Part shown: positions 1 through 64,000 of the stretch, piece after piece
How positions within the stretch are numbered: the stretch's first letter is position 1
Layout of the letters: each line of letters begins with the position of its first letter
NCBI RefSeq assembly: GCF_011758765.1
Contig: NZ_JAANOU010000001.1
Span: forward strand, 3,162,001-3,226,000
Direction: 5' to 3'
From: Amycolatopsis viridis
Lineage (GTDB): Bacteria > Actinomycetota > Actinomycetes > Mycobacteriales > Pseudonocardiaceae
DNA: 64,000 nucleotides
Notes under the pieces: generated by a model
Seen by the model: the letters and a program-made list of their open reading frames with translations, nothing else
Databases searched by the model: none
Told to the model about the DNA's origin: nothing
Translations under genes and position numbers: made by a program

Positions 1-1105
1 CTTCGCGATCGGCTGGCTGTACTGGTACTTCTGGGTCGGCGTGGTGGCGTTCGAGGCGGTGGCCGGGGCGAAGATCCTCGTCGGCTGGCTGCCCGCGGTG
101 CCGCAGTGGGTGTTCTCGCTCGCCCTGATGCTGCTGCTGACCGCGACCAACCTGGCCTCGACGCGGTCGTTCGGCGAGACCGAATTCTGGCTGGCGTCGG
201 TCAAGGTCACCACGATCGTGGTGTTCCTGGTGATCGGGGTGCTGTTCGTGCTGGGCCTGTGGCCGCACGCCACGTTCTCGGTCGGCAACGTCGCGCTCGA
301 CGGGTTCTTCGCCACCGGCGGGTTCGCCGTCGTGCACGGCGTGGTGATCGTGATCTTCTCCTACTTCGGCACCGAGATCGTCACCATCGCCGCCGCCGAG
401 TCGGCCGAACCGGCGAAGGCGGTGGCGAAGGCGACCGCGGCGACGGTGTGGCGGGTCATCCTGTTCTACGTCGGGTCGATCACGCTCATCGTGATGATCA
501 CGCCGTGGCGCGAGGTGCCCAGCGACACCAGCCCGTTCGCGGCGGCGTTCGGGCGGTTCGGCATCCCGGCGGCGGAGACGATCGTCAGCGCCGTGGTCCT
601 GACCGCCGCGCTGTCCGTGCTCAACTCGGGCCTGTACACCGCCTCCCGCATGCTGTTCGCGCTGCACCGCCACCGCTGGGCGCCCCGCTGGGTCGCCGAC
701 GTCAACCGGCGCGGCGTCCCGTGGAAGGCCATCTTGCTGTCCACTGTGGTCGGTTATGTCGCGGTGGTGATGAGCTACGTCGCACCGGCCACCATCTTCT
801 CGTTCATCATCAACTCCGCCGGCGCGGTGGCGCTGTTCGTCTACGCGTTCATCGCCGGCTCCCAGCTGCGCATGCGCCGCGACCTGCAACGGACCGACCC
901 CGAGCGGCTGACGCTGCGCATGTGGGGTTACCCGTGGCTGAGCCGGCTCACCCTGGCGGCCACCCTCGCCGTCGTGGTGTCGATGCTGTTCGTCGGGGCG
1001 GCCCGGTCGCAGCTCTACCTCAGCGTGCTCAGCCTCGCGGTGATCCTGCTGGTGTACCCGCTGGTCCGGCGCCACGTCGCGGACCAGCCGGCCGACCGGC
1101 GGTGA
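1..1105 (+). CDS. Amino-acid permease, APC superfamily (5' truncated by window edge)
   Basis: The reading frame is open from base 2, so the true start lies before the window; 367 residues are visible. Hydrophobic segments alternate with short basic loops throughout. A stretch near residues 108-135 (YFGTEIVTIAAAESAEPAKA) matches the conserved sixth-helix/loop region of the GABA/aromatic/proline permease (AAT) branch, where TE(I/L) is followed by an acidic AES motif. It should work as an inner-membrane proton-coupled amino-acid importer. Substrate cannot be read from sequence. It ends with a basic cytoplasmic tail; no following gene is close enough to suggest an operon. Confidence 0.85.
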   Translation, partial: FAIGWLYWYFWVGVVAFEAVAGAKILVGWLPAVPQWVFSLALMLLLTATNLASTRSFGETEFWLASVKVTTIVVFLVIGVLFVLGLWPHATFSVGNVALDGFFATGGFAVVHGVVIVIFSYFGTEIVTIAAAESAEPAKAVAKATAATVWRVILFYVGSITLIVMITPWREVPSDTSPFAAAFGRFGIPAAETIVSAVVLTAALSVLNSGLYTASRMLFALHRHRWAPRWVADVNRRGVPWKAILLSTVVGYVAVVMSYVAPATIFSFIINSAGAVALFVYAFIAGSQLRMRRDLQRTDPERLTLRMWGYPWLSRLTLAATLAVVVSMLFVGAARSQLYLSVLSLAVILLVYPLVRRHVADQPADRR

Positions 1106-1147
1106 CGCGCACTTCCGCACCGGCCGGGTGGCGGCGGATACTCGGGC

Positions 1148-1480
1148 ATGGCTTACGACCCCGGGCTCGCCGACCGCATTCGTGACCTGCTGTCCGGCGC
1201 CGAGGGCATCACCGAGAAGCGGATGTTCGGCGGGCTGGCGTTCCTGGTGCACGGCAACATGGCGGTCGCCGCGCGGTCGCGGGGCGGGCTGCTGGTGCGC
1301 GTCGACCCCGCGGAGGGCGAGAGCCTGCTGGGCGAGGACGTCCGGCCGATGGTCATGCGCGGGCGCGAGATGCCCGGGTGGCTGGAGGTCGACGCCGGCG
1401 CGGTGCGTGATCGCCGCCGCCTCGAACGCTGGGTGACCCGCGGACTGTCCTATGCGCGAGGGCTGCCGGCGAAGGCGTGA
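1148..1480 (+). CDS. TfoX N-terminal domain protein
   Basis: A 110-residue cytosolic protein that is a stand-alone TfoX N-terminal domain. The signature KRMFGGLAFLVHGNM sits near residues 24-38, followed by the LLVRV strand. In gamma-proteobacteria TfoX/Sxy activates competence genes, but single-domain actinobacterial members have no established role and lack the C-terminal domain. The start is an ATG 42 bases after the permease stop, so it may be read through from that gene. Length is normal for the small family. Confidence 0.8.
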   Translation: MAYDPGLADRIRDLLSGAEGITEKRMFGGLAFLVHGNMAVAARSRGGLLVRVDPAEGESLLGEDVRPMVMRGREMPGWLEVDAGAVRDRRRLERWVTRGLSYARGLPAKA

Positions 1481-1510
1481 CCGGTAATGCGGCGGAATCG
1501 CCGGTGGACG

Positions 1511-2116
1511 TCACCGCAGGCCGGCGAGGACGAGGTAGCGCTCGGTGCCGTCGTCGATGGCGTCGAGGTGCCATCCGGCTGCGGTGAGCGCGGCGCGGAT
1601 GTTCGGTTCGGCGCGCAGGTCCCCGGCAGTCAGCTCGCGGCCCTGCCGCCGGGCGAGTGCCGCCCGGCCGACGGGGTGGAACAGGGCGAGGCGGCCGCCC
1701 GGACGGCACACCCGGGCCAGCTCGCGCAGCCCGGCGACCGGGTCGGCGAGGTGCGTGACCAGGCCCGCGGCGAACACCGCGTCCAGCGCCCCGGTGGCGA
1801 GGGGCAGGTGCAGGGCGTCGCCGAGGACGAGAGCCGCGAGGTGGTGCCGTCCCCGGGCGGCGGCCTCCTGGAGCATTTCGGGCGTTGCGTCGAGCCCGAC
1901 GACCGTGCCGTCCGGGCCGACGGCGTCCCGCAGTTCCGGCAGGGCGCGCCCCGTGCCGCACGCGATGTCCGCGACCGCGCCCCCGGGCGGTGGCGCCAGC
2001 TCGGCGACCGCGGCCCGGTACCGCGGGCCGTCGTCGGGGAAGCGGGTCTCCCAGGTCGCCGCCCGCGGCCCGAAGAACGCCCGGGTCGCGGCCAGGCCGG
2101 TCGGTGGCACGCGCAT
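1511..2116 (-). CDS. Class I SAM-dependent methyltransferase
   Basis: A 201-residue UbiE/Methyltransf_11-like protein. Motif I is DIACGTG at residues 50-56, the acidic ribose-binding residue follows in VVGLDATPEML, and LELARVCRPGG-like text gives the post-motif. I chose the ATG opening MRVPPTG over an upstream in-frame start because the 16 extra residues (Trp/Gly/Arg rich) look untranslated. Substrate unknown. It follows the LysR gene on the same strand after about 70 bases and could be cotranscribed. Confidence 0.8.
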   Translation of the reverse strand: MRVPPTGLAATRAFFGPRAATWETRFPDDGPRYRAAVAELAPPPGGAVADIACGTGRALPELRDAVGPDGTVVGLDATPEMLQEAAARGRHHLAALVLGDALHLPLATGALDAVFAAGLVTHLADPVAGLRELARVCRPGGRLALFHPVGRAALARRQGRELTAGDLRAEPNIRAALTAAGWHLDAIDDGTERYLVLAGLR

Positions 2117-2185
2117 ACGGCAGCCTAACCACCACCCGGGTCGCGCGGCGTCCCTCAGCACCACCCCGCGCGGCCCGCGGCTCGC

Positions 2186-3109
2186 TCAGTCCCGCCCGAC
2201 GGTGCCGCCGTCGACCATCACCGCGCTCACGGCTTCGGCCACCCACACCGCGGCCTCCGGCAGCGCGCCGGGCATCCGGGCCAGCATCAGCCGCCGTTGT
2301 TCGGCCGGGCCGCCGTGCACCGGCAGGACCCGCACGCCGGGTGGCACCACCGCCGCGAGCGACGCGGGCACCGTCGTGATGCCGCAGCCGGCGGCGACCA
2401 GGTGCAGCTTCGCCAGCCAGTCGCGCGCCGTGTGCGTGACCTCCGCCCGCTCGTCCAGCCCCGGCCACACCCCCATCAGCCCGTCCCGCCCGGTGCCCGC
2501 GATCCACCGTTGCCCGCGCAGGTCCGCGATGTCGACGAACTCACCGCGAGCGAGCGGGTGCGCGGCAGGCACGGCCAGGCACTGGCTGCGTTCGGCCAGC
2601 GTGGACAGCACCAGTGCCGGCGTTTCGTCATCCGGCGGGCGGAACGGCGGTGCGGCGGCGAGCAGCGCCAGGTCCAGCGTGCCGGCCCGCAACGCCCGCA
2701 CCAGCGCGGGGGTGCTGCCCTCCCGCGTGATCACGGTGATCCCGGGATGAGCGGCGCGCACCGCGGCGAGCGCGCGCGGTACCAGCGTGGCTCCGGCGCT
2801 GGGGAACCACCCGAGCCGCACGGTGGCCCGCTCGTCGGGCAGCCCGGCCAGCTCGCGGGCGGTGGCGTCGATCTGGTCGACGACACTCGCGGCGCGGCGG
2901 ACCACGACACGCCCCGCGGCGGTCAGCCGCACCCCGTCGTGGCGCCGCTCCAGCAGGGGCGCCCCCGCCGCCCGTTCCAGCGCCGCGATCTGCCGGGAGA
3001 CGGCGGACTGGGTGTAGCCGAGCGCGGCCGCCGCCGCGGTGAGCGTCCCCCGCTCGGCCACCTCCCGGAAGACGCGCAGCGCGGTCAGCGACGCATCGGT
3101 GAAGGCCAT
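2186..3109 (-). CDS. LysR-family transcriptional regulator
   Basis: A 307-residue regulator of normal LysR length. The N-terminal winged helix-turn-helix contains TAAAAALGYTQSAVSRQI near residues 22-39, followed by a two-lobed effector-binding domain to the end. It is transcribed away from the SDR gene at 3181 with only 71 bases between the starts. In this family that arrangement usually means the regulator controls the divergent gene and itself from the shared region. Confidence 0.92.
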   Translation of the reverse strand: MAFTDASLTALRVFREVAERGTLTAAAAALGYTQSAVSRQIAALERAAGAPLLERRHDGVRLTAAGRVVVRRAASVVDQIDATARELAGLPDERATVRLGWFPSAGATLVPRALAAVRAAHPGITVITREGSTPALVRALRAGTLDLALLAAAPPFRPPDDETPALVLSTLAERSQCLAVPAAHPLARGEFVDIADLRGQRWIAGTGRDGLMGVWPGLDERAEVTHTARDWLAKLHLVAAGCGITTVPASLAAVVPPGVRVLPVHGGPAEQRRLMLARMPGALPEAAVWVAEAVSAVMVDGGTVGRD

Positions 3110-3180
3110 GCCGAACAGGAATACCCCCGTTGCCAGACTTTCGCTACCCGAATGGCTCGCGCGTTCCTAGTGTGGTGATC

Positions 3181-4035
3181 ATGAACGAAACACCGAAGGT
3201 CGCCGTCGTCACCGGAGCCACCCAGGGCCTGGGTCTCGCCCTCGTGGAAGGGCTCGCGCAGCGACTGTCCCCCGCCGACACCGTCTACCTCACCGGCCGC
3301 GACGCCGGCCGCGTGCAGGAGGCGGTGGAGGCGGCGCCCGCGGGCGGCGCTCAGATCCGCGGCGAAGTCTTCGACGTCGCCGACCCGGACGCCGCCGGCC
3401 GGTTCGCCGGTCTGCTGCGCGAGCGGCACGGCGGTGTCGACATCGTGTTCGGCAACGCCGTGATGCGGGTGGGCCCGGACGACGATCCGCGCGACGTCAT
3501 CGAGCCTTACACCCAGGTGAACAACTTCGGCACCACCCGCCTGCTGCGCGCGTTCGCACCGCTCGTCCGGGACGGAGGCAGCCTGATCGTCGTGGCCAGC
3601 AGCCTCGGGACGCTGAACCAGCTCGCGCCCGTGCTGCACCGCCGGTTCGACGGCCTGACCACGCTCGAGGAGGTGGACGAGCAGGTCGCCGCGTGGCGGG
3701 ACGCGGTCGCCGACGGGAGCGCCCGTGCCGGCGCGTGGCCCGGGTTCGTGAACATCCCGTCGAAGATCGGTCAGGTCGCCGCGGTGCGCGCGCTCGCCGC
3801 GCAGCGGCGCGCCGACGACCTCGCGCGCGGCATCCTCGTCGCGGCGGTGTGCCCCGGGATGATCAACACTCCGACGTCCGCGTTGTGGTGGGACGTGAGC
3901 GAGGCAGCGACGCCCGCCCAGGCCGCGGTCCCGCTGCTGGACCTCGCGCTGGAGCCGGTGAAGCCGGAGCAGTACGGCGAGCTCGTGCGGCACGGGCAGG
4001 TGGTGCCGTGGTCGCCGCGATATCATCAGTCCTGA
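3181..4035 (+). CDS. SDR-fold protein, carbonyl-reductase-like, catalytic Tyr replaced by Asn
   Basis: A 284-residue Rossmann protein with the cofactor motif TGATQGLG at residues 11-18 and the active-site serine region VVASSLG (Ser140/141). The YxxxK pair expected in the SDR family reads N191-I-P-S-K195, so lysine is kept and tyrosine is missing. The usual NNAG reads GNAV. The layout with an insert before the lysine resembles carbonyl reductase 1. ATG at 3181 was chosen because the upstream TTG extension crosses the divergent promoter. Reductase activity is therefore doubtful; a binding or regulatory role is possible. Probably controlled by the divergent LysR. Confidence 0.82.
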   Translation: MNETPKVAVVTGATQGLGLALVEGLAQRLSPADTVYLTGRDAGRVQEAVEAAPAGGAQIRGEVFDVADPDAAGRFAGLLRERHGGVDIVFGNAVMRVGPDDDPRDVIEPYTQVNNFGTTRLLRAFAPLVRDGGSLIVVASSLGTLNQLAPVLHRRFDGLTTLEEVDEQVAAWRDAVADGSARAGAWPGFVNIPSKIGQVAAVRALAAQRRADDLARGILVAAVCPGMINTPTSALWWDVSEAATPAQAAVPLLDLALEPVKPEQYGELVRHGQVVPWSPRYHQS

Positions 4036-4095
4036 TGCCGTAACAGCGGCCATGCCGGTGCGTGATGCCGCACCTGGAGCCACGATGGGACGGGG

Positions 4096-5040
4096 ATGGA
4101 CTTCAAGCAGCTCAGGGCCCTCGTGACCGTGGCCGAGGTGGGCAGCGTGACGCGCGCGGCCGAGCTGCTGCACCTGGTCCAGCCCGCGGTCACCCGGCAG
4201 ATCAAGGCACTGGAAGCGGAACTCGGGGTGCCGCTGTTCGACCGGACCCGGCAGGGCATGCGCCCCACCGAGGCGGGTGTGACGATGGCCGACCGCGCGC
4301 GGCGGGCCCTGACCGAGCTCGACCGCGCCCGCGCCGAGGTCGCGCCCGCCCGCGGCGCCGTCACCGGCATCGTCACGCTCGGTCTGCTGGAGAGCGCGGC
4401 CGGGCTGATCGCCGAGCCGCTCACCTCCGCGGTCCTGCGCGCCCACCCGGGTATCGAACTGCGCCTGCAGACCGGCTACTCCGGGCACCTGCGGCGCTGG
4501 CTGGACGAGGGCGACCTCGACCTGAGCCTGCTGTACGACATCACCGGCTCGCCGTCGCTGACCGTGACCCCGGTGGTGCGGGAACGGCTGTGGGTGCTCG
4601 CTCCCCCGGCCGCGGGGCTCGATCCGCAGCGGCCGGTGTCGTTCGCGCGGATCGCGCGGGACCCGCTCGTGCTGCCCTCGCCGGGGCACGGGCTGCGCAG
4701 CCTGATCGACACCGCGGCCCGCCAGGCCGGGGCCGAGCTGATCCCGAGCGTGCAGACCAATTCGATGCCGCTGCAGAAGAGGCTGGTGCTCGCCGGGCAC
4801 GGCTGGACGATCCTGCCCGGTGTCGGGATCGCCGAGGACATCGCGGCCGGCCGGCTCACCGGCGCCCCGGTGCGCGAACCGGAGGTGTGGCGCTCGATCG
4901 CCGTGGCCCGGCCGCGGTCCGGACGGGTGCCGCCCGCGGTCGACGTGGTCGCCCGCGAACTGCTGTGCCAGGTCCACGCGGCCGTCGCGGACGGCCGTTG
5001 GCCGTCGGCGGAGCCGCTCATCGGGGACGGAGGACGATGA
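4096..5040 (+). CDS. LysR-family transcriptional regulator
   Basis: A 314-residue LysR protein: helix-turn-helix at residues 18-37 (TRAAELLHLVQPAVTRQI) and an effector domain with LGLLESAAGLIAEPL at its start, as in the CynR/NAC-like subgroup. It overlaps the following hydrolase by ATGA at 5037-5040, so the two are translationally coupled. That is unusual for LysR, which is more often divergent from its target. The hydrolase is the most likely partner or target. Confidence 0.92.
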   Translation: MDFKQLRALVTVAEVGSVTRAAELLHLVQPAVTRQIKALEAELGVPLFDRTRQGMRPTEAGVTMADRARRALTELDRARAEVAPARGAVTGIVTLGLLESAAGLIAEPLTSAVLRAHPGIELRLQTGYSGHLRRWLDEGDLDLSLLYDITGSPSLTVTPVVRERLWVLAPPAAGLDPQRPVSFARIARDPLVLPSPGHGLRSLIDTAARQAGAELIPSVQTNSMPLQKRLVLAGHGWTILPGVGIAEDIAAGRLTGAPVREPEVWRSIAVARPRSGRVPPAVDVVARELLCQVHAAVADGRWPSAEPLIGDGGR

Positions 5041-5792
5041 TCGTCGCGCACGCGCCGGACGGCACACCGCTGGCGGCCCAGCCCGAGGGCACCGGACGGC
5101 CGCTGGTACTGCTGGCCGGGCAGGCCAACGACCACACGTGGTGGGACGCCGTCCGGGACGATTTCCCGTGCACCGTCACGGTCGACTACCGCGGCACCGG
5201 CGCGAGCGGCAAGCCGGACGCGCCGTACTCGACTCCGCTGTTCGCCGACGACGTGATCGCCGTGCTGGACGAGCTGGGCATCGAGCGGGCCGACGTGTAC
5301 GGGACCTCGATGGGCGGCCGGGTCGCGCAGTGGATCGCGATCCGCTACCCGGAGCGGGTGCGGCGGCTGGTCCTGGGCTGCACCTCGCCCGGCGGGCCGC
5401 ACGCGGTGGAGCGGTCGGCTGAGGTGCGCCGGGCGCTGATGCGGCCGGACGCCCGGGAGACGCTGGCCGACCTGATGTACACGCCGGCCTGGCGCGCGAC
5501 GCATCCCGGCCCGTACCGCACCCTCGGCGATCCGGCGATGCCTCCGCACGCCCGCCGCCACCACCTGCGGGCCAGTGACCAGCACGACGCGTGGGACGCG
5601 CTCCCCCGCATCAGCGCGCCGACGCTGATCCTGCACGGTGACGACGACGGACTGGCCCCGGTTGCGAACGCCACGCTGCTGGCCGAGCGCATCCCGGACG
5701 CGCGGGTGCACGTCCTGCCCGGCGCGCGGCACGGGTACTTCGAGGAGTGCCGCCCGCACGCATCCGAGCTGGTCCGGGACTTCCTCGCCTGA
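5037..5792 (+). CDS. Alpha/beta-fold hydrolase
   Basis: A 251-residue hydrolase of the 3-oxoadipate enol-lactonase/haloperoxidase-like group. The nucleophile elbow is GTSMGG with Ser91, the acid is in LHGDDDGLAP and the histidine in GARHGYFEE near the end, so the triad is complete. Start is the ATG that overlaps the LysR stop by four bases, with GGAGGAC just upstream as ribosome-binding site. No signal peptide, hence cytosolic. Substrate is not determinable. Confidence 0.9.
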   Translation: MIVAHAPDGTPLAAQPEGTGRPLVLLAGQANDHTWWDAVRDDFPCTVTVDYRGTGASGKPDAPYSTPLFADDVIAVLDELGIERADVYGTSMGGRVAQWIAIRYPERVRRLVLGCTSPGGPHAVERSAEVRRALMRPDARETLADLMYTPAWRATHPGPYRTLGDPAMPPHARRHHLRASDQHDAWDALPRISAPTLILHGDDDGLAPVANATLLAERIPDARVHVLPGARHGYFEECRPHASELVRDFLA

Positions 5793-5945
5793 CCCGTCAC
5801 CCGATCGGGCGGCGGTCACCCGCCACCACAGTGCCCCAGGCGTTGTGCATTTCCGGCGCCACCGGAGAAGAATCCCGGGCGCGGGCTGTCGAGTTCCGGG
5901 CATCCCGTTCGTCATCCTCTGCGGAGTCGCAACCGGGAGGGACCG

Positions 5946-6335
5946 ATGCGCTACCTGCTGATGATCTACGACTGCGACCGGCCGGAACCGGGCGATCCCG
6001 GGTTCGCCGGTGCGCTGGCCCGGGTGGCCGCGTTCGCCGACGAGCTGCGGCGGCGCAACGCCCTGGTGTCCGGCGATCCGGTGGCGGACGAGCACAGCGC
6101 GACGACCGTGGCCGTGCGGGACGGGCGGACGCTGATCACCGACGGGCCGTTCGCCGAGACCCACGAGCACCTGGGCGGCTACTACGTCCTGGACTGCCGG
6201 GACCTCGACGAGGCGCTGGAACTCGCGGCGTTGTGCCCGATGGCCGAGACCGGGACGATCGAGGTCCGGCCGCTGGCACGGGTACCGGGCGTCGACCACC
6301 GCCCGGGCGGGCATGCGGCGTCCCCGGCCCGCTGA
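5946..6335 (+). CDS. YCII/DGPF-domain protein
   Basis: A 129-residue protein with the family hallmark [15 protein letters not shown] in the middle, which names the DGPF domain. In many actinobacteria this domain sits directly upstream of an ECF42-type sigma factor and is thought to act in the same regulatory module; that holds here. RBS GGGAGGGACC precedes the ATG. Its coding end overlaps the sigma-factor start by 23 bases, so the two should be coupled in translation. Confidence 0.9.
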
Positions 6336-7557
6336 TCCGGCGCTCGCGGTCGAGCAGGTCTACCGCGAGCACCGGACCCGGATGCTGGCCGCGCTGGTGC
6401 GGGTGCTCGGCGACTTCGAGGCGGCCGAGGACGGGCTGCAGGACGCGTGCGCGCTCGCCTTGCGTGCCTGGCGGGACACCGTGCCCGCCGATCCCGTCGC
6501 GTGGCTGCTCACCGCGGCTCGCAACCGCGTCGTGGACCGGTGGCGGCGGGCCCGCGTGGGCCGGGAGAAGGAGGAGCGGGCCGGGGACCCGCGACCGGTG
6601 ATGACCGACTTCGACGTGGAACGCGTGCTCGCCGTCGGCGACGAACGGCTGAGCCTGATCTTCACCTGCTGCCACCCCGCCCTGGCGCCGGAGGCCCGGG
6701 TGGCGCTCACCCTGCAGGCCGTGGCCGGGCTGTCCGCCGCCCAGATCGCGCGGATGTTCCTGGTGCCCGAGGCGACACTCGCGCAGCGGCTGGTGCGGGC
6801 CAAGCGCAAGATCCGGGACGCCGGGATCTCCTTCACGGTGCCGCCCGACCACCTGCTCCCGGAACGGCTGTCCGGCGTCCTGTCGGTGATCTACCTGATC
6901 TTCACCCACGGGTACACGGCGGCGCCCGGGGACGGGGGCGCACCGCGGGCGGAGGCGATCCGGCTCGCCAAGCTCGTCGCGGCCCTGATGCCCGATGAAC
7001 CCGAGGCCCTCGGCCTGGTCGCGCTGCTGCTGTTGCACGACTCGCGCGCCGGTGCCCGGCACTCCCCCGGCGGTGATCTGGTCCTGCTGGCCGACCAGGA
7101 CCGCCGGGAGTGGCACGCGGGCGGGATCGCGGAGGCGGTCCGCGTACTGGACCGGGCGCTGCGGCTCGGCGCTCCCGGCCCGTACCAGCTGCAGGCCGCC
7201 ATCGCCGCGCTGCACGCCCAGGCCCCCTGCGTCGAGGAGACGGACTGGCCGCGCATCGCCGCGCTCTACAGCGAATTGCTGCGGATGGCGCCGTCGCCGG
7301 TCGTGGCGCTCAACCACGCGGTCGCCGTCGCCATGAGCGACGGGCCCGCGGCCGGGCTGGCGCTGCTCGACCGGATCGACGGGCTCGACCGGTACCACCT
7401 GCACCACGCCGCGCGGGCCGACCTGTTGCACCGCCTGGGCCGCACCGCCGAAGCCGTCACGGCCTACCGGCGCGCACACGAACTGGCCGCCAACCCGGCC
7501 GACCGCCGGTTCCTGGCCGGACGGCTCGCCGCGCTCGACCCACGGGAGTCCCGATGA
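6313..7557 (+). CDS. ECF42-type RNA polymerase sigma factor with C-terminal extension
   Basis: A 414-residue sigma factor, about twice the size of a plain ECF sigma. Region 2 ([16 protein letters not shown], then [16 protein letters not shown]) is followed by region 4 ([20 protein letters not shown]) and then a roughly 230-residue DUF6596/TPR-like C-terminal extension typical of ECF42. There is no anti-sigma gene nearby; known ECF42 members are proposed to be controlled through the extension and DGPF partners. The gene overlaps its neighbours on both sides (DGPF gene upstream, AhpD-like gene at ATGA 7554-7557). Confidence 0.93.
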
Positions 7558-8435
7558 GACTGTCCATTCTCGACCACGGGCACCGGTTGCGCGCCCGGCT
7601 GTTCTTCGCCGCGACCGGCCGGGACGCCCCGGACATCGTGCGCACCCTGCTGTACCGGCCGGACTTCTTCGCCCGGCCGCTGCTGGGGATCGCCGCCCCC
7701 GCGATGCGCGGCCCGTCGTTCTGGAGCGCCGCCGAACGCGAGTACCTGGCGATGACCACCGCGCGCCGGCACCGGTGCCCGTTCTGCATCGATTCGCACA
7801 CCGAGCTGGTCCGCATCGCTGGGAACGGCGAGCTCGACCCGGCCGCCGTGCGCCCCGAGCTGGCCGCGGTGCGCGCGTTCCTGGACGGCACGCAGACCGG
7901 CGAGGCGGTCCGCCCCGCGCTGCCCGAGCACGCGGTGCGCGAAGCCCTGCACGTCGACCTGGTGTGGAACGTGGTGAACCGGCTGGCCAACGCGTTCGGG
8001 TTCGTCCTGCGCGGTGACCAGGTGCACCGCGGCACGCGGGCGCTGCACCGCTTCGGCTACCGCTTCCCGGGTTTCCTCCTCGCCGGCGGCGAAACCACCG
8101 ACCGCACCGACCACGCCGGCCAGGGCGACCCGGTGGCGAACCTGCGGCACGCCGTGTTCGAGGCGCCCGCGGTCACCCCGCCGTCGCTGCGGCTGGCCGC
8201 CGGGACCGGCGCCGCGGTGCCGGAACCGTGGCGGGCCTACACGACACTGGTGCGGGACGCCTCGGACCGGATCACCGGCGCCGACATCGCACGGCTGCCC
8301 GGCAGCGAGGACGAAATCTTCGAGGTGACGGTCGCCGCGGCGGTCGGCGCCGCGCTGACGGCCTTCGACACCGGCCTGCGCGTCCTGCACAGCGAGCCCG
8401 GGCCGTCCGGCGGCGGTGGCAGGATGGGGACATGA
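7554..8435 (+). CDS. AhpD-like / carboxymuconolactone decarboxylase-fold protein
   Basis: A 293-residue protein with the AhpD core motif [12 protein letters not shown]: Cys75 and Cys78 form the CxxC and His82 follows at the expected distance. In AhpD the cysteines relay electrons to a peroxidase. The N-terminal 60 residues and C-terminal half exceed the compact single-domain proteins, as in two-domain peroxidase-related enzymes. It overlaps the sigma gene by ATGA upstream and the pirin gene by ATGA downstream, so it belongs to the same operon. A redox-stress role for the operon is inference. Confidence 0.8.
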
Positions 8436-9397
8436 GCAACGTCGAGGCCCACCCAGCCGAGCTGGTGTGCGGGGACCGGCCCGCGTCCGCGAGCACCCTG
8501 ACCGTGCTGGCCCCGCGGGACGTCCCCCTCGGCGGACCCCGCGCGATGCGGGTGCGGCGCACCCTGCCGCAGCGGCAGCGTTCGCTGATCGGAGCGTGGT
8601 GCTTCGCCGACCACTACGGCCCCGAGGACGTCGCGGCGACCGGGGGGATGGACGTCGCCCCGCACCCGCACACCGGGTTGCAGACCGTGAGCTGGTTGTT
8701 CAGCGGCATGATCGAGCACCGGGACAGCCTCGGCACCCACGCCGTGGTCCGGCCCGGCGAGCTGAACCTGATGACCGGCGGGAACGGCATCGCGCATTCC
8801 GAGGTGTCCACACCGGACACCACGACGCTGCACGGCGTCCAGCTGTGGATCGCCCTGCCCGGCGAGCACCGGCACGCCGCGCGGGACTTCCAGCACTACG
8901 TCCCGCCGGTCGTCACCGTGCCCGGCGCCACGGTCCGCGTCTTCCTCGGCAGCCTCGCCGGGAGCACGTCCCCGGTCCCGGCGTACACACCGCTGCTCGG
9001 CGCGGAACTCACCCTCGATCCCGGTGCGCGCCTGGTGCTCGACGTCGATCCCGCGTTCGAACACGGTGTCCTGCAGGACACCGGCAGCGTCACGATCGAC
9101 GGCACCGCGCTCGCCACCGGCGACCTCGCCTATCTCGCCCCCGGTGCGAGCCGGCTGGAGCTCGCCGGCCACGACGCGGAACCGGCCCGGGTCCTGCTGA
9201 TCGGTGGCGTGCCGTTCACCGAGGAAATCGTGATGTGGTGGAACTTCGTGGGACGGTCACACGACGAGGTCGTACAGGCTCGCGAGGACTGGATGAAGGG
9301 AACCCGTTTCGGCGAGGTCCACGGCTACGACGGCGCTCCGCTGCCCGCGCCAGAGCTGCCGAACGCACCCTTGAAACCCCGAGGAAGCAAGCGCTGA
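8432..9397 (+). CDS. Pirin family protein
   Basis: A 321-residue bicupin with all four iron ligands of pirin: His78 and His80 in PHPHTG, His122 and Glu124 in GIAHSE. The C-terminal cupin ends in the conserved MWWNFVGRSHDEV motif. Bacterial pirins are non-haem iron proteins, some with quercetin 2,3-dioxygenase activity. It starts at the ATGA overlap with the AhpD-like gene and closes the DGPF-sigma-AhpD-pirin operon. A separate C-terminal pirin fragment lies at 12009-12197. Confidence 0.95.
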   Translation: MSNVEAHPAELVCGDRPASASTLTVLAPRDVPLGGPRAMRVRRTLPQRQRSLIGAWCFADHYGPEDVAATGGMDVAPHPHTGLQTVSWLFSGMIEHRDSLGTHAVVRPGELNLMTGGNGIAHSEVSTPDTTTLHGVQLWIALPGEHRHAARDFQHYVPPVVTVPGATVRVFLGSLAGSTSPVPAYTPLLGAELTLDPGARLVLDVDPAFEHGVLQDTGSVTIDGTALATGDLAYLAPGASRLELAGHDAEPARVLLIGGVPFTEEIVMWWNFVGRSHDEVVQAREDWMKGTRFGEVHGYDGAPLPAPELPNAPLKPRGSKR

Positions 9398-10000
9398 CCC
9401 GCGAGAACAGCGGCCGTATGCCAAGAAGCCGTGATTGCTTCTGCGCCTGCCGGGCAACCTGGGAGTCCCACGGCGTCTGCGTTCGCCATCAGCCGCACGC
9501 ATCCCTCTGAAGCTGTCTGCGAGTTGCAACGTGTGAGCATCTGCGGGCAGCTCAAGCCGTATTGATGCTGACCCTTTGCTGACTTTCTTGACGGTGCACC
9601 AGGTGTGTGGGGCTCGGGTGTCGTCCGGGCTCGAGTCCCTCACGAAGCGTCCTCGTGCCATAGCGCTCTGCTGATGGACCAGTAGCGAGAAGTCTCTCGC
9701 AGTCCGCGACCGCGGACTGCGCCGACAAACTCAGCGACGAGCAGTGACGGCGCCTCTGAGACCGCCTTGTCACCGTGGGATACGGCCTGCTGCGCCCACG
9801 CTCCCCTGCGGCCGCTCCCTTTCCCGGTCAGCGGGAAGAGGCCATGTCGTCGCGAGCCGTGACGGATACGGTCCTGGCACCTGCCGACGACGACACAGAA
9901 CGCGGCCCTGCCCGGGTCCGCCACGGGAGGGCCGACCCCGCCCGGTCCCCGGTCACGACCGTCCCCTACCAGCGATCCGCGCACACGGAAGGTCACCTGC
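9398..10000. other. 603-base stretch without a convincing gene
   Basis: GC content is lower and more irregular than in the flanking genes, and no frame shows actinobacterial third-position bias over a useful length. Short open frames on both strands encode Arg/Ser-rich sequence with no recognisable domain. It holds one perfect inverted repeat (9698-9721). It separates the intact pirin operon from an NTF2/SDR group that ends in a second, truncated pirin, so it may be the scar of an insertion or rearrangement. Confidence 0.5.
9698..9721. repeat. Perfect 11-bp inverted repeat, 2-base spacer
   Basis: CGCAGTCCGCG and CGCGGACTGCG flank the bases AC. It is not followed by a T-run in either direction. 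It could be an operator for a dimeric regulator, a hairpin, or a recombination remnant in an otherwise gene-free stretch. Confidence 0.6.
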
Positions 10001-10432
10001 ATGTCCGCAAGCCTCGACGCACGCGCTGTCACCGGCCTGTTCCACGCCTACGCCGACGCCTTGGACCGCCGCGACTGGTCCGCGCTGGACGGGGTCTTCC
10101 TGGAGGACGTGCACGCCGACTACAACGGGACCGAGGTCGTCCAGGGGCGGGCGGCCCTCGTCGGGATGATCCGCGGATACCTCGACGGGTGCGGCCCCAC
10201 GCAGCATCTCATGGGCAATGAGCGGGTCGTGGTGGAAGGCGACCGGGCCACGGCGTCGGTCAAGATGCGGGTCCACCACATCGGCGCGGCCGAACGCGCC
10301 GAGCTCGTCTACGAGTGCTTCGGCTGGTACCACGCCGAACTGGTCCGGACCGGACAGGGCTGGCGGGTCGCCTCCTGGCGCCAGGAGGTCACGCACCAAC
10401 TCGGCACGTACGACGTGTTCGCTCGCGCCTGA
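10001..10432 (+). CDS. SnoaL/NTF2-like protein
   Basis: A 143-residue cone-fold protein: the first helix region AVTGLFHAYADALDRRDW leads to the LDGVFLEDVHADYNG strand, and it ends with GQGWRVASWRQEVTHQLG. This layout is typical of SnoaL-like polyketide cyclases, scytalone-dehydratase-like and steroid-isomerase-like proteins. The Asp/His pocket residues (LDGVF, HHIG) are compatible with acid-base catalysis, but the reaction is unknown. RBS GGAAGG lies upstream of the ATG. It is the first of two NTF2-like genes before an SDR. Confidence 0.8.
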   Translation: MSASLDARAVTGLFHAYADALDRRDWSALDGVFLEDVHADYNGTEVVQGRAALVGMIRGYLDGCGPTQHLMGNERVVVEGDRATASVKMRVHHIGAAERAELVYECFGWYHAELVRTGQGWRVASWRQEVTHQLGTYDVFARA

Positions 10433-10486
10433 TTCGACCCCGCACCCACCGGCCGGGCATCCGAACTGCCCGATCGGGAGAACCGC

Positions 10487-10609
10487 ATGTCCGCCTCGAA
10501 GCAGACCCTCACCCAGCGGTGCCGGCCATGGGCACTGGTCACCGGCGCCTCCGACCAAATGTCGAATATTCAACAGCAGTGCGATCCTGTACACCCCAAG
10601 GAGGGCCCC
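10487..10609 (+). pseudogene. Truncated SDR N-terminus (stub)
   Basis: An ATG preceded by GGAGAACC opens about 23 codons reading MSASKQTLTQRC..RPWALVTGASD. This is the start of a classical SDR up to the first half of the TGxxxGxG cofactor motif. The expected GIG is absent; the frame runs on in unrelated sequence and enters the next NTF2-like gene in frame. The SDR body is missing, so a deletion or insertion cut it after about 25 residues. An intact SDR of another sequence stands at 11163. Confidence 0.6.
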
Positions 10610-11089
10610 TTGTCGCAGCCCGCACCCACCGCACTCACCCCTGCGTCCGCTGCCGAGCGCCTCGCGGCGATCGAGGACATCAAACAGCTGAAGGCGCGCT
10701 ACTTCCGACTGATGGACACCAAGGACTGGACCGCGCTGCGCGAGGTGTTCACCGACGACGCCCACATGGACATCGACGGCTTCCCTCGCGACGGCGGCGA
10801 CGCGATCACCGCGTTCCTGTCCAAGGTCCTGACCCCGCTGCGCACGGTCCACCACGGACACATGCCGGAGATCACCCTGATCTCCAGGGACCAGGCGAGC
10901 GGCGTGTGGGCGATGTTCGACTACGTCGAGTTCCCCTCGGACGGCCTGCCGCGGGGCTTTCACGGCTACGGGCACTACCACGACCAGTACCGCGTCGAAC
11001 GCGGCGCCTGGCGCATCGCGTCCACCCGCGTGGCACGCCTGCGCATCGACCCGCTCTCCGGCGGCCTGCCCGACGGAGCCCCCGCGTGA
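10610..11089 (+). CDS. SnoaL/NTF2-like protein, TTG start
   Basis: A 159-residue NTF2-fold protein: AAIEDIKQLKARYFRLMDTK opens the domain, followed by LREVFTDDAHMDIDG and FHGYGHYHDQYRVERGAWRI. The frame could be extended upstream to 10487, but the first 41 codons are an SDR stub plus junk. AAGGAGG at 10598-10604, five bases before the TTG at 10610, marks the real start. The adjacent NTF2-like gene and SDR suggest a small catabolic or steroid-modifying unit; substrate unknown. Confidence 0.8.
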   Translation: MSQPAPTALTPASAAERLAAIEDIKQLKARYFRLMDTKDWTALREVFTDDAHMDIDGFPRDGGDAITAFLSKVLTPLRTVHHGHMPEITLISRDQASGVWAMFDYVEFPSDGLPRGFHGYGHYHDQYRVERGAWRIASTRVARLRIDPLSGGLPDGAPA

Positions 11090-11162
11090 CCACGAACCCG
11101 TCACACGCGACCGCTTGAGTCTGACCGCCTCCACCCGCCACCATCCGATCCAGGAGCAAACC

Positions 11163-11912
11163 GTGACCAACCTCGACGGCAAAGTCGCCCTCATCACCGG
11201 TGCCGCGCGCGGCATGGGTGAGTCCCATGCCCGCCACTTCGTCGCGTCCGGCGCCAAGGTCGTCCTCGGGGACGTCCTCGACGAACCAGGCAGGGCCGTC
11301 GCCGACTCGCTCGGCGAACACGCCTACTACGTACACCTGGACGTCACCTCCGAAGCCGCCTGGGACGCCGCGGTCGCCGTCGCGATATCCCGGTTCGGCC
11401 GGCTCGACGTACTGGTCAACAACGCCGGCGTGCAGCCGATCAGCCCGATGGCGGACACCTCCGCCGACGACTTTCGCCACTGCCTCGACATCAACACCGT
11501 CGGCCAGTTCATCGGCATCAAGGCGGTCACCGCGGCGATGACCGAGGCGGGCGGCGGCTCGATCGTCAACATCTCCTCCACCAACGGCTTCGTCGGGGCG
11601 CCCGGGATGTCCGCGTACACCGCAAGCAAGTTCGCTATCCGCGGCCTGACCCGCTGTGCGGCGCTGGAGCTGGGCCACGCCGGGATCCGGGTCAACTCCG
11701 TGCACCCCGGCGGCGTGGACACCGCGATGACCCGCGATCCCGAGTGGGAGGGCCAGGACCAGAGCGCGTTCTTCGCCACGCTGCCGGTGCCGCGCATCGG
11801 GCAGCCCGCCGACATCTCCCGCATGGTCGCATGGCTGGCCTCCGACGAGTCCGCCTACGCATCCGGCGCCGAATTCCTCGTGGACGGGGGCCTGCTGGCC
11901 GGCCGCTACTGA
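11163..11912 (+). CDS. SDR oxidoreductase (3-alpha/20-beta-HSD or FabG-like)
   Basis: A 249-residue classical SDR with intact cofactor motif TGAARGMG at residues 12-19, NNAG motif, ISSTNG serine and YTASK catalytic pair. Closest family resemblance is to actinobacterial 3-alpha(20-beta)-hydroxysteroid dehydrogenases (FabG3-like), including the HPGGVDTAM segment. Start is the GTG at 11163, with AGGAG upstream, rather than a farther upstream codon. It follows the NTF2-like gene by about 70 bases on the same strand. Confidence 0.9.
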   Translation: MTNLDGKVALITGAARGMGESHARHFVASGAKVVLGDVLDEPGRAVADSLGEHAYYVHLDVTSEAAWDAAVAVAISRFGRLDVLVNNAGVQPISPMADTSADDFRHCLDINTVGQFIGIKAVTAAMTEAGGGSIVNISSTNGFVGAPGMSAYTASKFAIRGLTRCAALELGHAGIRVNSVHPGGVDTAMTRDPEWEGQDQSAFFATLPVPRIGQPADISRMVAWLASDESAYASGAEFLVDGGLLAGRY

Positions 11913-12008
11913 CTGCCGGCTGCCGCGGGCGGCGGCGAGCGGCCTGGGCTCGCAAGCAAGCCCTGGCTGGCGACAGAAGGACGGCGGCATGTCCTGGCGG
12001 AAACGCTG

Positions 12009-12197
12009 ATGGAGTTCGCTATGTGGTGGAACTTCGTGGGCCGCAGCCACGAGGAGATCGTTGCGCACCGCGCGGCGTGGGAGGCCGGGTCGGACCAGTT
12101 CGGCCGCGTCGAGGGCTACCGGGGTGCCGTGTCCCGGCTGCCGGCGCCCGAGCTGCCGCACGTGCGCATCACCCCGCGCCGCCACCGGCCCCAGTAA
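12009..12197 (+). pseudogene. C-terminal pirin fragment
   Basis: About 60 codons matching only the end of pirin: MWWNFVGRSHEEIVAHRAAW aligns with MWWNFVGRSHDEVVQAREDW of the intact pirin at 8432, then both end in LPAPELP. The two cupin cores with their iron ligands are absent. The fragment is clearly diverged from the intact copy, so it is a remnant of a second pirin rather than a recent duplication. It lies directly upstream of an ArsR gene. Confidence 0.8.
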
Positions 12198-12206
12198 TGT
12201 GGACGC

Positions 12207-12539
12207 ATGACGGAAGCGGCGGTCACCCCGGACCCCGGCGTCGTCCGCGCGCTGCGGGCCTTGTCGAACCCGGTGCGCCTGCAGCTGCTGTCGTGGTTGC
12301 GTGAGCCCGAGCGGCATTTCCCGATGGACCAGGCGATCGCCGATCCGGTCGAGGTCGGGGTGTGCGTGAGTCACATCCAGGCGAAGGCCGGGCTGGCGCA
12401 GTCGACCGTCTCGGCGTACCTGGCCGAGCTGCAGCGCGCCGGGCTGGTGCGCGCCACCCGCGTCGGCAAGTGGACGCACTACCGGCGCGACGAGCAGCGC
12501 ATCGCCGAGCTGGTGGCGGTGCTCGGGCAAACCCTGTAG
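12207..12539 (+). CDS. ArsR-family transcriptional regulator
   Basis: A 110-residue winged-helix protein. The ArsR opening RALRALSNPVRLQLLSWL is followed by the recognition segment AKAGLAQSTVSAYLAELQ and the wing RVGKWTHYRRDE. A single Cys in VGVCVSH precedes the recognition helix, but no paired metal-binding cysteines are seen, so metal sensing is uncertain. It sits 168 bases upstream of the membrane gene at 12708, whose leader carries repeated GATAG/CTATC half-sites. It is the nearest regulator and a candidate to bind them. Confidence 0.9.
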   Translation: MTEAAVTPDPGVVRALRALSNPVRLQLLSWLREPERHFPMDQAIADPVEVGVCVSHIQAKAGLAQSTVSAYLAELQRAGLVRATRVGKWTHYRRDEQRIAELVAVLGQTL

Positions 12540-12644
12540 CGATCTCGCGTTCGCGGGAGCGGCCCGCGCGCGGCAGTGATATCGACAATCTACGATATTT
12601 CGATCTTGAGCCGACCCGCGGCACACCATGGACTCGACCGGATG

Positions 12645-12690
12645 GATAGGGTAGCTTTCCGTATTGGATAGTCGTTCTATCTGTTCTATC
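12645..12690. promoter_or_regulatory. Cluster of four GATAG/CTATC half-sites
   Basis: GATAG occurs at 12645-12649 and 12667-12671, and its complement CTATC at 12677-12681 and 12686-12690. The middle pair forms GATAG-N5-CTATC. They fill the leader just before the Shine-Dalgarno AAAGGAG of the gene at 12708. The arrangement suits a dimeric repressor with cooperative binding. A similar GATAG-N4-CTATC lies at 59632-59645. Confidence 0.5.
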
Positions 12691-12707
12691 GGTTCAAAGG
12701 AGCTGCC

Positions 12708-13664
12708 ATGACAACCCTGCTCGGCCGGGCCTCCGCCTGGCACCGCCCGATGATGTGGACCGCCGCCGTCATGGCCGTCATGACCGCGGTGTCGGCCGGC
12801 GGCCTCGTGGTCGACGACCGCATCCTGCTCGGCGCGCCGATCTGGCTCAAACCGCTCAAGTTCGCCGTGTCCATCGCGGTGTACTGCGTGACGTGGGCAT
12901 GGATGCTCACCCTCCTCGACCGCGGCCGCCGCCTCGCCGCGCGCGTGTCCACCGCGCTCGCCGCGATCCTGCTGACCGAGTACACGATCATCGTGACGCA
13001 GGTGATCCGCGGCCGGGCGAGCCACTTCAACGTCGCGACCCCGTTCGACAAGGCACTGTTCTCGATCATGGGGATCTCGATCGCCGCCCTGTGGACGGGA
13101 ACCCTCGTGCTCACCGTCCTGGTGCTGCGGACGAAGATCGCCGACCCGGCGGCGCGGTGGGCGGTACGGCTCGGCGCGGTCGTGTCGCTGGCCGGGCTCG
13201 CGCTGGCCGGGCTGATGCTCGGGCCCACCCCGGAGCAAGCGCGATCGCTGCACGAGGGCACCTTGGGCGGCATGATCGGCGCGCACAGCGTGGGCGTGCC
13301 CGACGGCGGGCCGGTCATGCCCGTCACCGGCTGGAGCACGACCGGCGGCGACCTCCGCATCCCGCACTTCGTGGGCATGCACGCCCTGCAGGCGCTGCCG
13401 CTGTTGGCGCTGCTGCTGAGCGCACTGGCCCGGCGGGTCCCGCGCCTGCGGCCGGAGAGGGTGCGCGCGCGGCTGGTGCTGGTGGCCGCGGCCGGGTACG
13501 CCGGCCTGGTCGCGCTGGTGACGTGGCAGGCGCTGCGCGGCCGGCCGCTGATCCACCCCGACGGGCCGACGCTGCTCGCGCTGGCCGGGCTCGCCGTCGC
13601 CGTGGCCGCCGGGGCTTCGTGGTCCCTCCTCGACTCCCGCCGACCGGAAGTGAGCGTGGCATGA
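12708..13664 (+). CDS. Polytopic membrane protein of unknown function
   Basis: A 318-residue protein with about eight hydrophobic segments (for example residues 18-38, 50-72, 84-100, 122-142, 154-171, 225-244, 261-278, 285-304). No signal peptide or soluble domain. A conserved-looking HFVGMHALQALPL segment near residue 220 might hold a ligand or cofactor His. It shares an ATGA junction with the DUF4281 gene, so the two are made together. I do not recognise a family with known function. Confidence 0.75.
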   Translation: MTTLLGRASAWHRPMMWTAAVMAVMTAVSAGGLVVDDRILLGAPIWLKPLKFAVSIAVYCVTWAWMLTLLDRGRRLAARVSTALAAILLTEYTIIVTQVIRGRASHFNVATPFDKALFSIMGISIAALWTGTLVLTVLVLRTKIADPAARWAVRLGAVVSLAGLALAGLMLGPTPEQARSLHEGTLGGMIGAHSVGVPDGGPVMPVTGWSTTGGDLRIPHFVGMHALQALPLLALLLSALARRVPRLRPERVRARLVLVAAAGYAGLVALVTWQALRGRPLIHPDGPTLLALAGLAVAVAAGASWSLLDSRRPEVSVA

Positions 13665-14119
13665 GCACGGCGGCCCTGTTCCAGATCACCTTCAACCTGG
13701 CCGTCCCGTTCTGGGCGCTGATGATCTTCGCCCCCGGCTGGGCGGTGACCCGGCGGGTGATCGGCTCGCCGTGGATCGTGCTGCCACCACTGGTGGTCTA
13801 CCTGGTGTTCGCGGTGGGCGAGTTCGGCACGCTGTGGCCGGTGGTGAGCCGGCCGGACCTCGAGACACTGCGCGCGTTCCTCGGGACCCCGCACGGCGCC
13901 GCCGCGATCTGGGCGCACCTGATCGCGTTCGACCTGTTCATCGGCCGCTGGATGTACCACGACGCGCGGGCGCGGGGCGTGACCCACGCGATCCTGGCGC
14001 CGATCCTGGTGCTCACGATCCTGTTGTCGCCGTTCGGCTTGCTGGCCCACCTGGTCGTGCGGTCGGTCGCGGCCCGCCGGCCCGCACGGCAGGCACCGGT
14101 GACCCCGGCGGACGGGTGA
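13661..14119 (+). CDS. ABA4-like (DUF4281) membrane protein
   Basis: A 152-residue, four-helix membrane protein. The text FNLAVPFWALMIFAPGW, the middle LIAFDLFIGRWMYHDAR and the end LSPFGLLAHLVVR are characteristic of the DUF4281/ABA4 family. The plant member ABA4 is needed for neoxanthin formation; bacterial members are uncharacterised. It overlaps the upstream membrane gene by four bases. A carotenoid operon is present in this window about 30 kb away, but a functional link is only speculation. Confidence 0.8.
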   Translation: MSTAALFQITFNLAVPFWALMIFAPGWAVTRRVIGSPWIVLPPLVVYLVFAVGEFGTLWPVVSRPDLETLRAFLGTPHGAAAIWAHLIAFDLFIGRWMYHDARARGVTHAILAPILVLTILLSPFGLLAHLVVRSVAARRPARQAPVTPADG

Positions 14120-14133
14120 CCCGCTTCCGGCCG

Positions 14134-15840
14134 TCAGCCGCGGCGGGCGCGCGGGCGGCGCCGCCCCCGCTCGCCGCCGGTGCGCTCGTCGTGGATCTCC
14201 GCCAGCGAGCGCAGCATCTCGCGCTCCCGGATGACCTGCGGATCCGATCGCAGGTCGCGGTACAACGCCACGCACAACGCGACCATCACCACCACGAACG
14301 GCACCGCCACCAGGATGGTCAGGTTCTGCAGACCGGTCAGGCCGTCCTCGCCGCCGACCAGCACCATCACCGCCGCGACCGCCCCGGTCAGCACACCCCA
14401 GAAGATCACCGGGTTGCGGTGCGGGTTGACCGCACCCCGCTGCGACAGCGTGCCCATCACCACCGATGCCGCATCGGCCCCGGAGACGAAGAAGATCGAC
14501 ACCAGGATCATCACCAGGATCGCCATCGGCACGAACCACGGCAGGTGCTCCAGGAGGGTGAACGTCGCCGACTCGGAACTGCCCGCGCCCGCGATGTCGA
14601 CCCCGGCGCGCTGCTTCTCGATCGCCGCGCCGCCGAAGATCGCGAACCACACCAGGCTGACCACGCTCGGCACCGCGATCACGCCGATCACGAACTGCCG
14701 GATGGTGCGCCCGCGCGAGATGCGGGCGATGAACATGCCGACGAACGGCGTCCAGGAGATCCACCACGCCCAGTAGAAGACGGTCCAGCCGGACAGCCAC
14801 GTCTGCATCGGCTGCCCGCCGGTCACCCCGGAGCGGCCGGACATCTCGGCCAGTTCCCGGAAGTAGTCGCCGATCGCGCTGGGCACCAGGTTGAGGATCA
14901 GCACCGTCGGGCCGACGACCAGCACGAACACCGCGAGCAGCGCGGCGAGCACCATGTTGATGTTGGACAGCCACTGGATGCCCTTGGCGATGCCGGACAC
15001 CGCCGAGGCGACGAACGCGACGGTGAGGATCGCGATGATCCCGACCAGCAGCCCGGTGCCGGGGCTGTCGATCCAGCCGACCGAGGCCATGCCGCCGCCG
15101 ACCTGCAGCGCACCGAGGCCCAGCGAAGCGGCCGAGCCGAACAGGGTCGCGAAGATCGCCATCACGTCGATGGCCTTGCCCAGCGGCCCCTCGGTGCGGC
15201 GCCGGCCCAGCAGCGGTGCGAACACGGCGCTGATCAGCTGACTGCGGCCGCGGCGGAAGGTGCTGTAGGCGATGGCGAGCCCGGCCACCGCGTAGATGGC
15301 CCACGGGTGCACGGTCCAGTGGAACAGGGTGGTGGCCATCGCGGTGTGCACGGCCTCGTCCGAGTTGGGCGCCGCGGTGCCCGGCGGCGGGCTGGCCAGG
15401 TGCGACACCGGCTCGTACACGCCGAAGAACATCAGGCCGATGCCCATGCCGGCGCTGAACATCATGGCGATCCACGACGCCGTGCGGAACTCCGGCTGCT
15501 CGTCGTCCCGGCCGAGCCGGATGCGCCCGTACCGGCTCACCGCCAGTGCGACGACGAAGACCACGAAACCGCTCGCGGCCAGCACGAACGCCCAGCCGCC
15601 GTAGGGGATCACCGCGTGGTTGAGCACGGTGTCCGCGACGCTCGCCAGGCTGCCCGGCGAGGCGATACCCCAGCCGATGATGGCCAGCGCCAGTGCCGCG
15701 GCCACCCCGAACACGGTGCGGTCGGTCCGCGGCCGGGTGGGGTCGCCGACGGGGGGAACGTGCTCGTCCGGCAGGTGACCGGCCGTGCCGGTCTCCTCGG
15801 GCACTCTCGCGCGGGCCTCGGTCTCAGCGTCAGCAGACAT
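14134..15840 (-). CDS. BCCT-family betaine/choline/carnitine transporter
   Basis: A 568-residue, twelve-helix secondary transporter. The BCCT signature is clear: SAGMGIGLMFFGVYEPVSH in TM3-4, and VFYWAWWISWTPFVGMFIAR around TM8 with the Trp-rich aromatic cage that binds trimethylammonium groups. An acidic, Pro-rich N-terminus and a basic C-terminal tail (ending RGRRRPRARRG) match osmoregulated members such as BetP. The ATG opening MSADAE was chosen; a GTG two codons upstream is possible. It should import glycine betaine or a related compound with sodium or protons. Confidence 0.93.
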   Translation of the reverse strand: MSADAETEARARVPEETGTAGHLPDEHVPPVGDPTRPRTDRTVFGVAAALALAIIGWGIASPGSLASVADTVLNHAVIPYGGWAFVLAASGFVVFVVALAVSRYGRIRLGRDDEQPEFRTASWIAMMFSAGMGIGLMFFGVYEPVSHLASPPPGTAAPNSDEAVHTAMATTLFHWTVHPWAIYAVAGLAIAYSTFRRGRSQLISAVFAPLLGRRRTEGPLGKAIDVMAIFATLFGSAASLGLGALQVGGGMASVGWIDSPGTGLLVGIIAILTVAFVASAVSGIAKGIQWLSNINMVLAALLAVFVLVVGPTVLILNLVPSAIGDYFRELAEMSGRSGVTGGQPMQTWLSGWTVFYWAWWISWTPFVGMFIARISRGRTIRQFVIGVIAVPSVVSLVWFAIFGGAAIEKQRAGVDIAGAGSSESATFTLLEHLPWFVPMAILVMILVSIFFVSGADAASVVMGTLSQRGAVNPHRNPVIFWGVLTGAVAAVMVLVGGEDGLTGLQNLTILVAVPFVVVMVALCVALYRDLRSDPQVIREREMLRSLAEIHDERTGGERGRRRPRARRG

Positions 15841-15903
15841 ACGCACGCGCCGTCGCGAACGAGGCGCGCCTCCTCTCCCATGCCTAACCCGAACGGGTCA
15901 AAC

Positions 15904-15938
15904 CTCGATCGTTGGTCAACCTACCGTTACCGATCGAG
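15904..15938. promoter_or_regulatory. Inverted repeat upstream of BCCT gene
   Basis: CTCGATCG at 15904-15911 is perfectly repeated in inverse at 15931-15938, with a 19-base spacer. It lies about 65-100 bases upstream of the BCCT start, in the promoter region, and behind the stop of the MFS gene at 16063. It could be an operator or the stem of a terminator for the MFS transcript. Confidence 0.35.
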
Positions 15939-16062
15939 CGGGAATGGGCAACCTGAAGATCAGGTTTCCGGGTGGTTCCTGGCGGCGCGACCTGCGGAAT
16001 GGCAACTTCGCCACAGTACGGGCGGATCATGCGCCGATCACCGTTCAACGACACCCCTGGCG

Positions 16063-17301
16063 TCAGCGTCCGAGCCCTTCCGGCGCCGGAGCTGCCGGAG
16101 CCGCGCCGGCCGCCCGGCGGCGGCCCGAGCCGAGCAGCAGGATCGCACCCAGGCCGAGCGCGGCGACGACGGCGAAGAAGTAGAAGCCCCACGGATAGGC
16201 CACGCCGGCGGTGACCAGCGCGCCGGTCACGAACGGGCCCACGATCGACCCGAGCCGGCCCACCGCCGAGGTCATGCCGAGCGCCGTGCCCCGCGCCTGC
16301 GCCGGGAAGACGTGCGCGACGTAGCCGTAGATCAGCACCTGCGCCGAGAACACGAACACGCCGGTCAGCAGCACCAGCGCGTTGAGCACCACGCTGTTGC
16401 CGATCTTCAGGCTGAGCAGCGCGAGCAGCACCGCACCCGCGCCGAACCAGATGCGGGCGATGGGACGGATACCGAAGCGGTCGGCGATCGTCCCGGCGAG
16501 CACCAGCCCCAGCACCGCACCGATGTTGAGCACCAGCAGCAGCGTGATCGACGTGGACAGCGGGTATCCCGCGGTCCGCATCAGCTGCGGCAGCCAGGTG
16601 TTGAGCCCGTACACCAGCAGCAGGCCCATGAACGAGCCGATCCAGACCGCGACGCTGACGCGGCGGAACTCCGGGCCGAGCAGATCGCGGAAACCGAACT
16701 TCGCCGCGTCCTCCTGCCGGGCCTCCAGGTAGGCGGCCGACTCGGGCAGCCGCCACCACATGAGCGGCAGGACGACCAGCCCGGCGATGCCGCCGCCGTA
16801 GAACAGCACGTGCCAGTTCCCGACCGCGGCCAGCGCCAGCAGCGAGGTGAGCACGGCACCGACGTGGTAACCGGTCATGGTGAAGGTGGAGGCGCTGGCG
16901 CGGCGCCGCGCGGGCAGGTTCTCCGACATGACGGTCAGCGCGACCGGCATGCAAGCGCCCAGCCCGAGCCCGGCGGCGAACCGGAACACGCCGAAGGTCG
17001 CCACGTTCGGTGCCAGCGGCAGCACCAGCGTGAACACCGAGAACAGCAGCACCGAGCCGAGGAGCATGACCCGGCGGCCGAACCGGTCGGTCAGCGGGCC
17101 GAGCGCGGCGGCCCCGACCGCGACACCGATCAGCGACACGGTCGCCACCGCCGTCGCGCCGGCCGCGGTGAAGCCGAGGTGCCCGGACTTGAGCAGGGTT
17201 GGGATGGTCGCGCCGAGGGCGACCAGGTCGTAGCCCTCGAGCAGGACGGTCAGCCAGCACAGCACCGCCGTCCAGACCGACCGGGAGGGAGACGTCGTCA
17301 T
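16063..17301 (-). CDS. MFS transporter, aromatic acid:H+ symporter type
   Basis: A 412-residue, twelve-helix permease. The first helix has EGYDLVALGA, the aromatic-acid/H+ symporter (AAHS) signature with the essential Asp, and the A-motif GPLTDRFGRR follows TM2. RBS AAGGAG precedes the ATG by seven bases. It lies 28 bases downstream of the benzoylformate decarboxylase gene on the same strand. Import of mandelate, benzoylformate or benzoate-type acids for that enzyme is a reasonable inference. Confidence 0.9.
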   Translation of the reverse strand: MTTSPSRSVWTAVLCWLTVLLEGYDLVALGATIPTLLKSGHLGFTAAGATAVATVSLIGVAVGAAALGPLTDRFGRRVMLLGSVLLFSVFTLVLPLAPNVATFGVFRFAAGLGLGACMPVALTVMSENLPARRRASASTFTMTGYHVGAVLTSLLALAAVGNWHVLFYGGGIAGLVVLPLMWWRLPESAAYLEARQEDAAKFGFRDLLGPEFRRVSVAVWIGSFMGLLLVYGLNTWLPQLMRTAGYPLSTSITLLLVLNIGAVLGLVLAGTIADRFGIRPIARIWFGAGAVLLALLSLKIGNSVVLNALVLLTGVFVFSAQVLIYGYVAHVFPAQARGTALGMTSAVGRLGSIVGPFVTGALVTAGVAYPWGFYFFAVVAALGLGAILLLGSGRRRAAGAAPAAPAPEGLGR

Positions 17302-17329
17302 TGCCGTTCTCCTTGCTGGGATTGGGGAA

Positions 17330-18904
17330 TCAGGGGGTGGTGAGCTCGGTGTCCACCTGGATGAGCCGGGGCCCGGCCGAGGTCGTCTTGAGCTGGGCAC
17401 GCAGATCGTCCACATCGGACGCCGTCGTGGCGGGCACGCCGTACCCGGCGGCGATCGCGGTGAAGTCCAGGCCGGGGATCTCGGTGCCGGGCACACCGGT
17501 GGTGCCGAGCACACCGGCGAACCAGCGCAGCGCGCCGTAGGTGCCGTTGCGCAGGATCACGAAGGTCACCGGCACCTGGTACCGGGCGGCGGTCCACAGC
17601 GCGGTGATGCCGTAGTTGGCGGAGCCGTCGCCGATCACCCCGACCACCGGGCGCCCGGGCAGGCCCATCGCCACACCGACCGCGGCGGGCAGGCCGAAGC
17701 CGAGGCCACCGGCGGCGGGCCAGAAGTACGAACCGGGGCGGCGCAGGTCCATCTGCCGCCACCAGGCCGAGTTCGTCGACGTGGACTCGACGACGTAGGC
17801 GGTGTCGGCCGGCTGGGTCTCGCGCAGCGCGGCGAACACCTGCTCGGGGTGCAGTGCACGTTCGCCGGCGGCCGGCTCCGGGGCCGGCACGAACGCGGTC
17901 TCCCGGGGCGCCCGCCCGGGCAGCTGGGCGCGCAGGCCGTCGAGCACCGCACCGGGATCGGCGACGAGCGCCTCCCCCACCGGCGCGCGGGCCGCCTCGC
18001 CCGGGTCGTCGGTGACCTGGACCAGCGTCGCGCCGCGCGGCAGGAACGGGCCCGGCACGTGCTGGTGGTAGCGGAACACCGGCGCACCCAGCACCAGGAT
18101 CAGGTCGTGCCCGTCGAGCGCGGACGACACCGCGCCGATCCCGGCGGGCAGGACCCCGCGGAACAGCGGGTGCCGGTTGGGGAACGGCAGCCGGTGCGGC
18201 GACGGAGCGACCCACACCGGCAGGTCGCGTTCCTCGGCGAAGGCCACCGCGCGGTCGAACAGCCCGAGGGCGTCGGCATCACCGCCGAGCACGAGCACCG
18301 GGCTGGCCGCGCCGTCCAGGCGGGCGGCCAGTTCGAGCAGCTGGTCCTCCCCGGCCGACCCGCCGCGCCGCACGCTCCGGCCGAGGGTGGCGGTGACGTC
18401 GTCGCCGAGTTCGGCGGACCAGTCGTCGTAGGGCACCGACAGGTAGGTGGGGCGGCGCTGCAACTCGGCCTCGAACACGGCCTGCGCGAGCGAGCGCGGC
18501 ACGTCGGCGGCGCAGCTCGGTTCCCCGGCCCAGCCGACCAGGGGGCGCATCAGCTGGGTGGCCTCGACGTTGGCGAGCATCGCCTCCAGCCCGATCGCCG
18601 AGCGCACCTGCTGCCCGGCGGTGAGCACCAGCGGCGAGCGGGAGTAGACGGCGTTGGTCAGCGCGCCCATGGCGTTGCCGGAACCGGCCGCGGCGTGCAG
18701 GTTGACCAGCACCGGACGGCCGGTCGCCTGCGCGTACCCGTCGGCCATGCCGACCACGACACCCTCGTGCAGGCCGAGCACGTAGGAGAAGGACTCCGGC
18801 AGCCCGGCCAGGAACGGCAGCTCGTTGGAGCCGGGATTGCCGAAGATCGTGGTCAGGCCACGCCGTTCCAGGAACTCGTGGGCGATCGTCCGGACGGTCG
18901 GCAT
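17330..18904 (-). CDS. mdlC: Thiamine-diphosphate enzyme, benzoylformate decarboxylase-like
   Basis: A 524-residue ThDP enzyme with the three expected domains. The N-terminal pyrimidine domain has TTIFGNPGSNELPFL and the LHEG glutamate; the C-terminal ThDP motif is GDGSANYGITALW with the closing N. Benzoylformate decarboxylase (mandelate pathway) converts phenylglyoxylate to benzaldehyde and CO2, and the AxxHH-like pair of that family is partly reflected in LHAAAG. Other acetolactate-synthase-like decarboxylases cannot be excluded. ATG opening MPTVRT was chosen. It is divergent from the LysR at 19002 and upstream of the aromatic-acid carrier. Confidence 0.82.
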   Translation of the reverse strand: MPTVRTIAHEFLERRGLTTIFGNPGSNELPFLAGLPESFSYVLGLHEGVVVGMADGYAQATGRPVLVNLHAAAGSGNAMGALTNAVYSRSPLVLTAGQQVRSAIGLEAMLANVEATQLMRPLVGWAGEPSCAADVPRSLAQAVFEAELQRRPTYLSVPYDDWSAELGDDVTATLGRSVRRGGSAGEDQLLELAARLDGAASPVLVLGGDADALGLFDRAVAFAEERDLPVWVAPSPHRLPFPNRHPLFRGVLPAGIGAVSSALDGHDLILVLGAPVFRYHQHVPGPFLPRGATLVQVTDDPGEAARAPVGEALVADPGAVLDGLRAQLPGRAPRETAFVPAPEPAAGERALHPEQVFAALRETQPADTAYVVESTSTNSAWWRQMDLRRPGSYFWPAAGGLGFGLPAAVGVAMGLPGRPVVGVIGDGSANYGITALWTAARYQVPVTFVILRNGTYGALRWFAGVLGTTGVPGTEIPGLDFTAIAAGYGVPATTASDVDDLRAQLKTTSAGPRLIQVDTELTTP

Positions 18905-19001
18905 GTGCGGTCCTCCTCGACGGCGGGTTGGCCTCGAGGGTCGCAGACCAGGTGGCGTGTGCTCCAATCAATGTTGCCGCCCGACCACATAGACGGGATC
19001 G

Positions 19002-19925
19002 ATGATGCGGGATTTCGACCTCAACCTGGTGCGCACGTTCGTCCTGCTGTACGAGACGCGCAGCGTCACGGCCACCGCGGACTCGATGCACGTCACCCAG
19101 CCGACCGTGAGCTACAGCCTGCAGAAACTGCGGCGGCGGTTCTCCGACGAGCTGTTCCGGCGCAGCGGCCGCGGGCTGGTGCCGACGACCACCGCACAGG
19201 CCCTCTACCCGCCGCTGCACCACGCGCTGGCCGAGATCGAGTCCACCGTCGCGGGGGCGCACACCTTCGACCCGGCCACCGCCCGCGCCCGGTTCACGCT
19301 GTGCCTGTCCGACCTCGGCGAGGTGTCGCTGCTCCCCCGGCTGATGGCCGCGCTGCCGTCGCGGGCTCCCGGGGTCACGCTGACGGTGCGGCCGCTGGAC
19401 GTCGCCAGCGCGGTCGACCAGCTGGGCCGCGGCGAGATCGACGCGTTCGTCGCCTCGCCGTTGATCAGTTCGCAGCGGGTGGCGCGGATCCCGCTGTTCT
19501 CCGAGGGGTACGTCGGCATGGTCGCCCGCTCCCATCCCCGCCTGCGCGGCCCGCGGATCTCGCTGGCCGAACTGTCCGCGGAGCAGCACATCACGGTGTT
19601 CGGCCCGGCCGGGCACGACGGCCCGCGCCGCGCGCTCGAGGCCCACGGCCTGCTGGACCGGGTCGTGCTCGAGGTGACGCGGTTTTCCACCCTGCCCCAC
19701 CTGGTGCAGGACGGCGAACTGGTGGCGATGGTGCCCCGGCTCGTGGCCGACGTCTTCGCCGCCGACCACCGGGTGCGGCTGCTGGAGCTGCCGGTGGACG
19801 TCGAACCGGCGCAGGTCTCGGTCTACGCCCGGCACAGCCACGCACGCACCCCCGCGCAGCACTGGCTCACCGGGTTCATGCGCGAACTCCTCGCCGAACC
19901 GGCGATCCGCGCCCCGGCGGAATAA
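19002..19925 (+). CDS. LysR-family transcriptional regulator, NodD/LinR-like
   Basis: A 307-residue regulator. DFDLNLVRTFVLLYETRSVT followed by HVTQPTVSYSLQKLRRRF is the helix-turn-helix of the NodD/PcpR subgroup, which often controls aromatic catabolism. Two adjacent ATG codons (19002, 19005) are both possible starts. It is divergent from the benzoylformate decarboxylase gene with 97 bases between starts, making that operon its likely target and a benzoylformate-type acid its likely effector. Confidence 0.92.
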   Translation: MMRDFDLNLVRTFVLLYETRSVTATADSMHVTQPTVSYSLQKLRRRFSDELFRRSGRGLVPTTTAQALYPPLHHALAEIESTVAGAHTFDPATARARFTLCLSDLGEVSLLPRLMAALPSRAPGVTLTVRPLDVASAVDQLGRGEIDAFVASPLISSQRVARIPLFSEGYVGMVARSHPRLRGPRISLAELSAEQHITVFGPAGHDGPRRALEAHGLLDRVVLEVTRFSTLPHLVQDGELVAMVPRLVADVFAADHRVRLLELPVDVEPAQVSVYARHSHARTPAQHWLTGFMRELLAEPAIRAPAE

Positions 19926-19980
19926 GCGCCCGCGGCCCGCGTTCTGATGCAGGACGGTGATCTCGGCGAAAGGACCGCGG

Positions 19981-20427
19981 ATGCCTCTCGACGGTGTGTA
20001 CGAACCCAGCACGATGGAGTACTCCCGCAAGCAGGTGGCGGTGTACGAGGGCTCCGGCGGTACGTGGGGCACCACCGCGCACGGCCTGCCCGTCATCGTG
20101 CTGACCACGGTCGGCCGGAAATCCGGGAAGCTGCGGAAGTCGCCGCTGATGAAGGTCGAGCACGAGGGCGTGTACGCGGCCGTCGCCTCGCTCGGTGGCG
20201 GCCCGAAGCACCCGCTGTGGTACCACAACGCGCTCGCCGAACCGCGGGTCGAGGTGCGCGACGGCACCCGGGTGTTCGACATGGTCGCGCGGGAGGTGGA
20301 CGGCGAGGAGCGCGAGGTGTGGTGGCAGCGCGCGGTGGCGACCTACCCGCCGTACGGCGAGTACCAGAAACGCACCGAGCGCGTCATCCCGGTCCTGCTG
20401 CTGGAGCCCGCGCCGGAACCGCACTGA
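19981..20427 (+). CDS. Ddn-type deazaflavin (F420)-dependent oxidoreductase
   Basis: A 148-residue split-barrel protein of the nitroreductase/deazaflavin-dependent family. [17 protein letters not shown] and [12 protein letters not shown] followed by VEVRDG are the diagnostic segments that bind F420 in Mycobacterium Ddn and FDORs. Its presence implies the host makes F420. ATG at 19981 chosen because a GAAAGGA ribosome-binding site precedes it. Its last 44 bases overlap the end of the convergent sulfatase-like gene. Confidence 0.92.
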
Positions 20428-21958
20428 GCTGCGGGCCGAAGGCGGCCAGGAACCGGTCGCGGAACGCGCTCATCGGCCAGACCGGGGCTGACGCCGCGGG
20501 ACGGAGACCGGGCGTCCAGCCCCAGCCACCGATGCGGGCGAGCACGGCCGGATCACGCGCCACGAGGGTCACCGGCACGTCCCGGTCCGCGCCGGGGCCG
20601 GTCACCGCCGGGTCCGGCTGGTGGTCGCCGAGGAACACCAGCACCAGATCGTCCCCGCCGTAGGTCTCCACGTAGGAGATCAGCGCCGACAGCGAGTAGC
20701 GGACCGCCTCGTCGTATCCGGCGGTCCCGCCGGCCGGCCGGTCCGTCGCCGAGGCGAACACCGAGCCGTCGCCGAGGGCGTCCCAGCCGACCAGCCGGGG
20801 CACCGCCGTCCACGGCCAGTGGCTGGACACCAGGTCGATCTCGGCCATCACCGGCGGGTGGCCCGGGGCGAGCTCGGCGCGCTGGAACGCCGACAGCGTG
20901 AACTGGTCGGGCATCGCGGCGTAGGCGAAACCGGGGCCGGAGTAGCCCAGGTCGCGACCGTCGTAGAGCCGGTCGAACCGGTACACCGCGCCCTCCGGCC
21001 AGGCGGCGGCGTTCTCCGGTTGCACGTTCACGGTGCGCCAGCCGGCGCGGGCGAAGGCGCCGGACAGGGTCAGCCGGTCGCTTGTCACGAACGTGCGGTA
21101 GCGCTGCTCGTTGTCGACCCACAGCCCGGATTCCAGGGTGGAGTGGGCGAGCCAGCTGCCGCCGCCGGTGGTGGCGGAGGTGAGGAACGCGCTGCGCGCG
21201 CCGAACCCGTCCGCCTGCAGCCGGTTCGTCGCCGACTCGAGCAGCGCGTCGACCCCCGGGCCGGCCAGCGCGGCGCGGCCGTAGCTCTCCACGAAGGTGA
21301 GCAGGACGTCCTTGCCGCGCAACGCGGTCAGCAGCCCCGCCGGGGCAGTGGCGCGGAAGGCGTCGGTGGTCATGGCCGCGGCGAACTCCCGCCGGTCGGC
21401 CAGGTCGGCGGCGGCACCGCGCACCTCGCGGTAGGCCAGCGCGCTGGTGGTGTGCGCGGCGAGCGGCAGGCCGGCGAGGGCCGCGACGGTCCAGGCCACC
21501 GTGAACACGGCCACCACCCGTGCCGCGACCCGGCGGTGCTCCCCCGCGAGGCGTGCCACGCGCAGCGCCGCCAGCGTCGTCAGCACCACCAGCGTCAGCA
21601 CCCCGAACCCGGCGCCCGCCAGCGTGCCGATGCGCGCCGCACCACCGAGCAGGCTGAGCGCGGGCCCGGCGAAGCCCCAGTCGAACACGGGGTGGAACGG
21701 GCGGCCGAAGGCCTGGGAGAACCCGATGTCGGCGACCTTGAGCAGCGTCAGCACCCCGAGCAGCGCACCCGCCACGGCCGCTGTGATCCGGCGTGCGCGT
21801 GGCGGCAGGACCAGCATCAGCGCGGCACCGGCCACCGCCTCGACCGGGAGGACCAGGAACGCCGCGGGCCGGGTGCCCACCAGGCTGTCCGGCAGGACGA
21901 GCGCGGCGAGGACGAGCCCGCAGGCCAGGACGTCGGCCGTCACCCGGCGCACGGTCAC
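20384..21958 (-). CDS. Membrane-anchored sulfatase/alkaline-phosphatase-fold enzyme
   Basis: A 524-residue protein with four or five N-terminal transmembrane helices (to about residue 165) and then an extracytoplasmic domain of the LTA-synthase/sulfatase clan. [14 protein letters not shown] carries the metal-binding Glu and nucleophile region, [12 protein letters not shown] the His/Asp, and [13 protein letters not shown] the late Asp-His metal pair. Relatives transfer or hydrolyse phospho-head groups on lipids. GTG start chosen at a four-base GTGA overlap with the CDP-alcohol phosphatidyltransferase stop, so the two are coupled and likely act on the same lipid. Confidence 0.82.
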
Positions 21959-22653
21959 CGCGTCCGCCACAGGGTCCGCACGTCCCGCCCGAACGACCAG
22001 GCCAGCGCCGCGAGCGCCACCGCGGTCCCGGCCAGCGCCGCGCCACGCGGCAGCACCCCGGCAACCACCACGAGCAGCGTGACACCTTGCGCCGCCGCCA
22101 CCGCCTTGCGCGCCCGGTCGGGCGCCAGCGGCCCGCGCAGCCACGGCAGAACCCAGCCGGCCGCCACGAACGCGTACCGCATCGCGCCGATCAGCAGCAC
22201 CCACGGTCCCAGCACCACCGCGACCGGCACGCACAGCACGAGGATCAGGACCGCGTCCGCCTCCAGGTCGAACCGCGCCCCCAGCGGCGACACCGTCGCG
22301 GTGCGGCGCGCGACCCGGCCGTCCACGGCGTCCAGCGCGAGCGCGAGCGTCGCGAGCCCGGCCGGGACCGGCCCGGACGACCCGGCGGCGACCAGGGCAA
22401 GCACGCCGCCGGTGAGGGTGGCGCGAGCCAGCGTGACCCGGTCCGCCGGACCCAGCGCGACCCGGCCGGCGCGGCGCAGCGCGCCGGTCAGCAGCACCCA
22501 CAGCGCGCCGCCGTAACCGGCGCCGGCCACCCAGCCGGCCGGCGTCAGCCCCACGGTCAGCGCGAGCCCACTCACCAGCACGAGCAGTGCACCGGCCGCC
22601 ACGGCCTGTTCCTGGCGGGCCGGAATCGTGCGAGGCTGGGTCTGGACGATCAT
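21955..22653 (-). CDS. CDP-alcohol phosphatidyltransferase
   Basis: A 232-residue, six-helix membrane enzyme. The complete catalytic signature D-x2-DG-x2-AR-x8-G-x3-D-x3-D is present as [10 protein letters not shown] followed by [10 protein letters not shown]. Such enzymes join a CDP-diacylglycerol (or CDP-alcohol) to an alcohol acceptor. The acceptor is unknown; phosphoinositol, glycerophosphate or an unusual polar molecule made by the neighbours are all possible. Start ATG with AAGGGA upstream. Only 27 bases separate its start from the divergent dehydrogenase gene. Confidence 0.92.
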
Positions 22654-22680
22654 CGCGGTCCCTTCGCCGGAGGTGTGCCC

Positions 22681-23676
22681 ATGACACGTGCCGCACGGGC
22701 GTTCTGGTTCAACCCGCCCGGGCCGGGCGAGATCCGGGCCGTGCCGCTGCCCGCGTGCGGAGCCGGCGAGGTCGAGGTGCGGACGCTGTTCTCGGGCATC
22801 AGCCGGGGCACCGAGACGCTCGTCTTCCGCGGCGGCGTGCCGGCGAGCCAGCACGAGCTGATGCGGGCCCCGTTCCAGGAGGGCGAGTTCCCGGGGCCGG
22901 TCAAGTACGGCTACCTCAACGTCGGTGTCGCCGAGGACGGGCCGCCGGAGCTGGTGGGCCGCACGGTGTTCACGCTCTACCCGCACCAGACCCGGTTCGT
23001 CGTGCCGGCGAGCGCGGTGACCGTGGTACCCGAGACGGTGCCCGCCCGGCGGGCGGTGCTGGCGGGCACGGTGGAGACCGCGGTGAACGCGCTGTGGGAC
23101 GCCGCCCCGCTGGTCGGCGACCGGATCGCGGTGGTCGGCGGCGGCATGGTCGGCTGCGCGGTCGCGGCCCTGCTCGCCCGGTTCCCCGCGGTGCGGGTGC
23201 AGCTGGTCGACGCCGACCCGGCACGCGCGGCGGTGGCGGCGGCGCTGGGCGTGGAGTTCGCGCTGCCGGCCGACGCGCGGCCCGGCTGCGATCTGGTGGT
23301 GCACGCGAGTGCCACGGACGCGGGCCTGGCACGGTCGCTGGAACTGCTCGCCCCCGAAGGCGAGGTGATCGAGCTGAGCTGGTACGGCGACCGGCCGGTG
23401 AGCGTGCCGCTGGGCGGGTTCTTCCACTCGCGCCGGCTGGCGGTCCGCGCCAGCCAGGTCGGGGCGGTGGCCGCGGCGCGGCGGTCGCGGCGCACGCACG
23501 CCGACCGGCTCGCGCTCGCCCTCGAGCTGCTCGCCGATCCCGTCTTCGACATCCTGATCACCGGCGAGTGCGCGTTCGAGGACCTGCCGTCGGTGATGCC
23601 GAAGCTGGCCTCGGGCGAGCTCCCCGCCCTGTGCCACCGCGTCGTCTACCCGGAGGAGGGGTCGTGTTCAGCGTGA
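22681..23676 (+). CDS. Medium-chain dehydrogenase, BchC-like
   Basis: A 331-residue member of the medium-chain dehydrogenase superfamily. The N-terminal GroES-like domain has [17 protein letters not shown], the form found in BchC-type dehydrogenases, and the Rossmann domain has [16 protein letters not shown]. The cysteine cluster of the structural zinc site in classical alcohol dehydrogenases is missing. It should oxidise or reduce an alcohol with NAD(P). GGAGG seven bases before the ATG fixes the start. Its end overlaps the PTPS-like gene by 13 bases, opening a plus-strand operon. Confidence 0.88.
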
Positions 23677-24074
23677 CCGTGCGGGACCACCTGATGGTCG
23701 CCCACAGCTTCCGCGGGGAGGTGTTCGGGCCGGCGCAACGCCTGCACGGGGCGACGTTCGTGGTCGACGCGACGTTCCGCCGGCCCGAGCTCGACGCGGA
23801 CAACATCGTGGTCGACATCGGGCTCGCGACCCAGCAGCTGGGCGCGGTGCTGGGCGAGCTGAACTACCGCAACCTCGACGAGGTACCGGAGTTCGCCGGG
23901 ATCAACACCTCGACGGAGTTCCTCGCGCAGGTGATCGCCGACGCCCTCGCCGAGCGCGTGCACGACGGCGCACTCGGCGAGGGCGCACGCGGACTGGCCG
24001 GGATCACGGTGACGCTGCACGAATCGCACGTCGCGTGGGCGAGCTACGACCGTGATCTTCGTCCAGCCCGGTGA
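23664..24074 (+). CDS. 6-pyruvoyl-tetrahydropterin synthase/QueD-like T-fold protein with altered active site
   Basis: A 136-residue T-fold protein. [14 protein letters not shown] gives the first zinc His region and [17 protein letters not shown] carries the Glu that anchors the pterin-like ring. In place of the usual HGHN it reads LHGATF, so one zinc ligand is missing, and the protein has no cysteine, so the family's catalytic Cys is absent. From memory, the S. coelicolor homolog SCO6650 likewise lacks zinc and the catalytic triad yet keeps the pterin pocket. GTG start overlaps the dehydrogenase stop; GAGGAGG lies upstream. It is probably a non-canonical pterin or pyrimidine enzyme. Confidence 0.85.
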
Positions 24075-25107
24075 CGCCACCGACCCGGAGCTGCCCAGCG
24101 GCGGCAACGTCTTCGACCGGCGGATCAGCCGGGAGCTGACCGCCCTGGGCCGGACGGTGCGGGAGGTCGCGGTCCCCGGATCGTGGCCGCATCCGGACGC
24201 CGGTGCGCGCGCCCGGCTGGGCCGCGAGCTCGCTGCGGCCGCACCGGGCACGCTGGTCGTGCTCGACGGGCTGGTGGCCTGCGGGGTACCGGAGATCGTG
24301 GTGCCGCACTCGGCCCGGCTGCGGCTGGTGGTGCTGGTGCACATGCCGCTGGGCGAGGAGACCGGTGCCGATCCCGCGCTGGACGCCCGGGAGCGGGCGA
24401 CGCTGCGCGCGGCCCGGACAGTGGTGACGACGAGCGCCCGGACGGCGGAGCGGCTGCGCCGGCACCACGGCCTCGCCCGCGTCGAGGTGGTGGTGCCCGG
24501 GACGGACCCGGCGCCGCCGTCCTCCGGTGACGAACTGTTGTGCGTCGGGTCGCTGACCCCGCACAAGGGGCAGGACGTGCTGGTCGAGGCGCTGGCGGCG
24601 GTGGCAGACCTGCCGTGGCGGTGCCGGCTGACCGGGCCGGTGCGCCGCAGCCCCGCGTTCGCGGCCCGCGTGCGCCGGTCGATCGATGCGCACCGCCTGA
24701 CCGGCCGCGTGACGATCACCGGGCCGCTCACCGGGCCGCGGCTGGAGCGGGCCTACGCGCGCGCCGGGCTGCTGATACTGCCGTCGCGGTCGGAGACCTA
24801 CGGCATGGCCATGGCCGAGGCGCTGGCGCGCGGCATCCCGGTCCTGACCTCCGCGCCCACCGAAGTGCTGGGTGGGGTGCTGGGTGAGGTGGCGGGTGAG
24901 CCCGGGCAGCTGCCGGGCCTCGTGGTCCCGCCGGGCGACGCGGACGCGCTGGCACAGGCGCTCCGGTCGTGGTTGACGTCCCCGCGGTTGCGGCAGGCGC
25001 TGCGCGAGGCGGCCCGCTCACGCCGCGGCACGTTGCCGACGTGGGAGACCGCCGCACGGGTGATGTCGCGGATCCTCGGTGAACCGGAAGCCGGTGGTGT
25101 TCCGTGA
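24052..25107 (+). CDS. Glycosyltransferase family 4 (GT-B)
   Basis: A 351-residue GT-B enzyme. The donor-site half has [21 protein letters not shown] near residue 160 and [20 protein letters not shown] near residue 245, where the E-x7-E motif binds the nucleotide sugar. No membrane helix. GTG start overlaps the PTPS-like gene by 23 bases and the next gene overlaps its end, so all four plus-strand genes form one operon. It likely glycosylates the small molecule made by this locus, though the acceptor is unproven. Confidence 0.9.
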
Positions 25108-25921
25108 CAAGGAGGTGGCACCCGACCGATGGGACGGCGCCGGTCCCGGCACCACCCGCTGCGCACCGGACTGGCTGGCGCTGCGCGAGCCCGCCGACGC
25201 CGCCGCCCGGGCGGCCGCGCTGCTCGGCCCGCTGCGCGCATCCCTGAGCACCGTCGGCGGCCGGCTGGTCATCCGGGACGTGGGGTGCGGCACCGGCTCG
25301 ATGGCGCGCTGGCTCGCGCCCCGGCTGCCGGTCCCGCAGCACTGGATCCTGCACGACCGCGACCCCGCGCTGCTCGCCCGCGCGTCGATCACCGGGACGG
25401 GCGTCACGGTGGAAACGCACCACGGCGACCTCGGCCGGCTCGATCTCGGGGGCACCTCGCTCGTCACCGCGTCGGCGCTGCTCGACCTGCTCACGCTGTC
25501 CGACGTGGACGGCCTGGCGGGATCGTGCGCCGCCGCCGGGTGCCCGGCGCTGCTGACCCTGTCGGTCACCGGGCGGGTCGAGCTGACCCCCGCCGACCCG
25601 CTCGACGCGGAGATCGCCGCGGCCTTCGCGGCCCACCAGCGGCGCAACGGGCTCCTCGGCCCGGATGCGGTCGCCATGGCCGCACTCGCGTTCGAACGCC
25701 GGGGTGCGGTGGTGCGGCTCGCGCCCAGTCCCTGGCGGCTCGGGCCGCGGCAACGGGCGCTGACCGAACGGTGGTTCCGCGGCTGGGTCGCCGCCGCCCG
25801 GGAGCACGCACCGAACCTCGACACCGCGGCCTACACCCGGAGCCGCCTCGACGCCTGCGCGGCCGGCGAGTTGCGCGCGGTGGTGCACCACACCGACCTG
25901 CTCGCGACCGGAGCGTCCTGA
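25079..25921 (+). CDS. SAM-dependent methyltransferase
   Basis: A 280-residue class I methyltransferase. Motif I is VIRDVGCGTGSMARWLA near residues 64-80; the acidic residue of motif II follows as LHDRDPALL, and SLVTASALLDLLT gives motif IV. The C-terminal third is a helical extension. The start may be the GTG at 25079 or a GTG six codons later; both overlap the glycosyltransferase end. Last gene of the 22681-25921 operon; followed by the 21-bp repeat array. Confidence 0.85.
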   Translation: MNRKPVVFRDKEVAPDRWDGAGPGTTRCAPDWLALREPADAAARAAALLGPLRASLSTVGGRLVIRDVGCGTGSMARWLAPRLPVPQHWILHDRDPALLARASITGTGVTVETHHGDLGRLDLGGTSLVTASALLDLLTLSDVDGLAGSCAAAGCPALLTLSVTGRVELTPADPLDAEIAAAFAAHQRRNGLLGPDAVAMAALAFERRGAVVRLAPSPWRLGPRQRALTERWFRGWVAAAREHAPNLDTAAYTRSRLDACAAGELRAVVHHTDLLATGAS

Positions 25922-25992
25922 TGCCACCCGCCCGCGCCGACCCAGCGGCGCCCAACAGCCCACACCCCGCCACCACCGGCCAACCCCAGCCC

Positions 25993-26205
25993 GAGCAGCA
26001 AACACAGCGCCACGAGCAGCAAACACGCCGCCACCGCGTGTTTGCCGCTCCGCGCGGCGTGTTTGCCGCTCCGCGCGGCGTGTTTGCCGCTCCGCGCGGC
26101 GTGTTTGCCGCTCCGCGCGGCGTGTTTGCCGCTCCGCGCGGCGTGTTGGCTGCTCCGCGCGGCGTGTTTGCTGCTCCGGGTGGGGTGTTGGCTGGGCGGG
26201 GCTAC
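25993..26205. repeat. 21-bp tandem repeat array with inverted copies
   Basis: Five identical 21-base units start at 26038, 26059, 26080, 26101 and 26122 (each begins GTGTTTGCCGCTCC and ends GCGCGGC). Diverging copies follow at 26143, 26164 and 26185. Two copies in the opposite orientation, also 21 bases apart, stand at 25993 and 26014 (GAGCAGCAAACACGCC). Each unit contains GCCGC-TCCGC-GCGGC, which can form a hairpin, and the two orientations can pair with each other. It lies between the convergent ends of the methyltransferase and creatininase-like genes and fills most of the 345-base gap there. Confidence 0.92.
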
Positions 26206-26266
26206 GTGGTGGCCGCGCCGGTGACCGCCGTGGTCCCGCTGGTGGTCGCCGCGCTGCCGGGGATCC

Positions 26267-26971
26267 TCACTCTCCCGCTCCGAGGACGGGCAGGTGCGCC
26301 CGGAACGACCCGGCCAGCGCGTCCAGGACCGCCCGGCCCTTGTCCGCACTCGCCCGTGACGGATGACCGGCCACGCCCGACTTGCTGTAGGGAGCCAGTC
26401 CGAGCGAGAGGAGGTGGCGCAGATCGCCGGGTGCCGAGTCCGCGGCCGCGTAGTCGGGCCTGACCACCTCCGGGCTGGTGGCGAGCAGGAGGGAGGTCTC
26501 CAGCTCGCCCGCGTGCATGTCCTCGTCGTTGGTGGTCGTCACGCCCGCCGCGGCCCGCGCGGCCTGCCACTCGCCGTAGCTGGGGAACAGCACCATGGCG
26601 CCGCGGGCCTGCTGGACGACGTTGGCCAGGACGTGGTTGCCGCCGTGCCCGTTGACCAGCACGAGCTTGCCGGCACCGGAGGACCGCAGCGACGCCGCGA
26701 TGTCCTCCACCACCGCGATCAGCGTGGTGGCCGAGATGCTCACCGTGCCGGGCCAGGCCGCGTGCTCGTGCGAGCAGGAGATCGTGACCGGCGGCAGCAG
26801 CCAGAACCGGTGTTCCGCGGCGATGCGCTCGGCCACCGCGGACGCGATCAGGGTGTCGGTGGTCAGCGGCAGGTGCGGGCCGTGCTGTTCGAGGCTTCCG
26901 ACGGGCAGGACGGCCACGCCCGGCGCGCGGTCGCGCACGTCGGCGGTCGTGTCCGGCGGGAGCGGAGTCAT
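26267..26971 (-). CDS. Creatininase-family amidohydrolase (ArfB/MftE/creatininase fold)
   Basis: A 234-residue metal-dependent amidohydrolase. All metal-binding motifs are present: VGSLEQHGPHLPLTTDT, VLVNGHGGNHVLANV and DMHAGELETS. The superfamily includes creatininase, the mycofactocin peptidase MftE and the archaeal ArfB deformylase that removes formate from the first product of GTP opening. Being divergent, by 55 bases, from a GTP cyclohydrolase II-like gene makes a deformylase role attractive. ATG opening MTPLPPD chosen. MftE identity is unlikely since no other mycofactocin genes are adjacent. Confidence 0.85.
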   Translation of the reverse strand: MTPLPPDTTADVRDRAPGVAVLPVGSLEQHGPHLPLTTDTLIASAVAERIAAEHRFWLLPPVTISCSHEHAAWPGTVSISATTLIAVVEDIAASLRSSGAGKLVLVNGHGGNHVLANVVQQARGAMVLFPSYGEWQAARAAAGVTTTNDEDMHAGELETSLLLATSPEVVRPDYAAADSAPGDLRHLLSLGLAPYSKSGVAGHPSRASADKGRAVLDALAGSFRAHLPVLGAGE

Positions 26972-27026
26972 CGCTTCAGGTATACCGGGGAGGGCAAGTT
27001 CCCGGTCGATGATGAGGGGGAACACC

Positions 27027-27638
27027 GTGCGTGAGCAGGACATCGCCGAATCGACCCTGGGCACGCGCCGCGGCGAGTTCCGCGCCGTGGCCTTCGCCGA
27101 CGGCGCCGAGCACCTGGCGCTGGTGCACGGCCCCCTCCCGCGGGACGACGTGCTGGTGCGGGTGCACTCGGAATGCCTCACCGGAGACGTGTTCGGCGCG
27201 GTGCGCTGCGAGTGCGGCGAACAGCTGCACGCCGCACTGGACGCGATCGTCGCGGAGGGCAGCGGCGTGCTGGTGTACCTGCGCGGGCACGAGGGACGCG
27301 GCATCGGCCTGGTGGCGAAGGTGCGCACGCACGTCCTGCAGGACGAGCACGGCCTGGACACCGTCGATTCCGCCACGACCCTCGGCCTGCCGGTGGACGT
27401 GCGCGACTACGGCCCGGCGGCGCGGGTGCTGTGGCACCTCGGTGTGCGGTCGGTGCGGCTGATGTCGAACAACCCGGACAAGATCGCGGCGCTGGAGTCG
27501 CACGGCATCCGGGTGGCGGCGCGGGTGCCGCTGCTGGCTCCCGCGAGCCCGCACAACATCCGGTACCTGACCGCCAAGCGCGACCGGCTCGGCCACGTGC
27601 TGCCGCAGGTGGACGCCTTCGACGTCGCGGAGTCCTGA
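27027..27638 (+). CDS. GTP cyclohydrolase II-like enzyme with His at the Tyr105 position
   Basis: A 203-residue stand-alone RibA-type protein with no DHBP-synthase domain. Zinc cysteines Cys50, Cys61 and Cys63 are intact (HSECLTGDVFGAVRCECG), and RGHEGRGIGL and SNNPDKIAALE bind GTP phosphates and base. The residue equivalent to E. coli RibA Tyr105 (KIRAY) is His102 here (KVRTH). In S. coelicolor SCO6655, a Met at this place is reported to stop the reaction at the formylaminopyrimidine. GTG start with AGGGGG six bases upstream. It is followed two bases later by an IMPase-like gene. Confidence 0.88.
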   Translation: MREQDIAESTLGTRRGEFRAVAFADGAEHLALVHGPLPRDDVLVRVHSECLTGDVFGAVRCECGEQLHAALDAIVAEGSGVLVYLRGHEGRGIGLVAKVRTHVLQDEHGLDTVDSATTLGLPVDVRDYGPAARVLWHLGVRSVRLMSNNPDKIAALESHGIRVAARVPLLAPASPHNIRYLTAKRDRLGHVLPQVDAFDVAES

Positions 27639-27639
27639 C

Positions 27640-28410
27640 GTGGACCACGCCGACCTGCTGCCGGTTGCCCGCGAGGCCGTCGCGATCGGACGGCGGATCT
27701 TCACCTCACGCGCGCCGCGGTCGGTGACCGAGAAGAGCGAACGCGACCTGGTGACCGACATCGACCTCGCCGTCGAGGACGCGGTGCGCGAGTTCCTGGC
27801 GCGGGAGACCCCGGAGATCGGTGTCGTCGGTGAGGAGCACGGCGGCGACCGCGGCCCGCGGTGGTGGGCCCTGGACCCGGTGGACGGCACCGCGAACTTC
27901 GCGCGCGGCATCCCGCTGACCGGGATCTCGCTGGCCCTGGTGTCGGGCGAGCGCAGCGTGGTGGCGGCGATCGACCTGCCGTTCCTGGACACGGTCTACA
28001 CCGCGGCCACCGGTCACGGCGCGTTCGCCGGGGACACCCGGATCGGCGTGTCCGGGGTGCGCGATCTGGCCGGCGCGATGGTGTCGCTGGGCGACTTCGC
28101 CATCGGCGAGGACGCAGGACCGAAGAACCGGTTGCGGCTGTCCCTGCTCGAGCAGCTGGGTGCGCGGGCGCAGCGGGTGCGGATGATCGGCACGGCGGCA
28201 GCCGACCTGGCCTGGGTCGCGCACGGCCGGCTGGACGCCACGATCATCCTGTCGAACCTCCCGTGGGACACGATGGCCGGTGTGCTGCTGGTCCGCGAGG
28301 CCGGCGGGCTGGTGCTCGACACCGACGGCAGCGAGCACACCGTGTCCTCGGCGTCCACCGTCGCGCTGTCGCCCGGCCTCCGGGACGTGGTGGTGCCGCT
28401 CCTCACTTAA
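27640..28410 (+). CDS. Inositol-monophosphatase-family phosphatase
   Basis: A 256-residue phosphatase. Metal and catalytic motifs are all present: GEEHGG at residues 64-69, DPVDGTANF at 79-87 and WDTMAGVLLVREAGG near residue 213. Family members dephosphorylate inositol phosphate, histidinol phosphate or PAP. The GTG start is one base after the cyclohydrolase stop, so the pair is cotranscribed. Removing the phosphate from a GTP-derived ribosyl-pyrimidine intermediate would fit the locus. HisN or inositol phosphatase remain alternatives. Confidence 0.88.
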   Translation: MDHADLLPVAREAVAIGRRIFTSRAPRSVTEKSERDLVTDIDLAVEDAVREFLARETPEIGVVGEEHGGDRGPRWWALDPVDGTANFARGIPLTGISLALVSGERSVVAAIDLPFLDTVYTAATGHGAFAGDTRIGVSGVRDLAGAMVSLGDFAIGEDAGPKNRLRLSLLEQLGARAQRVRMIGTAAADLAWVAHGRLDATIILSNLPWDTMAGVLLVREAGGLVLDTDGSEHTVSSASTVALSPGLRDVVVPLLT

Positions 28411-28439
28411 TCTCGCGAGGAATATTCTTCCGCGCGAGA
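28411..28439. promoter_or_regulatory. Inverted repeat with AT-rich centre before LLM gene
   Basis: TCTCGCG at 28411-28417 is inverted at 28433-28439 (CGCGAGA), and the centre holds the palindrome GAATATTC at 28420-28427. It begins immediately after the IMPase stop and about 40 bases before the start at 28479. It could be an operator for the flavin oxidoreductase gene or a hairpin ending the upstream transcript. Confidence 0.4.
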
Positions 28440-28478
28440 CGTTGCACCGGCCGAACACCGGATCAGCAGGAGGCTGTC

Positions 28479-29588
28479 ATGCAGTTCGGGATCTTCTCAG
28501 TCAGCGACGTGACCACGGATCCGACCACCGGCCGGACACCGGACGACACCGAGCGCGTGCGGTCGATGCTGACCATCGCCCGGCACGCCGACCAGGCCGG
28601 GCTCGACGTGTTCGCCACCGGCGAGCACCACAACCCGCCGTTCGTCGCGTCCTCCCCCACCACGGTGCTCGGCTACCTGGCGGGCGTCACCAAGGACATC
28701 GTCCTGTCCACCTCGACCACCCTGATCACCACGAACGACCCGGTGAAGATCGCCGAGGACTACGCGATGCTGCAGGTCATCTCGAACGGGCGGATGGACC
28801 TGATGATGGGCCGCGGCAACACCGGCCCGGTCTACCCGTGGTTCGGCCAGGACATCCGGCAGGGCATCCCGCTCGCGATCGAGAACTACGCGCTGCTGCG
28901 CCGCCTGTGGGAGGAGGACGTGGTCGACTGGGAGGGGAACTTCCGCACGCCGCTGCGCGGGTTCACCGCCACTCCGCGCCCGCTCGACGGGGTGCCGCCG
29001 TTCGTCTGGCACGGCTCGATCCGCAGCCCGGAGATCGCCGAGCAGGCCGCCTACTACGGGGACGGCTTCTTCCACAACAACATCTTCTGGCCGATGTCGC
29101 ACACGAAGAAGATGGTGCACTTCTACCGCCAGCGGTTCGAGCACTACGGCCACGGGCCGGCCGACACCGCGATCGTCGGCCTGGGCGGGCAGGTGTTCAT
29201 GCGCCGCAACTCCCAGGACGCCTGGAACGAGTTCCGCCCGTACTTCGACAACGCCCCGGTCTACGGCCACGGCCCGTCGATGGAGGAGTTCACCGCGACG
29301 ACCCCGCTGACCGTCGGCAGCCCGCAGCAGGTGATCGACCGGTACGCCACGATGCGCGAGCACGTCGGCGACTACCAGCGGCAGCTGTTCCTCGTCGACC
29401 ACGCCGGCCTGCCGCTCAAGACGGTGCTGGAGCAGATCGACCTGCTCGCCGGGGAGGTCGTGCCGGTGCTGCGCAAGGAGATGGAGGCCCGGCGGCCGGC
29501 GCACGTGCCGGCGAACCCGCCGAGCCACGCCGACCGCGTCGCCGCGGCGCGCGCGAAGGCCACCGAGCAGGCGCCGGCCGCCCACTGA
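28479..29588 (+). CDS. LLM-class flavin-dependent oxidoreductase
   Basis: A 369-residue TIM-barrel protein of the bacterial luciferase-like superfamily (CE1758-type). GLDVFATGEHHNPPF near the start, LSTSTTLITTNDPVKIAEDY and VISNGRMDLMMGRGNTG are the expected flavin-site segments. It probably uses FMN (or F420) to oxidise an unknown substrate. GGAGG nine bases before the ATG. It lies alone between the GTP-derived locus and the acyltransferase and has its own upstream inverted repeat. Confidence 0.9.
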   Translation: MQFGIFSVSDVTTDPTTGRTPDDTERVRSMLTIARHADQAGLDVFATGEHHNPPFVASSPTTVLGYLAGVTKDIVLSTSTTLITTNDPVKIAEDYAMLQVISNGRMDLMMGRGNTGPVYPWFGQDIRQGIPLAIENYALLRRLWEEDVVDWEGNFRTPLRGFTATPRPLDGVPPFVWHGSIRSPEIAEQAAYYGDGFFHNNIFWPMSHTKKMVHFYRQRFEHYGHGPADTAIVGLGGQVFMRRNSQDAWNEFRPYFDNAPVYGHGPSMEEFTATTPLTVGSPQQVIDRYATMREHVGDYQRQLFLVDHAGLPLKTVLEQIDLLAGEVVPVLRKEMEARRPAHVPANPPSHADRVAAARAKATEQAPAAH

Positions 29589-29636
29589 GACCCGCGCCGT
29601 ACGCACAAGTAACCTACGCTCCCGTAACCTGACGGT

Positions 29637-30338
29637 ATGGCCGAGGTGGTGTACCCACCCGTCATCCTCTTCGCGAAGACCCTGATCCGGGTCCTGGATC
29701 TGAAGCTGCGGGTCGAGGGCGGCGAGCACGTCCCGGCCGAGGGCGGCGCGGTGATCGCCTGCAACCACGTGTCCTACCTGGACTTCGTGTTCTGCGGGCT
29801 GGGCGCGCTGCCGGCGCGGCGGCTGGTGCGGTTCATGGCCAAGAAGGAGGTCTTCGACCACCGGATCTCCGGTCCCCTGATGCGCGGCATGGGCCACATT
29901 CCGGTCGACCGCGCCGCCGGCCGCGGCGCCTACGACGAGGCGGTGGCGCGGCTGCGCGCCGGCGAGGTCGTCGGCGTCTTCCCGGAAGCGACGATCAGCA
30001 CCTCCTTCACCGTCGAGGACGTCAAGTCCGGCGCAGCCCGGATGGCGGCCCAGGCGGAGGTGCCCCTGATCTCGATGGCCGTGTGGGGCGGCCAGCGCCT
30101 GTGGACCAAGGGCCGGCCGCGCACGCTCACGCGGCGCCACCTGCCGATCTCGGTGCTGATCGGCGAGCCGCTGCACCCCCGCCCGGAGGACGACCCGGGC
30201 GAGGTCACCCGGGAGCTGCGGAACCGGATGCGCACCCTGCTGGACCAGGTCCAGGCCGGGTACCCGGACTCTCCCACCGGCCCCGGCGACCGGTGGTGGC
30301 TGCCCGCTCACCTCGGCGGGACCGCGCCCGCCCCCTGA
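29637..30338 (+). CDS. 1-acyl-sn-glycerol-3-phosphate acyltransferase (PlsC-like)
   Basis: A 233-residue acyltransferase with the HX4D motif in NHVSYLDF (residues 43-50) and the acceptor motif FPEATIS in place of FPEGT. PVDRAAGRGAYDEAVARLRA lies between them. It would acylate lysophosphatidic acid or a similar lipid at the inner face of the membrane. No strong membrane helix is seen, as in many actinobacterial paralogs. It ends eight bases from the convergent SDR gene. Confidence 0.9.
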   Translation: MAEVVYPPVILFAKTLIRVLDLKLRVEGGEHVPAEGGAVIACNHVSYLDFVFCGLGALPARRLVRFMAKKEVFDHRISGPLMRGMGHIPVDRAAGRGAYDEAVARLRAGEVVGVFPEATISTSFTVEDVKSGAARMAAQAEVPLISMAVWGGQRLWTKGRPRTLTRRHLPISVLIGEPLHPRPEDDPGEVTRELRNRMRTLLDQVQAGYPDSPTGPGDRWWLPAHLGGTAPAP

Positions 30339-30346
30339 CCGGGCGG

Positions 30347-31345
30347 TCAGCCCGCCGCGTGCCGGCGGTGGCGGGCGGACACCGCCGCGGTGAGCAGCTC
30401 CCCGGGCCTCGGCAGGCGGGCGATCGTCCTGCTGAACACGCTGCCCGGCCGCACGCGCCGGGGCTCGCTGCCGTGCACCCGCCCGGGTTCGTCCACCGGG
30501 GTGTCCACATTGTCCACTCCGTTGTCCGGGCGGTCGTCGCGGAAGGCGGCGGAACCCAGCCGGCGCACCGCGAGCAGCGCATCGGTCAGGGCGGGCGAGA
30601 ACCGCTGGCCGAAGAAGAACGCCAGCGCGGCCCCGCCGACCGGGATCTCCCGCCGCGGGTGCTCGGCGGCGAACACCACGTTCTCGGCCACGGTCTCCGG
30701 CGCGTAAACCGGTGGCGGCGGTTTCGGCAGCGCACCCATCTTGCTGCGGGAGTGCTCGAAGAACGGCGTGTCGATCGCCGCGGGCAGGATCGTGGTCACC
30801 GCGATCTGCTCGCCCCGCTGGGCGAGTTCCATCCGCAAGCAGTCGTAGAACCCGCGCAGCGCGAACTTGCTGGCCGTGTAGGGCGCGTGCAGCGGCACCG
30901 ACCGGACCCCCTCCACCGAGGCGATCCCGATGATCACCCCGCCGCCGGCGCGCCGCAACGCGGGCAGCGCGGCCTTCACCCCGTGCACCTGACCCAGGAA
31001 GTTCACCCGCATCACCCGGTCGAACTCCGCGTCGCTGATCTCCTCGACCTGACCGAACACGGCCACCGCCGCGGCGTTGACCCAGGTGTCGATCCGGCCG
31101 AACTCGCGCTCCGCGGCGGCCGCCAGGGCCCGGACCGCGCCGGGATCGGCCACGTCCGTCGGCACCGCGACGGCCTGCCCACCGCCGTCCCGGATCTCGC
31201 GCACCAGCGAATCCAGGGCCGCCTCGCCCCGTGCCGCGCACACGACCCTGGCGCCGCGCCCGGCGAAGGCGAGCGCGGCCGCCCGCCCGATTCCGCTGGA
31301 CGCGCCCGCGATGACGACCACCTGCTCGGACACCGGTTTCGGCAT
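30347..31345 (-). CDS. SDR oxidoreductase with C-terminal extension
   Basis: A 332-residue SDR: VVIAGASSGIGRAAALAFA cofactor motif near residue 10, WVNAAAVA in place of NNAG, IASVEG serine and YTASKFALRG catalytic pair. The about 80 residues after the usual end (FFFGQRFSPALTDALLAVRR onward) form an extension found in some actinobacterial membrane-associated SDRs. ATG opening MPKPVS chosen because AAAGGAG precedes it. Substrate unknown. Its start faces the operator region upstream of the mycofactocin-type SDR. Confidence 0.88.
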   Translation of the reverse strand: MPKPVSEQVVVIAGASSGIGRAAALAFAGRGARVVCAARGEAALDSLVREIRDGGGQAVAVPTDVADPGAVRALAAAAEREFGRIDTWVNAAAVAVFGQVEEISDAEFDRVMRVNFLGQVHGVKAALPALRRAGGGVIIGIASVEGVRSVPLHAPYTASKFALRGFYDCLRMELAQRGEQIAVTTILPAAIDTPFFEHSRSKMGALPKPPPPVYAPETVAENVVFAAEHPRREIPVGGAALAFFFGQRFSPALTDALLAVRRLGSAAFRDDRPDNGVDNVDTPVDEPGRVHGSEPRRVRPGSVFSRTIARLPRPGELLTAAVSARHRRHAAG

Positions 31346-31425
31346 GGCGTCTCCTTTCCCTCCCCGGTCCGGTACCCGCGACGCGGGGCGGCAACCCATG
31401 CCGGTGCCCGGTCGCCGGCGGGCCC

Positions 31426-31447
31426 CTTGACTGAGTACTCACTCAAG
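31426..31447. promoter_or_regulatory. 22-bp near-perfect palindrome, TetR-type operator candidate
   Basis: CTTGA at 31426 and TCAAG at 31443 flank the central perfect palindrome TGAGTACTCA; only one symmetric base pair breaks symmetry. TGAGTxxxxACTCA cores are typical operators of actinobacterial TetR regulators. It sits 53 bases before the SDR gene whose downstream neighbour is a TetR gene, and about 80 bases before the divergent SDR start, so one regulator could control both directions. Confidence 0.7.
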
Positions 31448-31499
31448 AGCACGCTCGGCGGCGACCCCGTGACGGCGCGGGAGACGAGGAGACCGGCAC

Positions 31500-32315
31500 A
31501 TGGCGGGACGGGTAGCGGGCAAGGTCGCCCTGGTCACGGGCGCGGCCCGCGGGCAGGGCCGGGCCGACGCGGTGCGGCTGGCGCAGGAGGGCGCCGACGT
31601 GATCGTGGTGGACATCGCGGACACGCTGCCCAGCGTGACCTACTCCTCCACCACGCTCGCGGACCTGGACGAGACCGCGAACCTGGTGGAGAAGACCGGG
31701 CGGCGAGCGGTCCGGGTGCAGGCGGACGTGCGGGACCTGGCGAAGCTGCGCGCCGGTGTCGACGCCGGGGTGGCGGAGCTGGGCGGGCTCGACATCGTCG
31801 TGGCCAACGCCGGGATCTGCGTGCCGGCGATGTGGGACGAGGTGACCGAGGAGGTCTTCGACGACACCCTCGGCGTCAACGTGCGTGGCGTGTGGAACAC
31901 GGTCATGGTGGGCGCGCCGCACCTGGTGGAGCGCGGCGGCGGGTCGATCATCCTGATCAGTTCGGCGGCCGGGATGAAGGTGCAGCCGTTCCTCCTGCCG
32001 TACACGACGAGCAAGTGGGCCGTGCGCGGGATGGCGAAGGCGTTCGCCGCCGAACTGGCGCGGCACCACATCCGCGTCAACAGCGTGCACCCCGCGGGCG
32101 TGAACACCCCGATGACCGGCGAGTCGCTGCAGGCCGCGTTCGCCCGGGCGTTCGAGCGGGACCCGAAACTGGCCGGGATGCTGACGAACCTGTTGCCGGT
32201 GGCCATGACCGAGCCCGCGGACATCGCCGACACGGTGCTGTTCCTGGCCTCGGACGAGTCGAAGTACGTCACCGCGCACGAGCTCGCCCCGGACGCCGGC
32301 GTCACCGAGTTCTAG
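31500..32315 (+). CDS. Mycofactocin-coupled SDR oxidoreductase
   Basis: A 271-residue SDR with TGAARGQG cofactor motif, ISSAAG serine and YTTSKWA catalytic pair. The insert after the second beta strand (VVDIADTLPSVTYSST, then LADLDETANLVEKTGRR) is the hallmark of the mycofactocin-dependent SDR subfamily, whose NAD is not exchangeable and is re-oxidised through mycofactocin. This implies the host has mycofactocin genes elsewhere. It is followed by a TetR gene with a one-base overlap and preceded by the palindromic operator. Confidence 0.92.
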   Translation: MAGRVAGKVALVTGAARGQGRADAVRLAQEGADVIVVDIADTLPSVTYSSTTLADLDETANLVEKTGRRAVRVQADVRDLAKLRAGVDAGVAELGGLDIVVANAGICVPAMWDEVTEEVFDDTLGVNVRGVWNTVMVGAPHLVERGGGSIILISSAAGMKVQPFLLPYTTSKWAVRGMAKAFAAELARHHIRVNSVHPAGVNTPMTGESLQAAFARAFERDPKLAGMLTNLLPVAMTEPADIADTVLFLASDESKYVTAHELAPDAGVTEF

Positions 32316-32866
32316 TGACCGGGCACGGCTCCGCGGGCCGCGACCGCATCCTGGCCGCGGCCGAGGAGCTGTTCGCCGAACACGGCTACGCCCGCACCTC
32401 GACGGCCCGCCTCGCCGCCGCGGCCGGGGTACCGCAGGGACTGATCTTCTACCACTTCGGCACCAAGGAAGGGCTGCTGCTCGCGCTGATCCGGGAGCGG
32501 TCCACGCAGACCCTGGCCGACCTGGTGCCGGCCGAGGTGCCGGCCGATCCGCGCCTCGCGGTGACCGAGCTGTGGCGGCGGCTCACGCGGCACCTGGGTG
32601 AGCAGACGCCGATGCACCGCATCGTGTTCCGGGAAAGCGAGCACCACCCCGAGCTGCGGGCCCGCGCCCGCGAGATCCACGACGGCATCACCGACGCGAT
32701 CACCGTCTACCTCGCGCGGGCGACCGGCCATCGCCGTCCGACCTCCCGCCACCACACCGCCGCGCGGATGCTGGTGGCGGCGTCCTCGGCCGGCTCGGTG
32801 GCGCCCGGCGGTCCGGCCCTGACGGCCAGAGCGGTGGCGGACCTGCTGCTCGACGGCCTCGGCTAG
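32315..32866 (+). CDS. TetR-family transcriptional regulator
   Basis: A 183-residue TetR protein. The helix-turn-helix DRILAAAEELFAEHGYARTS to LIFYHFGTKEGLLLAL occupies residues 9-55; the rest is a helical ligand domain. The GTG start shares one base with the SDR stop codon, so it is the last gene of that two-gene operon and probably binds the palindrome at 31426-31447, giving autoregulation. The inducer is likely a substrate of the SDR. Confidence 0.9.
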   Translation: MTGHGSAGRDRILAAAEELFAEHGYARTSTARLAAAAGVPQGLIFYHFGTKEGLLLALIRERSTQTLADLVPAEVPADPRLAVTELWRRLTRHLGEQTPMHRIVFRESEHHPELRARAREIHDGITDAITVYLARATGHRRPTSRHHTAARMLVAASSAGSVAPGGPALTARAVADLLLDGLG

Positions 32867-32986
32867 CGGGGCCGGCGACGGATCCCCGGACCGGCGGCCG
32901 CTGCCCTGGTGCGCCGCTCCCCCGGCTTAACCCGCCACCTGCCGGGTACACCCGATCGAGTGGTCGGGGTGGACGAGGAGGCGCGC

Positions 32987-33802
32987 ATGACGAGCGGCAC
33001 GGCAACGGGCAGAGCGTCCCGGGCACGGCGGAGCACGGCGACGCAGGTAGCGGGGCGCGTGGGCATGGCGTGCTGGGGGCTGGTGCACCTGGTCGTCGCC
33101 TACCTGGCGGTTCGCGTGGCGTCCGGCGACAGCGGCAAGGAGGCCGACCAGAAGGGTGCGCTGCAGGAGGTCGGATCCAGCACTGCCGGCCAGGCCGTGC
33201 TGTGGGTGCTGGCGCTCGGGCTGGTCGCGTTCGGGGTGTGGCAGTTCCTGATGGCCGCGGGCGGCTACCAGTGGCGGACCGACAAGGGCGCGCGGATCCG
33301 CAACCGGCTCGGCTCCGCGGCACGTGGGCTCATGGTGCTCGTGCTGGCCTACACCGCGATCCGGATCGCCACGGGCAGCGGGTCGGCCTCGGGCAACCAG
33401 CCGCAGCAGGAGCTGAGCGCGCGGCTGCTCCGGTTGCCGGCGGGACAGGCGCTGGTGGCCGCGGCCGGGGCGGTGGTGGTCGTGGTGGGGGTCGCCGCGG
33501 CCGTCAAGGGGATCAAACGCAGCTTCCGCCAGGACCTCGACCTGCCGCTGCGCGGCGGGACGTGGGTGGAGTGGCTGGGCTCGGCGGGGTACGTCGCCAA
33601 GGGCGTGGTGTACGTGATCATCGGCGGCCTGCTCGGCTACGCGGCGCTGCGGTCGGACGCCGGCCAGGCGGGCGGCGTGGACAAGGCGCTGCGCACGCTC
33701 GCGGCACAGCCCTACGGCGTCGTGCTGCTGGTGATCGTGGCGGCCGGGCTGGCCGCCTTCGGTGTCTACAGCTTCGCCGCGGCGCGGGCGCACAAGAGCT
33801 GA
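32987..33802 (+). CDS. DUF1206 membrane protein
   Basis: A 271-residue membrane protein made of three repeats of a two-helix DUF1206 unit; conserved Gly-rich helices are seen as GRVGMACWGLVHLVVAYLAV, GSAARGLMVLVLAYTAIRIA and GSAGYVAKGVVYVIIGGLLG. Function is unknown; such proteins are common in actinobacteria. ATG with GAGGAGG upstream chosen over an earlier in-frame start. Followed 49 bases later by a small cytosolic gene. Confidence 0.88.
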   Translation: MTSGTATGRASRARRSTATQVAGRVGMACWGLVHLVVAYLAVRVASGDSGKEADQKGALQEVGSSTAGQAVLWVLALGLVAFGVWQFLMAAGGYQWRTDKGARIRNRLGSAARGLMVLVLAYTAIRIATGSGSASGNQPQQELSARLLRLPAGQALVAAAGAVVVVVGVAAAVKGIKRSFRQDLDLPLRGGTWVEWLGSAGYVAKGVVYVIIGGLLGYAALRSDAGQAGGVDKALRTLAAQPYGVVLLVIVAAGLAAFGVYSFAAARAHKS

Positions 33803-33851
33803 GCGGTCTGGATAAGCTGGCGCCCGAGTCGGAGCGGCGAGAGGGGCGAGT

Positions 33852-34244
33852 GTGACCATCTGGACCGACGTGATCAACTACGTGCGCATCCGGTACGAGG
33901 TACTCGAGGAGAGCACGGACTGGCTGCGGTTCCGGCTGGGCACCGAAGGCGGCCGCACGCAACAGGTCACCGTGCACCACCTGCCCGACGTCGACGGGGC
34001 CGAGTGGGCCGAGATCTCCTCCGCCGTCGGCTGGGCCGACAAGATCGACCTGCGCCGCCTGCTGGAGCTGGCGGGCGGTTCGCCGGTGGGCGGGGCGGCG
34101 GTCGTGGACGGCGTCGCGCTGCTCAAGCACACGGTGCCGCTGAAGTCGCTGCACCTGCGCGAGGAGTTCGAGCGGCCGCTGCTGTCGGTCGTCGCGCAGG
34201 CCGACGCGTTCGAGAAGGAACTGTCCAGCGGCGACGAGTTCTGA
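33852..34244 (+). CDS. YbjN-like small cytosolic protein
   Basis: A 130-residue acidic protein: TDWLRFRLGTEGGRTQQVTV gives a strand-rich core and ALLKHTVPLKSLHLREEFER a conserved-looking helix near the end. It resembles the YbjN/T3SS-chaperone-like fold in layout, but I am not certain. No membrane segment. GTG start preceded by GAGAGGGG. A strong hairpin follows its stop. Confidence 0.55.
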   Translation: MTIWTDVINYVRIRYEVLEESTDWLRFRLGTEGGRTQQVTVHHLPDVDGAEWAEISSAVGWADKIDLRRLLELAGGSPVGGAAVVDGVALLKHTVPLKSLHLREEFERPLLSVVAQADAFEKELSSGDEF

Positions 34245-34246
34245 AC

Positions 34247-34280
34247 CGGCGGTGGTCCCGCGGCCGCGGGACCACCGCCG
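34247..34280. terminator. Bidirectional terminator: 34-bp perfect palindrome
   Basis: Arms CGGCGGTGGTCCCGCG and its exact complement meet at a central GC, with no mismatch. It sits two bases after the stop of the gene ending at 34244 and five bases before the stop of the convergent monooxygenase gene. Position and symmetry fit a shared terminator, although there is no T-run. Confidence 0.8.
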
Positions 34281-34285
34281 ACAGG

Positions 34286-35413
34286 TCAGGACAGCGGCAC
34301 GGTCCAGGCGTCGTACTCGTAGAGCCAGTCGGCGTCGGTCGAGTCGCGCAGCCAGTCGTTGCCGCGCGAACCCAGCTGGACACGGCGGGTCCGGTCCAGC
34401 CGCGCCGCCTGGTACGCCTTCAGCGCCACTTCGGCGTCGGAGTACTCGGCCAGCGCGCGGGCCAGGACCACGGCGTCCTCCACAGCCATCCCCGCACCCT
34501 GGGCCATGAACGGCATCATCGGGTGGCAGGCGTCGCCAAGCAGGGTGTGCCGCCCCGCCGACCAGGCCGGCAACGGGTCGCGCACGTAGAGGGCGGACTT
34601 GAGCACGCTGTCGCACGCGTCCAGCAACGCCCGCGCCTCCGGGTGGAACCCGGAGTACACGGCGCGCAGCTCGGCCACATCACCGGGGGCGGTCCAGGAC
34701 TCGGCACGCCACTCCTGCTGGGCGGTCGTGGCGAACACGAACACGTCCCGGCCGCGGTTGAGCGGGAACGTGACGATCTGCGTGTCCGGGCGCGGTCCCC
34801 ACCACTTGGTGAAGCAGTCCAGATTGGGCACGTCGACGCGCTCGGCCGGGACCACCGCGCGGTAGGCCACGACGCCGGTGAATTCGGGGCTCTCCGGGCC
34901 GAACAGGGCCGTGCGCACCACCGAATGGATGCCGTCGGCCCCGACCAGGACATCCGGCTGGAACTCCGCGCCGTCCGCGAAGGACAGCCGGGTGCGGTCC
35001 TGGTTGGACAGTCCGACCAGCTTGCTGCCCAGCCTGACGACGCCGTCCGGCAGCGCTTCCGCGAGTGCGGCGAGCAGGTCGGCCCGGTGCATGGTCAGCT
35101 GGGGCGAGCCGTACCGCCGTTCGGCCACGCCGGCCATCGGCAGCCGGGAGGTCTCCGCACCGGTGTCCCAGGTCCGGCTGATCCGGTAGCGGGGCCGGGC
35201 CGCGGTCTCCCGCAACCGCTCCCCGACGCCGAGACCGTCCAGCGCGCGCACGGCGTTGGGGGTGAGGTTGATGTCGGCGCCGACCCGGCCGAACGCCGGT
35301 GCCTGTTCGAAGACGACGGCCTCGATCCCGACGCGGCGCAACGCGATGGCCGCGGCGAGACCACCGATGCCGCCGCCGACGATGCCGACCGTGCCCGGTG
35401 CGGGCGTGCTCAT
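34286..35413 (-). CDS. FAD-dependent aromatic monooxygenase, NicC-like
   Basis: A 375-residue group A flavoprotein monooxygenase. FAD motifs: GIVGGGIGGLAAAIALR at the start, DVLVGADGIHSVVR in the middle and LLGDACHPMMPFMAQG near the end. The region FTKWWGPRPDTQIV and the C-terminal NDWLRDSTDADWLYEYD resemble 6-hydroxynicotinate 3-monooxygenase, where hydroxylation is coupled to decarboxylation. Salicylate-type substrates are alternatives. Its start overlaps the upstream MBL gene by ATGA. Confidence 0.85.
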   Translation of the reverse strand: MSTPAPGTVGIVGGGIGGLAAAIALRRVGIEAVVFEQAPAFGRVGADINLTPNAVRALDGLGVGERLRETAARPRYRISRTWDTGAETSRLPMAGVAERRYGSPQLTMHRADLLAALAEALPDGVVRLGSKLVGLSNQDRTRLSFADGAEFQPDVLVGADGIHSVVRTALFGPESPEFTGVVAYRAVVPAERVDVPNLDCFTKWWGPRPDTQIVTFPLNRGRDVFVFATTAQQEWRAESWTAPGDVAELRAVYSGFHPEARALLDACDSVLKSALYVRDPLPAWSAGRHTLLGDACHPMMPFMAQGAGMAVEDAVVLARALAEYSDAEVALKAYQAARLDRTRRVQLGSRGNDWLRDSTDADWLYEYDAWTVPLS

Positions 35414-36360
35414 GACGTTCCTCCTTGGACTGCTTGGGGGGCCAGCTGGGTGAGGTCGTGCCCCACCACGATGCGGCCGGAGTAGTGCGGCCGGACCCGG
35501 CGGGCCCAGGCCTCGTCGCTCAGGTGCCGGGGATCGGCGGGGCCGACGTGGCTCAGGGCCACGCAGCGGGCGCCCGCGGCGGCGGCGAGCCGGCCCACGT
35601 CGGCGGGCGCGGTGTGCGAGGCGGCGAGGAAATCGAGCAGCTGGTCGGAGTAGCCCAGTTCGCGGTAGAAGCCCGGTTCCATCGCCTCGTGCACCAGCAG
35701 GTCGGCGTCCGCGGCCAGCTCGCCCACCGCGTCGCTGCGCGCGGTGTCGCCGGAGAAGGCGACCACACCGTGCTCGGTCTCGAAGCGGAAACCCAGCGCG
35801 AGGTGCAGCGGCGGGTGCGGCACGGCGCGGGCGGTGACCCGCACCCGGTCGTCCTCGTGCACCAGCACCTCGCCCGCGGGAACGGCGAGTTCATGCGTCC
35901 GCACCAGCTTCGCGAGCGGCGGGCGCGTGCTGGTCCGCTCGCGCACCGCTATGTCCTGTCCGAACGCGGACAGGCAGCCCGCCACCAGCCCGGAGATCCC
36001 GGCCGCGCCGCCCGGTTCGGGGCCCGGCCCGTAGACGTCGACCGGCGCCACGACACCCGCGTTGGCCGGTCCCCAGCCGAGCAGGAACAGCGAGAACAGG
36101 TCGACGACGTGGTCGGAGTGCAGGTGCGTGACGAACACGGCGGCCAGATCGCGCAGCGCCAGCCCGGACTGCGCGTACTTGCGGACGGTGCCGTAACCGG
36201 CGTCCACGAGGTACACGCGGTCGCCCACCACCACGGCGCTCGCGCAGCCCTGCCGGCCGGCGACCGGGTAAGGTCCGGCAGCCGTGCCCAGCAGGATCAC
36301 CCGTAGCGGCGCCGGGCCGAGATCGCCACGCAGGGTGACGGCGTCGGGCGGAACCGTCAC
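35410..36360 (-). CDS. Metallo-beta-lactamase-fold hydrolase
   Basis: A 316-residue MBL hydrolase of the ribonuclease Z/lactonase-like branch. VFVTHLHSDHVVDLF is the zinc motif HxHxDH; FSGDTARSDAV and ALSHVGPAD add the remaining Asp/His ligands. No signal peptide. GTG start overlaps the MFS stop (GTGA) and its stop overlaps the monooxygenase start, so it is the middle gene of a tight three-gene operon. It may open a ring or lactone made by the pathway; that is inference. Confidence 0.87.
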   Translation of the reverse strand: MTVPPDAVTLRGDLGPAPLRVILLGTAAGPYPVAGRQGCASAVVVGDRVYLVDAGYGTVRKYAQSGLALRDLAAVFVTHLHSDHVVDLFSLFLLGWGPANAGVVAPVDVYGPGPEPGGAAGISGLVAGCLSAFGQDIAVRERTSTRPPLAKLVRTHELAVPAGEVLVHEDDRVRVTARAVPHPPLHLALGFRFETEHGVVAFSGDTARSDAVGELAADADLLVHEAMEPGFYRELGYSDQLLDFLAASHTAPADVGRLAAAAGARCVALSHVGPADPRHLSDEAWARRVRPHYSGRIVVGHDLTQLAPQAVQGGTS

Positions 36361-37736
36361 GGCGAGACCTCCTCGAGCGTGCGGCCCGAGGTCTCCTCGG
36401 CGAACACGGCGGCGACGATCGTGCCGACCAGGGTGAGCGCGCCGATCAGCAGGAACACCGCGTCGAGGTGCGCGCCGCCGGCGTAGACGAGGCCGACCAG
36501 GATCGGCCCGGTGATCAGGCCGAGCCGGTTGAGCACGCCGCCCATGCTGCAGCCGAGCGCGCGGCTGCGGGTCGGGTACAGCTCCGGCGTGTAGAGGTAG
36601 AGGCTGATGTTGACGGCGAAGTTGAACAGCGCGGCCAGCGACGACAGCACGATGAGCTTCAGCGGGCTGTCCGCGCCGATCACGCCCAGCACGACCAGCA
36701 TCGCGGTGGTGCCGCCGAGCCCGGCGGCCAGCACGACCCGGCGGCCCAGCCGGTCGACGACGAGCGCCGCGATGACGCAGCCGATGAGACCGGCGGCCGA
36801 GGTCGCGGTGCTGTACCACAGCGCCTGGCCGATCGACACGTGGAACACGCCCCGGTAGATGGTGGGCAGCCACGAGGTGATGCCGTAGTTGGCCAGGTAG
36901 CCGACGAACCACAACGTCCACAGCACGAGGGTGCGGCGCCGGTAGCGGCCGGTGAACAGCTCCCGCAGCCCGCCGCGGCGGACCGGTTCGGCGACCGCGG
37001 TGGTCGCGGGCGCGGGCGCGGGCAGTGGTTCGCCCGTCGCGGCGGACACCCGTCGTTCGATGTCGGCCATCGTGGCGAGGGCCTGCTCGTGCCGTCCGCG
37101 GGCGGCGAGCCAGCGGGGTGACTCGGGCACCCGGCGCTGGAGCACGACCGCGACGAGGCCCGGAACGGCCGCGCACACGTACAGCGTCGGCCAGCCCCAG
37201 TGCGGGATCACCCAGGCCGCCACGAGCGCACCGACGGTGAGCCCGGCCGGGAACACCACCTCGTAGAGCAGGACGAACCGGCCGCGCCGGCCGGCCCGGC
37301 TGATCTCGCTGATGTAGGCGGCCGCGGTGGGCACCTCGCCACCGATCGCCAGGCCCTGGACGAAGCGCAGGACGAGGAACGGCAGCAGCGACGTGCACAG
37401 CGCCATGCCGAGGCTGCACAGCGCGGTCAGGGCGACGCACACCGAGATGACCCGGACCCGGCCGACCCGGTCGGCCACCCAGCCGGACGCGAACGCGCCG
37501 ATGAGCATGCCGACCGAACCGATCGTCAGGGTCGCCGTCCCGGCACTCGTGGACATGTGCCACTCCCGGCTGATGACCGGCAGGGTGTAGGCGATGAGAA
37601 GCTGGTCGAAGGCCTCGAAGAACGTCACGATGCCGACGATCAGCCGGACGCCGATCTGCCATCTGGACATCGGCAGGCGCTCCAGCCGCGCCGCGATGTC
37701 ACGCTGCGCGGTGCCGGGTGTGGCGGCGGTACTCAT
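36357..37736 (-). CDS. MFS transporter, aromatic acid/sugar-porter type
   Basis: A 459-residue, twelve-helix MFS protein. FFEAFDQLLIAYTLPVISRE in helix 1, the A-motif GWVADRVGRVR, and the sugar-porter-like PESPRWL at the end of helix 6 are present; the central loop is charged and Pro-rich. It is the first gene of the MFS-MBL-monooxygenase operon and should import the substrate. RBS AAGGAGGG precedes the ATG. A strong repeated operator lies 24-51 bases upstream. Confidence 0.9.
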   Translation of the reverse strand: MSTAATPGTAQRDIAARLERLPMSRWQIGVRLIVGIVTFFEAFDQLLIAYTLPVISREWHMSTSAGTATLTIGSVGMLIGAFASGWVADRVGRVRVISVCVALTALCSLGMALCTSLLPFLVLRFVQGLAIGGEVPTAAAYISEISRAGRRGRFVLLYEVVFPAGLTVGALVAAWVIPHWGWPTLYVCAAVPGLVAVVLQRRVPESPRWLAARGRHEQALATMADIERRVSAATGEPLPAPAPATTAVAEPVRRGGLRELFTGRYRRRTLVLWTLWFVGYLANYGITSWLPTIYRGVFHVSIGQALWYSTATSAAGLIGCVIAALVVDRLGRRVVLAAGLGGTTAMLVVLGVIGADSPLKLIVLSSLAALFNFAVNISLYLYTPELYPTRSRALGCSMGGVLNRLGLITGPILVGLVYAGGAHLDAVFLLIGALTLVGTIVAAVFAEETSGRTLEEVSP

Positions 37737-37759
37737 GTGGCCCTCCTTTGGACCTACGG

Positions 37760-37787
37760 CTACGCCGGAGCGTAGTCACAACTACGC
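37760..37787. promoter_or_regulatory. Three tandem alternating half-sites (CTACGC/GCGTAG)
   Basis: CTACGC at 37760-37765, GCGTAGT at 37770-37776 and ACTACGC at 37781-37787 alternate in orientation with four-base spacers, making two overlapping inverted repeats. They lie just upstream of the MFS operon's ribosome-binding site, where a MarR- or IclR-type regulator would block or activate transcription. Confidence 0.65.
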
Positions 37788-37870
37788 CGTTCGGGTGACA
37801 AGCGGGGTTGGTTCGGGCAGCCGTCGCCGGGCTGCCAGGAGGCCGGCGTCATCGCACGGCCCCGGATCGG

Positions 37871-38389
37871 TCAGTCGCGGGTGAGGCCGTGCATCGGCGA
37901 GGTCGGCGGGTAGGTGGGCAGCTGCGGCTTCTGCGCGCCGATGATCACCGCGAACAACGCGTCGGTCGCCCCGATGTTGCGCAGGCTGCGCGGCACCCCG
38001 GCGGGCACCCGGATCAGATCGCGGTAGCCCAGCACCCGGCTGGCGGTCCTGGTGCCGTCCTCCACGTCGTGCACCGTCACCTCCAGCTCACCCTCCAGGA
38101 CGAAGAACACCTCCTCCACGTCGTGGTGCGTGTGCTCCGGCCCCACCGCCCCCACCGGCAACCGCATGTTGGAGAACGTGAAGTGCTCCGAGGGCAGGAT
38201 CCGGTTGTCCGTCTCGTGGTTGCCGGTGGCACCCGACCCGATGTAGCGCACCTGCGCCCGGCGGAACTCCTCCCCCGCCTTGGCCTGAAAACCCAGCGTC
38301 TCCCAGTCCTCGAACCGCGACTCGCGGGTCGCGATGCAGGAGTCGATCAGTTCCTCGAGGTGCTGATGCCCGGCTTCGGTCGTGGTCAT
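37871..38389 (-). CDS. Cupin-domain protein
   Basis: A 172-residue single-cupin protein. PEHTHHDVEEVFFVLEGELE is cupin motif 1 with two His and a Glu ligand; IRVPAGVPRSLRNIG is motif 2, where the His is replaced by Arg. It may bind a metal and act on an aromatic ring fragment or be a binding protein. ATG opening MTTTEAG with AAGGAG upstream was chosen, leaving an untranslated leader with a CTTAG palindrome. Confidence 0.8.
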   Translation of the reverse strand: MTTTEAGHQHLEELIDSCIATRESRFEDWETLGFQAKAGEEFRRAQVRYIGSGATGNHETDNRILPSEHFTFSNMRLPVGAVGPEHTHHDVEEVFFVLEGELEVTVHDVEDGTRTASRVLGYRDLIRVPAGVPRSLRNIGATDALFAVIIGAQKPQLPTYPPTSPMHGLTRD

Positions 38390-38410
38390 CGCTGACACTC
38401 CTTTCAATGT

Positions 38411-38422
38411 CTTAGCTCTAAG
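38411..38422. promoter_or_regulatory. CTTAG-CT-CTAAG inverted repeat upstream of cupin gene
   Basis: Perfect five-base arms with a two-base spacer, 22-33 bases upstream of the cupin start. Related CTTAG text occurs at 38563-38567. A MarR gene is encoded next door and is a candidate ligand. Confidence 0.5.
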
Positions 38423-38563
38423 AGAGCCAGCGATAAGGGTTGTAGCATCGCGGCTGTGACCCACACAACCCCTTGACATCCAGATTTTTCCGATACCGCA
38501 GCGGATCAAGGCCGATCGGTCACAGGGTCCCGGCACGTCCCAGCGCTTGCCGAGAGCAGAATC

Positions 38564-38578
38564 TTAGAAGTAAGCTAA
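38564..38578. promoter_or_regulatory. TTAG-N7-CTAA inverted repeat
   Basis: TTAG at 38564-38567 and CTAA at 38575-38578 with AAGTAAG between. It shares the CTTAG half-site of 38411-38422. It could be a second, weaker operator of the same regulator. Confidence 0.35.
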
Positions 38579-38891
38579 TGGGCGCCGACGGGTTGCCGTC
38601 ACGAACCCCCGGGGAGGACGGCGTGGACCGAAGCCGGACACCCGCGAGCCCGGTCCCAACCGTGCAACGTCCCCGGGGAGCGGCCGGAGTGGTGCCGCAG
38701 CACGTGCAGCCCGGATCCGGCGGCCGAGCCGCTTCTGCCGAGGTAGCGGCGACCAACAGCACGGCACCGCGTCGAACACGGCACCGCGTCGAGCGCTTCC
38801 CGCCCATGACGCCGGGCACCGCGCTCGGCGCAGCCGGTCGTCCGTCTTGCCGCCTTCACGACGTCCGCCCGGCGGGACACGTCGAGGCGAA

Positions 38892-39422
38892 CTACCCTTC
38901 CGCCTGGAGCTCGGACACCTCGAGGGAGTGCTCCAGCTTGCTCAGCAGCTTCGCCAGCTGCGCGCGTTCGTTCTGGGTGAGTTCCGCCAGCATCCGGCGC
39001 TCGTTGGCGAAATGCGCCTCGACCACCTTGTCGGTCAGCGCCAGGCCTTCCGGTGTCAGTCCGATGTAGACGACGCGCCGGTCCTCGAGGTCCCGTTCAC
39101 GCCGGACGAGCCCCGCAGCCTCCAGCCGGTCGACCCGCTGGGTGATGCCACCGGTGGTCAGCAACGTGGTGTCCGCCAGATCCCCGGCGGTGCGGCGGTA
39201 GGGCTCCCCCGCCCGGCGCAGGGCGGTGAGGATGCCGAAGGCCGAGATCGAGACGTCGAAGCGACCCAGGACCCGCGTCAGCTGGTGCTGGTACCGGTCG
39301 AAGGCACGGTGCAACCGCCCGAACACCGCCAGTGGCGAGGCATCGACCCCGGGTATCTCGCGGCGCCACTGCTCCAGCATCAGATCCACGGCGTCCGGAT
39401 GGGACACCTGTCGCCTGGCCAT
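38892..39422 (-). CDS. MarR-family transcriptional regulator
   Basis: A 176-residue MarR protein: dimerisation helix LAVFGRLHRAFDRYQHQLTR, then the winged helix with TAGDLADTTLLTTGGITQRV and the wing DLEDRRVVYIGLT. ATG opening MARRQV was chosen. It lies between the cupin gene and an OhrR-like gene on the same strand. AT-rich CTTAG/CTAA repeats between this gene and the cupin suggest that it represses the cupin and perhaps the aromatic operon. Confidence 0.9.
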   Translation of the reverse strand: MARRQVSHPDAVDLMLEQWRREIPGVDASPLAVFGRLHRAFDRYQHQLTRVLGRFDVSISAFGILTALRRAGEPYRRTAGDLADTTLLTTGGITQRVDRLEAAGLVRRERDLEDRRVVYIGLTPEGLALTDKVVEAHFANERRMLAELTQNERAQLAKLLSKLEHSLEVSELQAEG

Positions 39423-39625
39423 CGACTCACCCCCGGTGATTATTTCTCGCGTAAGTATATCAGCGCTAAACCAATCCACAGATGGGCGAGGCCGGGACAC
39501 ACCGGGCCCCGCCGAGGGCTACGGCGGGCCGGCGCGCAGTCCCGGGAGGGAGCGGTCCGCGCATCCCCGGGCCACCAGTCACGGCCGGCAGCAGCGGCCG
39601 AGGATCGTGACCCCGGACGCGGTCC

Positions 39626-40078
39626 TCAGCCGAGCCGGTCGGTCGCCGCGATGACCCTGGCCAGTGCGGCGTGCAGCTGCTGCAGCTCGGCGACCTCCAT
39701 GCCGAGGGTCTCCACAACGCGGTAGGGGATCTTCTCGGCCTCGGCGCGCAGCGCGCGGCCGGCGTCGGTCAGATCGACCGTCAGCGCCCGCTCGTCGGAG
39801 CGGTTGCGCTCCCGGGTCAGGTATCCCAGCGCCTGCAGCCGCTTCAGCAGCGGCGACAGCGTGGCGGGCTCCGCGCGCAGTGTCCCGGCGAGGTCCTTCA
39901 CCGACCGGGGCGCGCGGTCCCACAACGCGAGCAGCACCAGGTACTGCGGGTGCGTGAGCCCGTACGGCTTGAGCAGTGGCCGGTAGATGCCGATGACGCT
40001 GCGGGAGGCGACCGACAAGGCGAAGCAGACCTGCCGGTCCAGTGCCAGCGGGTCCTCGCCCAGGTCGATTTCGGTCAT
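39626..40078 (-). CDS. OhrR-type MarR regulator
   Basis: A 150-residue MarR protein with the OhrR hallmark near the N-terminus: LALDRQVCFALSVASR, with Cys18 as the presumed peroxide-sensing cysteine. HPQYLVLLALW and the winged helix TLRAEPATLSPLLKRL follow. OhrR proteins repress organic hydroperoxide resistance genes, but no ohr gene is next to it. A near-palindrome at 40107-40120 lies just upstream of its start and would allow autoregulation. Confidence 0.88.
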   Translation of the reverse strand: MTEIDLGEDPLALDRQVCFALSVASRSVIGIYRPLLKPYGLTHPQYLVLLALWDRAPRSVKDLAGTLRAEPATLSPLLKRLQALGYLTRERNRSDERALTVDLTDAGRALRAEAEKIPYRVVETLGMEVAELQQLHAALARVIAATDRLG

Positions 40079-40106
40079 GTGGCTCAGCCTACCTCGCGCG
40101 CTGATA

Positions 40107-40120
40107 GTTAATGCACTAAC
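40107..40120. promoter_or_regulatory. GTTA-N6-TAAC near-palindrome between divergent genes
   Basis: GTTAATGCACTAAC has four-base outer arms that match exactly and one central mismatch pair. It lies 29 bases from the OhrR-like start and 22 bases from the DUF5313 start, where a MarR operator is expected. Confidence 0.5.
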
Positions 40121-40141
40121 GATTAAGGTACTGTGCACCAC

Positions 40142-40537
40142 GTGACCGAGCGCCGACGCCCCCACCCGTTCCTGTGGCTCTGGTACGCCATCGGCGGCCG
40201 CCTGCCCGACGAGCACCGCACCTGGGTCCTGCACGACGTGACCACCCGGAGCTGGCTGTGGCGCCACGCGGCGCGAGCGTCGGTGCTGCTGCTGCCGCTG
40301 ATGCTGGTCTGGTTGCTGCTCCCCGGCCCGCTCACCCTGCGGCTGAGCCTGGTGCTGATGGCGGGCCTGGTCGGCTTCTTCTACTCCCTGGTCTACGCCG
40401 AGGAGAGCGGCGAGAACCGGCTGCGCAAGCACGGCTACCCCTACGGCACCGGGCGGCAGGTGCGCACCCAGGCCCGGGACGAGGCGGAGCGCGAGGTCAA
40501 GGAGCGCTACCTCGCGCGCTACCGCCGTCCCGAGTGA
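40142..40537 (+). CDS. DUF5313 membrane protein
   Basis: A 131-residue protein. HPFLWLWYAIGGRLPDEHRTW leads to VLHDVTTRSWLWRHAARAS, the conserved DUF5313 opening; two hydrophobic helices follow (residues 46-63 and 70-86) and the tail is charged and helical. Function unknown; the family is confined to actinobacteria as far as I recall. GTG start at 40142 chosen. Divergent from the OhrR-like gene. Confidence 0.85.
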   Translation: MTERRRPHPFLWLWYAIGGRLPDEHRTWVLHDVTTRSWLWRHAARASVLLLPLMLVWLLLPGPLTLRLSLVLMAGLVGFFYSLVYAEESGENRLRKHGYPYGTGRQVRTQARDEAEREVKERYLARYRRPE

Positions 40538-40571
40538 CCGGCCGCGGAACCGGGACGAACGGCCCGGGGAG

Positions 40572-41168
40572 CTAGCGTTCGATGGCCTGGTGGGCGCGCC
40601 GCAGCTGGAAGGCGAACCACAGCTCGCCGATCCCGCGCACCAGCAGCGCGATGCCGAGCCAGATCGCGAGGGTGAGGATCGTCAGGCCCGGCCAGACCAG
40701 CGCCACCACGCCGATCAGCAAGGTGACCACGCCCAGAGCGAGCCACAACCCCCACAACGGCAGGCGCCGCCGCCAGGTCAGCGCCGCGGCGATCTGGCCG
40801 ATCCCGCCGACGACGAACCCGGCGCCCACGAGCACCGCCAGCGCCAGCAGCGTGATACCCGGCCAGGCGAGCGCGATGACGCCGACGACGATCCACAGGA
40901 CGCCCAGCAGGTAGAACGGCCAGCGGGTGCGGTGCCGGCCGGCGGTGATGATCTCGTCGGCGCCCTCGGCGAACAACGCGATCGCGACGAGGATGGCGAG
41001 CGTGCCCACCGCGGCGGCCAGGTTGGCCAGCAGGAGGACCCCGAGGACCGCGGTGGCGACCCCGAGCAGCGCGACCGCCCACCACCGGCCGGTGACCCGC
41101 CGGAGTTCACCGGCCATCCCGTCGCCGTAGGTCATCCGGAACGCGCCGTGAGATTGGTGGACGGCCAT
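40572..41168 (-). CDS. HdeD/DUF308 family membrane protein
   Basis: A 198-residue protein with six hydrophobic helices in three pairs; GVLWIVVGVIALAWPGITLL and GVVTLLIGVVALVWPGLTIL are near-identical helix repeats typical of HdeD. E. coli HdeD contributes to acid resistance; the actinobacterial role is unknown. GGGGGAA lies upstream of the ATG. Converges with the DUF5313 gene. Confidence 0.88.
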   Translation of the reverse strand: MAVHQSHGAFRMTYGDGMAGELRRVTGRWWAVALLGVATAVLGVLLLANLAAAVGTLAILVAIALFAEGADEIITAGRHRTRWPFYLLGVLWIVVGVIALAWPGITLLALAVLVGAGFVVGGIGQIAAALTWRRRLPLWGLWLALGVVTLLIGVVALVWPGLTILTLAIWLGIALLVRGIGELWFAFQLRRAHQAIER

Positions 41169-41541
41169 GCCGGTTCCCCCTTCCGCACTCCTCGCGCACC
41201 ACGCTAGGGCCGCGGCGGCCACCCCGCTACCCAGGACACCACCGGAGAGCGGCGGTGCAGGCGCCCGGTGATCGGCTCGGCCCCGGTCACCGGCGCCGCC
41301 CGTTCGCCGGGTGGACCGTGCTCGCCGCGCGCGGTCCGGTTCGGACAGCCGCTGCCGCTGGGCGTCCGCGTGCGCCGGGCCCGCACCCACCGGTGACCGT
41401 CCGCACCGGCGCTCCACCCTCCAGGCCGGCGGGATCACCAGGCCCGGTGCCCGCGGCTGCCCGGCGATCACCCGTCGGGGCAGGAGAACCGGCCCGAAGG
41501 GGGGAGGTTGATCCCTCCGGGCCCCGGGTAGATCTTTCGCC
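41169..41541. other. 373-base gap between divergent HdeD and GH43 genes
   Basis: High GC without convincing codon bias in either direction. It must contain both promoters. The part just before the GTG at 41542 holds GAAGGGGGGAGG about 40 bases upstream, too far for a ribosome-binding site. I see no repeat or known motif. Confidence 0.4.
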
Positions 41542-42555
41542 GTGACCACGGCAGGCACGATCACCGACACCCTCCCGTCCCCCGGCCCGTACCGGCTCCA
41601 CCGGCGCCGCACGACCACGACCGCGTTGAGCTGTCTGGGAATTCTGCTCGCGTCGGCGTTGCTGCCCGGGCCCATGACGCACACCGCGCACGCCGCGACC
41701 GCCCCGCGCGCGCTGCTGGAGCAGAACTTCCCGGACCCCGACGTGCTCCGGACCGGCTCGGCCTACCACGCCTTCGCCACCTCCGGGTCCGCCGGCCGGG
41801 TGCCGGTCGCGGTGGCCGAGGACCCCGACGGGCCGTGGCGGGTGACCGGGGACGCCCTCGCCGCCGATCCGTCCTGGGTGGACCCGGCGGGCGGCTACTG
41901 GGCGCCGGACGTGACCAGGCGGGCGGACGGCTCCTTCCTCATGTACTACTCGGCGGTGTCCACACGCGACGGGCACCGCTGCATCGGCACGGCGGTCGCC
42001 GGCTCCGTCACCGGCCCCTACCAGCCCACCGGCGACGGACCGTTGATCTGCGATCCCGGCGACGGCGGCGACATCGACCCGCAGACCTTCCAGGGCCGCG
42101 ACGGCACCCGCTACCTGCTCTACAAGGGTGAACACCCGGGCGGCGGCCCCTCGGCGATCTTCGTGCAGAAGATGACCCAGGACGGCGGCGCGACCACCGG
42201 GCCGCGCACCGAGATCCTGCGCGCCGACCGGCCGGAGGAGAACGGTGTCGTGGAGGCGCCGGTGATCGTGCAACGCGGCGGCCGGTTCGTGCTGTTCTAC
42301 TCCGCCGACGACTTCCGCAACGCCACCTACCACACCCGCTACGCCACGGCGAACTCGCTGACCGGCCCCTACACCAAAGCCGATCAGCCGCTGCTGACCA
42401 CCGACTCCATCGGTCACGCGGCCGAGGGCCCCGGTGGCGCGGACGTGGTCGACGGGCGGATCTACTTCCACGGCTGGCTGAACGGGCAGCGCTCCGAACG
42501 CGGGCTGTTCGACCTGGACCTGGAGTTCGTGCGCGGCGTACCGCAGGTGTCCTAA
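41542..42555 (+). CDS. Secreted glycoside hydrolase family 43-like protein
   Basis: A 337-residue protein with a Sec signal peptide (HRRRTTTT, then LSCLGILLASALL, cleavage around THTAHA-A near residue 51). The five-bladed propeller has the three GH43 acids: Asp67 in NFPDPDV, Asp in DGGDIDPQTF and Glu in VVEAPVIV. YWAPDVTRRADGSFLMYYSA is a strong GH43 segment. It should cleave arabinose/xylose-type linkages outside the cell; no sugar transporter is adjacent. GTG start was chosen to keep the signal peptide. Confidence 0.9.
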   Translation: MTTAGTITDTLPSPGPYRLHRRRTTTTALSCLGILLASALLPGPMTHTAHAATAPRALLEQNFPDPDVLRTGSAYHAFATSGSAGRVPVAVAEDPDGPWRVTGDALAADPSWVDPAGGYWAPDVTRRADGSFLMYYSAVSTRDGHRCIGTAVAGSVTGPYQPTGDGPLICDPGDGGDIDPQTFQGRDGTRYLLYKGEHPGGGPSAIFVQKMTQDGGATTGPRTEILRADRPEENGVVEAPVIVQRGGRFVLFYSADDFRNATYHTRYATANSLTGPYTKADQPLLTTDSIGHAAEGPGGADVVDGRIYFHGWLNGQRSERGLFDLDLEFVRGVPQVS

Positions 42556-43493
42556 CCGGACTCGGCGGCGAAGCGGCGTTCCAGGTCGTGCACCTCGGGC
42601 AGTCCGATCAGGTCGGTGAACTCGCCGAACGACGGCAGCCGCGGCAGCGCGGCGGCGGGCGTGCCGTCCGCGCGCACGGTCTCCAGCAGGGCGCGCACCG
42701 CCGCGGTCGCCGCGAGCAGCGCCCCGATCGGGTACAGCACCAGCGAAAAGCCCAGTTCGCCGATCCGCTCCAGCGACAGCGGGGGCGTGCGCCCGCCCTC
42801 GGCCCAGTTGAACACGAGCGGGGCCACCCCGGACAGCTCGCGGGCGACCGTGGCGAGGTCCTCCTCGCTGGTCGGCGCCTCCACGAACAGCAGGTCCGCA
42901 CCGGCGTCGGCGTAGGCGCGGGCGCGGTCGACGGCGTCGGCGAGCCCGTGCACCGCGGCGGCGTCGGTGCGCGCGATGATCACGAAGTCCGGGTCCCGCC
43001 GGGCGGCGACCGCGGCGCGCACCTTGCCGGCCATCTCCTCGCGGGGGATGACCGCCTTGCCGCTGAGGTGCCCGCACTTCTTCGGGCTGACCTGGTCCTC
43101 CAGGTGGACGCCGGCCACCCCGGCCTGCTCGTAGGCCCGCACGGTCCGGACCACGTTGAGCGCGTTGCCGTAGCCGGTGTCGGCGTCGGCGATCACCGGC
43201 ACGTCCACGGCGGCGGCCAGGCGCCGCGCCTGGTCCACCATCTCGGTGCCGGTCAGCAGGCCGACGTCGGGTCGCCCGATCAGGGACGCGGTGGCACCGA
43301 ACCCGGTCAGGTAGACCACGTCGAAGCCGGCCTGTTCGATCAGCCGGGCGGAGAGCGCGTCGTAGGCACCGGGCGCCACCAGCGGTCCCGGGGCCGCGAG
43401 CAGCTCGCGCAACCGCTTCCGGGGTGGTGGCCCCGAGCCCAGCAGATCTCCCACCGCGTCCTCCCGCTGTCCGGTCCCGTCGAGGTCCGTCAC
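42552..43493 (-). CDS. Isocitrate lyase/PEP mutase superfamily protein
   Basis: A 313-residue TIM-barrel lyase. VYLTGFGATASLIGRPDVGL, IADADTGYGNALNV with the Mg-binding acids, and the catalytic loop KKCGHLSGK with the lyase cysteine are all present. This favours a 2-methylisocitrate- or dimethylmalate-type lyase over a phosphonate mutase. Substrate not certain. It converges with the GH43 gene (four-base overlap of ends) and is divergent from the carotenoid operon. Confidence 0.87.
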   Translation of the reverse strand: MTDLDGTGQREDAVGDLLGSGPPPRKRLRELLAAPGPLVAPGAYDALSARLIEQAGFDVVYLTGFGATASLIGRPDVGLLTGTEMVDQARRLAAAVDVPVIADADTGYGNALNVVRTVRAYEQAGVAGVHLEDQVSPKKCGHLSGKAVIPREEMAGKVRAAVAARRDPDFVIIARTDAAAVHGLADAVDRARAYADAGADLLFVEAPTSEEDLATVARELSGVAPLVFNWAEGGRTPPLSLERIGELGFSLVLYPIGALLAATAAVRALLETVRADGTPAAALPRLPSFGEFTDLIGLPEVHDLERRFAAESG

Positions 43494-43531
43494 CTACGCT
43501 AGTCCCCGGGGACGGCAGCGCACCGGGTGGA

Positions 43532-43556
43532 CAACGTCGCAACGTTCGTGCAACGT
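43532..43556. promoter_or_regulatory. Three direct CAACGT repeats before the carotenoid operon
   Basis: CAACGT at 43532-43537, 43540-43545 and 43551-43556; the last two extend to GCAACGTTC. They lie 38-62 bases before the crtI start in the region shared with the divergent lyase gene, at the place of the core promoter. A regulator of pigment formation may bind here. Confidence 0.45.
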
Positions 43557-43593
43557 TCTAGCTGTCCGAGCGGGGTGAGTGAGGGGTGGCGGG

Positions 43594-45102
43594 ATGCGGA
43601 CCGTGACAGGCCCGGCGGATCGGATCGTCGTGGTCGGCGCGGGGTTGTCCGGGCTGGCGGCGGCGCTGCACCTGGCCGGGCGGGGACGGCAGGTGACCGT
43701 GGTCGAGCGCGAGCCGGTGCCCGGTGGGCGGACCGGGCGGCTGGACCTCGGCGGCTACCGGATCGACACCGGACCCACGGTGCTGACGATGCCGGGCATC
43801 GTCGAGGAGACCCTGGCCGCGGTCGGGGACAGCCTGGCCGGCCGCCTCGACCTCGTCCCGGTCACGCCCGCCTACCGGGCTCGCTTCGCCGACGGCAGCA
43901 GCCTCGACGTGCACAGCGACGCCGAGGCGATGACCGAGGCCGTCCGGGCGTTCGCCGGCCCGTCCGAAGCCGCCGGCTACCGGCGCCTGCGCGACTGGCT
44001 CACGCGGCTCTACCGCACCGAGTTCGACCGGTTCATCGCTGCGAACTTCGACTCGCCGCTGGCACTGGTGACCCCGCACCTGGCGCGGCTGGTCGCGATG
44101 GGCGCCTTCGGGCCGCTGGACCGCAAGATCGGGCAGTTCGTGCGCGACGAGCGGTTGCGCCGGGTGTTCTCCTTCCAGTCGCTCTACGCCGGACAGTCGC
44201 CGCAGCACGCCCTCGCCGTGTACGCGGTGATCGCCTACATGGACACCGTGGCCGGCGTGTTCTTCCCGCGCGGTGGCATGCGCGCGCTGCCCGACGCCCT
44301 CGCCGCGGCCGCCGCGGATGCCGGCGTGGAATTCCGCTACGGCACCGAGGTCACCGGACTGGACCGGTCCGGCTCCCGGGTCAAGGCCGTGCACACGACC
44401 GACGGCAGCCTGCCGGCCGACGCCGTCGTGCTCACCACCGAACTGCCGGCCGCCTACCGCCTGCTCGGCCGCACGCCGCGGCGGCCGGTGCCGCTGCGGG
44501 CCGCGCCGTCGGCCGTCGTCGTGCACGTCGGCACCCGGCGGCGCTGCGACACCGCGCACCACACCATCCTGTTCGGCGCGGCGTGGCGGCGGACGTTCCA
44601 CGAGCTGATCTCCCAGGGACGGCTGATGAGCGACCCCTCGCTGCTGGTCACGCGGCCCACGGCCACCGACCCGGCGCTCGCCCCGGACGGGCGCGAGCTG
44701 CTCTACGTGCTGGCGCCCGCGCCGAACCTGGCCCGCGGCGCGGTGGACTGGGACCGCGTCGGGGACGCCTACGCCGACGAGGTCCTCGGGCACGCGGCGG
44801 AGCGGCTGCTGCCCGGTCTGGACGGGACGATCGAAGCCCGGCACGTGGTCACGCCGGCCGGCTGGGCACGGCAGGGCATGCTCGCCGGCACGCCGTTCGC
44901 GCTGGCCCACACCGTGGCCCAGACCGGCCCGTTCCGCCCGCGCAACCTGGTGCGGGGCACCGGCAACGTGGTCCTCGCCGGCGGCAGCACCGCCCCCGGG
45001 GTCGGCGTGCCGACGGCGCTGATCTCCGGGCGGCTGGCCGCCGACCGGATCACCGGGGTGACGCTCCCCGCGGCCCGGCCGGTCGTGGTGACGGCCCGAT
45101 GA
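43594..45102 (+). CDS. crtI: Phytoene desaturase
   Basis: A 502-residue CrtI-type flavoprotein. The FAD motif VVVGAGLSGLAAALHLAGRG and VVEREPVPGGRTGRLDLGGY stand at the start; the C-terminal signature GTGNVVLAGGSTAPGVGVPT closes the protein. It converts phytoene to lycopene in the membrane. ATG at 43594, preceded by GAGGGG, is preferred over one five codons upstream. It overlaps crtB by ATGA and heads a seven-gene operon. Confidence 0.95.
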   Translation: MRTVTGPADRIVVVGAGLSGLAAALHLAGRGRQVTVVEREPVPGGRTGRLDLGGYRIDTGPTVLTMPGIVEETLAAVGDSLAGRLDLVPVTPAYRARFADGSSLDVHSDAEAMTEAVRAFAGPSEAAGYRRLRDWLTRLYRTEFDRFIAANFDSPLALVTPHLARLVAMGAFGPLDRKIGQFVRDERLRRVFSFQSLYAGQSPQHALAVYAVIAYMDTVAGVFFPRGGMRALPDALAAAAADAGVEFRYGTEVTGLDRSGSRVKAVHTTDGSLPADAVVLTTELPAAYRLLGRTPRRPVPLRAAPSAVVVHVGTRRRCDTAHHTILFGAAWRRTFHELISQGRLMSDPSLLVTRPTATDPALAPDGRELLYVLAPAPNLARGAVDWDRVGDAYADEVLGHAAERLLPGLDGTIEARHVVTPAGWARQGMLAGTPFALAHTVAQTGPFRPRNLVRGTGNVVLAGGSTAPGVGVPTALISGRLAADRITGVTLPAARPVVVTAR

Positions 45103-46061
45103 GCGGCGCGCTGGACGCCGCCGGCATCACCGAACCGCGGCTGCGCGAGTCCTATCTCCGCTGCCGCCGCCTCAACGCCCAGCACGGCCGCACCTACTAC
45201 CTGGCCACCCGGCTGCTGACCAAACCGCAGCGCCCGGCGGTGCACGCGCTCTACGGGTTCGCCCGGTTCGCCGACGACATCGTCGATTCCGCGCCACCGG
45301 GCAGTGATCCCGTGCACCGGCTGGAAGCGCTTTCCGCCGCGCTGCTCACCGGTCTGGACACCGGCCACAGCGACGACCCGATCCTCGCCGCGGTGGTGGA
45401 CACCGCGTCCCGCTACGGGATCCGGCGCGACCTGTTCACCGCATTCCTCGACTCGATGCGGATGGACCTCACCATCACCGGCTACCCGGACCGGGCGGCG
45501 CTGGATCGCTACGTGCACGGCTCGGCCGAGGTGATCGGCCTGCAGATGCTGCCGGTGCTGGGCACCGCGGGCGAGCCGGACGAGGCCGCCCCGTACGCAG
45601 CGGCGCTGGGCAAGGCGTTCCAGCTGACGAACTTCCTGCGCGACGTCGCCGAGGACCTCGACCGGGGCCGCGTGTACCTGCCCGAGGACGAGCTGGCCGC
45701 GTTCGGCGTCGACCGCGAGCTGCTGACCTGGTGCCGCCACACCGGTCGCACCGATCCGAAGGTCCGCGCGGCGCTCGCCGCCCAGCACGCCACCACCCGG
45801 GCGATCTACACCTACGCCCGCGCGGGCATCGACCGGCTGCACCCGGTGTCCCGGCCGTGCATCACGACCGCCCTGGTGCTGTACTCGGAGATCCTGGACC
45901 GGATCGAGGCGGCCGGGTTCGCGGTCTTCGCGCACCGCGCGCGGGTCGGCCACGGCCGCCGCGCGCGGCTGGCGGTCTCCGGGCTGGTCCGGGCGATGTG
46001 GGCCAGACGGGGACGGCGGGCGGCCGGGCTGACCGCGGCGGCGACGGAGAGGTGGGCGTGA
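45099..46061 (+). CDS. crtB: Phytoene synthase
   Basis: A 320-residue prenyltransferase that condenses two geranylgeranyl diphosphates. Both Asp-rich motifs are present: FARFADDIVD near residue 57 and LRDVAEDLDRGRVYLP near residue 185. TYYLATRLLTKPQRPAVHALY is the expected opening. Its ATG overlaps the crtI stop. No GGPP synthase (crtE) is in the window, so the substrate must come from elsewhere in the genome. Confidence 0.95.
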   Translation: MSGALDAAGITEPRLRESYLRCRRLNAQHGRTYYLATRLLTKPQRPAVHALYGFARFADDIVDSAPPGSDPVHRLEALSAALLTGLDTGHSDDPILAAVVDTASRYGIRRDLFTAFLDSMRMDLTITGYPDRAALDRYVHGSAEVIGLQMLPVLGTAGEPDEAAPYAAALGKAFQLTNFLRDVAEDLDRGRVYLPEDELAAFGVDRELLTWCRHTGRTDPKVRAALAAQHATTRAIYTYARAGIDRLHPVSRPCITTALVLYSEILDRIEAAGFAVFAHRARVGHGRRARLAVSGLVRAMWARRGRRAAGLTAAATERWA

Positions 46062-46062
46062 G

Positions 46063-46398
46063 GTGGACCGCTACCAGTACCTGCTCGTCCTGGCGGGGTG
46101 CGTGCTGATCACCCTGCCGCTGGAGTTCCTGGGCGCGCGGGTGTACCGGCGGCCGGTGGCGCTGGCGCGCGCGGTGCTCCCGGTCGCGCTGGTGTTCGTG
46201 GTGTGGGACGCGATCGCGATCGCCTGGCGGGTGTGGTGGTACAACCCCGACTACGTCACCGGGGTGCGGCTGCCGTTCGCGATCCCGCTGGAGGAAGTGC
46301 TGTTCTTCCTGGTCATCCCCGTGTGCGGGGTGCTGACCTACGGGTGCGTACAGGCGATGCTCGCCCGGCTGCGCGCGCCGCGGAAGGTCCGCCGGTGA
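46063..46398 (+). CDS. crtYc: Lycopene cyclase subunit CrtYc-type
   Basis: A 111-residue membrane protein with three helices. YNPDYVTGVRLPFAIPLEEV is the CarR/CrtYc signature, with the acidic pair (EE) thought to be catalytic. Works as a heterodimer with the next gene. GTG start one base after the crtB stop; its stop overlaps the next start by four bases. Length matches Gram-positive split cyclases. Confidence 0.93.
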   Translation: MDRYQYLLVLAGCVLITLPLEFLGARVYRRPVALARAVLPVALVFVVWDAIAIAWRVWWYNPDYVTGVRLPFAIPLEEVLFFLVIPVCGVLTYGCVQAMLARLRAPRKVRR

Positions 46399-46715
46399 CC
46401 GGGCTGGGGTACACCGTGCCCGCCGTGCTGGCGGTGATCGCGGTGTGCGTGTGGGAGCTGGCGTACCTGCGCACCGGGCTGTTCCGCAAACCGGCCTACT
46501 GGATCGCGATGGTGATCGTGATCGGCTTCCAGATCCCGGTGGACGGCTGGCTGACCAAGCTGAGCGCGCCGATCGTGCAGTACGCGCCGGAGCACACCAG
46601 CGGCCTGCGATTCCCGTGGGACATCCCGGTGGAGGACTTCCTGTTCGGGTTCGCGCTGGTCACCGCGGTGCTGCTGCTGTGGGAGCGGCGCACCGGCAGG
46701 CAGGAGGACTCGTGA
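46395..46715 (+). CDS. crtYd: Lycopene cyclase subunit CrtYd-type
   Basis: A 106-residue membrane protein with three helices, the second half of the heterodimeric cyclase. FQIPVDGWLTKLSAPIVQYA and RFPWDIPVEDFLFGFALVT carry the PxE(D) motif shared with CrtYc. Together they cyclise lycopene to beta-carotene. GTG start in a GTGA overlap; the next gene again starts within its stop region. Confidence 0.92.
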   Translation: MTGLGYTVPAVLAVIAVCVWELAYLRTGLFRKPAYWIAMVIVIGFQIPVDGWLTKLSAPIVQYAPEHTSGLRFPWDIPVEDFLFGFALVTAVLLLWERRTGRQEDS

Positions 46716-47449
46716 CCCTGGACCGCACCGGCCTGGCCCGGCACGAGGTGCCCGCCGCGTTCGACACCGGCGCGGCCGCCTACGACCGGCTGGTCGGCGC
46801 CAACCCCGGCTACCACCGGCACCTGCGGCTGTCCGCGCGCCGGATGCAGCTGCCCCACGGCGGCCGGGGCCTGCGCCTGCTCGACGCCGGGTGCGGCACC
46901 GGTGCGTCCACCGCCGCGCTGCTGGCGGCCGCGCCGCACGCCGAGATCGTCGCCGTCGACGCGTCCGCCGGGATGCTCGCCCAGGCCCGGCGCAAGTCCT
47001 GGCCGCCCACCGTCCACTTCGTCCACAGCCCGGTCGAGGGCCTGGCCGCCGCGGGCGTCACCGGGCCGTTCGACGGCGTGTTCGCCGCGTACCTGATCCG
47101 CAACCTCGCCGACCCGGGCGGCCAGCTGCGTGCGCTGCGGGCGCTGCTCAAACCCGGCGGCACCTTCGCCGCGCACGAGTACGCGGTGCGCGACTCCCGC
47201 GTCGCGACGCTGGTCTGGCACGCGGTGTGCTGGAGCGTCATCATTCCGGCCGGGCGGCTGGCCACCGGGGACGCGACCCTCTACCGGCACCTGTGGCGCA
47301 GCGCGCTCACCTTCGACGGCGCCGCCGGGTTCCGGCGGCGGCTGGCCGACGCCGGGTTCACCGCCGTGCACAGCGAGACGATGACCGGGTGGCAGCGCGG
47401 TGTCGTGCACACGTTCCTGGCCACCAATCCCGGGGAGGAGACCGCGTGA
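46712..47449 (+). CDS. Class I SAM methyltransferase of the carotenoid operon (CrtT-like)
   Basis: A 245-residue UbiE-like methyltransferase. Motif I is LLDAGCGTGASTAAL near residue 52, then IVAVDASAGMLAQARR and YLIRNLADPGGQLRALRALL. Located between cyclase and crtU as in actinobacterial isorenieratene clusters, where a methyltransferase called CrtT is common but of unclear role. GTG start in a GTGA overlap. Ring formation itself by CrtU does not need SAM, so it may tailor the end product. Confidence 0.85.
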   Translation: MTLDRTGLARHEVPAAFDTGAAAYDRLVGANPGYHRHLRLSARRMQLPHGGRGLRLLDAGCGTGASTAALLAAAPHAEIVAVDASAGMLAQARRKSWPPTVHFVHSPVEGLAAAGVTGPFDGVFAAYLIRNLADPGGQLRALRALLKPGGTFAAHEYAVRDSRVATLVWHAVCWSVIIPAGRLATGDATLYRHLWRSALTFDGAAGFRRRLADAGFTAVHSETMTGWQRGVVHTFLATNPGEETA

Positions 47450-48960
47450 GGGACCGTCGCGCCGTCCGGCACCGCGCGCCCACCGGTGCCGCGGACGCCG
47501 GCACCCGGCCGCACCGGCCGTCGGTGGTGGTGGCCGGCGGCGGGATCGCGGGCCTGACCGCCGCCACCGCGCTGGCCGAACGCGGGGTCACGGTCACCGT
47601 GCTCGAGCGCGAGAACGAGCTCGGCGGCCGGGTCGCCGCCTGGCGCGAGCAGCTGCCCGACGGCAGCACGGTGTCCATGAGCCGCGGCTTCCACGCCTTC
47701 TTCCGCCAGTACTACAACCTGCGCGCCCTGCTGCGCCGCGCCGACCCGGGCCTGGCGCGGCTGACCCCGGTGCCGGACTACCCGCTGGTCGACGGCGCGG
47801 GCCGGCGCGACACCTTCCGCGGCCTGCCGCGCACGCCGCCGTGGAACGCGCTCGCGTTCGCGCTGCGCAGCCCCACGTTCCGGCCGGCCGACCTGCTGCG
47901 GCTCAACGCGCGGGCGGCCGCACCGCTGGCCGCGGTGTCGGTGCCGGAGACCTACGAGCGGCTCGACGGGATCGACGCGCAGACGTTCCTGGAACGCATC
48001 AACTTCCCGCCCGCTGCCCGGCACCTGGCGTTCGAGGTGTTCTCCCGCAGCTTCTTCGCACCGCCGTCGCGCATGTCCGCGGCCGAGCTGGCGACCATGT
48101 TCCACCTGTACTTCCTCGGCTCGTCCGAAGGGCTCGTGTTCGACGTGCCGGACGCCGCGTACGACACCGCGCTGTGGGAGCCGCTGCGGGTGTACCTGCT
48201 GCGGCTGGGCGTGCGGTTCCACCACCGCACCCAGGTCCGCACCGTGGCGCGGGACGGCGCGCGATGGCTGGTCGACGGGGTGCCCGCCGACGGGGTCGTG
48301 CTCGCCACCGACGTGGCCGGGCTGCGCTCGATCGTGTCGTCGTCGCCGGACCTCGCCGACGACGACTGGCGGGCCCGCGTGCTCGGGCTGCGCACCGCCC
48401 CGCCGTTCCTGGTGCACCGGCTGTGGCTGGACCGTCCCGTCGCGCCGGACCGGCCCGCGTTCCTGGCCACCGGCGGGCTCGACCCGCTGGACAACATCAG
48501 CGTCCTGGACCGCTACGAGCGGGAGGCCGCCACCTGGGCCCGCGATCGTGGCGGCTCCGTCGTGGAGCTGCACGCCTACGCCTGCAGTAGCGACACCGAC
48601 GGGACCGTCCCGGCGCTGCGCACACGGCTGCTGCAGCGCCTGCACCAGCTCTACCCGGAGACCGCGCACGCCGGGATCGCCGGTGAGCTGGTGCAGTGGC
48701 GGCAGGACTGCCCGTTGTTCGGGGTGGGCGACTTCGCGCGGCGGCCCCGGGTGCGCACGCCGTTCGACGGGCTGGTGCTGGCCGGGGACGGGATCCGCAT
48801 CGACCTTCCGGTCGCGCTGATGGAACGGGCGGCCACGACCGGCTGGCACGCCGCGAACTGCCTGCTCGCGCGGTGGGGGCTGGCCGGCCACGAACTGACC
48901 ACCGTGCCGGTCCGCGGGCGGTTCGCGCCGCTGCGGGCCCTGGCCTCGCTAGGAGGGTGA
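47446..48960 (+). CDS. crtU: Carotene beta-ring desaturase/methyl-shift enzyme (isorenieratene synthase)
   Basis: A 504-residue FAD enzyme. VVVAGGGIAGLTAATALAER binds FAD; VSMSRGFHAFFRQYYNLRAL is the CrtU signature, and LVLAGDGIRIDLPVALMERA the end motif. It turns the beta-rings of beta-carotene into aromatic phi-rings through desaturation and a methyl shift. GTG start overlaps the methyltransferase stop. About 20 residues at the N-terminus are probably unstructured. Its presence predicts isorenieratene-type aromatic pigment. Confidence 0.92.
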   Translation: MRDRRAVRHRAPTGAADAGTRPHRPSVVVAGGGIAGLTAATALAERGVTVTVLERENELGGRVAAWREQLPDGSTVSMSRGFHAFFRQYYNLRALLRRADPGLARLTPVPDYPLVDGAGRRDTFRGLPRTPPWNALAFALRSPTFRPADLLRLNARAAAPLAAVSVPETYERLDGIDAQTFLERINFPPAARHLAFEVFSRSFFAPPSRMSAAELATMFHLYFLGSSEGLVFDVPDAAYDTALWEPLRVYLLRLGVRFHHRTQVRTVARDGARWLVDGVPADGVVLATDVAGLRSIVSSSPDLADDDWRARVLGLRTAPPFLVHRLWLDRPVAPDRPAFLATGGLDPLDNISVLDRYEREAATWARDRGGSVVELHAYACSSDTDGTVPALRTRLLQRLHQLYPETAHAGIAGELVQWRQDCPLFGVGDFARRPRVRTPFDGLVLAGDGIRIDLPVALMERAATTGWHAANCLLARWGLAGHELTTVPVRGRFAPLRALASLGG

Positions 48961-48961
48961 G

Positions 48962-49966
48962 ATGGCGCCGCGCTGGCCCCGGGACTGGCCGTTGCAACCG
49001 ATCCCGCGCCTGCCGTGGGCCCGGCAGGAACCGACCTACCGGGACGCCCGGCCGTCGCTGATCGAGGCCGCGCTGAAGCGGGCCGAGGCGCGGCCGTCGG
49101 GCAACTGGTACGTGTTCGCGGGCGCGCGGGACGTGCGCGCGGACCGCCCGTACGGGTTCTCCGTCGCCGGGACCGAACTGGTCGCGTGGCGGGACAGCGC
49201 GGGGAAACTGCTGGTCGCGCCGGGTGCCTGCCCGCATCTGGGCGCACCGTTGGCGCTGGGCCGGGTCGACGACGGCGGGTTGCGGTGCCGGTGGCACGGG
49301 CTGCGGGTGGACGAGCGGTCGTGCCTGCCCGCGTTCGACGACGGGGTGCTGGCGTGGGTGCGGCTGGACCGGGCGGGCGGTGAGGAACCGCTGGCGGCGC
49401 CGGTCGTGGTCGAGCGGCCCGCGGCCGGGGTGGACTCGGTGGCGCAGCTGGTCGGGGTGTGCGAACCGCGGGATGTGATCGCGAACCGGCTCGACCCGTG
49501 GCACGGTTCCTGGTTCCACCCGTACTCGTTCACCCGGCTGTCGGTGCTGTCCGCGCCGGCCGAGGGCGAGGTGGCCGAGGCGGACGACCGGTTCGCGGTG
49601 TCGGTGACCTTCCGGGTCACCCCGGCGCTGGGTGTGCCGGTGACCGCGGAGTTCACCTGCCCGGAGCCGCGGACGATCGTCATGCGCATCACCGGTGGCG
49701 AGGGTGCCGGCAGCGTGGTCGAGACGCACGCGACGCCGCTGGGCCCGGGCGCCGACGGGCGCCCGCGCACCGCGGTGATCGAGGCCGTGGTGGCGGCGTC
49801 GGACCGCCCCGGCTTCCGGCTCGCGCGGGCGGCCGCTCCCCTGCTGCGCCCGGTGATGCGCCACGCGGCGGCCCGGTTGTGGCGGGACGACCTCGCCTAC
49901 GCCGAGCGCCGCTATCAGTTGCGCGCGCGGGACTGGGCCACCCGGTCCGACGCCGGCCACACGTAG
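48962..49966 (+). CDS. Rieske [2Fe-2S] protein of the carotenoid operon (DUF5914-type)
   Basis: A 334-residue Rieske oxygenase-like protein. The cluster ligands are Cys90 and His92 (CPHLG) and Cys109 and His112 (CRWHGL). A START-like domain follows with NRLDPWHGSWFHPYSF, the equivalent of the mononuclear iron site. It begins two bases after crtU with AGGAGGG upstream. Family members recur in actinobacterial aromatic carotenoid clusters; ring hydroxylation is a reasonable guess. Its end overlaps the convergent gene at 49915. Confidence 0.85.
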   Translation: MAPRWPRDWPLQPIPRLPWARQEPTYRDARPSLIEAALKRAEARPSGNWYVFAGARDVRADRPYGFSVAGTELVAWRDSAGKLLVAPGACPHLGAPLALGRVDDGGLRCRWHGLRVDERSCLPAFDDGVLAWVRLDRAGGEEPLAAPVVVERPAAGVDSVAQLVGVCEPRDVIANRLDPWHGSWFHPYSFTRLSVLSAPAEGEVAEADDRFAVSVTFRVTPALGVPVTAEFTCPEPRTIVMRITGGEGAGSVVETHATPLGPGADGRPRTAVIEAVVAASDRPGFRLARAAAPLLRPVMRHAAARLWRDDLAYAERRYQLRARDWATRSDAGHT

Positions 49967-50400
49967 GGCAGATCGTCCGGCACCCCGGGGAAGAACCGCC
50001 GGTAGTGGTCCTGGTCCTTGTGCAGCAGGGCCGACTGGTGGCTGCGGTGGAAGCCCGGATCACCGAGCCACGGCGGCATCTCCCCCGCCTCGTGCAGTGC
50101 CTGCTCGTCACGCGGCTGCGCCACGCCGGTCGCGCGCAGCAGGTCACCGGTCAGCTTCACCGCGCACGTGTCGGCGTGCCCGGCCGCGCACCAGACCCGG
50201 CACACCTCCAGGCCGTACCGCGTCAGCGCCTCCTCGTACCCGGTCCACATCTTCGCGGCCGGGTGGTGCCGCCACCCGTAGCCCGGCACCGTCAGCGCCC
50301 GCAGCACCTGCAAGGTCTCCACGCGCTGCTTGCCCAGGCGCCGGCTGTCCAGGACGCGCGCGGTGTCCGCGAACCCCGGGTAGGGCAGGAAGGTCTGCAT
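49915..50400 (-). CDS. MSMEG_6728-like hypothetical protein
   Basis: A 161-residue cytosolic protein. The opening MQTFLPYPGFADTARVLDSR with RLGKQRVETLQVLRAL and HHPAAKMWTGYEEALTRYG is conserved in a family of pyrimidine-dimer-glycosylase-like proteins of actinobacteria and phages. Function not established. It ends inside the last 52 bases of the Rieske gene. It follows the gene at 50844 with no intergenic base and is probably cotranscribed with it. Confidence 0.82.
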   Translation of the reverse strand: MQTFLPYPGFADTARVLDSRRLGKQRVETLQVLRALTVPGYGWRHHPAAKMWTGYEEALTRYGLEVCRVWCAAGHADTCAVKLTGDLLRATGVAQPRDEQALHEAGEMPPWLGDPGFHRSHQSALLHKDQDHYRRFFPGVPDDLPYVWPASDRVAQSRARN

Positions 50401-50844
50401 TCACCCCACCCATTCGTCCGGCGTCGCCTCGTGACCGTCCACCCCCCGTGACCGCCGCTCACGTTTCAGTTCCGCCTCGAACAGGTGCCGCCACCCGCCG
50501 GTCAGCTCGCGCGCCCGCTGCTCGAGCGCGCGGAACGGCTGGTAGTAGGTGTCGTCGAAGTCCTCGACCACCTGGAACGTCCAGCGGCCCGGCAGCACGT
50601 TGCGGCCCACCAGCTCCCGCGCGACACGGTCGGCGAACTCGCCGTGACCGGCCACGCGCAACAGCTCCACGGCCTCGCCGACGGCGAAGTCGGCGGTGCC
50701 GGTCATGCGGTGGAACTGGTAGAGGTGCCCGCGGGCCACCTCGAGCGTCTCCAGCGCCTCGGTGAGCTTGCCGACCGCCTCCACGGTGGCCCGGTCGTAG
50801 CGGCCGGCCTCAGGGGCGTCGTCGTCGAGTCGGGTGTCTGTCAT
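50401..50844 (-). CDS. Hypothetical helical protein
   Basis: A 147-residue acidic protein rich in predicted helix: VEAVGKLTEALETLEVARGH, LYQFHRMTGTADFAVGEAVE and FRALEQRARELTGGWRHLFE. No known catalytic motif or membrane segment. Relatives are common hypothetical proteins in Pseudonocardiaceae and mycobacteria. ATG opening MTDTRLD; the stop abuts the next gene. Confidence 0.75.
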   Translation of the reverse strand: MTDTRLDDDAPEAGRYDRATVEAVGKLTEALETLEVARGHLYQFHRMTGTADFAVGEAVELLRVAGHGEFADRVARELVGRNVLPGRWTFQVVEDFDDTYYQPFRALEQRARELTGGWRHLFEAELKRERRSRGVDGHEATPDEWVG

Positions 50845-50872
50845 GGGTGCCGGATACCCACTACAAACCGTT

Positions 50873-51775
50873 TCACAACCGTTGCGACGTGAGCACCGGT
50901 TCACGCCGGGGCCGGGTGCGCGACACCGCGACCCCGGCCAGGCACAGCACGCCCCCGGCCAGGGACAACCAGGCCGGCACCTCACCGAGTACCGTCCACG
51001 ACATCAGCACCACGACCGCCGGGACGGCGTAGGTGGTCGAGCCCATCTTCCCCGCGGTGGTGCGGGCCAGCGCGTAGGCCCAGGTGGTGAACGCCAGGGC
51101 GGTCGGGAACACGCCGAGGTAGACCACGGCGAGCACCGCCCCGGCCGGTGCCGCGGCGAGTTCGCCGGCCAGCTGACCGGCGAACGGCAGGCACGCGAGG
51201 GTGCCGGTGAGGCAGCCGAACGTGGTGACCTGCAGCGCCGAGGCGTGCCGCAGGGCGGGCTTCTGGCCGACGACCCCGCCGGCGTAGGTGATGGCGGCGA
51301 CCACGCACAACACGACGCCGAGTACCGACGCGTGTCCGCGCCCGGACATCGACAGCCCCACGACCACCGCACCGGCGAACGACACGGCGAGCCCGGCCAG
51401 CAGCCGCTTCGGGAAGCCCTCCCGCAGCAGACGCCCGCCGAGCAGGGCGATGAGGATCGGCCCGATGTTGACCAGCATCGCGGCCGTGCCCGCATCCACC
51501 AGCTCCTCGCCCCAGTTCAGGACGACCATGTAGGCGCCGAACCAGAGGAGACCGGAGATCACGATGCCCGGCCACGCCGCGCGCCCCGGCAGCCCCGCCC
51601 GCCGGAGGCCCAGGAAAACGAGGAGGGTGACACTCCCCGCGGCGAGCCGCCCGAGCGCCAGTGCCCCCGGGGAGAAGTACTGACCGGCTGCCCGGATGGC
51701 AACGAAAGCCGACGCCCAGAGCACAACGGTGACCCCCGCCGCGGCCACCGCCCGGCGATCCCTGCTGACCTGCAT
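50873..51775 (-). CDS. EamA/DMT-superfamily exporter
   Basis: A 300-residue protein with ten hydrophobic helices in two EamA repeats. VVLWASAFVAIRAAGQYFSP in repeat one and GVVLCVVAAITYAGGVVGQK at the start of repeat two are characteristic. It should export metabolites or amino acids. No regulator or substrate gene lies beside it. Its promoter faces the tRNA-Leu region. Confidence 0.9.
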   Translation of the reverse strand: MQVSRDRRAVAAAGVTVVLWASAFVAIRAAGQYFSPGALALGRLAAGSVTLLVFLGLRRAGLPGRAAWPGIVISGLLWFGAYMVVLNWGEELVDAGTAAMLVNIGPILIALLGGRLLREGFPKRLLAGLAVSFAGAVVVGLSMSGRGHASVLGVVLCVVAAITYAGGVVGQKPALRHASALQVTTFGCLTGTLACLPFAGQLAGELAAAPAGAVLAVVYLGVFPTALAFTTWAYALARTTAGKMGSTTYAVPAVVVLMSWTVLGEVPAWLSLAGGVLCLAGVAVSRTRPRREPVLTSQRL

Positions 51776-51918
51776 ACTCCTACGCTATTCGGGTGACGTT
51801 CCGGTGTCCGGCGAATTTCGGACACCTCTCACCCAGCGTGAGCACTCAGGCCCTATAGCGCACTGTTGATCACCCCCGGTGACCCACCCCCCGGTCACGG
51901 CGCTCCGCCGATGGGCTA

Positions 51919-51936
51919 CTCTTGTGCGCACAAGAG
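51919..51936. promoter_or_regulatory. 18-bp perfect palindrome upstream of tRNA-Leu
   Basis: CTCTTGTGCG continues symmetrically as CACAAGAG without mismatch, ending eight bases before the tRNA. It overlaps the expected promoter or 5' leader (TACTCT just before could be a -10 element). It could be a regulator site or a hairpin in the tRNA precursor. Confidence 0.6.
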
Positions 51937-51944
51937 AAGAGCAG

Positions 51945-52028
51945 GTCCGAGTGGCGGAATGGCAGACGCGCTAGCTTGAGGTGCTAGTGCCCGTAAAGGG
52001 CGTGGGGGTTCAAGTCCCCCCTCGGACA
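51945..52028 (+). tRNA. tRNA-Leu (anticodon GAG)
   Basis: A type II tRNA of 84 nt. Acceptor stem GTCCGAG pairs with CTCGGAC and the discriminator base is A. The anticodon arm CTAGC-TTGAGGT-GCTAG puts GAG at the anticodon. A long variable arm (GCCCGTAAAGGGC) and the T arm GGGGG-TTCAAGT-CCCCC follow. The gene does not encode CCA. It forms the boundary of the island that begins with the integrase. Confidence 0.97.
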
Positions 52029-52035
52029 CAGTTTC

Positions 52036-52051
52036 GTGGCAGATCTGCCAC
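52036..52051. repeat. 16-bp perfect palindrome just after tRNA-Leu
   Basis: GTGGCAGATCTGCCAC is fully self-complementary and starts seven bases past the tRNA. No T-run follows. It might be the tRNA terminator stem or part of the integration site of the adjacent element. Confidence 0.6.
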
Positions 52052-52112
52052 ATCTGACGTATAAGTGCTTGAGTGCACTCCACCACCTGATTGCGGCATG
52101 TAGGCCGCGTCC

Positions 52113-52607
52113 GTGTGTCTCCCGGCGGTGGTCCTCGTGACCGGCGCCGTGATCAAGCCGGTCATCCCGGCTACTCCTTCCCCGCGCGATGGTCATGCCG
52201 CTGTCGGCATCGGGACCACCCGTCGAACGCTGCCGCTCCCAGCAATGGCGGCACCTCGCACGAGCGACGTCGTGTACGGGATGGCGGCGGTGGACTGCCG
52301 GGGCCGCGTAGCCGATCGAACGGTGCTGACGGCGCTGTCCTGGGCACCGGGCGACCGCTTGGACATCCGCGAATCTCACGGCCTCCTCCTCGTTCGCCGC
52401 GACGACCACGGTGTGTTCAGCGTGACGAAGCAGGGGCACCTTCGGCTGCCCGCCAACGTTCGGCACCGGTGTGGCCTGGTTCCCGGCGACCGCGTCCTCC
52501 TGGTCACCGACTCCCAGCGGGACCTGCTCATCGTCCACCCGCCCGCAGCGCTCGACGACCTCCTCGCCCATCGCCACACCGAGGTACGGGGCGGTGATCC
52601 CGCATGA
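52113..52607 (+). CDS. AbrB/SpoVT-like DNA-binding protein
   Basis: Up to 164 residues. The C-terminal half VFSVTKQGHLRLPANVRHRC then LVPGDRVLLVTD is a swapped-hairpin AbrB/MazE domain; the middle has VVYGMAAVDCRGRVADRTVL. The true start is uncertain: GTG at 52113, a later GTG, or ATG at 52245 are possible, and the core of the protein begins only near TTRRTLPLP. ATGA overlap with the integrase suggests that it controls or accompanies integration. Similar pairs are common in actinobacterial mobile elements. Confidence 0.72.
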   Translation: MCLPAVVLVTGAVIKPVIPATPSPRDGHAAVGIGTTRRTLPLPAMAAPRTSDVVYGMAAVDCRGRVADRTVLTALSWAPGDRLDIRESHGLLLVRRDDHGVFSVTKQGHLRLPANVRHRCGLVPGDRVLLVTDSQRDLLIVHPPAALDDLLAHRHTEVRGGDPA

Positions 52608-53446
52608 CGACACCGTCCTCCGCCGACCTGGACGCCGCGCGCCTGCTGCTGACACGAATGGGCCTCTCCCGCCGCAACGCCTGCGGCGGACGTAGCGCTG
52701 GCGAACATCTCATCGCCGCCCTGCGCTGCCTGTACCGGCACGCCGAAGACGACGGGCTCATCGACCCAGCCGACAATCCGGCCACGAAGGTCGCCAAACC
52801 ACGCCGCCTGCCCTCCACCCGCCGCGCGGTCGCCCACACCCGGCTGGCCGAGATCAACCACGTCGCCGCCACCACCGGCAACGACCCCGCACTCGACAGC
52901 CTGATCCTGCGCCTGCACACCGAAACCGCCTGCCGACGCGGCGGCGCACTCGCGCTCCGCCCCCAAGACCTCGACCCAGACCAGTGCCTGATCTTCCTGC
53001 GTGAGAAGGGCGAAACGGTGCGCTGGCAACCGGTGTCACCAACCCTGATGACCCACCTCCAGCACCACGCCGACCAACGCCACGCCCCACGCGACGGCCA
53101 ACTCCTCCGCTACACCGACGGCCGGCCGATCACCACCAGGCGTTACGACCACCTCTGGACAAGAATCGGCAAACACCTCCTCCGGGTCGCTACCCAGCAA
53201 ATCTCCACCCACTGGCTCCGCCACACCACCCTCACCTGGGTCGGACGCAACTTCGGCTACGCCGTCGCCCGCGCCTACGCGGGACACACCGACCACAACA
53301 ACGACGCCGGCACCACAACGACCTACGTCCGAGCCAGCATGGAAAAGAGCTTGCCGCCGCGCTCGCCGCTCCCACCGGTGAACCACACCCCCTCGCCTAG
53401 TTCACAGCTGCCGCAACCTCTTAGGCGTGAACTATGTACGCGATAG
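52604..53446 (+). CDS. Tyrosine recombinase (integrase), C-terminal frameshift
   Basis: A 280-residue integrase with the catalytic set: Arg111 in ETACRRGG, Lys135, His203 and Arg206 in HWLRHTTL, His228 in AGHTDH and Tyr241 in TTTTYVRA. After Tyr241 the frame runs into Pro-rich text. One base shift restores ELAAALAAPTGEPHPLA and a TAG at 53398-53400, which is the family's usual end. So one base was lost in the A-run near 53343-53347, or this is a sequencing error. All catalytic residues precede the shift and it may still work. It sits next to tRNA-Leu. Confidence 0.85.
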   Translation: MTTPSSADLDAARLLLTRMGLSRRNACGGRSAGEHLIAALRCLYRHAEDDGLIDPADNPATKVAKPRRLPSTRRAVAHTRLAEINHVAATTGNDPALDSLILRLHTETACRRGGALALRPQDLDPDQCLIFLREKGETVRWQPVSPTLMTHLQHHADQRHAPRDGQLLRYTDGRPITTRRYDHLWTRIGKHLLRVATQQISTHWLRHTTLTWVGRNFGYAVARAYAGHTDHNNDAGTTTTYVRASMEKSLPPRSPLPPVNHTPSPSSQLPQPLRRELCTR

Positions 53447-53487
53447 CGCGTTGACCTGCGAAAATGCGACTCCTGCAGGTAAACGCG
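53447..53487. other. Long stem-loop after the integrase
   Basis: CGCGTT-G-ACCTGC at 53447-53459 pairs with GCAGGT-A-AACGCG at 53475-53487: twelve base pairs interrupted by a single G/A mismatch, with a 15-base loop. It begins right at the end of the integrase frame. It could be a terminator, an attachment-site arm or the first helix of a structured RNA. Confidence 0.65.
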
Positions 53488-53721
53488 GGTTCAGGTGAGT
53501 TGAGGCACGTTCCAGCCCGTTGTGTGCACAGCGCTGCTCCCAGCAGCCTGGTGTTTCGCGTGCGCACACCGCTCGCTCGACACGGCACATAGCCGTGCGA
53601 ACGACGAGCAACGTCCAAATTGCGTCCTGGGTGATCTGGGCGGTGTTGCAAACCCGAGCGCGGCCAGCGCTCCGTCCTCGGCCACCTTGTCGACCGCGGC
53701 GACCGTGGTGCTGCAAATCTC

Positions 53722-53887
53722 GCTGGCCGCGGACGGCCAGCGCTGCCCGGGTCGTCGATCCGGTCGTGCGTCCTGGTGTCGTTGCGATCCTCGCCGACCG
53801 CCGACGGCCAGCGCTGCCTGTGGTCCTCGTTCGTCCGGGCCTGTCTGAAGAGGGTGTTGCGATCCTCGCTGGCCGCGGACGGCCAGC
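53722..53887. repeat. Three spaced copies of a hairpin repeat (about 73-base period)
   Basis: GCTGGCCG-CGGA-CGGCCAGC occurs perfectly at 53722-53741 and 53868-53887; a degenerate copy with only the right arm intact is at 53793-53812. Each is preceded by a short shared text (AATC/GATCCTCGC) and followed by GCTGCC. The two perfect copies can each form an eight-bp stem with a four-base loop. Confidence 0.8.
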
Positions 53888-54202
53888 GCTGCCCTGCCTC
53901 ACCAGGCACCCAGGCGGCAAGCCCGGCATGGACACGCATCAGACTCTCATCAAGGAAGACGACACGCCGACCACAGCATCGGAACCTCCCGGCGTGTCGC
54001 TTCACGCCACAGGTTCCCAACCCTGCACGCCAAGTACTTGGTTCACCGGCCGGCGGGACCTGGCCGTGGCCCGCCGAGCAGTACTGGCGGACGCGGGCCG
54101 GACTGAGGTGAGACTAGCTTGTCCGGTTTCTGACACATGTCACGGCCAGGTCGTGCGGATCATCGCTACCAGCGAAAACGTCACGAGACCAGCATTGTCG
54201 GC

Positions 54203-54613
54203 ATGACGAACCGAACTGTGACCGACCCCGGCGCCCGCGAGAAGCTGCACATTGCCAGGACGCTGCTCGGCGGCTACGCGGCCGTGGCCGTGCTGACCCT
54301 GTTGGCGATCGTGGTGTTCAGCGGCAACCCTGACCTCGTCACCGGCGCGGTGTGGATCCGCGGCTCGATCCTCGCGGCCGCGTCGCTGGTGACCTTCGCG
54401 CTCGGGGTCTCCATGGCGAACGGCTCGCGCGGCAACTACCGGCGGGTGAAGATCATCGCGCTGGCCCAGGTGGTGGCGATCGTGGTGATCGAGTGCATCC
54501 CCGGTTCCTTCCCGGTCTGGTTCAAGATCGCGAACGGGGTGTGCGGGGCGCTGCTGGTCATCGTCGTCCTGCTGACCCTCTCCCGCAGCGTGCGCGCCAC
54601 CTTCGCGGCCTAA
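54203..54613 (+). CDS. Small four-helix membrane protein
   Basis: A 136-residue protein with four hydrophobic segments (near residues 22-39, 52-70, 83-98 and 107-125). No signal peptide or recognised family. It precedes a sensor kinase gene by 13 bases on the same strand, so it may be part of that regulatory operon, perhaps as a sensor accessory. ATG opening MTNRTVTD; the upstream extension of the frame is unlikely. Confidence 0.7.
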   Translation: MTNRTVTDPGAREKLHIARTLLGGYAAVAVLTLLAIVVFSGNPDLVTGAVWIRGSILAAASLVTFALGVSMANGSRGNYRRVKIIALAQVVAIVVIECIPGSFPVWFKIANGVCGALLVIVVLLTLSRSVRATFAA

Positions 54614-54626
54614 TACGGTTCTCGCT

Positions 54627-55691
54627 GTGGACGAACTGCGCGGCGTGGACGAGCGGCGCCGGCTGCTGCTCTCCCTCGGCATGCTCTGCTACCCGTTCCT
54701 GGCGGCCGCGGGCGTCAACCAGTACGCGCACGGCGCAGGTCTCGTGGTCGGCTACCTGCTGCTGGTGGCCATCTCCGGCTGTTACCTGGCGCTCATGATC
54801 GCCTCGATGCGGTCGGCGTGGCGGGTCTACTGGTGGCTGGTGGCGGTGATGACGGTGCTGGCCGTGCTGCTCGCGCCGCTGGCCCACGAGGGCGTGCTGA
54901 TCCTCGCCGCGGTGATCGTGCCGTCGGCGGCGGCACGTGTCGGGGTCCGGACGGCGGTGGCCGTCGTGGCCCTGGGTGCCGCGACGTGCGTGGTGGTGCC
55001 GATGGTGGTGCCCGGCTGGAACACCGGCGGGAGCTGGTACTTCGCGGTGGCGGTGGTGTTCACCGCACTGCTGGTGCTCGCCTTCAGCCGCACCGCCACG
55101 GCCAACCAGCAGCTGCGCGAGGCGAGGGCCGAGGTGGCGCGCCTGGCGTCGGAGGCCGAGCGCAACCGGATCGCCCGCGACCTGCACGACCTGCTCGGCC
55201 ACTCGCTCACCGCGATCACCGTGAAGAGCGCGCTGGCCAGAAGACTGGACCCGGACGCGGCACGAGCCGAGATGGAGTCGGTGGAGCAGCTGGCCCGGCA
55301 GGCGTTGTCCGACGTGCGGGCCGCGGTGTCCGGGTACCAGGACGTCACGCTCGCCGGCGAGCTGGCCAAAGGCCGGGAACTGCTGCGGGCGGCGGGCGTC
55401 GCGGCCGACCTGCCGACCGCCTGCGACGTGGTGCCACCGCGGCGGCAGGAGCTGTTCGGCTGGGTCGTCCGGGAAGGGGTGACGAACGTGGTGCGGCACG
55501 CGCGGGCCGGTCGCTGCACGGTGGAGCTCACCGCGTCCTCGGTGGAGGTGCGCGACGACGGGGTGGGCGGCCCTCCCGGTGAGGGGTCCGGTCTGGACGG
55601 TCTGCGGGCCAGGGTGACCGCGGCCGGTGGCGTGCTCACCGCCGGTCCGACGCAAACCGGCGGGTGGTCGTTGCGGGTGGAGGCGGCATGA
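54627..55691 (+). CDS. Sensor histidine kinase, DesK/HisKA_3 type
   Basis: A 354-residue membrane kinase. Five hydrophobic helices occupy residues 10-155, then a short coiled segment (REARAEVARLASEAE). ERNRIARDLHDLLGHSLTAI contains the phospho-accepting His, and the ATPase domain has REGVTNVVRHA (N box) and VRDDGVGGP (G1). Like DesK it probably senses membrane or envelope state. GTG start. It overlaps the response regulator by ATGA. Confidence 0.92.
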   Translation: MDELRGVDERRRLLLSLGMLCYPFLAAAGVNQYAHGAGLVVGYLLLVAISGCYLALMIASMRSAWRVYWWLVAVMTVLAVLLAPLAHEGVLILAAVIVPSAAARVGVRTAVAVVALGAATCVVVPMVVPGWNTGGSWYFAVAVVFTALLVLAFSRTATANQQLREARAEVARLASEAERNRIARDLHDLLGHSLTAITVKSALARRLDPDAARAEMESVEQLARQALSDVRAAVSGYQDVTLAGELAKGRELLRAAGVAADLPTACDVVPPRRQELFGWVVREGVTNVVRHARAGRCTVELTASSVEVRDDGVGGPPGEGSGLDGLRARVTAAGGVLTAGPTQTGGWSLRVEAA

Positions 55692-56296
55692 CGATCAGGC
55701 TGCTGCTGGCCGACGACCAGGAGCTGATCCGGCAGGCGCTCGGCGTGTTGCTCGACCTCGAACCGGACTTCGAGGTGGTGGCCTCGGTCGGCCGCGGCGA
55801 CGAGGTCACGGCCGCGGCGCTGGAACACCGCCCGGACGTCGCGCTGCTGGACATCGACATGCCGGGGCTGGACGGCCTGGCGGCCGCCGCCGTGCTCACC
55901 GCGCAGGTGCCCGACTGTCGCGTGGTCATCCTGACCACCTTCGGCCGCACCGGCTACCTGCGCCGCGCCATGGAGGCGGGCGCCGTCGGGTTCGTCGTGA
56001 AGGACGCCCCGGCCGACGCGCTGGCCGACGCCATCCGGCGGGTGATGGCGGGCGAGCGCGTGGTCGACCCGGCACTGGCCGCGGCCACGCTGGCGGCGGG
56101 CGAGTCACCGTTGACCGCGCGCGAACGCGACGTGCTCATCGCCGTCCGCTCCAGCGCCAGCGTGGCCGAGATCGCGGCGCGGTTGTACCTGGCCGAGGGC
56201 ACGGTGCGGAACTACCTGTCCGGAGCGACCACGAAAACCGGTACCCGCAACCGGATGGAGGCGTTGCGGGTGGCCGACGAACGCGGATGGCTCTAG
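55688..56296 (+). CDS. NarL/LuxR-type response regulator
   Basis: A 202-residue regulator: receiver domain with acidic pair Asp9/Asp10, phospho-acceptor Asp55 (LLDIDMPG), TTFGRTGYL and FVVKDAP with the conserved Lys. The C-terminal helix-turn-helix is LTARERDVLIAVRSSASVAE then GTVRNYLSGATTKTGTRN. It is the output partner of the kinase upstream, coupled by ATGA. No clear target operon stands downstream; the next stretch is pseudogenes. Confidence 0.93.
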   Translation: MTIRLLLADDQELIRQALGVLLDLEPDFEVVASVGRGDEVTAAALEHRPDVALLDIDMPGLDGLAAAAVLTAQVPDCRVVILTTFGRTGYLRRAMEAGAVGFVVKDAPADALADAIRRVMAGERVVDPALAAATLAAGESPLTARERDVLIAVRSSASVAEIAARLYLAEGTVRNYLSGATTKTGTRNRMEALRVADERGWL

Positions 56297-56339
56297 CGCG
56301 ATCCGGTGCGGCGCAACGACCCTCGGGCGATCCCGCGGC

Positions 56340-56561
56340 CGTCCGGCACGAACGTCCAGCCGGGTCGTGCGAACTTGCCGGCACTGTCGGAATCAGCGCC
56401 TCCTCCGCTTCGAACACACCACCGCCCTGCGCAACGCCAGCCTGGTCACCAGTCACCGCCTCGGCCAGGCCGTCCATCACCACCTCACCACCCGGGATTT
56501 TCGTGCTGATGCAGCACTGAGCTCGGCCCGGCAGCGGTTTGGCGGACAAGAAGTCGCGTAA
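56340..56561 (+). pseudogene. Broken ArsR-type HTH regulator
   Basis: One frame reads CELAGTVGISASSAS from 56368; the next frame continues EHTTALRNASLVTSHRLGQA and VHHHLTTRDF to a stop at 56559. Together this is the recognition helix and wing of an ArsR-like protein, joined by a one-base shift near 56409-56412. The first half of the protein is not recognisable upstream. It follows directly after the response-regulator gene. Confidence 0.6.
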
Positions 56562-56589
56562 CAACTCACCCTGGGCCCGTCCCCACTCG

Positions 56590-57300
56590 TTGATCGTTCA
56601 CGGCAGTCGGCGGACGCCTACATCACCAAGCCGACTTTTATCTGTTCTTCTCCGACGCGGTCAGCAACGTCCTGGACGCGTTTCTTGGGCACCCGAACTG
56701 GCGAGTCCGCGCAGCGCTCGCCGAGGCCCTCGGCGACAGCCACACGCCCATTGATAAGGCCGGCCTCGCGGTTATGGAGGTGGCTGGTCCAGGACGCCGA
56801 CTACAAAGTCCGTGCCGCCGTCGCGCCCGCTGTCACCCGCGCCGCGGGGCCGATCGCCGAACGCCACCTCACCACGTTGTTGCGAGATGACAATTGGCAC
56901 GTCCGCGAACGGGCTTTGCGCGGTCTTGACCGGCTCGGACCCGAGCACCCCAAGGCCGACCTCGTACGCTCCGCGCTGGACACCATGAGCACCGACCCGA
57001 GTTGGAGCCGCTGTCCCCGGCACGTTCGGCCCAGCTGGCAGCGACTGCAGATCCTCCACCTCGCCGAATTCGGCCACGGCCCTCGGACACTTGACCACGA
57101 CCGTGCGCTTCTCACGATGCTCAGGGAGACGCGCACCGGCCATCTCGCTCTGCCCACCGAGCTGCGGAAGACGGTCGTCGCCCGGGCACTGCGGAGCAAC
57201 AACTGGCTGGTGCGGCAGGAAGCCGCCCGTCTCGGTGCCGACGAAGGCACCGCGTCGCCGGAAAACCCCCGGCTCAGCGGCGAACGCTTCCGTCGAGCTC
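56590..57300 (+). pseudogene. Decayed HEAT-repeat protein
   Basis: One frame gives FYLFFSDAVSNVLDAFLGHP then NWRVRAALAEALG until about 56760; the reading then shifts by one frame to WLVQDADYKVRAAVAPAV, LLRDDNWHVRERALRGLDRL and later ALRSNNWLVRQEAARLG. These are successive helical HEAT repeats of one protein. The N-terminus and C-terminus are missing. HEAT proteins of this style occur beside NTPases and defence or toxin genes; none is intact here. Confidence 0.6.
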
Positions 57301-57376
57301 GCGATCACCGGACTGTCCAGATCGGCCTCGACATGCGTGACATCGATGATGCGATCGCTGTGGCCCGCGCCGCCGA

Positions 57377-57481
57377 CGCGTCGAAGCGCTGTCGTTCTGC
57401 TGTCTTGCCGGTGTCGACGAAGATGAACGGCTCGTTCTCGATGTACAGCGAGAAGGTGTCGAGAGGACATCTCCGCTTGCT
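57377..57481 (-). pseudogene. Fragment resembling an ImmA/IrrE-type metallopeptidase
   Basis: In an otherwise unrelated minus-strand frame the stretch SKRRCPLDTFSLYIENEPFI followed by FVDTGKTAERQRFDAS matches the text that in ImmA/IrrE (DUF955) proteins immediately precedes the zinc motif HExxH. The expected AHELGH is replaced by an unrelated SAARATAIASS. It is only about 35 codons. ImmA-type peptidases cleave repressors in phages and integrative elements, so a remnant in an island is plausible. Confidence 0.4.
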
Positions 57482-57696
57482 AACTAGCGAGCCCTGACCA
57501 CGCGTCACCGACAAACAGCGAGAGAGCAGCCCGGGGTATCTCGATGCGCAGTGCCCAGTGGACTGGAGTCGAGCTCCTACTGGCACGTTGCGGCACACGG
57601 TGCTGTCCAGCGCGGAGAAAAGTTCCTGATCGACGAGCGTGGCGGCCGCCGTCTGCACCTGAGCCAGACAACGGCCGCCGCTGCTCCCACGTTGGC

Positions 57697-57909
57697 CTAT
57701 TTCCTACCACGTAGTCGATCCCACATCTTGACCACCAGCCCGAGGCCAAGCAGAACTGCGCACCCGATGGTCGCAAAGATCACAGCGAAGATCGGACCGT
57801 GAAACACGAAGGGGAACGCTACCCCGAAGGGCACGAGCCAGCAGGTCGCGACGACGAGGACGATGTCGCGAAGGTGGTGGCGGCTAATCCGTTTCAGCGG
57901 ATCATCCAA
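57697..57909 (-). CDS. Small two-helix membrane protein
   Basis: A possible 70-residue protein with two hydrophobic helices (DIVLVVATCWLVPFGVAFPF, then IFAVIFATIGCAVLLGLGLV) and a basic tail (KMWDRLRGRK), which follows the positive-inside rule. It starts at TTG without a clear ribosome-binding site, so translation is uncertain. No family recognised. The bases between the pseudogenes and this gene hold nothing else I can name. Confidence 0.45.
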   Translation of the reverse strand: MDDPLKRISRHHLRDIVLVVATCWLVPFGVAFPFVFHGPIFAVIFATIGCAVLLGLGLVVKMWDRLRGRK

Positions 57910-58056
57910 TTGTGTCGCGTGCGCAAGAGGTCTCGGGAAACGCGGATACGACGTGCGACTGCTCGCATGTTCCCTTTAGAGCGCACGAACCGCTTCCCTG
58001 GTGCCCCGACTGGGACCTGACCTCATCGTCCATGACGATGAGGTCGAGTTTTGCCT

Positions 58057-59550
58057 TCACCGCGCGCTCGGCGGAATTGCGGGCCGTTCAGCTGGGGTGG
58101 TGTCGATGAAGACAGGGGTCGACGAAACGGGGATTCGAAGTTTTCCGTCGTGGGTTTCCGTGGGCACGCTGACGCAGAGGGCGTCCACCGCGTGCGCGCT
58201 GGGGTATGGCCATTCCCAGGTGAGTTCGATCGAGGGCAGGTCTTCCTGGTCCGCACCATCGTGTCGTTGCCAGGCGATCAGCAGTGGTGTGCGGTTGGTT
58301 CGCTGGATCTCGAACAAGTACAGGTCCGGGTGGTTGGGCACTGTGATCCGGTCGACTCGTTCGACCTTGTCGAGGTGACGTGTCAGCAGTTCGAACGTGT
58401 CGGCGGCCGGGTATCGGTGGCTGATGGTGTCGTCGCTGTAGTCCATCAGTTTGAGTTTGTCGAACATCAGTATCGGGGGGATGCGGAGGACACGGTCCAG
58501 TTTCCACTCGGGTCCCATCGCGTAGTAGAGGTTGCGCCGCACGCCCGCCGACAAGGCCAGTACGGTTCGGACGACCAGATCTCGGCAGGCGATCCGATGA
58601 CGCTTGTTGTCGAGTTCGGTCGGACATCCGTCCATGAACATCTGCAGGGTCGGCGGCAGCTCGTCCATGCATTCGTAGAGGGCTATCACCGCGGGGGCTT
58701 CGGAGGCCTGCATGTCCTCGATCGTGTCGGGCATGGGCACCTCACCGAGGAACTGCTTCTGGTGCGCTGCGAGGACCTCGGCCAGGTAGGGATGGTTGTC
58801 GGGGAAGTCTGTCGGCAGGGGGCCGCTGTGTTCGCTGGCGACGACGGGTTGCCGGCACCCGTGCGCGGCCAGCTGAGCGTGGCATGTCTGCACCAGAGCC
58901 GGGACCTGGTAGGCGTCACCGTAGGGGTGGATGTCGAAGATGTCGAAATATTCGGACCCGTCGCGCAACACCTGGCCGAAGAAGCTCGTCCACGTCTGCG
59001 CTCCAGCCGGGCCGTCACCGAGCATCGCTCCTGGCACCGCCGCACCGAGAACCACCAGGGCGGCGGGGTCGGCGGCCTTGACCGCGGCATGGAACACACG
59101 CAAGTGAGCCAGATACTCCTCAGCCGTGCCCGCCCAGAACAGCGGCAGGCATGGCTCGATCTCGGACTGCCAGAACCGGATCGATCCGGGCCGGCGGCCC
59201 ACCAGTTCGGTGACGAATCGGTGGTACCGGTCGATATCGACCGCCGGTGATGCCGGTAGCCATCGAGTCGCGCGGCGCGTCGCCCACGGTGAGCTAGCAC
59301 AGACCGTCACCCACGCCTCGTCACCGTCGTCGAGTTGATCCAGCAGCGCGTCCACGGCGCCCCACTCGAAAACCCCGGGCTCGGGCTCCACCTGCGACCA
59401 GTAGATGTTCACCCGCACGATGCCCGCCCCCAACGCGTGCGCCTGCGGCATGAACTGCTCCGGCGGACCGAACAACCCGTAGGTCGTGGCACGCACCACG
59501 CCGACTCGGATGCCGGGCAGCAGATCCTCTGCCTGTGCGGTGTACGTCAT
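58057..59550 (-). CDS. Clan GH-A-like glycosidase
   Basis: A 497-residue TIM-barrel protein resembling clan A glycosidases. GAGIVRVNIYWSQVEPEPGV opens the barrel; the acid/base is Glu132 in FWQSEIEP, where the usual Asn before it is Ile; the nucleophile would be Glu240 in VVASEHSGP. FDIFDIHPYGDAYQVP supplies another barrel strand. No signal peptide, hence cytosolic. It is divergent from a TetR gene with a GATAG-N4-CTATC operator between them. Substrate unknown. Confidence 0.75.
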   Translation of the reverse strand: MTYTAQAEDLLPGIRVGVVRATTYGLFGPPEQFMPQAHALGAGIVRVNIYWSQVEPEPGVFEWGAVDALLDQLDDGDEAWVTVCASSPWATRRATRWLPASPAVDIDRYHRFVTELVGRRPGSIRFWQSEIEPCLPLFWAGTAEEYLAHLRVFHAAVKAADPAALVVLGAAVPGAMLGDGPAGAQTWTSFFGQVLRDGSEYFDIFDIHPYGDAYQVPALVQTCHAQLAAHGCRQPVVASEHSGPLPTDFPDNHPYLAEVLAAHQKQFLGEVPMPDTIEDMQASEAPAVIALYECMDELPPTLQMFMDGCPTELDNKRHRIACRDLVVRTVLALSAGVRRNLYYAMGPEWKLDRVLRIPPILMFDKLKLMDYSDDTISHRYPAADTFELLTRHLDKVERVDRITVPNHPDLYLFEIQRTNRTPLLIAWQRHDGADQEDLPSIELTWEWPYPSAHAVDALCVSVPTETHDGKLRIPVSSTPVFIDTTPAERPAIPPSAR

Positions 59551-59631
59551 CGCTACCATCTCTCCCTGAACACCCGTTAGAGGACGAAGCGTCCCTTATA
59601 TTGACAAGCTAGAGTAACAGGACACGACAAC

Positions 59632-59645
59632 GATAGAGGACTATC
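59632..59645. promoter_or_regulatory. GATAG-N4-CTATC operator candidate
   Basis: GATAG at 59632-59636 and CTATC at 59641-59645, with AGGA between, 12 bases upstream of the TetR start and about 80 bases from the divergent glycosidase start. It is the natural site for the TetR protein to repress both genes. GGAC-GAAGC-GTCC at 59582-59594 is a second, weaker inverted repeat in the same gap. Confidence 0.55.
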
Positions 59646-59656
59646 AGTCCCCTACT

Positions 59657-60325
59657 GTGATGGGAGTGACAGTGTCGACGAGATCCGACCGCGACCCCCG
59701 CGGGAGGCCACGGCGGCGCGGCGCAGTACTGGAGCAGGCGATCCTGCAAGCCGCGCTGGACGAGCTGACCGAGGTCGGCTACACCGGCCTGACCATTGAC
59801 CGAGTCGCCGCCCGCGCCCGCACCAACAAAACCGCGATCTATCGCCGCTGGCCCAGCCGCGCCGCACTGGCTGTCGCCGCGCATCGCCACGCCACGACGG
59901 CCGAGGATCCACCCGACACCGGCGACCTTCGCGCCGACGTACTCGCGCTGCTGCGCGGAGCAGCTCGACGGATCAGTTCCCCGCAAGGAGACATCCTGCA
60001 CATCCTCGCCGCCGAGATGGGAAACGAACCCGACCTCATCCGTGAGGCCCGCGATCAAATGCTCGATACCAGCCTCACTCGATGGCTGACCGTACTGGGC
60101 CGGGCGGTCGCCCGCGGGCAAGCCCGACCCGAAGCACTCTCGCCCCGCATCGCCACCGTCGCTATCGACCTGCTCCGCCACGAGTACCTCATCCGCGGCG
60201 CCGACACCATCGCCGACCACACCATCACCGAGATCGTCGACACGATCTACCTCCCCCTCGTGCAGACCCACAGCGACACGGACAAACCGAAAACTCGACG
60301 AGAAAGCACAGACGCGGAGGAATAG
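59657..60325 (+). CDS. TetR-family transcriptional regulator
   Basis: A 222-residue TetR protein. ILQAALDELTEVGYTGLTID and RTNKTAIYRRWPSRAALAV form the DNA-binding helices; the C-terminal domain is of the TetR_C_16-like type with GEIL-like text (GDILHILAAEMG). The N-terminus is highly basic. It is divergent from the glycosidase gene and probably represses it and itself. One of two adjacent starts at 59657/59660 is likely. Confidence 0.9.
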   Translation: MMGVTVSTRSDRDPRGRPRRRGAVLEQAILQAALDELTEVGYTGLTIDRVAARARTNKTAIYRRWPSRAALAVAAHRHATTAEDPPDTGDLRADVLALLRGAARRISSPQGDILHILAAEMGNEPDLIREARDQMLDTSLTRWLTVLGRAVARGQARPEALSPRIATVAIDLLRHEYLIRGADTIADHTITEIVDTIYLPLVQTHSDTDKPKTRRESTDAEE

Positions 60326-60369
60326 AGCACCCCTGGAACAAGTCCCCTTCGCCAGTCAACGGACCCGAC

Positions 60370-60690
60370 AACGGCGACCAGGGGTTCGACTGCAGCGGCC
60401 TGACAAAGCCGCCTACGACGCCGCGGGAATCACCCTCCCCCGCACCGCCCACGCCCAATTTCACACAGGAACCCGCGTTCCCGACGGATCCCCGCTACTA
60501 CCCGGCGACCTCATCTTCTACGGCACCCCAGCCAACATCTCCCACGTCGCGCTCGACCTCGGCAACGGCAAAATGATCAACGCCCCCACCTTCGGCAGCC
60601 CGTCCAGATCGACAACTACCGCCACCCGAATGACAACATCAAACAGGAAGCCAGGTCGATCGGCGAACAACTGAACAGGGGGCAGGGTAG
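60370..60690 (+). pseudogene. NlpC/P60 endopeptidase fragment with two frameshifts
   Basis: Frame one has the catalytic cysteine in QGFDCSGLT (Cys codon at 60391-60393). A shift near 60404-60408 leads to AAYDAAGITLPRTAHAQF, PGDLIFYGTPANISHVALD with the catalytic His, and INAPTFGSP. A second shift near 60600 continues as VQIDNYRHPNDNIKQEARSI. The parts add up to one NlpC/P60 peptidoglycan hydrolase domain. There is no signal peptide or start upstream, so the N-terminus is lost. Confidence 0.75.
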
Positions 60691-60820
60691 TTTTCACCAA
60701 CAGACAACCGTTTGGGGCCTGACCTGCGGTGATGTGGGCCCGGCGCTGGACCGGGTGACCGGCTGGGGGACGATATTGCTCGTCACGACAATCGGCGAAG
60801 TAGCCACCGAGGGGGTTCCC

Positions 60821-61240
60821 ATGCCGTTCGTCCGGATCACGTTGAGTACGGACCGTCCCGAACCGATGCGCGCAGCCGTTGCCGAGGGCGTGCGCAGCGC
60901 GTTGGTCAGCGCCATCGGCGTTCCCCCGGACGATCGGTTCCAGGTCGTCGACGCGCAACCGGCCACCGCCTTCCACGTAGATCGCCACTACCTCGACGGT
61001 GATCGGCGCGATCCGGTGGTGGTGGAGATCACGCTCACACGCGGGCGGACCCGGGACATGAAACTCGCGCTCTACCAGGCGATCGTGGCCAACCTGTCCG
61101 AAGTCGGCGTGCGACCGGACGATGTGCTGATCATGCTGCAGGAGTCCGGGCGGGAGGACTGGTCCTTGGGCGGCGGGAAGATGCAGCTGCTCGACGAGGA
61201 CCTGATCCGCAAGTACGGCTGGTCACCACCGGAGGCGTGA
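60821..61240 (+). CDS. Tautomerase-superfamily protein
   Basis: A 139-residue protein beginning MPFVRITLST, so Pro is exposed after Met removal as the catalytic base, as in 4-oxalocrotonate tautomerase and MIF-like families. FQVVDAQPATAFHVDRHYLD and VRPDDVLIMLQESGREDWSL with GGGKMQ are typical of the longer two-unit members. GAGGGGG is the ribosome-binding site. It stands alone behind the NlpC/P60 pseudogene. Confidence 0.87.
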   Translation: MPFVRITLSTDRPEPMRAAVAEGVRSALVSAIGVPPDDRFQVVDAQPATAFHVDRHYLDGDRRDPVVVEITLTRGRTRDMKLALYQAIVANLSEVGVRPDDVLIMLQESGREDWSLGGGKMQLLDEDLIRKYGWSPPEA

Positions 61241-61489
61241 TCCCGACTTGCCCTGCGGCAACGCATCGGTTCCCGGAACTTCCCTGGGATCGACTCCGCC
61301 GCGCTCCAGCAATGCCTGCGGCCCGGGGGGATCTACCGGGATAACGGTGGTCGGGACGGCCCGCCTTCACGCGAGCTTCTCCGCTGTGGACTGAGGGCGA
61401 GTATCTCACGAACGGATTACGAGGCCAGGGGACGGATCGTCGATGCTCTTCAACAGTCAGATTGTCTACTACACCGTCGGGGGAATACC

Positions 61490-61981
61490 GTGACCTCGGA
61501 GTCTCGGTGCGAGGAGATCCACGCGATTGTCACGAGCGACAGATCGGCACCAGAGTGCGCGGAGCTCATCGCGGGACGGCCAGATCTAGTAGACTGCCTA
61601 AATAGGGGGCTCGAAGTCTCCCTGAACACCGGGGACTGGTATAGTTTCGAGGCATACAATGCCATGGCGTTCCGATTTCCTTCGCCTCGCTATGTAACTC
61701 ACTTGAGTTTCGCTCTGGACTTGAGAAATGCTCACGTGCAGCCAGGTGATGTTCTGCTGACCTTGGGGCGGATCCAATCTGCCGAGTCCGTTCCTGTCCT
61801 TGAACGGGTGCTCAAGTGGCATCCTGAATGGGATGAGTTCCACGACCTGGCCTTCAAGGCGCTCGCCCTGCTTGCTCGTATTGATACTGATGCGGCTTGG
61901 CAAGTCATCGAAAGCGCGGCAGAGGATGACCGTGGTCGGGTTAGAGAAATCGCAAATTCGCTCCTCGATGGTCGTCGTTAG
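61490..61981 (+). CDS. HEAT-repeat-like small protein with low GC
   Basis: A 163-residue acidic, helical protein. VLLTLGRIQSAESVPVLERV and ALALLARIDTDAAWQVIESA followed by DDRGRVREIANSLLDGRR are HEAT-like repeats. Codons are clearly poorer in G/C at the third position (GTT, AAT, CTT, ATA) than the rest of the window, which suggests recent transfer. GTG start with GGGGGA upstream. Small HEAT proteins can act as immunity proteins to contact-dependent toxins, but no toxin is nearby. Confidence 0.7.
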   Translation: MTSESRCEEIHAIVTSDRSAPECAELIAGRPDLVDCLNRGLEVSLNTGDWYSFEAYNAMAFRFPSPRYVTHLSFALDLRNAHVQPGDVLLTLGRIQSAESVPVLERVLKWHPEWDEFHDLAFKALALLARIDTDAAWQVIESAAEDDRGRVREIANSLLDGRR

Positions 61982-62777
61982 TACTACGTCGACGGGATAT
62001 GGTTTTCTGTTGCACTGTTCCCGGAGCCTCGGATGAGGTCTGCTCAGAAGGGTGTCGAGGCGGGGGTGTCGCTTGCCGTGGGGTGGCACTTGGACGATGC
62101 GGACCGGTGCGGCCGAGGTGTTCGACGGTGTGCGGGGCGTTGGTGAGTTCGGGGTCCGGTCTGCGTCGGGAGCGCGATCGAGGGTGCCGTCCGGACCGGT
62201 GGATGTGAGCTTCCGGCGCGGGGCTCTGTGGTGATGGCGAGGGGAGTAGCACAATGCGCGTGCCGGGCACGCACGAGCTCGGCATCCAGCCCGGGGCTTA
62301 CGACCCGGAACTGGACGTCGACTTCACCGCGCTGCGCGAGCAGGATCCGGCCACCCGCACTCGACGTGCGGCGTGAACGTCTCCGGCCCCAGAGGCCGGC
62401 CTCGTACGCGCACAGCGCCGCTCGACCCACTCGACGCAGGCCTCGCCGTGCGCGAGCGCGCCGACGCCAAGATCATGCATGACAGTCGCACCGGGTCCCT
62501 CTGGCGACGCCCTGACCAGGTGGTTCCGTGCCACGGTGCGGTGGCGCTCTCATCGGCGCCCCGATATGGACGCCATGTTGATCCCCCGGGTGATCCCCAT
62601 CCGGCTCTGTAGGGTCCCGATCTGCGTGGCAAATTCTCATTGCTCTTGGCATCCCATTGGCACATGTGCCACCTGGTTGAGACGGCGCGTTACTGTCGTC
62701 GGGACGTGGTCGTCTTCGTGTTTCTGGCGGGCTGTGGGGGCTTCGAATGGTGTCGGCGATGCGGGACGCACGGTTGA
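61982..62777. other. Roughly 800 bases of gene debris
   Basis: No intact gene is visible. A forty-codon frame at 62254-62376 starts with a good GAGGGGAG ribosome-binding site and reads MRVPGTHELGIQPGAYDPEL before an early stop; it looks like the truncated start of an unknown protein. A 14-base palindrome is at 62658-62671. Reading frames elsewhere are Arg/Pro rich and lack domains. Confidence 0.45.
62658..62671. repeat. 14-bp perfect palindrome TGGCACATGTGCCA
   Basis: Fully self-complementary and located about 106 bases beyond the 3' end of the TetR gene, away from its promoter. It may be an operator of a deleted gene that once faced the TetR gene, or a chance palindrome. Confidence 0.5.
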
Positions 62778-63329
62778 TCAGTTGTCGGATGTGCTGGCAG
62801 CTGCCTCGATGACGGCCCGGATGAGCTGCGCGGACTGCTCGGCGATCTCCTCGGCTGGGCAGGGCCGGCCGTGTTCGAGCCACCACAGGATGGACTGGAC
62901 GAACATCGCCGAAATGACACTGGGCGCCAGCGTGTCGACATCCCGACCGGGGAGATGCTCGCTCGACATGGCGGCGAGCGCCGACCGCATCCGGTCGGCG
63001 AACCACGGGCTGCCCTTGCGCCCCAGCAGTGCGCCGTAGAGCCGGTGATACGTGTCGATGTGGCCGAAGAATTCGGCGAAGCGTTGGCCGGGTGAGCGAG
63101 TGTCGTCCTCGTCGTCGGCGGTCATCTCAGCCATCGCCTCGTCGAAGATCTGCTCGACCAGTTCGTACTTGTCACGGTAGTTGCGGTAGAACGCGGCCCG
63201 GCTGACCATGGCCCGGGAGCACAGCTCGCCGACGGTGACGCGGTCGAAACCGCGGTCCTCGATCAGGTCCACCAGCGCCTCGCGCAGCAGCGCCCGAGTG
63301 CGGCGAACCCGAACATTCGGCTGAGACAT
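62778..63329 (-). CDS. TetR-family transcriptional regulator
   Basis: A 183-residue TetR protein. RALLREALVDLIEDRGFDRV and ELCSRAMVSRAAFYRNYRDK form the DNA-binding domain; the rest has YHRLYGALLGRKGSPWFADR, typical of the TetR_C_8-like ligand domain found in many drug-responsive regulators. ATG opening MSQPNV. It lies downstream, on the same strand, of a broken MFS efflux gene, which was probably its target. Confidence 0.9.
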   Translation of the reverse strand: MSQPNVRVRRTRALLREALVDLIEDRGFDRVTVGELCSRAMVSRAAFYRNYRDKYELVEQIFDEAMAEMTADDEDDTRSPGQRFAEFFGHIDTYHRLYGALLGRKGSPWFADRMRSALAAMSSEHLPGRDVDTLAPSVISAMFVQSILWWLEHGRPCPAEEIAEQSAQLIRAVIEAAASTSDN

Positions 63330-63816
63330 TCCAGGCTCCTTGTCTCAACGACGGGGTCGGTCGTGCCGCGCTGTGGTGAGGTGTGTCCAGGTCGACGGCG
63401 TGAACGGCGGTCCGGACGATGAGATCCGGCCTGCACGTCCCGCCACCGGTGCATTGGGTGGGATTGCGTGCAGGTGGGAGGCTCCCGGCCGAGGTTGGCC
63501 AAACTCGGCCGGGAGCCCGGTCGTCAACCCCGTGTGAACGTCCCGGTTCCGGTGGGGGTGACATCCACAGCATCCCAGGCGCGGCTCGAGCGCGAATGTC
63601 CGGACGCTCCTCACCGCCCCCTGGTTCGGTGAGGCGCGTTCCGATCTCGCTGCGATGCGCGCGCAGCGACCTCGGCCGGGCACGCGCCCATCGTGGCTCG
63701 CCGATTCCGCGCGATAGCACCTGGTCGTGCCGGGTTGGCTGGCGTAGCGGCAGGCGCGCTGACCCAGCAGCCCTTGGGCATGGAACCTCCAGCGTTGTGT
63801 TGCGTGCATCTGGTTT
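63330..63816. other. 487-base gap with a terminator and no gene
   Basis: Open frames on both strands are Arg/Pro rich and lack domains or start signals. It contains the perfect hairpin at 63480-63517, which would end the upstream MFS transcript, and the promoter of the TetR gene. Nothing else is recognisable. Confidence 0.4.
63480..63517. terminator. Strong hairpin, 14-bp perfect stem
   Basis: GGCTCCCGGCCGAG at 63480-63493 pairs perfectly with CTCGGCCGGGAGCC at 63504-63517 around a 10-base loop. It lies between the minus-strand MFS remnant and the TetR gene, so it likely ends the MFS transcript. No T-run follows, as is common in high-GC actinobacteria. Confidence 0.75.
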
Positions 63817-64000
63817 TCACGGGTTGGTTTTGGCCGAGCGTCGGCAGGCGAGAGCGAGGCCTGTCAGCGTCGTGATCGCCATGGCGCCGATGCCGATCAG
63901 CGCCGCGGTGGTGTAGGCGCTGTCGTCGGGGAAGAGGTGGCCGGTGCCGGTGCCGCGGCGCGGATGAGGCCGCCGATGGCGCTGCCCAGGGCGTCTCGCT
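63817..64000 (-). pseudogene. C-terminal part of an MFS efflux protein, frameshifted, cut by window edge
   Basis: On the minus strand one frame reads DALGSAIGGLIRAA near the window edge and a shifted frame reads HLFPDDSAYTTAALIGIGAM then AITTLTGLALACRRSAKTNP to a stop at 63817-63819. Together they give the last helices of an EmrB/QacA-type exporter. One base was lost or gained near 63945-63955. A sequencing error is possible. The TetR gene downstream would be its regulator. Confidence 0.5.

Follow-up and report, generated by a model that had tools for sequence, protein, structure and literature searches.

Several described systems come close to the locus analysed here. One is the Streptomyces coelicolor region SCO6650-SCO6655. 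Spoonamore and Bandarian reportedly found that its cyclohydrolase SCO6655 makes the formylated pyrimidine FAPy owing to a Met in place of a Tyr, and that the 3d7j structure is without zinc and without the catalytic triad. PMC2853524 identifies SCO6655 as a GTP cyclohydrolase II. According to Table 3 of PMC3610822, expression of SCO6652 is about 17-20 times higher in differentiated mycelium at 48 h and 72 h (log2 ratios 4.3 and 4.1) than in 16 h mycelium; if the numbering follows gene order, we infer that SCO6652 is the methyltransferase. Another is BrbF, presented in PMC9478397 as a creatininase-family FAPy/AFRPP formamidase en route to riboflavin. In that paper the GTP-opening partner of BrbF is still to be found, and two more distant BrbF homologs failed to replace it, so that a creatininase fold is no proof of FAPy deformylation.

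Layout of the locus in Amycolatopsis viridis

A preliminary description of the window, a stretch of 64,000 nucleotides from A. viridis, had listed nine genes in tight units, and our check recovered all nine ORFs at the coordinates it gave:

20384..21952 (start codon uncertain, about 21952), minus strand: membrane sulfatase-fold protein, LtaP/LtaS-like, putative phospho-headgroup transferase
21955..22653, minus strand: CDP-alcohol phosphatidyltransferase (PF01066 CDP-OH_P_transf, 42.3 bits)
22681..23676, plus strand: MDR dehydrogenase lacking the usual catalytic-zinc residues (ADH_zinc_N, 24.4 bits)
23664..24074, plus strand: PTPS-like T-fold protein, SCO6650 ortholog (PF01242 PTPS, 81 bits)
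24052..25107, plus strand: GT4 glycosyltransferase (PF00534, 92.4 bits)
25079..25921, plus strand: SAM-dependent methyltransferase (PF13649 Methyltransf_25, 31.7 bits)
25922..26266, no strand: gap with 21-bp tandem repeats, where most relatives have a flippase-like LPG_synthase_TM gene
26267..26971, minus strand: creatininase-fold amidohydrolase, proposed FAPy/AFRPP deformylase (PF02633, 217 bits)
27027..27638, plus strand: GTP cyclohydrolase II variant with a switch His, proposed to stop at FAPy (PF00925, 203.5 bits)
27640..28410, plus strand: inositol-monophosphatase-family phosphatase (PF00459 Inositol_P, 166 bits)

By their coordinates, the MDR and T-fold, the T-fold and GT4, and the GT4 and methyltransferase reading frames overlap; spacing is 1-2 bases both between the sulfatase-fold and CDP-alcohol genes and between the cyclohydrolase and phosphatase genes. 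In the core-gene tree the locus groups with an Amycolatopsis locus. Riboflavin, folate and queuosine genes, already reported as absent, were indeed not present among the ten flanking genes scanned (14.1-32.9 kb of the window). HMM searches of all ORFs found no flippase-like LPG_synthase_TM gene in the window locus, against 72 of 80 named loci that have one; the repeats in the gap amount to 7.3 copies at 26036-26189. A candidate remnant of the flippase gene at 26221-26286 was rejected because the suggestive tblastn search had been run with composition correction off and the family HMM gave it 1.8 bits, no better than other window frames.

We propose that the window carries one actinomycete's copy of a cross-domain biosynthetic system leading in six steps from GTP, an explanation to which, taken whole, we give about an even chance. 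About ten genes in changing combinations probably turn GTP into a sugar-bearing, probably membrane-linked small molecule.

Spread and co-occurrence of the gene set

The locus had been called an orphan, which it is not: the gene set recurs in Streptomyces, Micromonospora, Rhizobiaceae, Thiodictyon, haloarchaea and others, and 17 annotated loci place it also on proteobacterial and haloarchaeal plasmids. Nor does the core pair show the independent occurrence of homologs that the preliminary description had named as grounds for refutation. In the class draw, an even draw of 148 genomes with MDR matches counted at E up to 1e-40, the MDR dehydrogenase was found in 22 genomes, each of which also has a T-fold match (23 genomes have one), and the two genes were adjacent at 22 of the 23 MDR places. 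Counting by HMM on all ORFs, the 80 named loci contained the MDR dehydrogenase in 79 cases, GT4 in 78, the methyltransferase in 79, the CDP-alcohol phosphatidyltransferase in 78, the flippase-like protein in the 72 given above, GTP cyclohydrolase II in 66 and the creatininase in 62. The cyclohydrolase was not in the fetched stretch of 14 of them, several being ended by a contig edge. An inositol-monophosphatase-family gene was linked in six of the 80, and also in Palleronia (L178). The nine window genes are thus one conserved system and not a chance grouping, with conservation far above chance. Four proteobacterial loci additionally hold a cytochrome b gene, of the b561 family in the one scanned.

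Among 15 core loci of the phylum draw, GT4 is present in 14 and RibD_C in 12, only two reach the HMM thresholds for the CDP-alcohol phosphatidyltransferase, methyltransferase or flippase-like protein, and GTP cyclohydrolase II is not in the fetched stretch of 12. No CDP-alcohol gene was seen in loci L177 and L186, and since L186 has from the set the MDR, T-fold and methyltransferase genes alone, lipid and sugar tailoring is not a feature of every locus. Such loci would suit a reading in which the end product of the same GTP-derived pathway is secreted and soluble, a glycoside of a pyrimidine or pterin, and the neighbouring CDP-alcohol and sulfatase-fold genes have a separate lipid role. Set against it is the CDP-alcohol phosphatidyltransferase, which accompanies nearly all of the named loci and is annotated in 11 of the 17 plasmid loci, across three phyla including haloarchaea; we consider a soluble product rather unlikely.

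From GTP to a candidate pyrimidine or pterin

The GTP-opening step takes three forms. In one, the GTP cyclohydrolase II has Tyr as its switch residue; in another, a cyclohydrolase II with a different residue there (non-Tyr) is accompanied by a creatininase; the third is the archaeal cyclohydrolase III (annotated in three Haloarcula loci, with 272.6 bits to Pfam for the one scanned). The Tyr we take to be needed for deformylation by GTP cyclohydrolase II. Alignments give the window enzyme KVRTH, with His, as against KxRAY; the residue is M, H, Q, C or L in creatininase-bearing loci, and the zinc-ligand pattern C-x(9-11)-CxC is kept in 85 of 85 homologs. All 69 non-Tyr loci have a creatininase within the fetched stretch and none of the 18 Tyr loci does, a count that pools three draws and the plasmids, with the same loci possibly entered more than once, and from which L123, L124 and L126 (operons of the riboflavin type that have no MDR gene) and L114 (Tyr, no creatininase, contig ending before MDR) had been dropped. 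As the non-Tyr enzymes form one clade (support 98), this split represents few independent events. Genome-wide, no creatininase match in the seven Tyr genomes of the class draw goes below E 5e-30, and the ten genomes with creatininase-type clusters have matches at 8e-79 or better. A close creatininase occurs in 14 class-draw genomes at 15 places (a second piece in G212 not counted), four of these genomes being without the T-fold gene. Because the Tyr locus L094 sits among Pseudonocardia His loci (support 98), the trees, read without a formal count, suggest that the GTP-opening module was swapped at least twice.

The creatininase homologs keep NGHGGN in 70 of 74 cases and a HAGExET-type motif in 69 of 74, and the window protein falls below the NCBIfam cut-offs for ArfB (36.9 against 180) and for MftE, the mycofactocin creatininase (144.7 bits against 172). 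Its co-variation with the cyclohydrolase, a coupling absent from the preliminary description, fits a separate deformylase by analogy with BrbF. The His variant would be a cyclohydrolase that opens GTP and halts at FAPy (AFRPP), and the creatininase-fold enzyme would take off the formyl group to give 2,5-diamino-ribosylaminopyrimidinone phosphate.

The next step would be reduction to the ribitylamino compound without deamination, by a RibD-type reductase acting here in trans; we rate this a little below an even chance. The reductase is missing from the locus and found in relatives: 22 of the 80 named loci have it linked, as do 9 of the 15 class-draw loci and the 12 of 15 phylum-draw core loci already mentioned, and 8 of the 17 plasmid loci carry it by annotation. 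This part, like the flippase-like one, had not entered the preliminary description. The three reductases scanned (L111, L116, L172) contain no deaminase domain. A. viridis encodes outside the locus a reductase-deaminase 63% identical to L111, which may serve riboflavin only; of the 11 cluster genomes that have no linked copy, 10 hold a strong homolog in trans, and so do 2 of 7 cluster-free genomes. The reductase in trans was dropped as an obligatory part and kept as a possible one, given those two genomes and G008, which has an MDR/T-fold/GT4 core with neither a linked reductase nor a strong unlinked homolog. The RibD_C tree is rough and includes fragments, apparently L035, L038, L095 and L097 among others.

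Early riboflavin steps (GTP opening and a RibD-type reductase) are represented, and BrbF (PMC9478397) offers a precedent for an alternative module that supplies precursors of riboflavin or F420. Against this stands the finding that no deaminase, lumazine synthase or riboflavin synthase accompanies the early enzymes in the nine genes, the ten flanking genes or the annotations of the 17 plasmid loci. A second cyclohydrolase II, presumably RibBA, lies elsewhere in the genome (C1:2509143, a 474-aa frame), and we know of no riboflavin role for the T-fold, GT4, methyltransferase or lipid genes. Such a supply module therefore seems very improbable.

The T-fold protein matches PDB 3d7j (SCO6650) with E 9e-73, so that the S. 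coelicolor relatives which the preliminary description named are real, SCO6655 being the cyclohydrolase noted above. With QueD/PTPS it shares the T-fold, the Pfam PTPS match and the pterin-anchor Glu. In the alignments it has HGA for HGH, GPA for GxC and NY for DH; the catalytic Cys and the Asp-His positions are gone, as is one zinc His in the window's subfamily, the residues being named by their roles in PTPS/QueD. The gene is annotated 6-carboxytetrahydropterin synthase in 16 of 17 plasmid records (6-pyruvoyl tetrahydropterin synthase in the other), and this name, with a weak NCBIfam QueD match, would place the locus in queuosine or 7-deazapurine synthesis. Without the Cys and Asp-His positions the name is doubtful; moreover, the QueD score of 34.8 bits falls short of the 89.25 cut-off, and genome-wide A. 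viridis has no other PTPS-family protein. We regard the queuosine reading as largely refuted and scarcely credible.

Returning to the pathway from GTP, its least certain step would begin with oxidation of the polyol chain by the MDR dehydrogenase; the T-fold protein would then act on the oxidised product, perhaps closing a pterin ring. The retained Glu is presumably one that binds a 2-amino-4-oxopyrimidine. Against the proposal, the two GTP cyclohydrolase I genes of A. viridis already supply pterin precursor, so that making a plain pterin by another route would be odd. The MDR match is weak (ADH_zinc_N cut-off 31.8), with GISRGTE and YGYLNVG where we would expect the catalytic-zinc motifs, which we read as losses.

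Tailoring, proposed product and described systems

The later steps are assigned from gene families: the phosphatase would remove phosphate, the GT4 enzyme add a sugar and the methyltransferase a methyl group, after which the CDP-alcohol phosphatidyltransferase would join the product to lipid, and action at or across the membrane would fall to the LtaP-like protein, joined in relatives by the flippase-like one. The presence of glycosyltransferase, methyltransferase, CDP-alcohol phosphatidyltransferase and LtaP-like genes suggests a glycosylated, lipid-linked product. The idea of the preliminary description, a single pathway that begins with GTP and includes tailoring by glycosyl, methyl and lipid groups, is supported in outline. 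The catalytic motif of the CDP-alcohol phosphatidyltransferase is kept in 92 of 93 homologs; PMC13118837 mentions such an enzyme in another, teichoic-acid-type region. The GT4 family profile is nearest Tll1590 (6kih), which we take to be a sucrose-P synthase, MshA and PimB/PimA; a pterin glucosyltransferase like BGluT was rejected, its match being weak and behind many others. The sulfatase-fold gene was counted at 9 of the 15 class-draw T-fold loci and at 10 of the 80 named loci; three Rhizobiaceae loci also carry it by annotation. Its assignment as a membrane sulfatase-fold enzyme comes only through relatives, L104 reaching 30.8 bits to Pfam Sulfatase and the family profile matching lipoteichoic acid primase 4uop (E 4e-5), whereas the window protein itself, at 15.7, stays under the cut-off of 25. 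Among PDB sequences, LtaP is the single match to the sulfatase-fold protein with E of 0.1 or less.

A bolder reading, which we consider improbable, is that actinobacteria, proteobacteria and haloarchaea share a lipid of a new class, anchored in the membrane, glycosylated, pterin-like and possibly redox-active, whose ring is made without GTP cyclohydrolase I. The RibD-type reductase would reduce C1' of the ribosylamine, the dehydrogenase oxidise C2' and the T-fold protein close the ring, the three between them taking the place of the Amadori step. In this reading the cytochrome b gene of the four proteobacterial loci hints at electron transfer.

The core pair occurs in about one in seven class-draw genomes and on plasmids of proteobacteria and haloarchaea, and in the open-access literature we found no product described for a locus of the window or SCO6650-SCO6655 type, while its marker T-fold gene stands in records as a queuosine enzyme. 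The exchange of three GTP ring-opening forms at one kind of locus is a natural experiment that, if our explanation is true, accounts for the half-way stop of some GTP cyclohydrolase II enzymes and points to what the missing partner of creatininase-type formamidases may look like. The S. coelicolor copy puts the question within reach in a laboratory strain.

Compared with described systems, the window sulfatase-fold protein resembles LtaP by a weak match, and the GT4 profile lies near MshA and PimA/B by a general one. The numbering SCO6650-SCO6655, our basis for the S. coelicolor order, is consistent with gene order in other Streptomyces loci; the window differs in its switch His, the phosphatase beside the cyclohydrolase and the absence of a flippase-like gene. 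With the BrbF/ArfB formamidases the window creatininase shares the fold and metal-site motifs, the likeness to BrbF being taken from its published description. BrbF serves riboflavin, whereas the window creatininase adjoins a candidate GTP-opening partner, in a pathway that would lead elsewhere.

The locus and its conserved core

The nine-gene locus of the preliminary description proved to be complete: ORF calling with Pfam/NCBIfam searches recovered all nine genes in the window. Two further genes lie at its borders:

19981-20427, convergent to the sulfatase-fold gene: F420H2-dependent quinone reductase family gene (PF04075)
28479-29588, same strand as the phosphatase gene and directly downstream of it: Luciferase-like monooxygenase gene (domain scan)

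The 3′ end of the PF04075 gene has a 44-base convergent overlap with the sulfatase-fold gene. Positions 26036-26189 hold 7.3 tandem copies of a 21-bp unit, with 95% matches; the exact unit occurs five times at that site and once elsewhere in the A. viridis genome. This genome encodes two cyclohydrolases I and two cyclohydrolases II (GCHII), namely the window copy and a longer one at 2509143, and a search of it for PTPS-family proteins found none besides the T-fold protein of the window.

Searching with the T-fold protein gave 491 confirmed stretches, and family HMMs were run on all ORFs of the best 80, all actinobacterial, which are biased to close relatives because they are best matches only, and some of which are cut by contig ends. 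In these best 80 of 491 loci, T-fold was found in 80, MDR dehydrogenase in 79, methyltransferase in 79 and GT4 in 78. On the membrane and lipid side, CDP-alcohol phosphatidyltransferase was found in 78, the flippase-like LPG_synthase_TM in 72 and the sulfatase-fold protein in 10, and the remaining families were GCHII (66), creatininase (62), RibD_C (22) and phosphatase (6). In two Amycolatopsis loci (L109 and L110), no families were recovered beyond CDP-alcohol phosphatidyltransferase, MDR, T-fold and methyltransferase. In L078 and L079, the phosphatase gene is followed downstream by an additional GT4 of that family. In S. coelicolor, SCO6652, listed as a hypothetical protein in Table 3 of PMC3610822, has log2 values of 0.8, 4.3 and 4.1 at 24, 48 and 72 h of differentiated mycelium. 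Judged by its position, SCO6652 is probably the methyltransferase of the cluster.

A less biased, even draw of 148 genomes from the class gave T-fold matches in 23, of which 21 were strong (E 3e-37 or better). MDR (E up to 1e-40) was found in 22 genomes, every one among these 23; the sole genome without it, G290, has a T-fold match of just 41 residues. The MDR gene adjoins the T-fold gene at 22 of 23 MDR places, the exception being G260, where each of the two genes sits at the end of a different contig. Across the phylum, 48 of 198 genomes had T-fold matches, and stretches were retrieved from 28: MDR is present in 15, L114 ends before it, and 12 are without it, the aligned ones among these resembling ordinary QueD. 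Outside the class, among remoter relatives (T-fold identity about 31-40%), 11 stretches retain the RibD_C-MDR-T-fold combination, 10 of them with GT4 above the HMM threshold.

In alignment, the window T-fold subfamily has the motifs FGPAQ..HGATF..NLDE..HES and is without the Cys, the Asp-His and the third zinc His, all likewise missing from proteobacterial members. Six aligned relatives from the phylum draw and seven haloarchaeal proteins keep three His, with Cys and Asp-His missing. The T-fold protein retains a Glu, which we take to be the pterin anchor. MDR lacks the usual zinc residues.

Exchange of the GTP-opening step

Work on SCO6655 reportedly put FAPy formation down to a missing Tyr, and the enzyme reportedly regained deformylation once Tyr was restored. 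The window GCHII has His at the corresponding (switch) position of the alignment. Among loci with core genes and GCHII, a creatininase was present in the fetched stretch in 68/68 with a non-Tyr enzyme (M, H, Q, C or L) versus 0/13 with Tyr (Fisher p 3e-15, ignoring relatedness of loci). Extra loci, five proteobacterial (Tyr, without creatininase) and one from Streptomyces (Met, with creatininase), bring the totals to 69/69 and 0/18. Genome-wide searches of the 7 Tyr genomes of the class draw gave no creatininase match with an E-value below 5e-30.

In the GCHII tree, the non-Tyr enzymes form one clade (98) and the actinobacterial Tyr cluster enzymes another (100), with those of L094 and L139 in a third. 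Since L094 groups with creatininase-bearing Pseudonocardia loci in the core-gene tree (98), this suggests that the GTP-opening module changed at least twice. Five different residues occupy the switch position within the creatininase clade, a drift that would be predicted were Tyr now dispensable. An independent precedent, as described in PMC9478397, is BrbF, a bacterial creatininase-family formamidase acting on FAPy; two remoter homologs were unable to substitute for BrbF in that study. Four genomes lacking the T-fold gene also have close creatininase homologs, with 57-68% identity in the main match; no other cluster families were found in the fetched stretches (L164-L168), some of which start at a contig end.

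Plasmid copies and parts absent from the window

T-fold matches occur in 29 records of a plasmid collection. We inspected 19, two of them unannotated, and counts are therefore out of 17. All 17 have a dehydrogenase gene at most 1 kb upstream of T-fold; also annotated are GT4 (15), CDP-alcohol phosphatidyltransferase (11), a RibD-family protein (8) and cytochrome b (4); the T-fold protein itself is named 6-carboxytetrahydropterin synthase in 16. A GTP-opening enzyme is annotated in eight, as GCHII in five and as GCH III in three. The GCH III genes lie inside the cluster in three Haloarcula (by annotation, with a Pfam check of one), and in H. sinaiiensis a creatininase gene lies some 6 kb from the cluster. 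Three of four annotated Rhizobiaceae loci, L190 being the exception, have a near-complete set including sulfatase, flippase-like protein and cytochrome b. The cytochrome b gene adjoins the RibD-type gene in proteobacterial copies L172, L174, L176 and L189; Pfam confirmed PF01292 cytochrome b561 for L174, the copy scanned.

By a rough tree, RibD_C reductases of the locus fall into about three lineages. The best NCBIfam match is archaeal diamino-pyrimidinone reductase for L111, below cut-off (137 vs 186), and ribD_Cterm for L116, above it. The nearest homolog in A. viridis lies outside the locus (L141, C1:1850116) and is a RibD whose domains stand in inverted order, the reductase preceding the deaminase. 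No RibD_C match was found in the vicinity of the cyclohydrolase II at 2509143; therefore, L141 may be the riboflavin enzyme. Of 11 cluster genomes that lack a linked copy, 10 have strong RibD_C homologs, as do 2 of 7 cluster-free genomes. The window locus also has no LPG_synthase_TM gene (PF03706, 121 bits in L033), and the sole PF03706 protein of the genome did not match the HMM of the cluster family.

Proposed pathway and known systems

Co-variation and precedent make it probable that GTP would be opened by the cyclohydrolase and the formyl group removed by a separate enzyme. More tentatively, linkage points to a possible reduction without deamination by a RibD-type enzyme. Pterin ring closure is one option for the MDR and T-fold step. 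From the enzyme families, the product would likely be glycosylated and methylated; the CDP-alcohol phosphatidyltransferase, LtaP-like and flippase-like proteins tilt the balance slightly towards its being linked to a lipid. Our search of the open-access literature found no described product of the pathway.

Pieces of the system are already known from S. coelicolor. As far as open-access searches show, the whole set and its spread to proteobacteria and haloarchaea are new, as are the exchange of its GTP step between three forms and its RibD_C, flippase-like and sulfatase-fold components. We place the system among GTP-derived pathways of the pteridine/flavin type.
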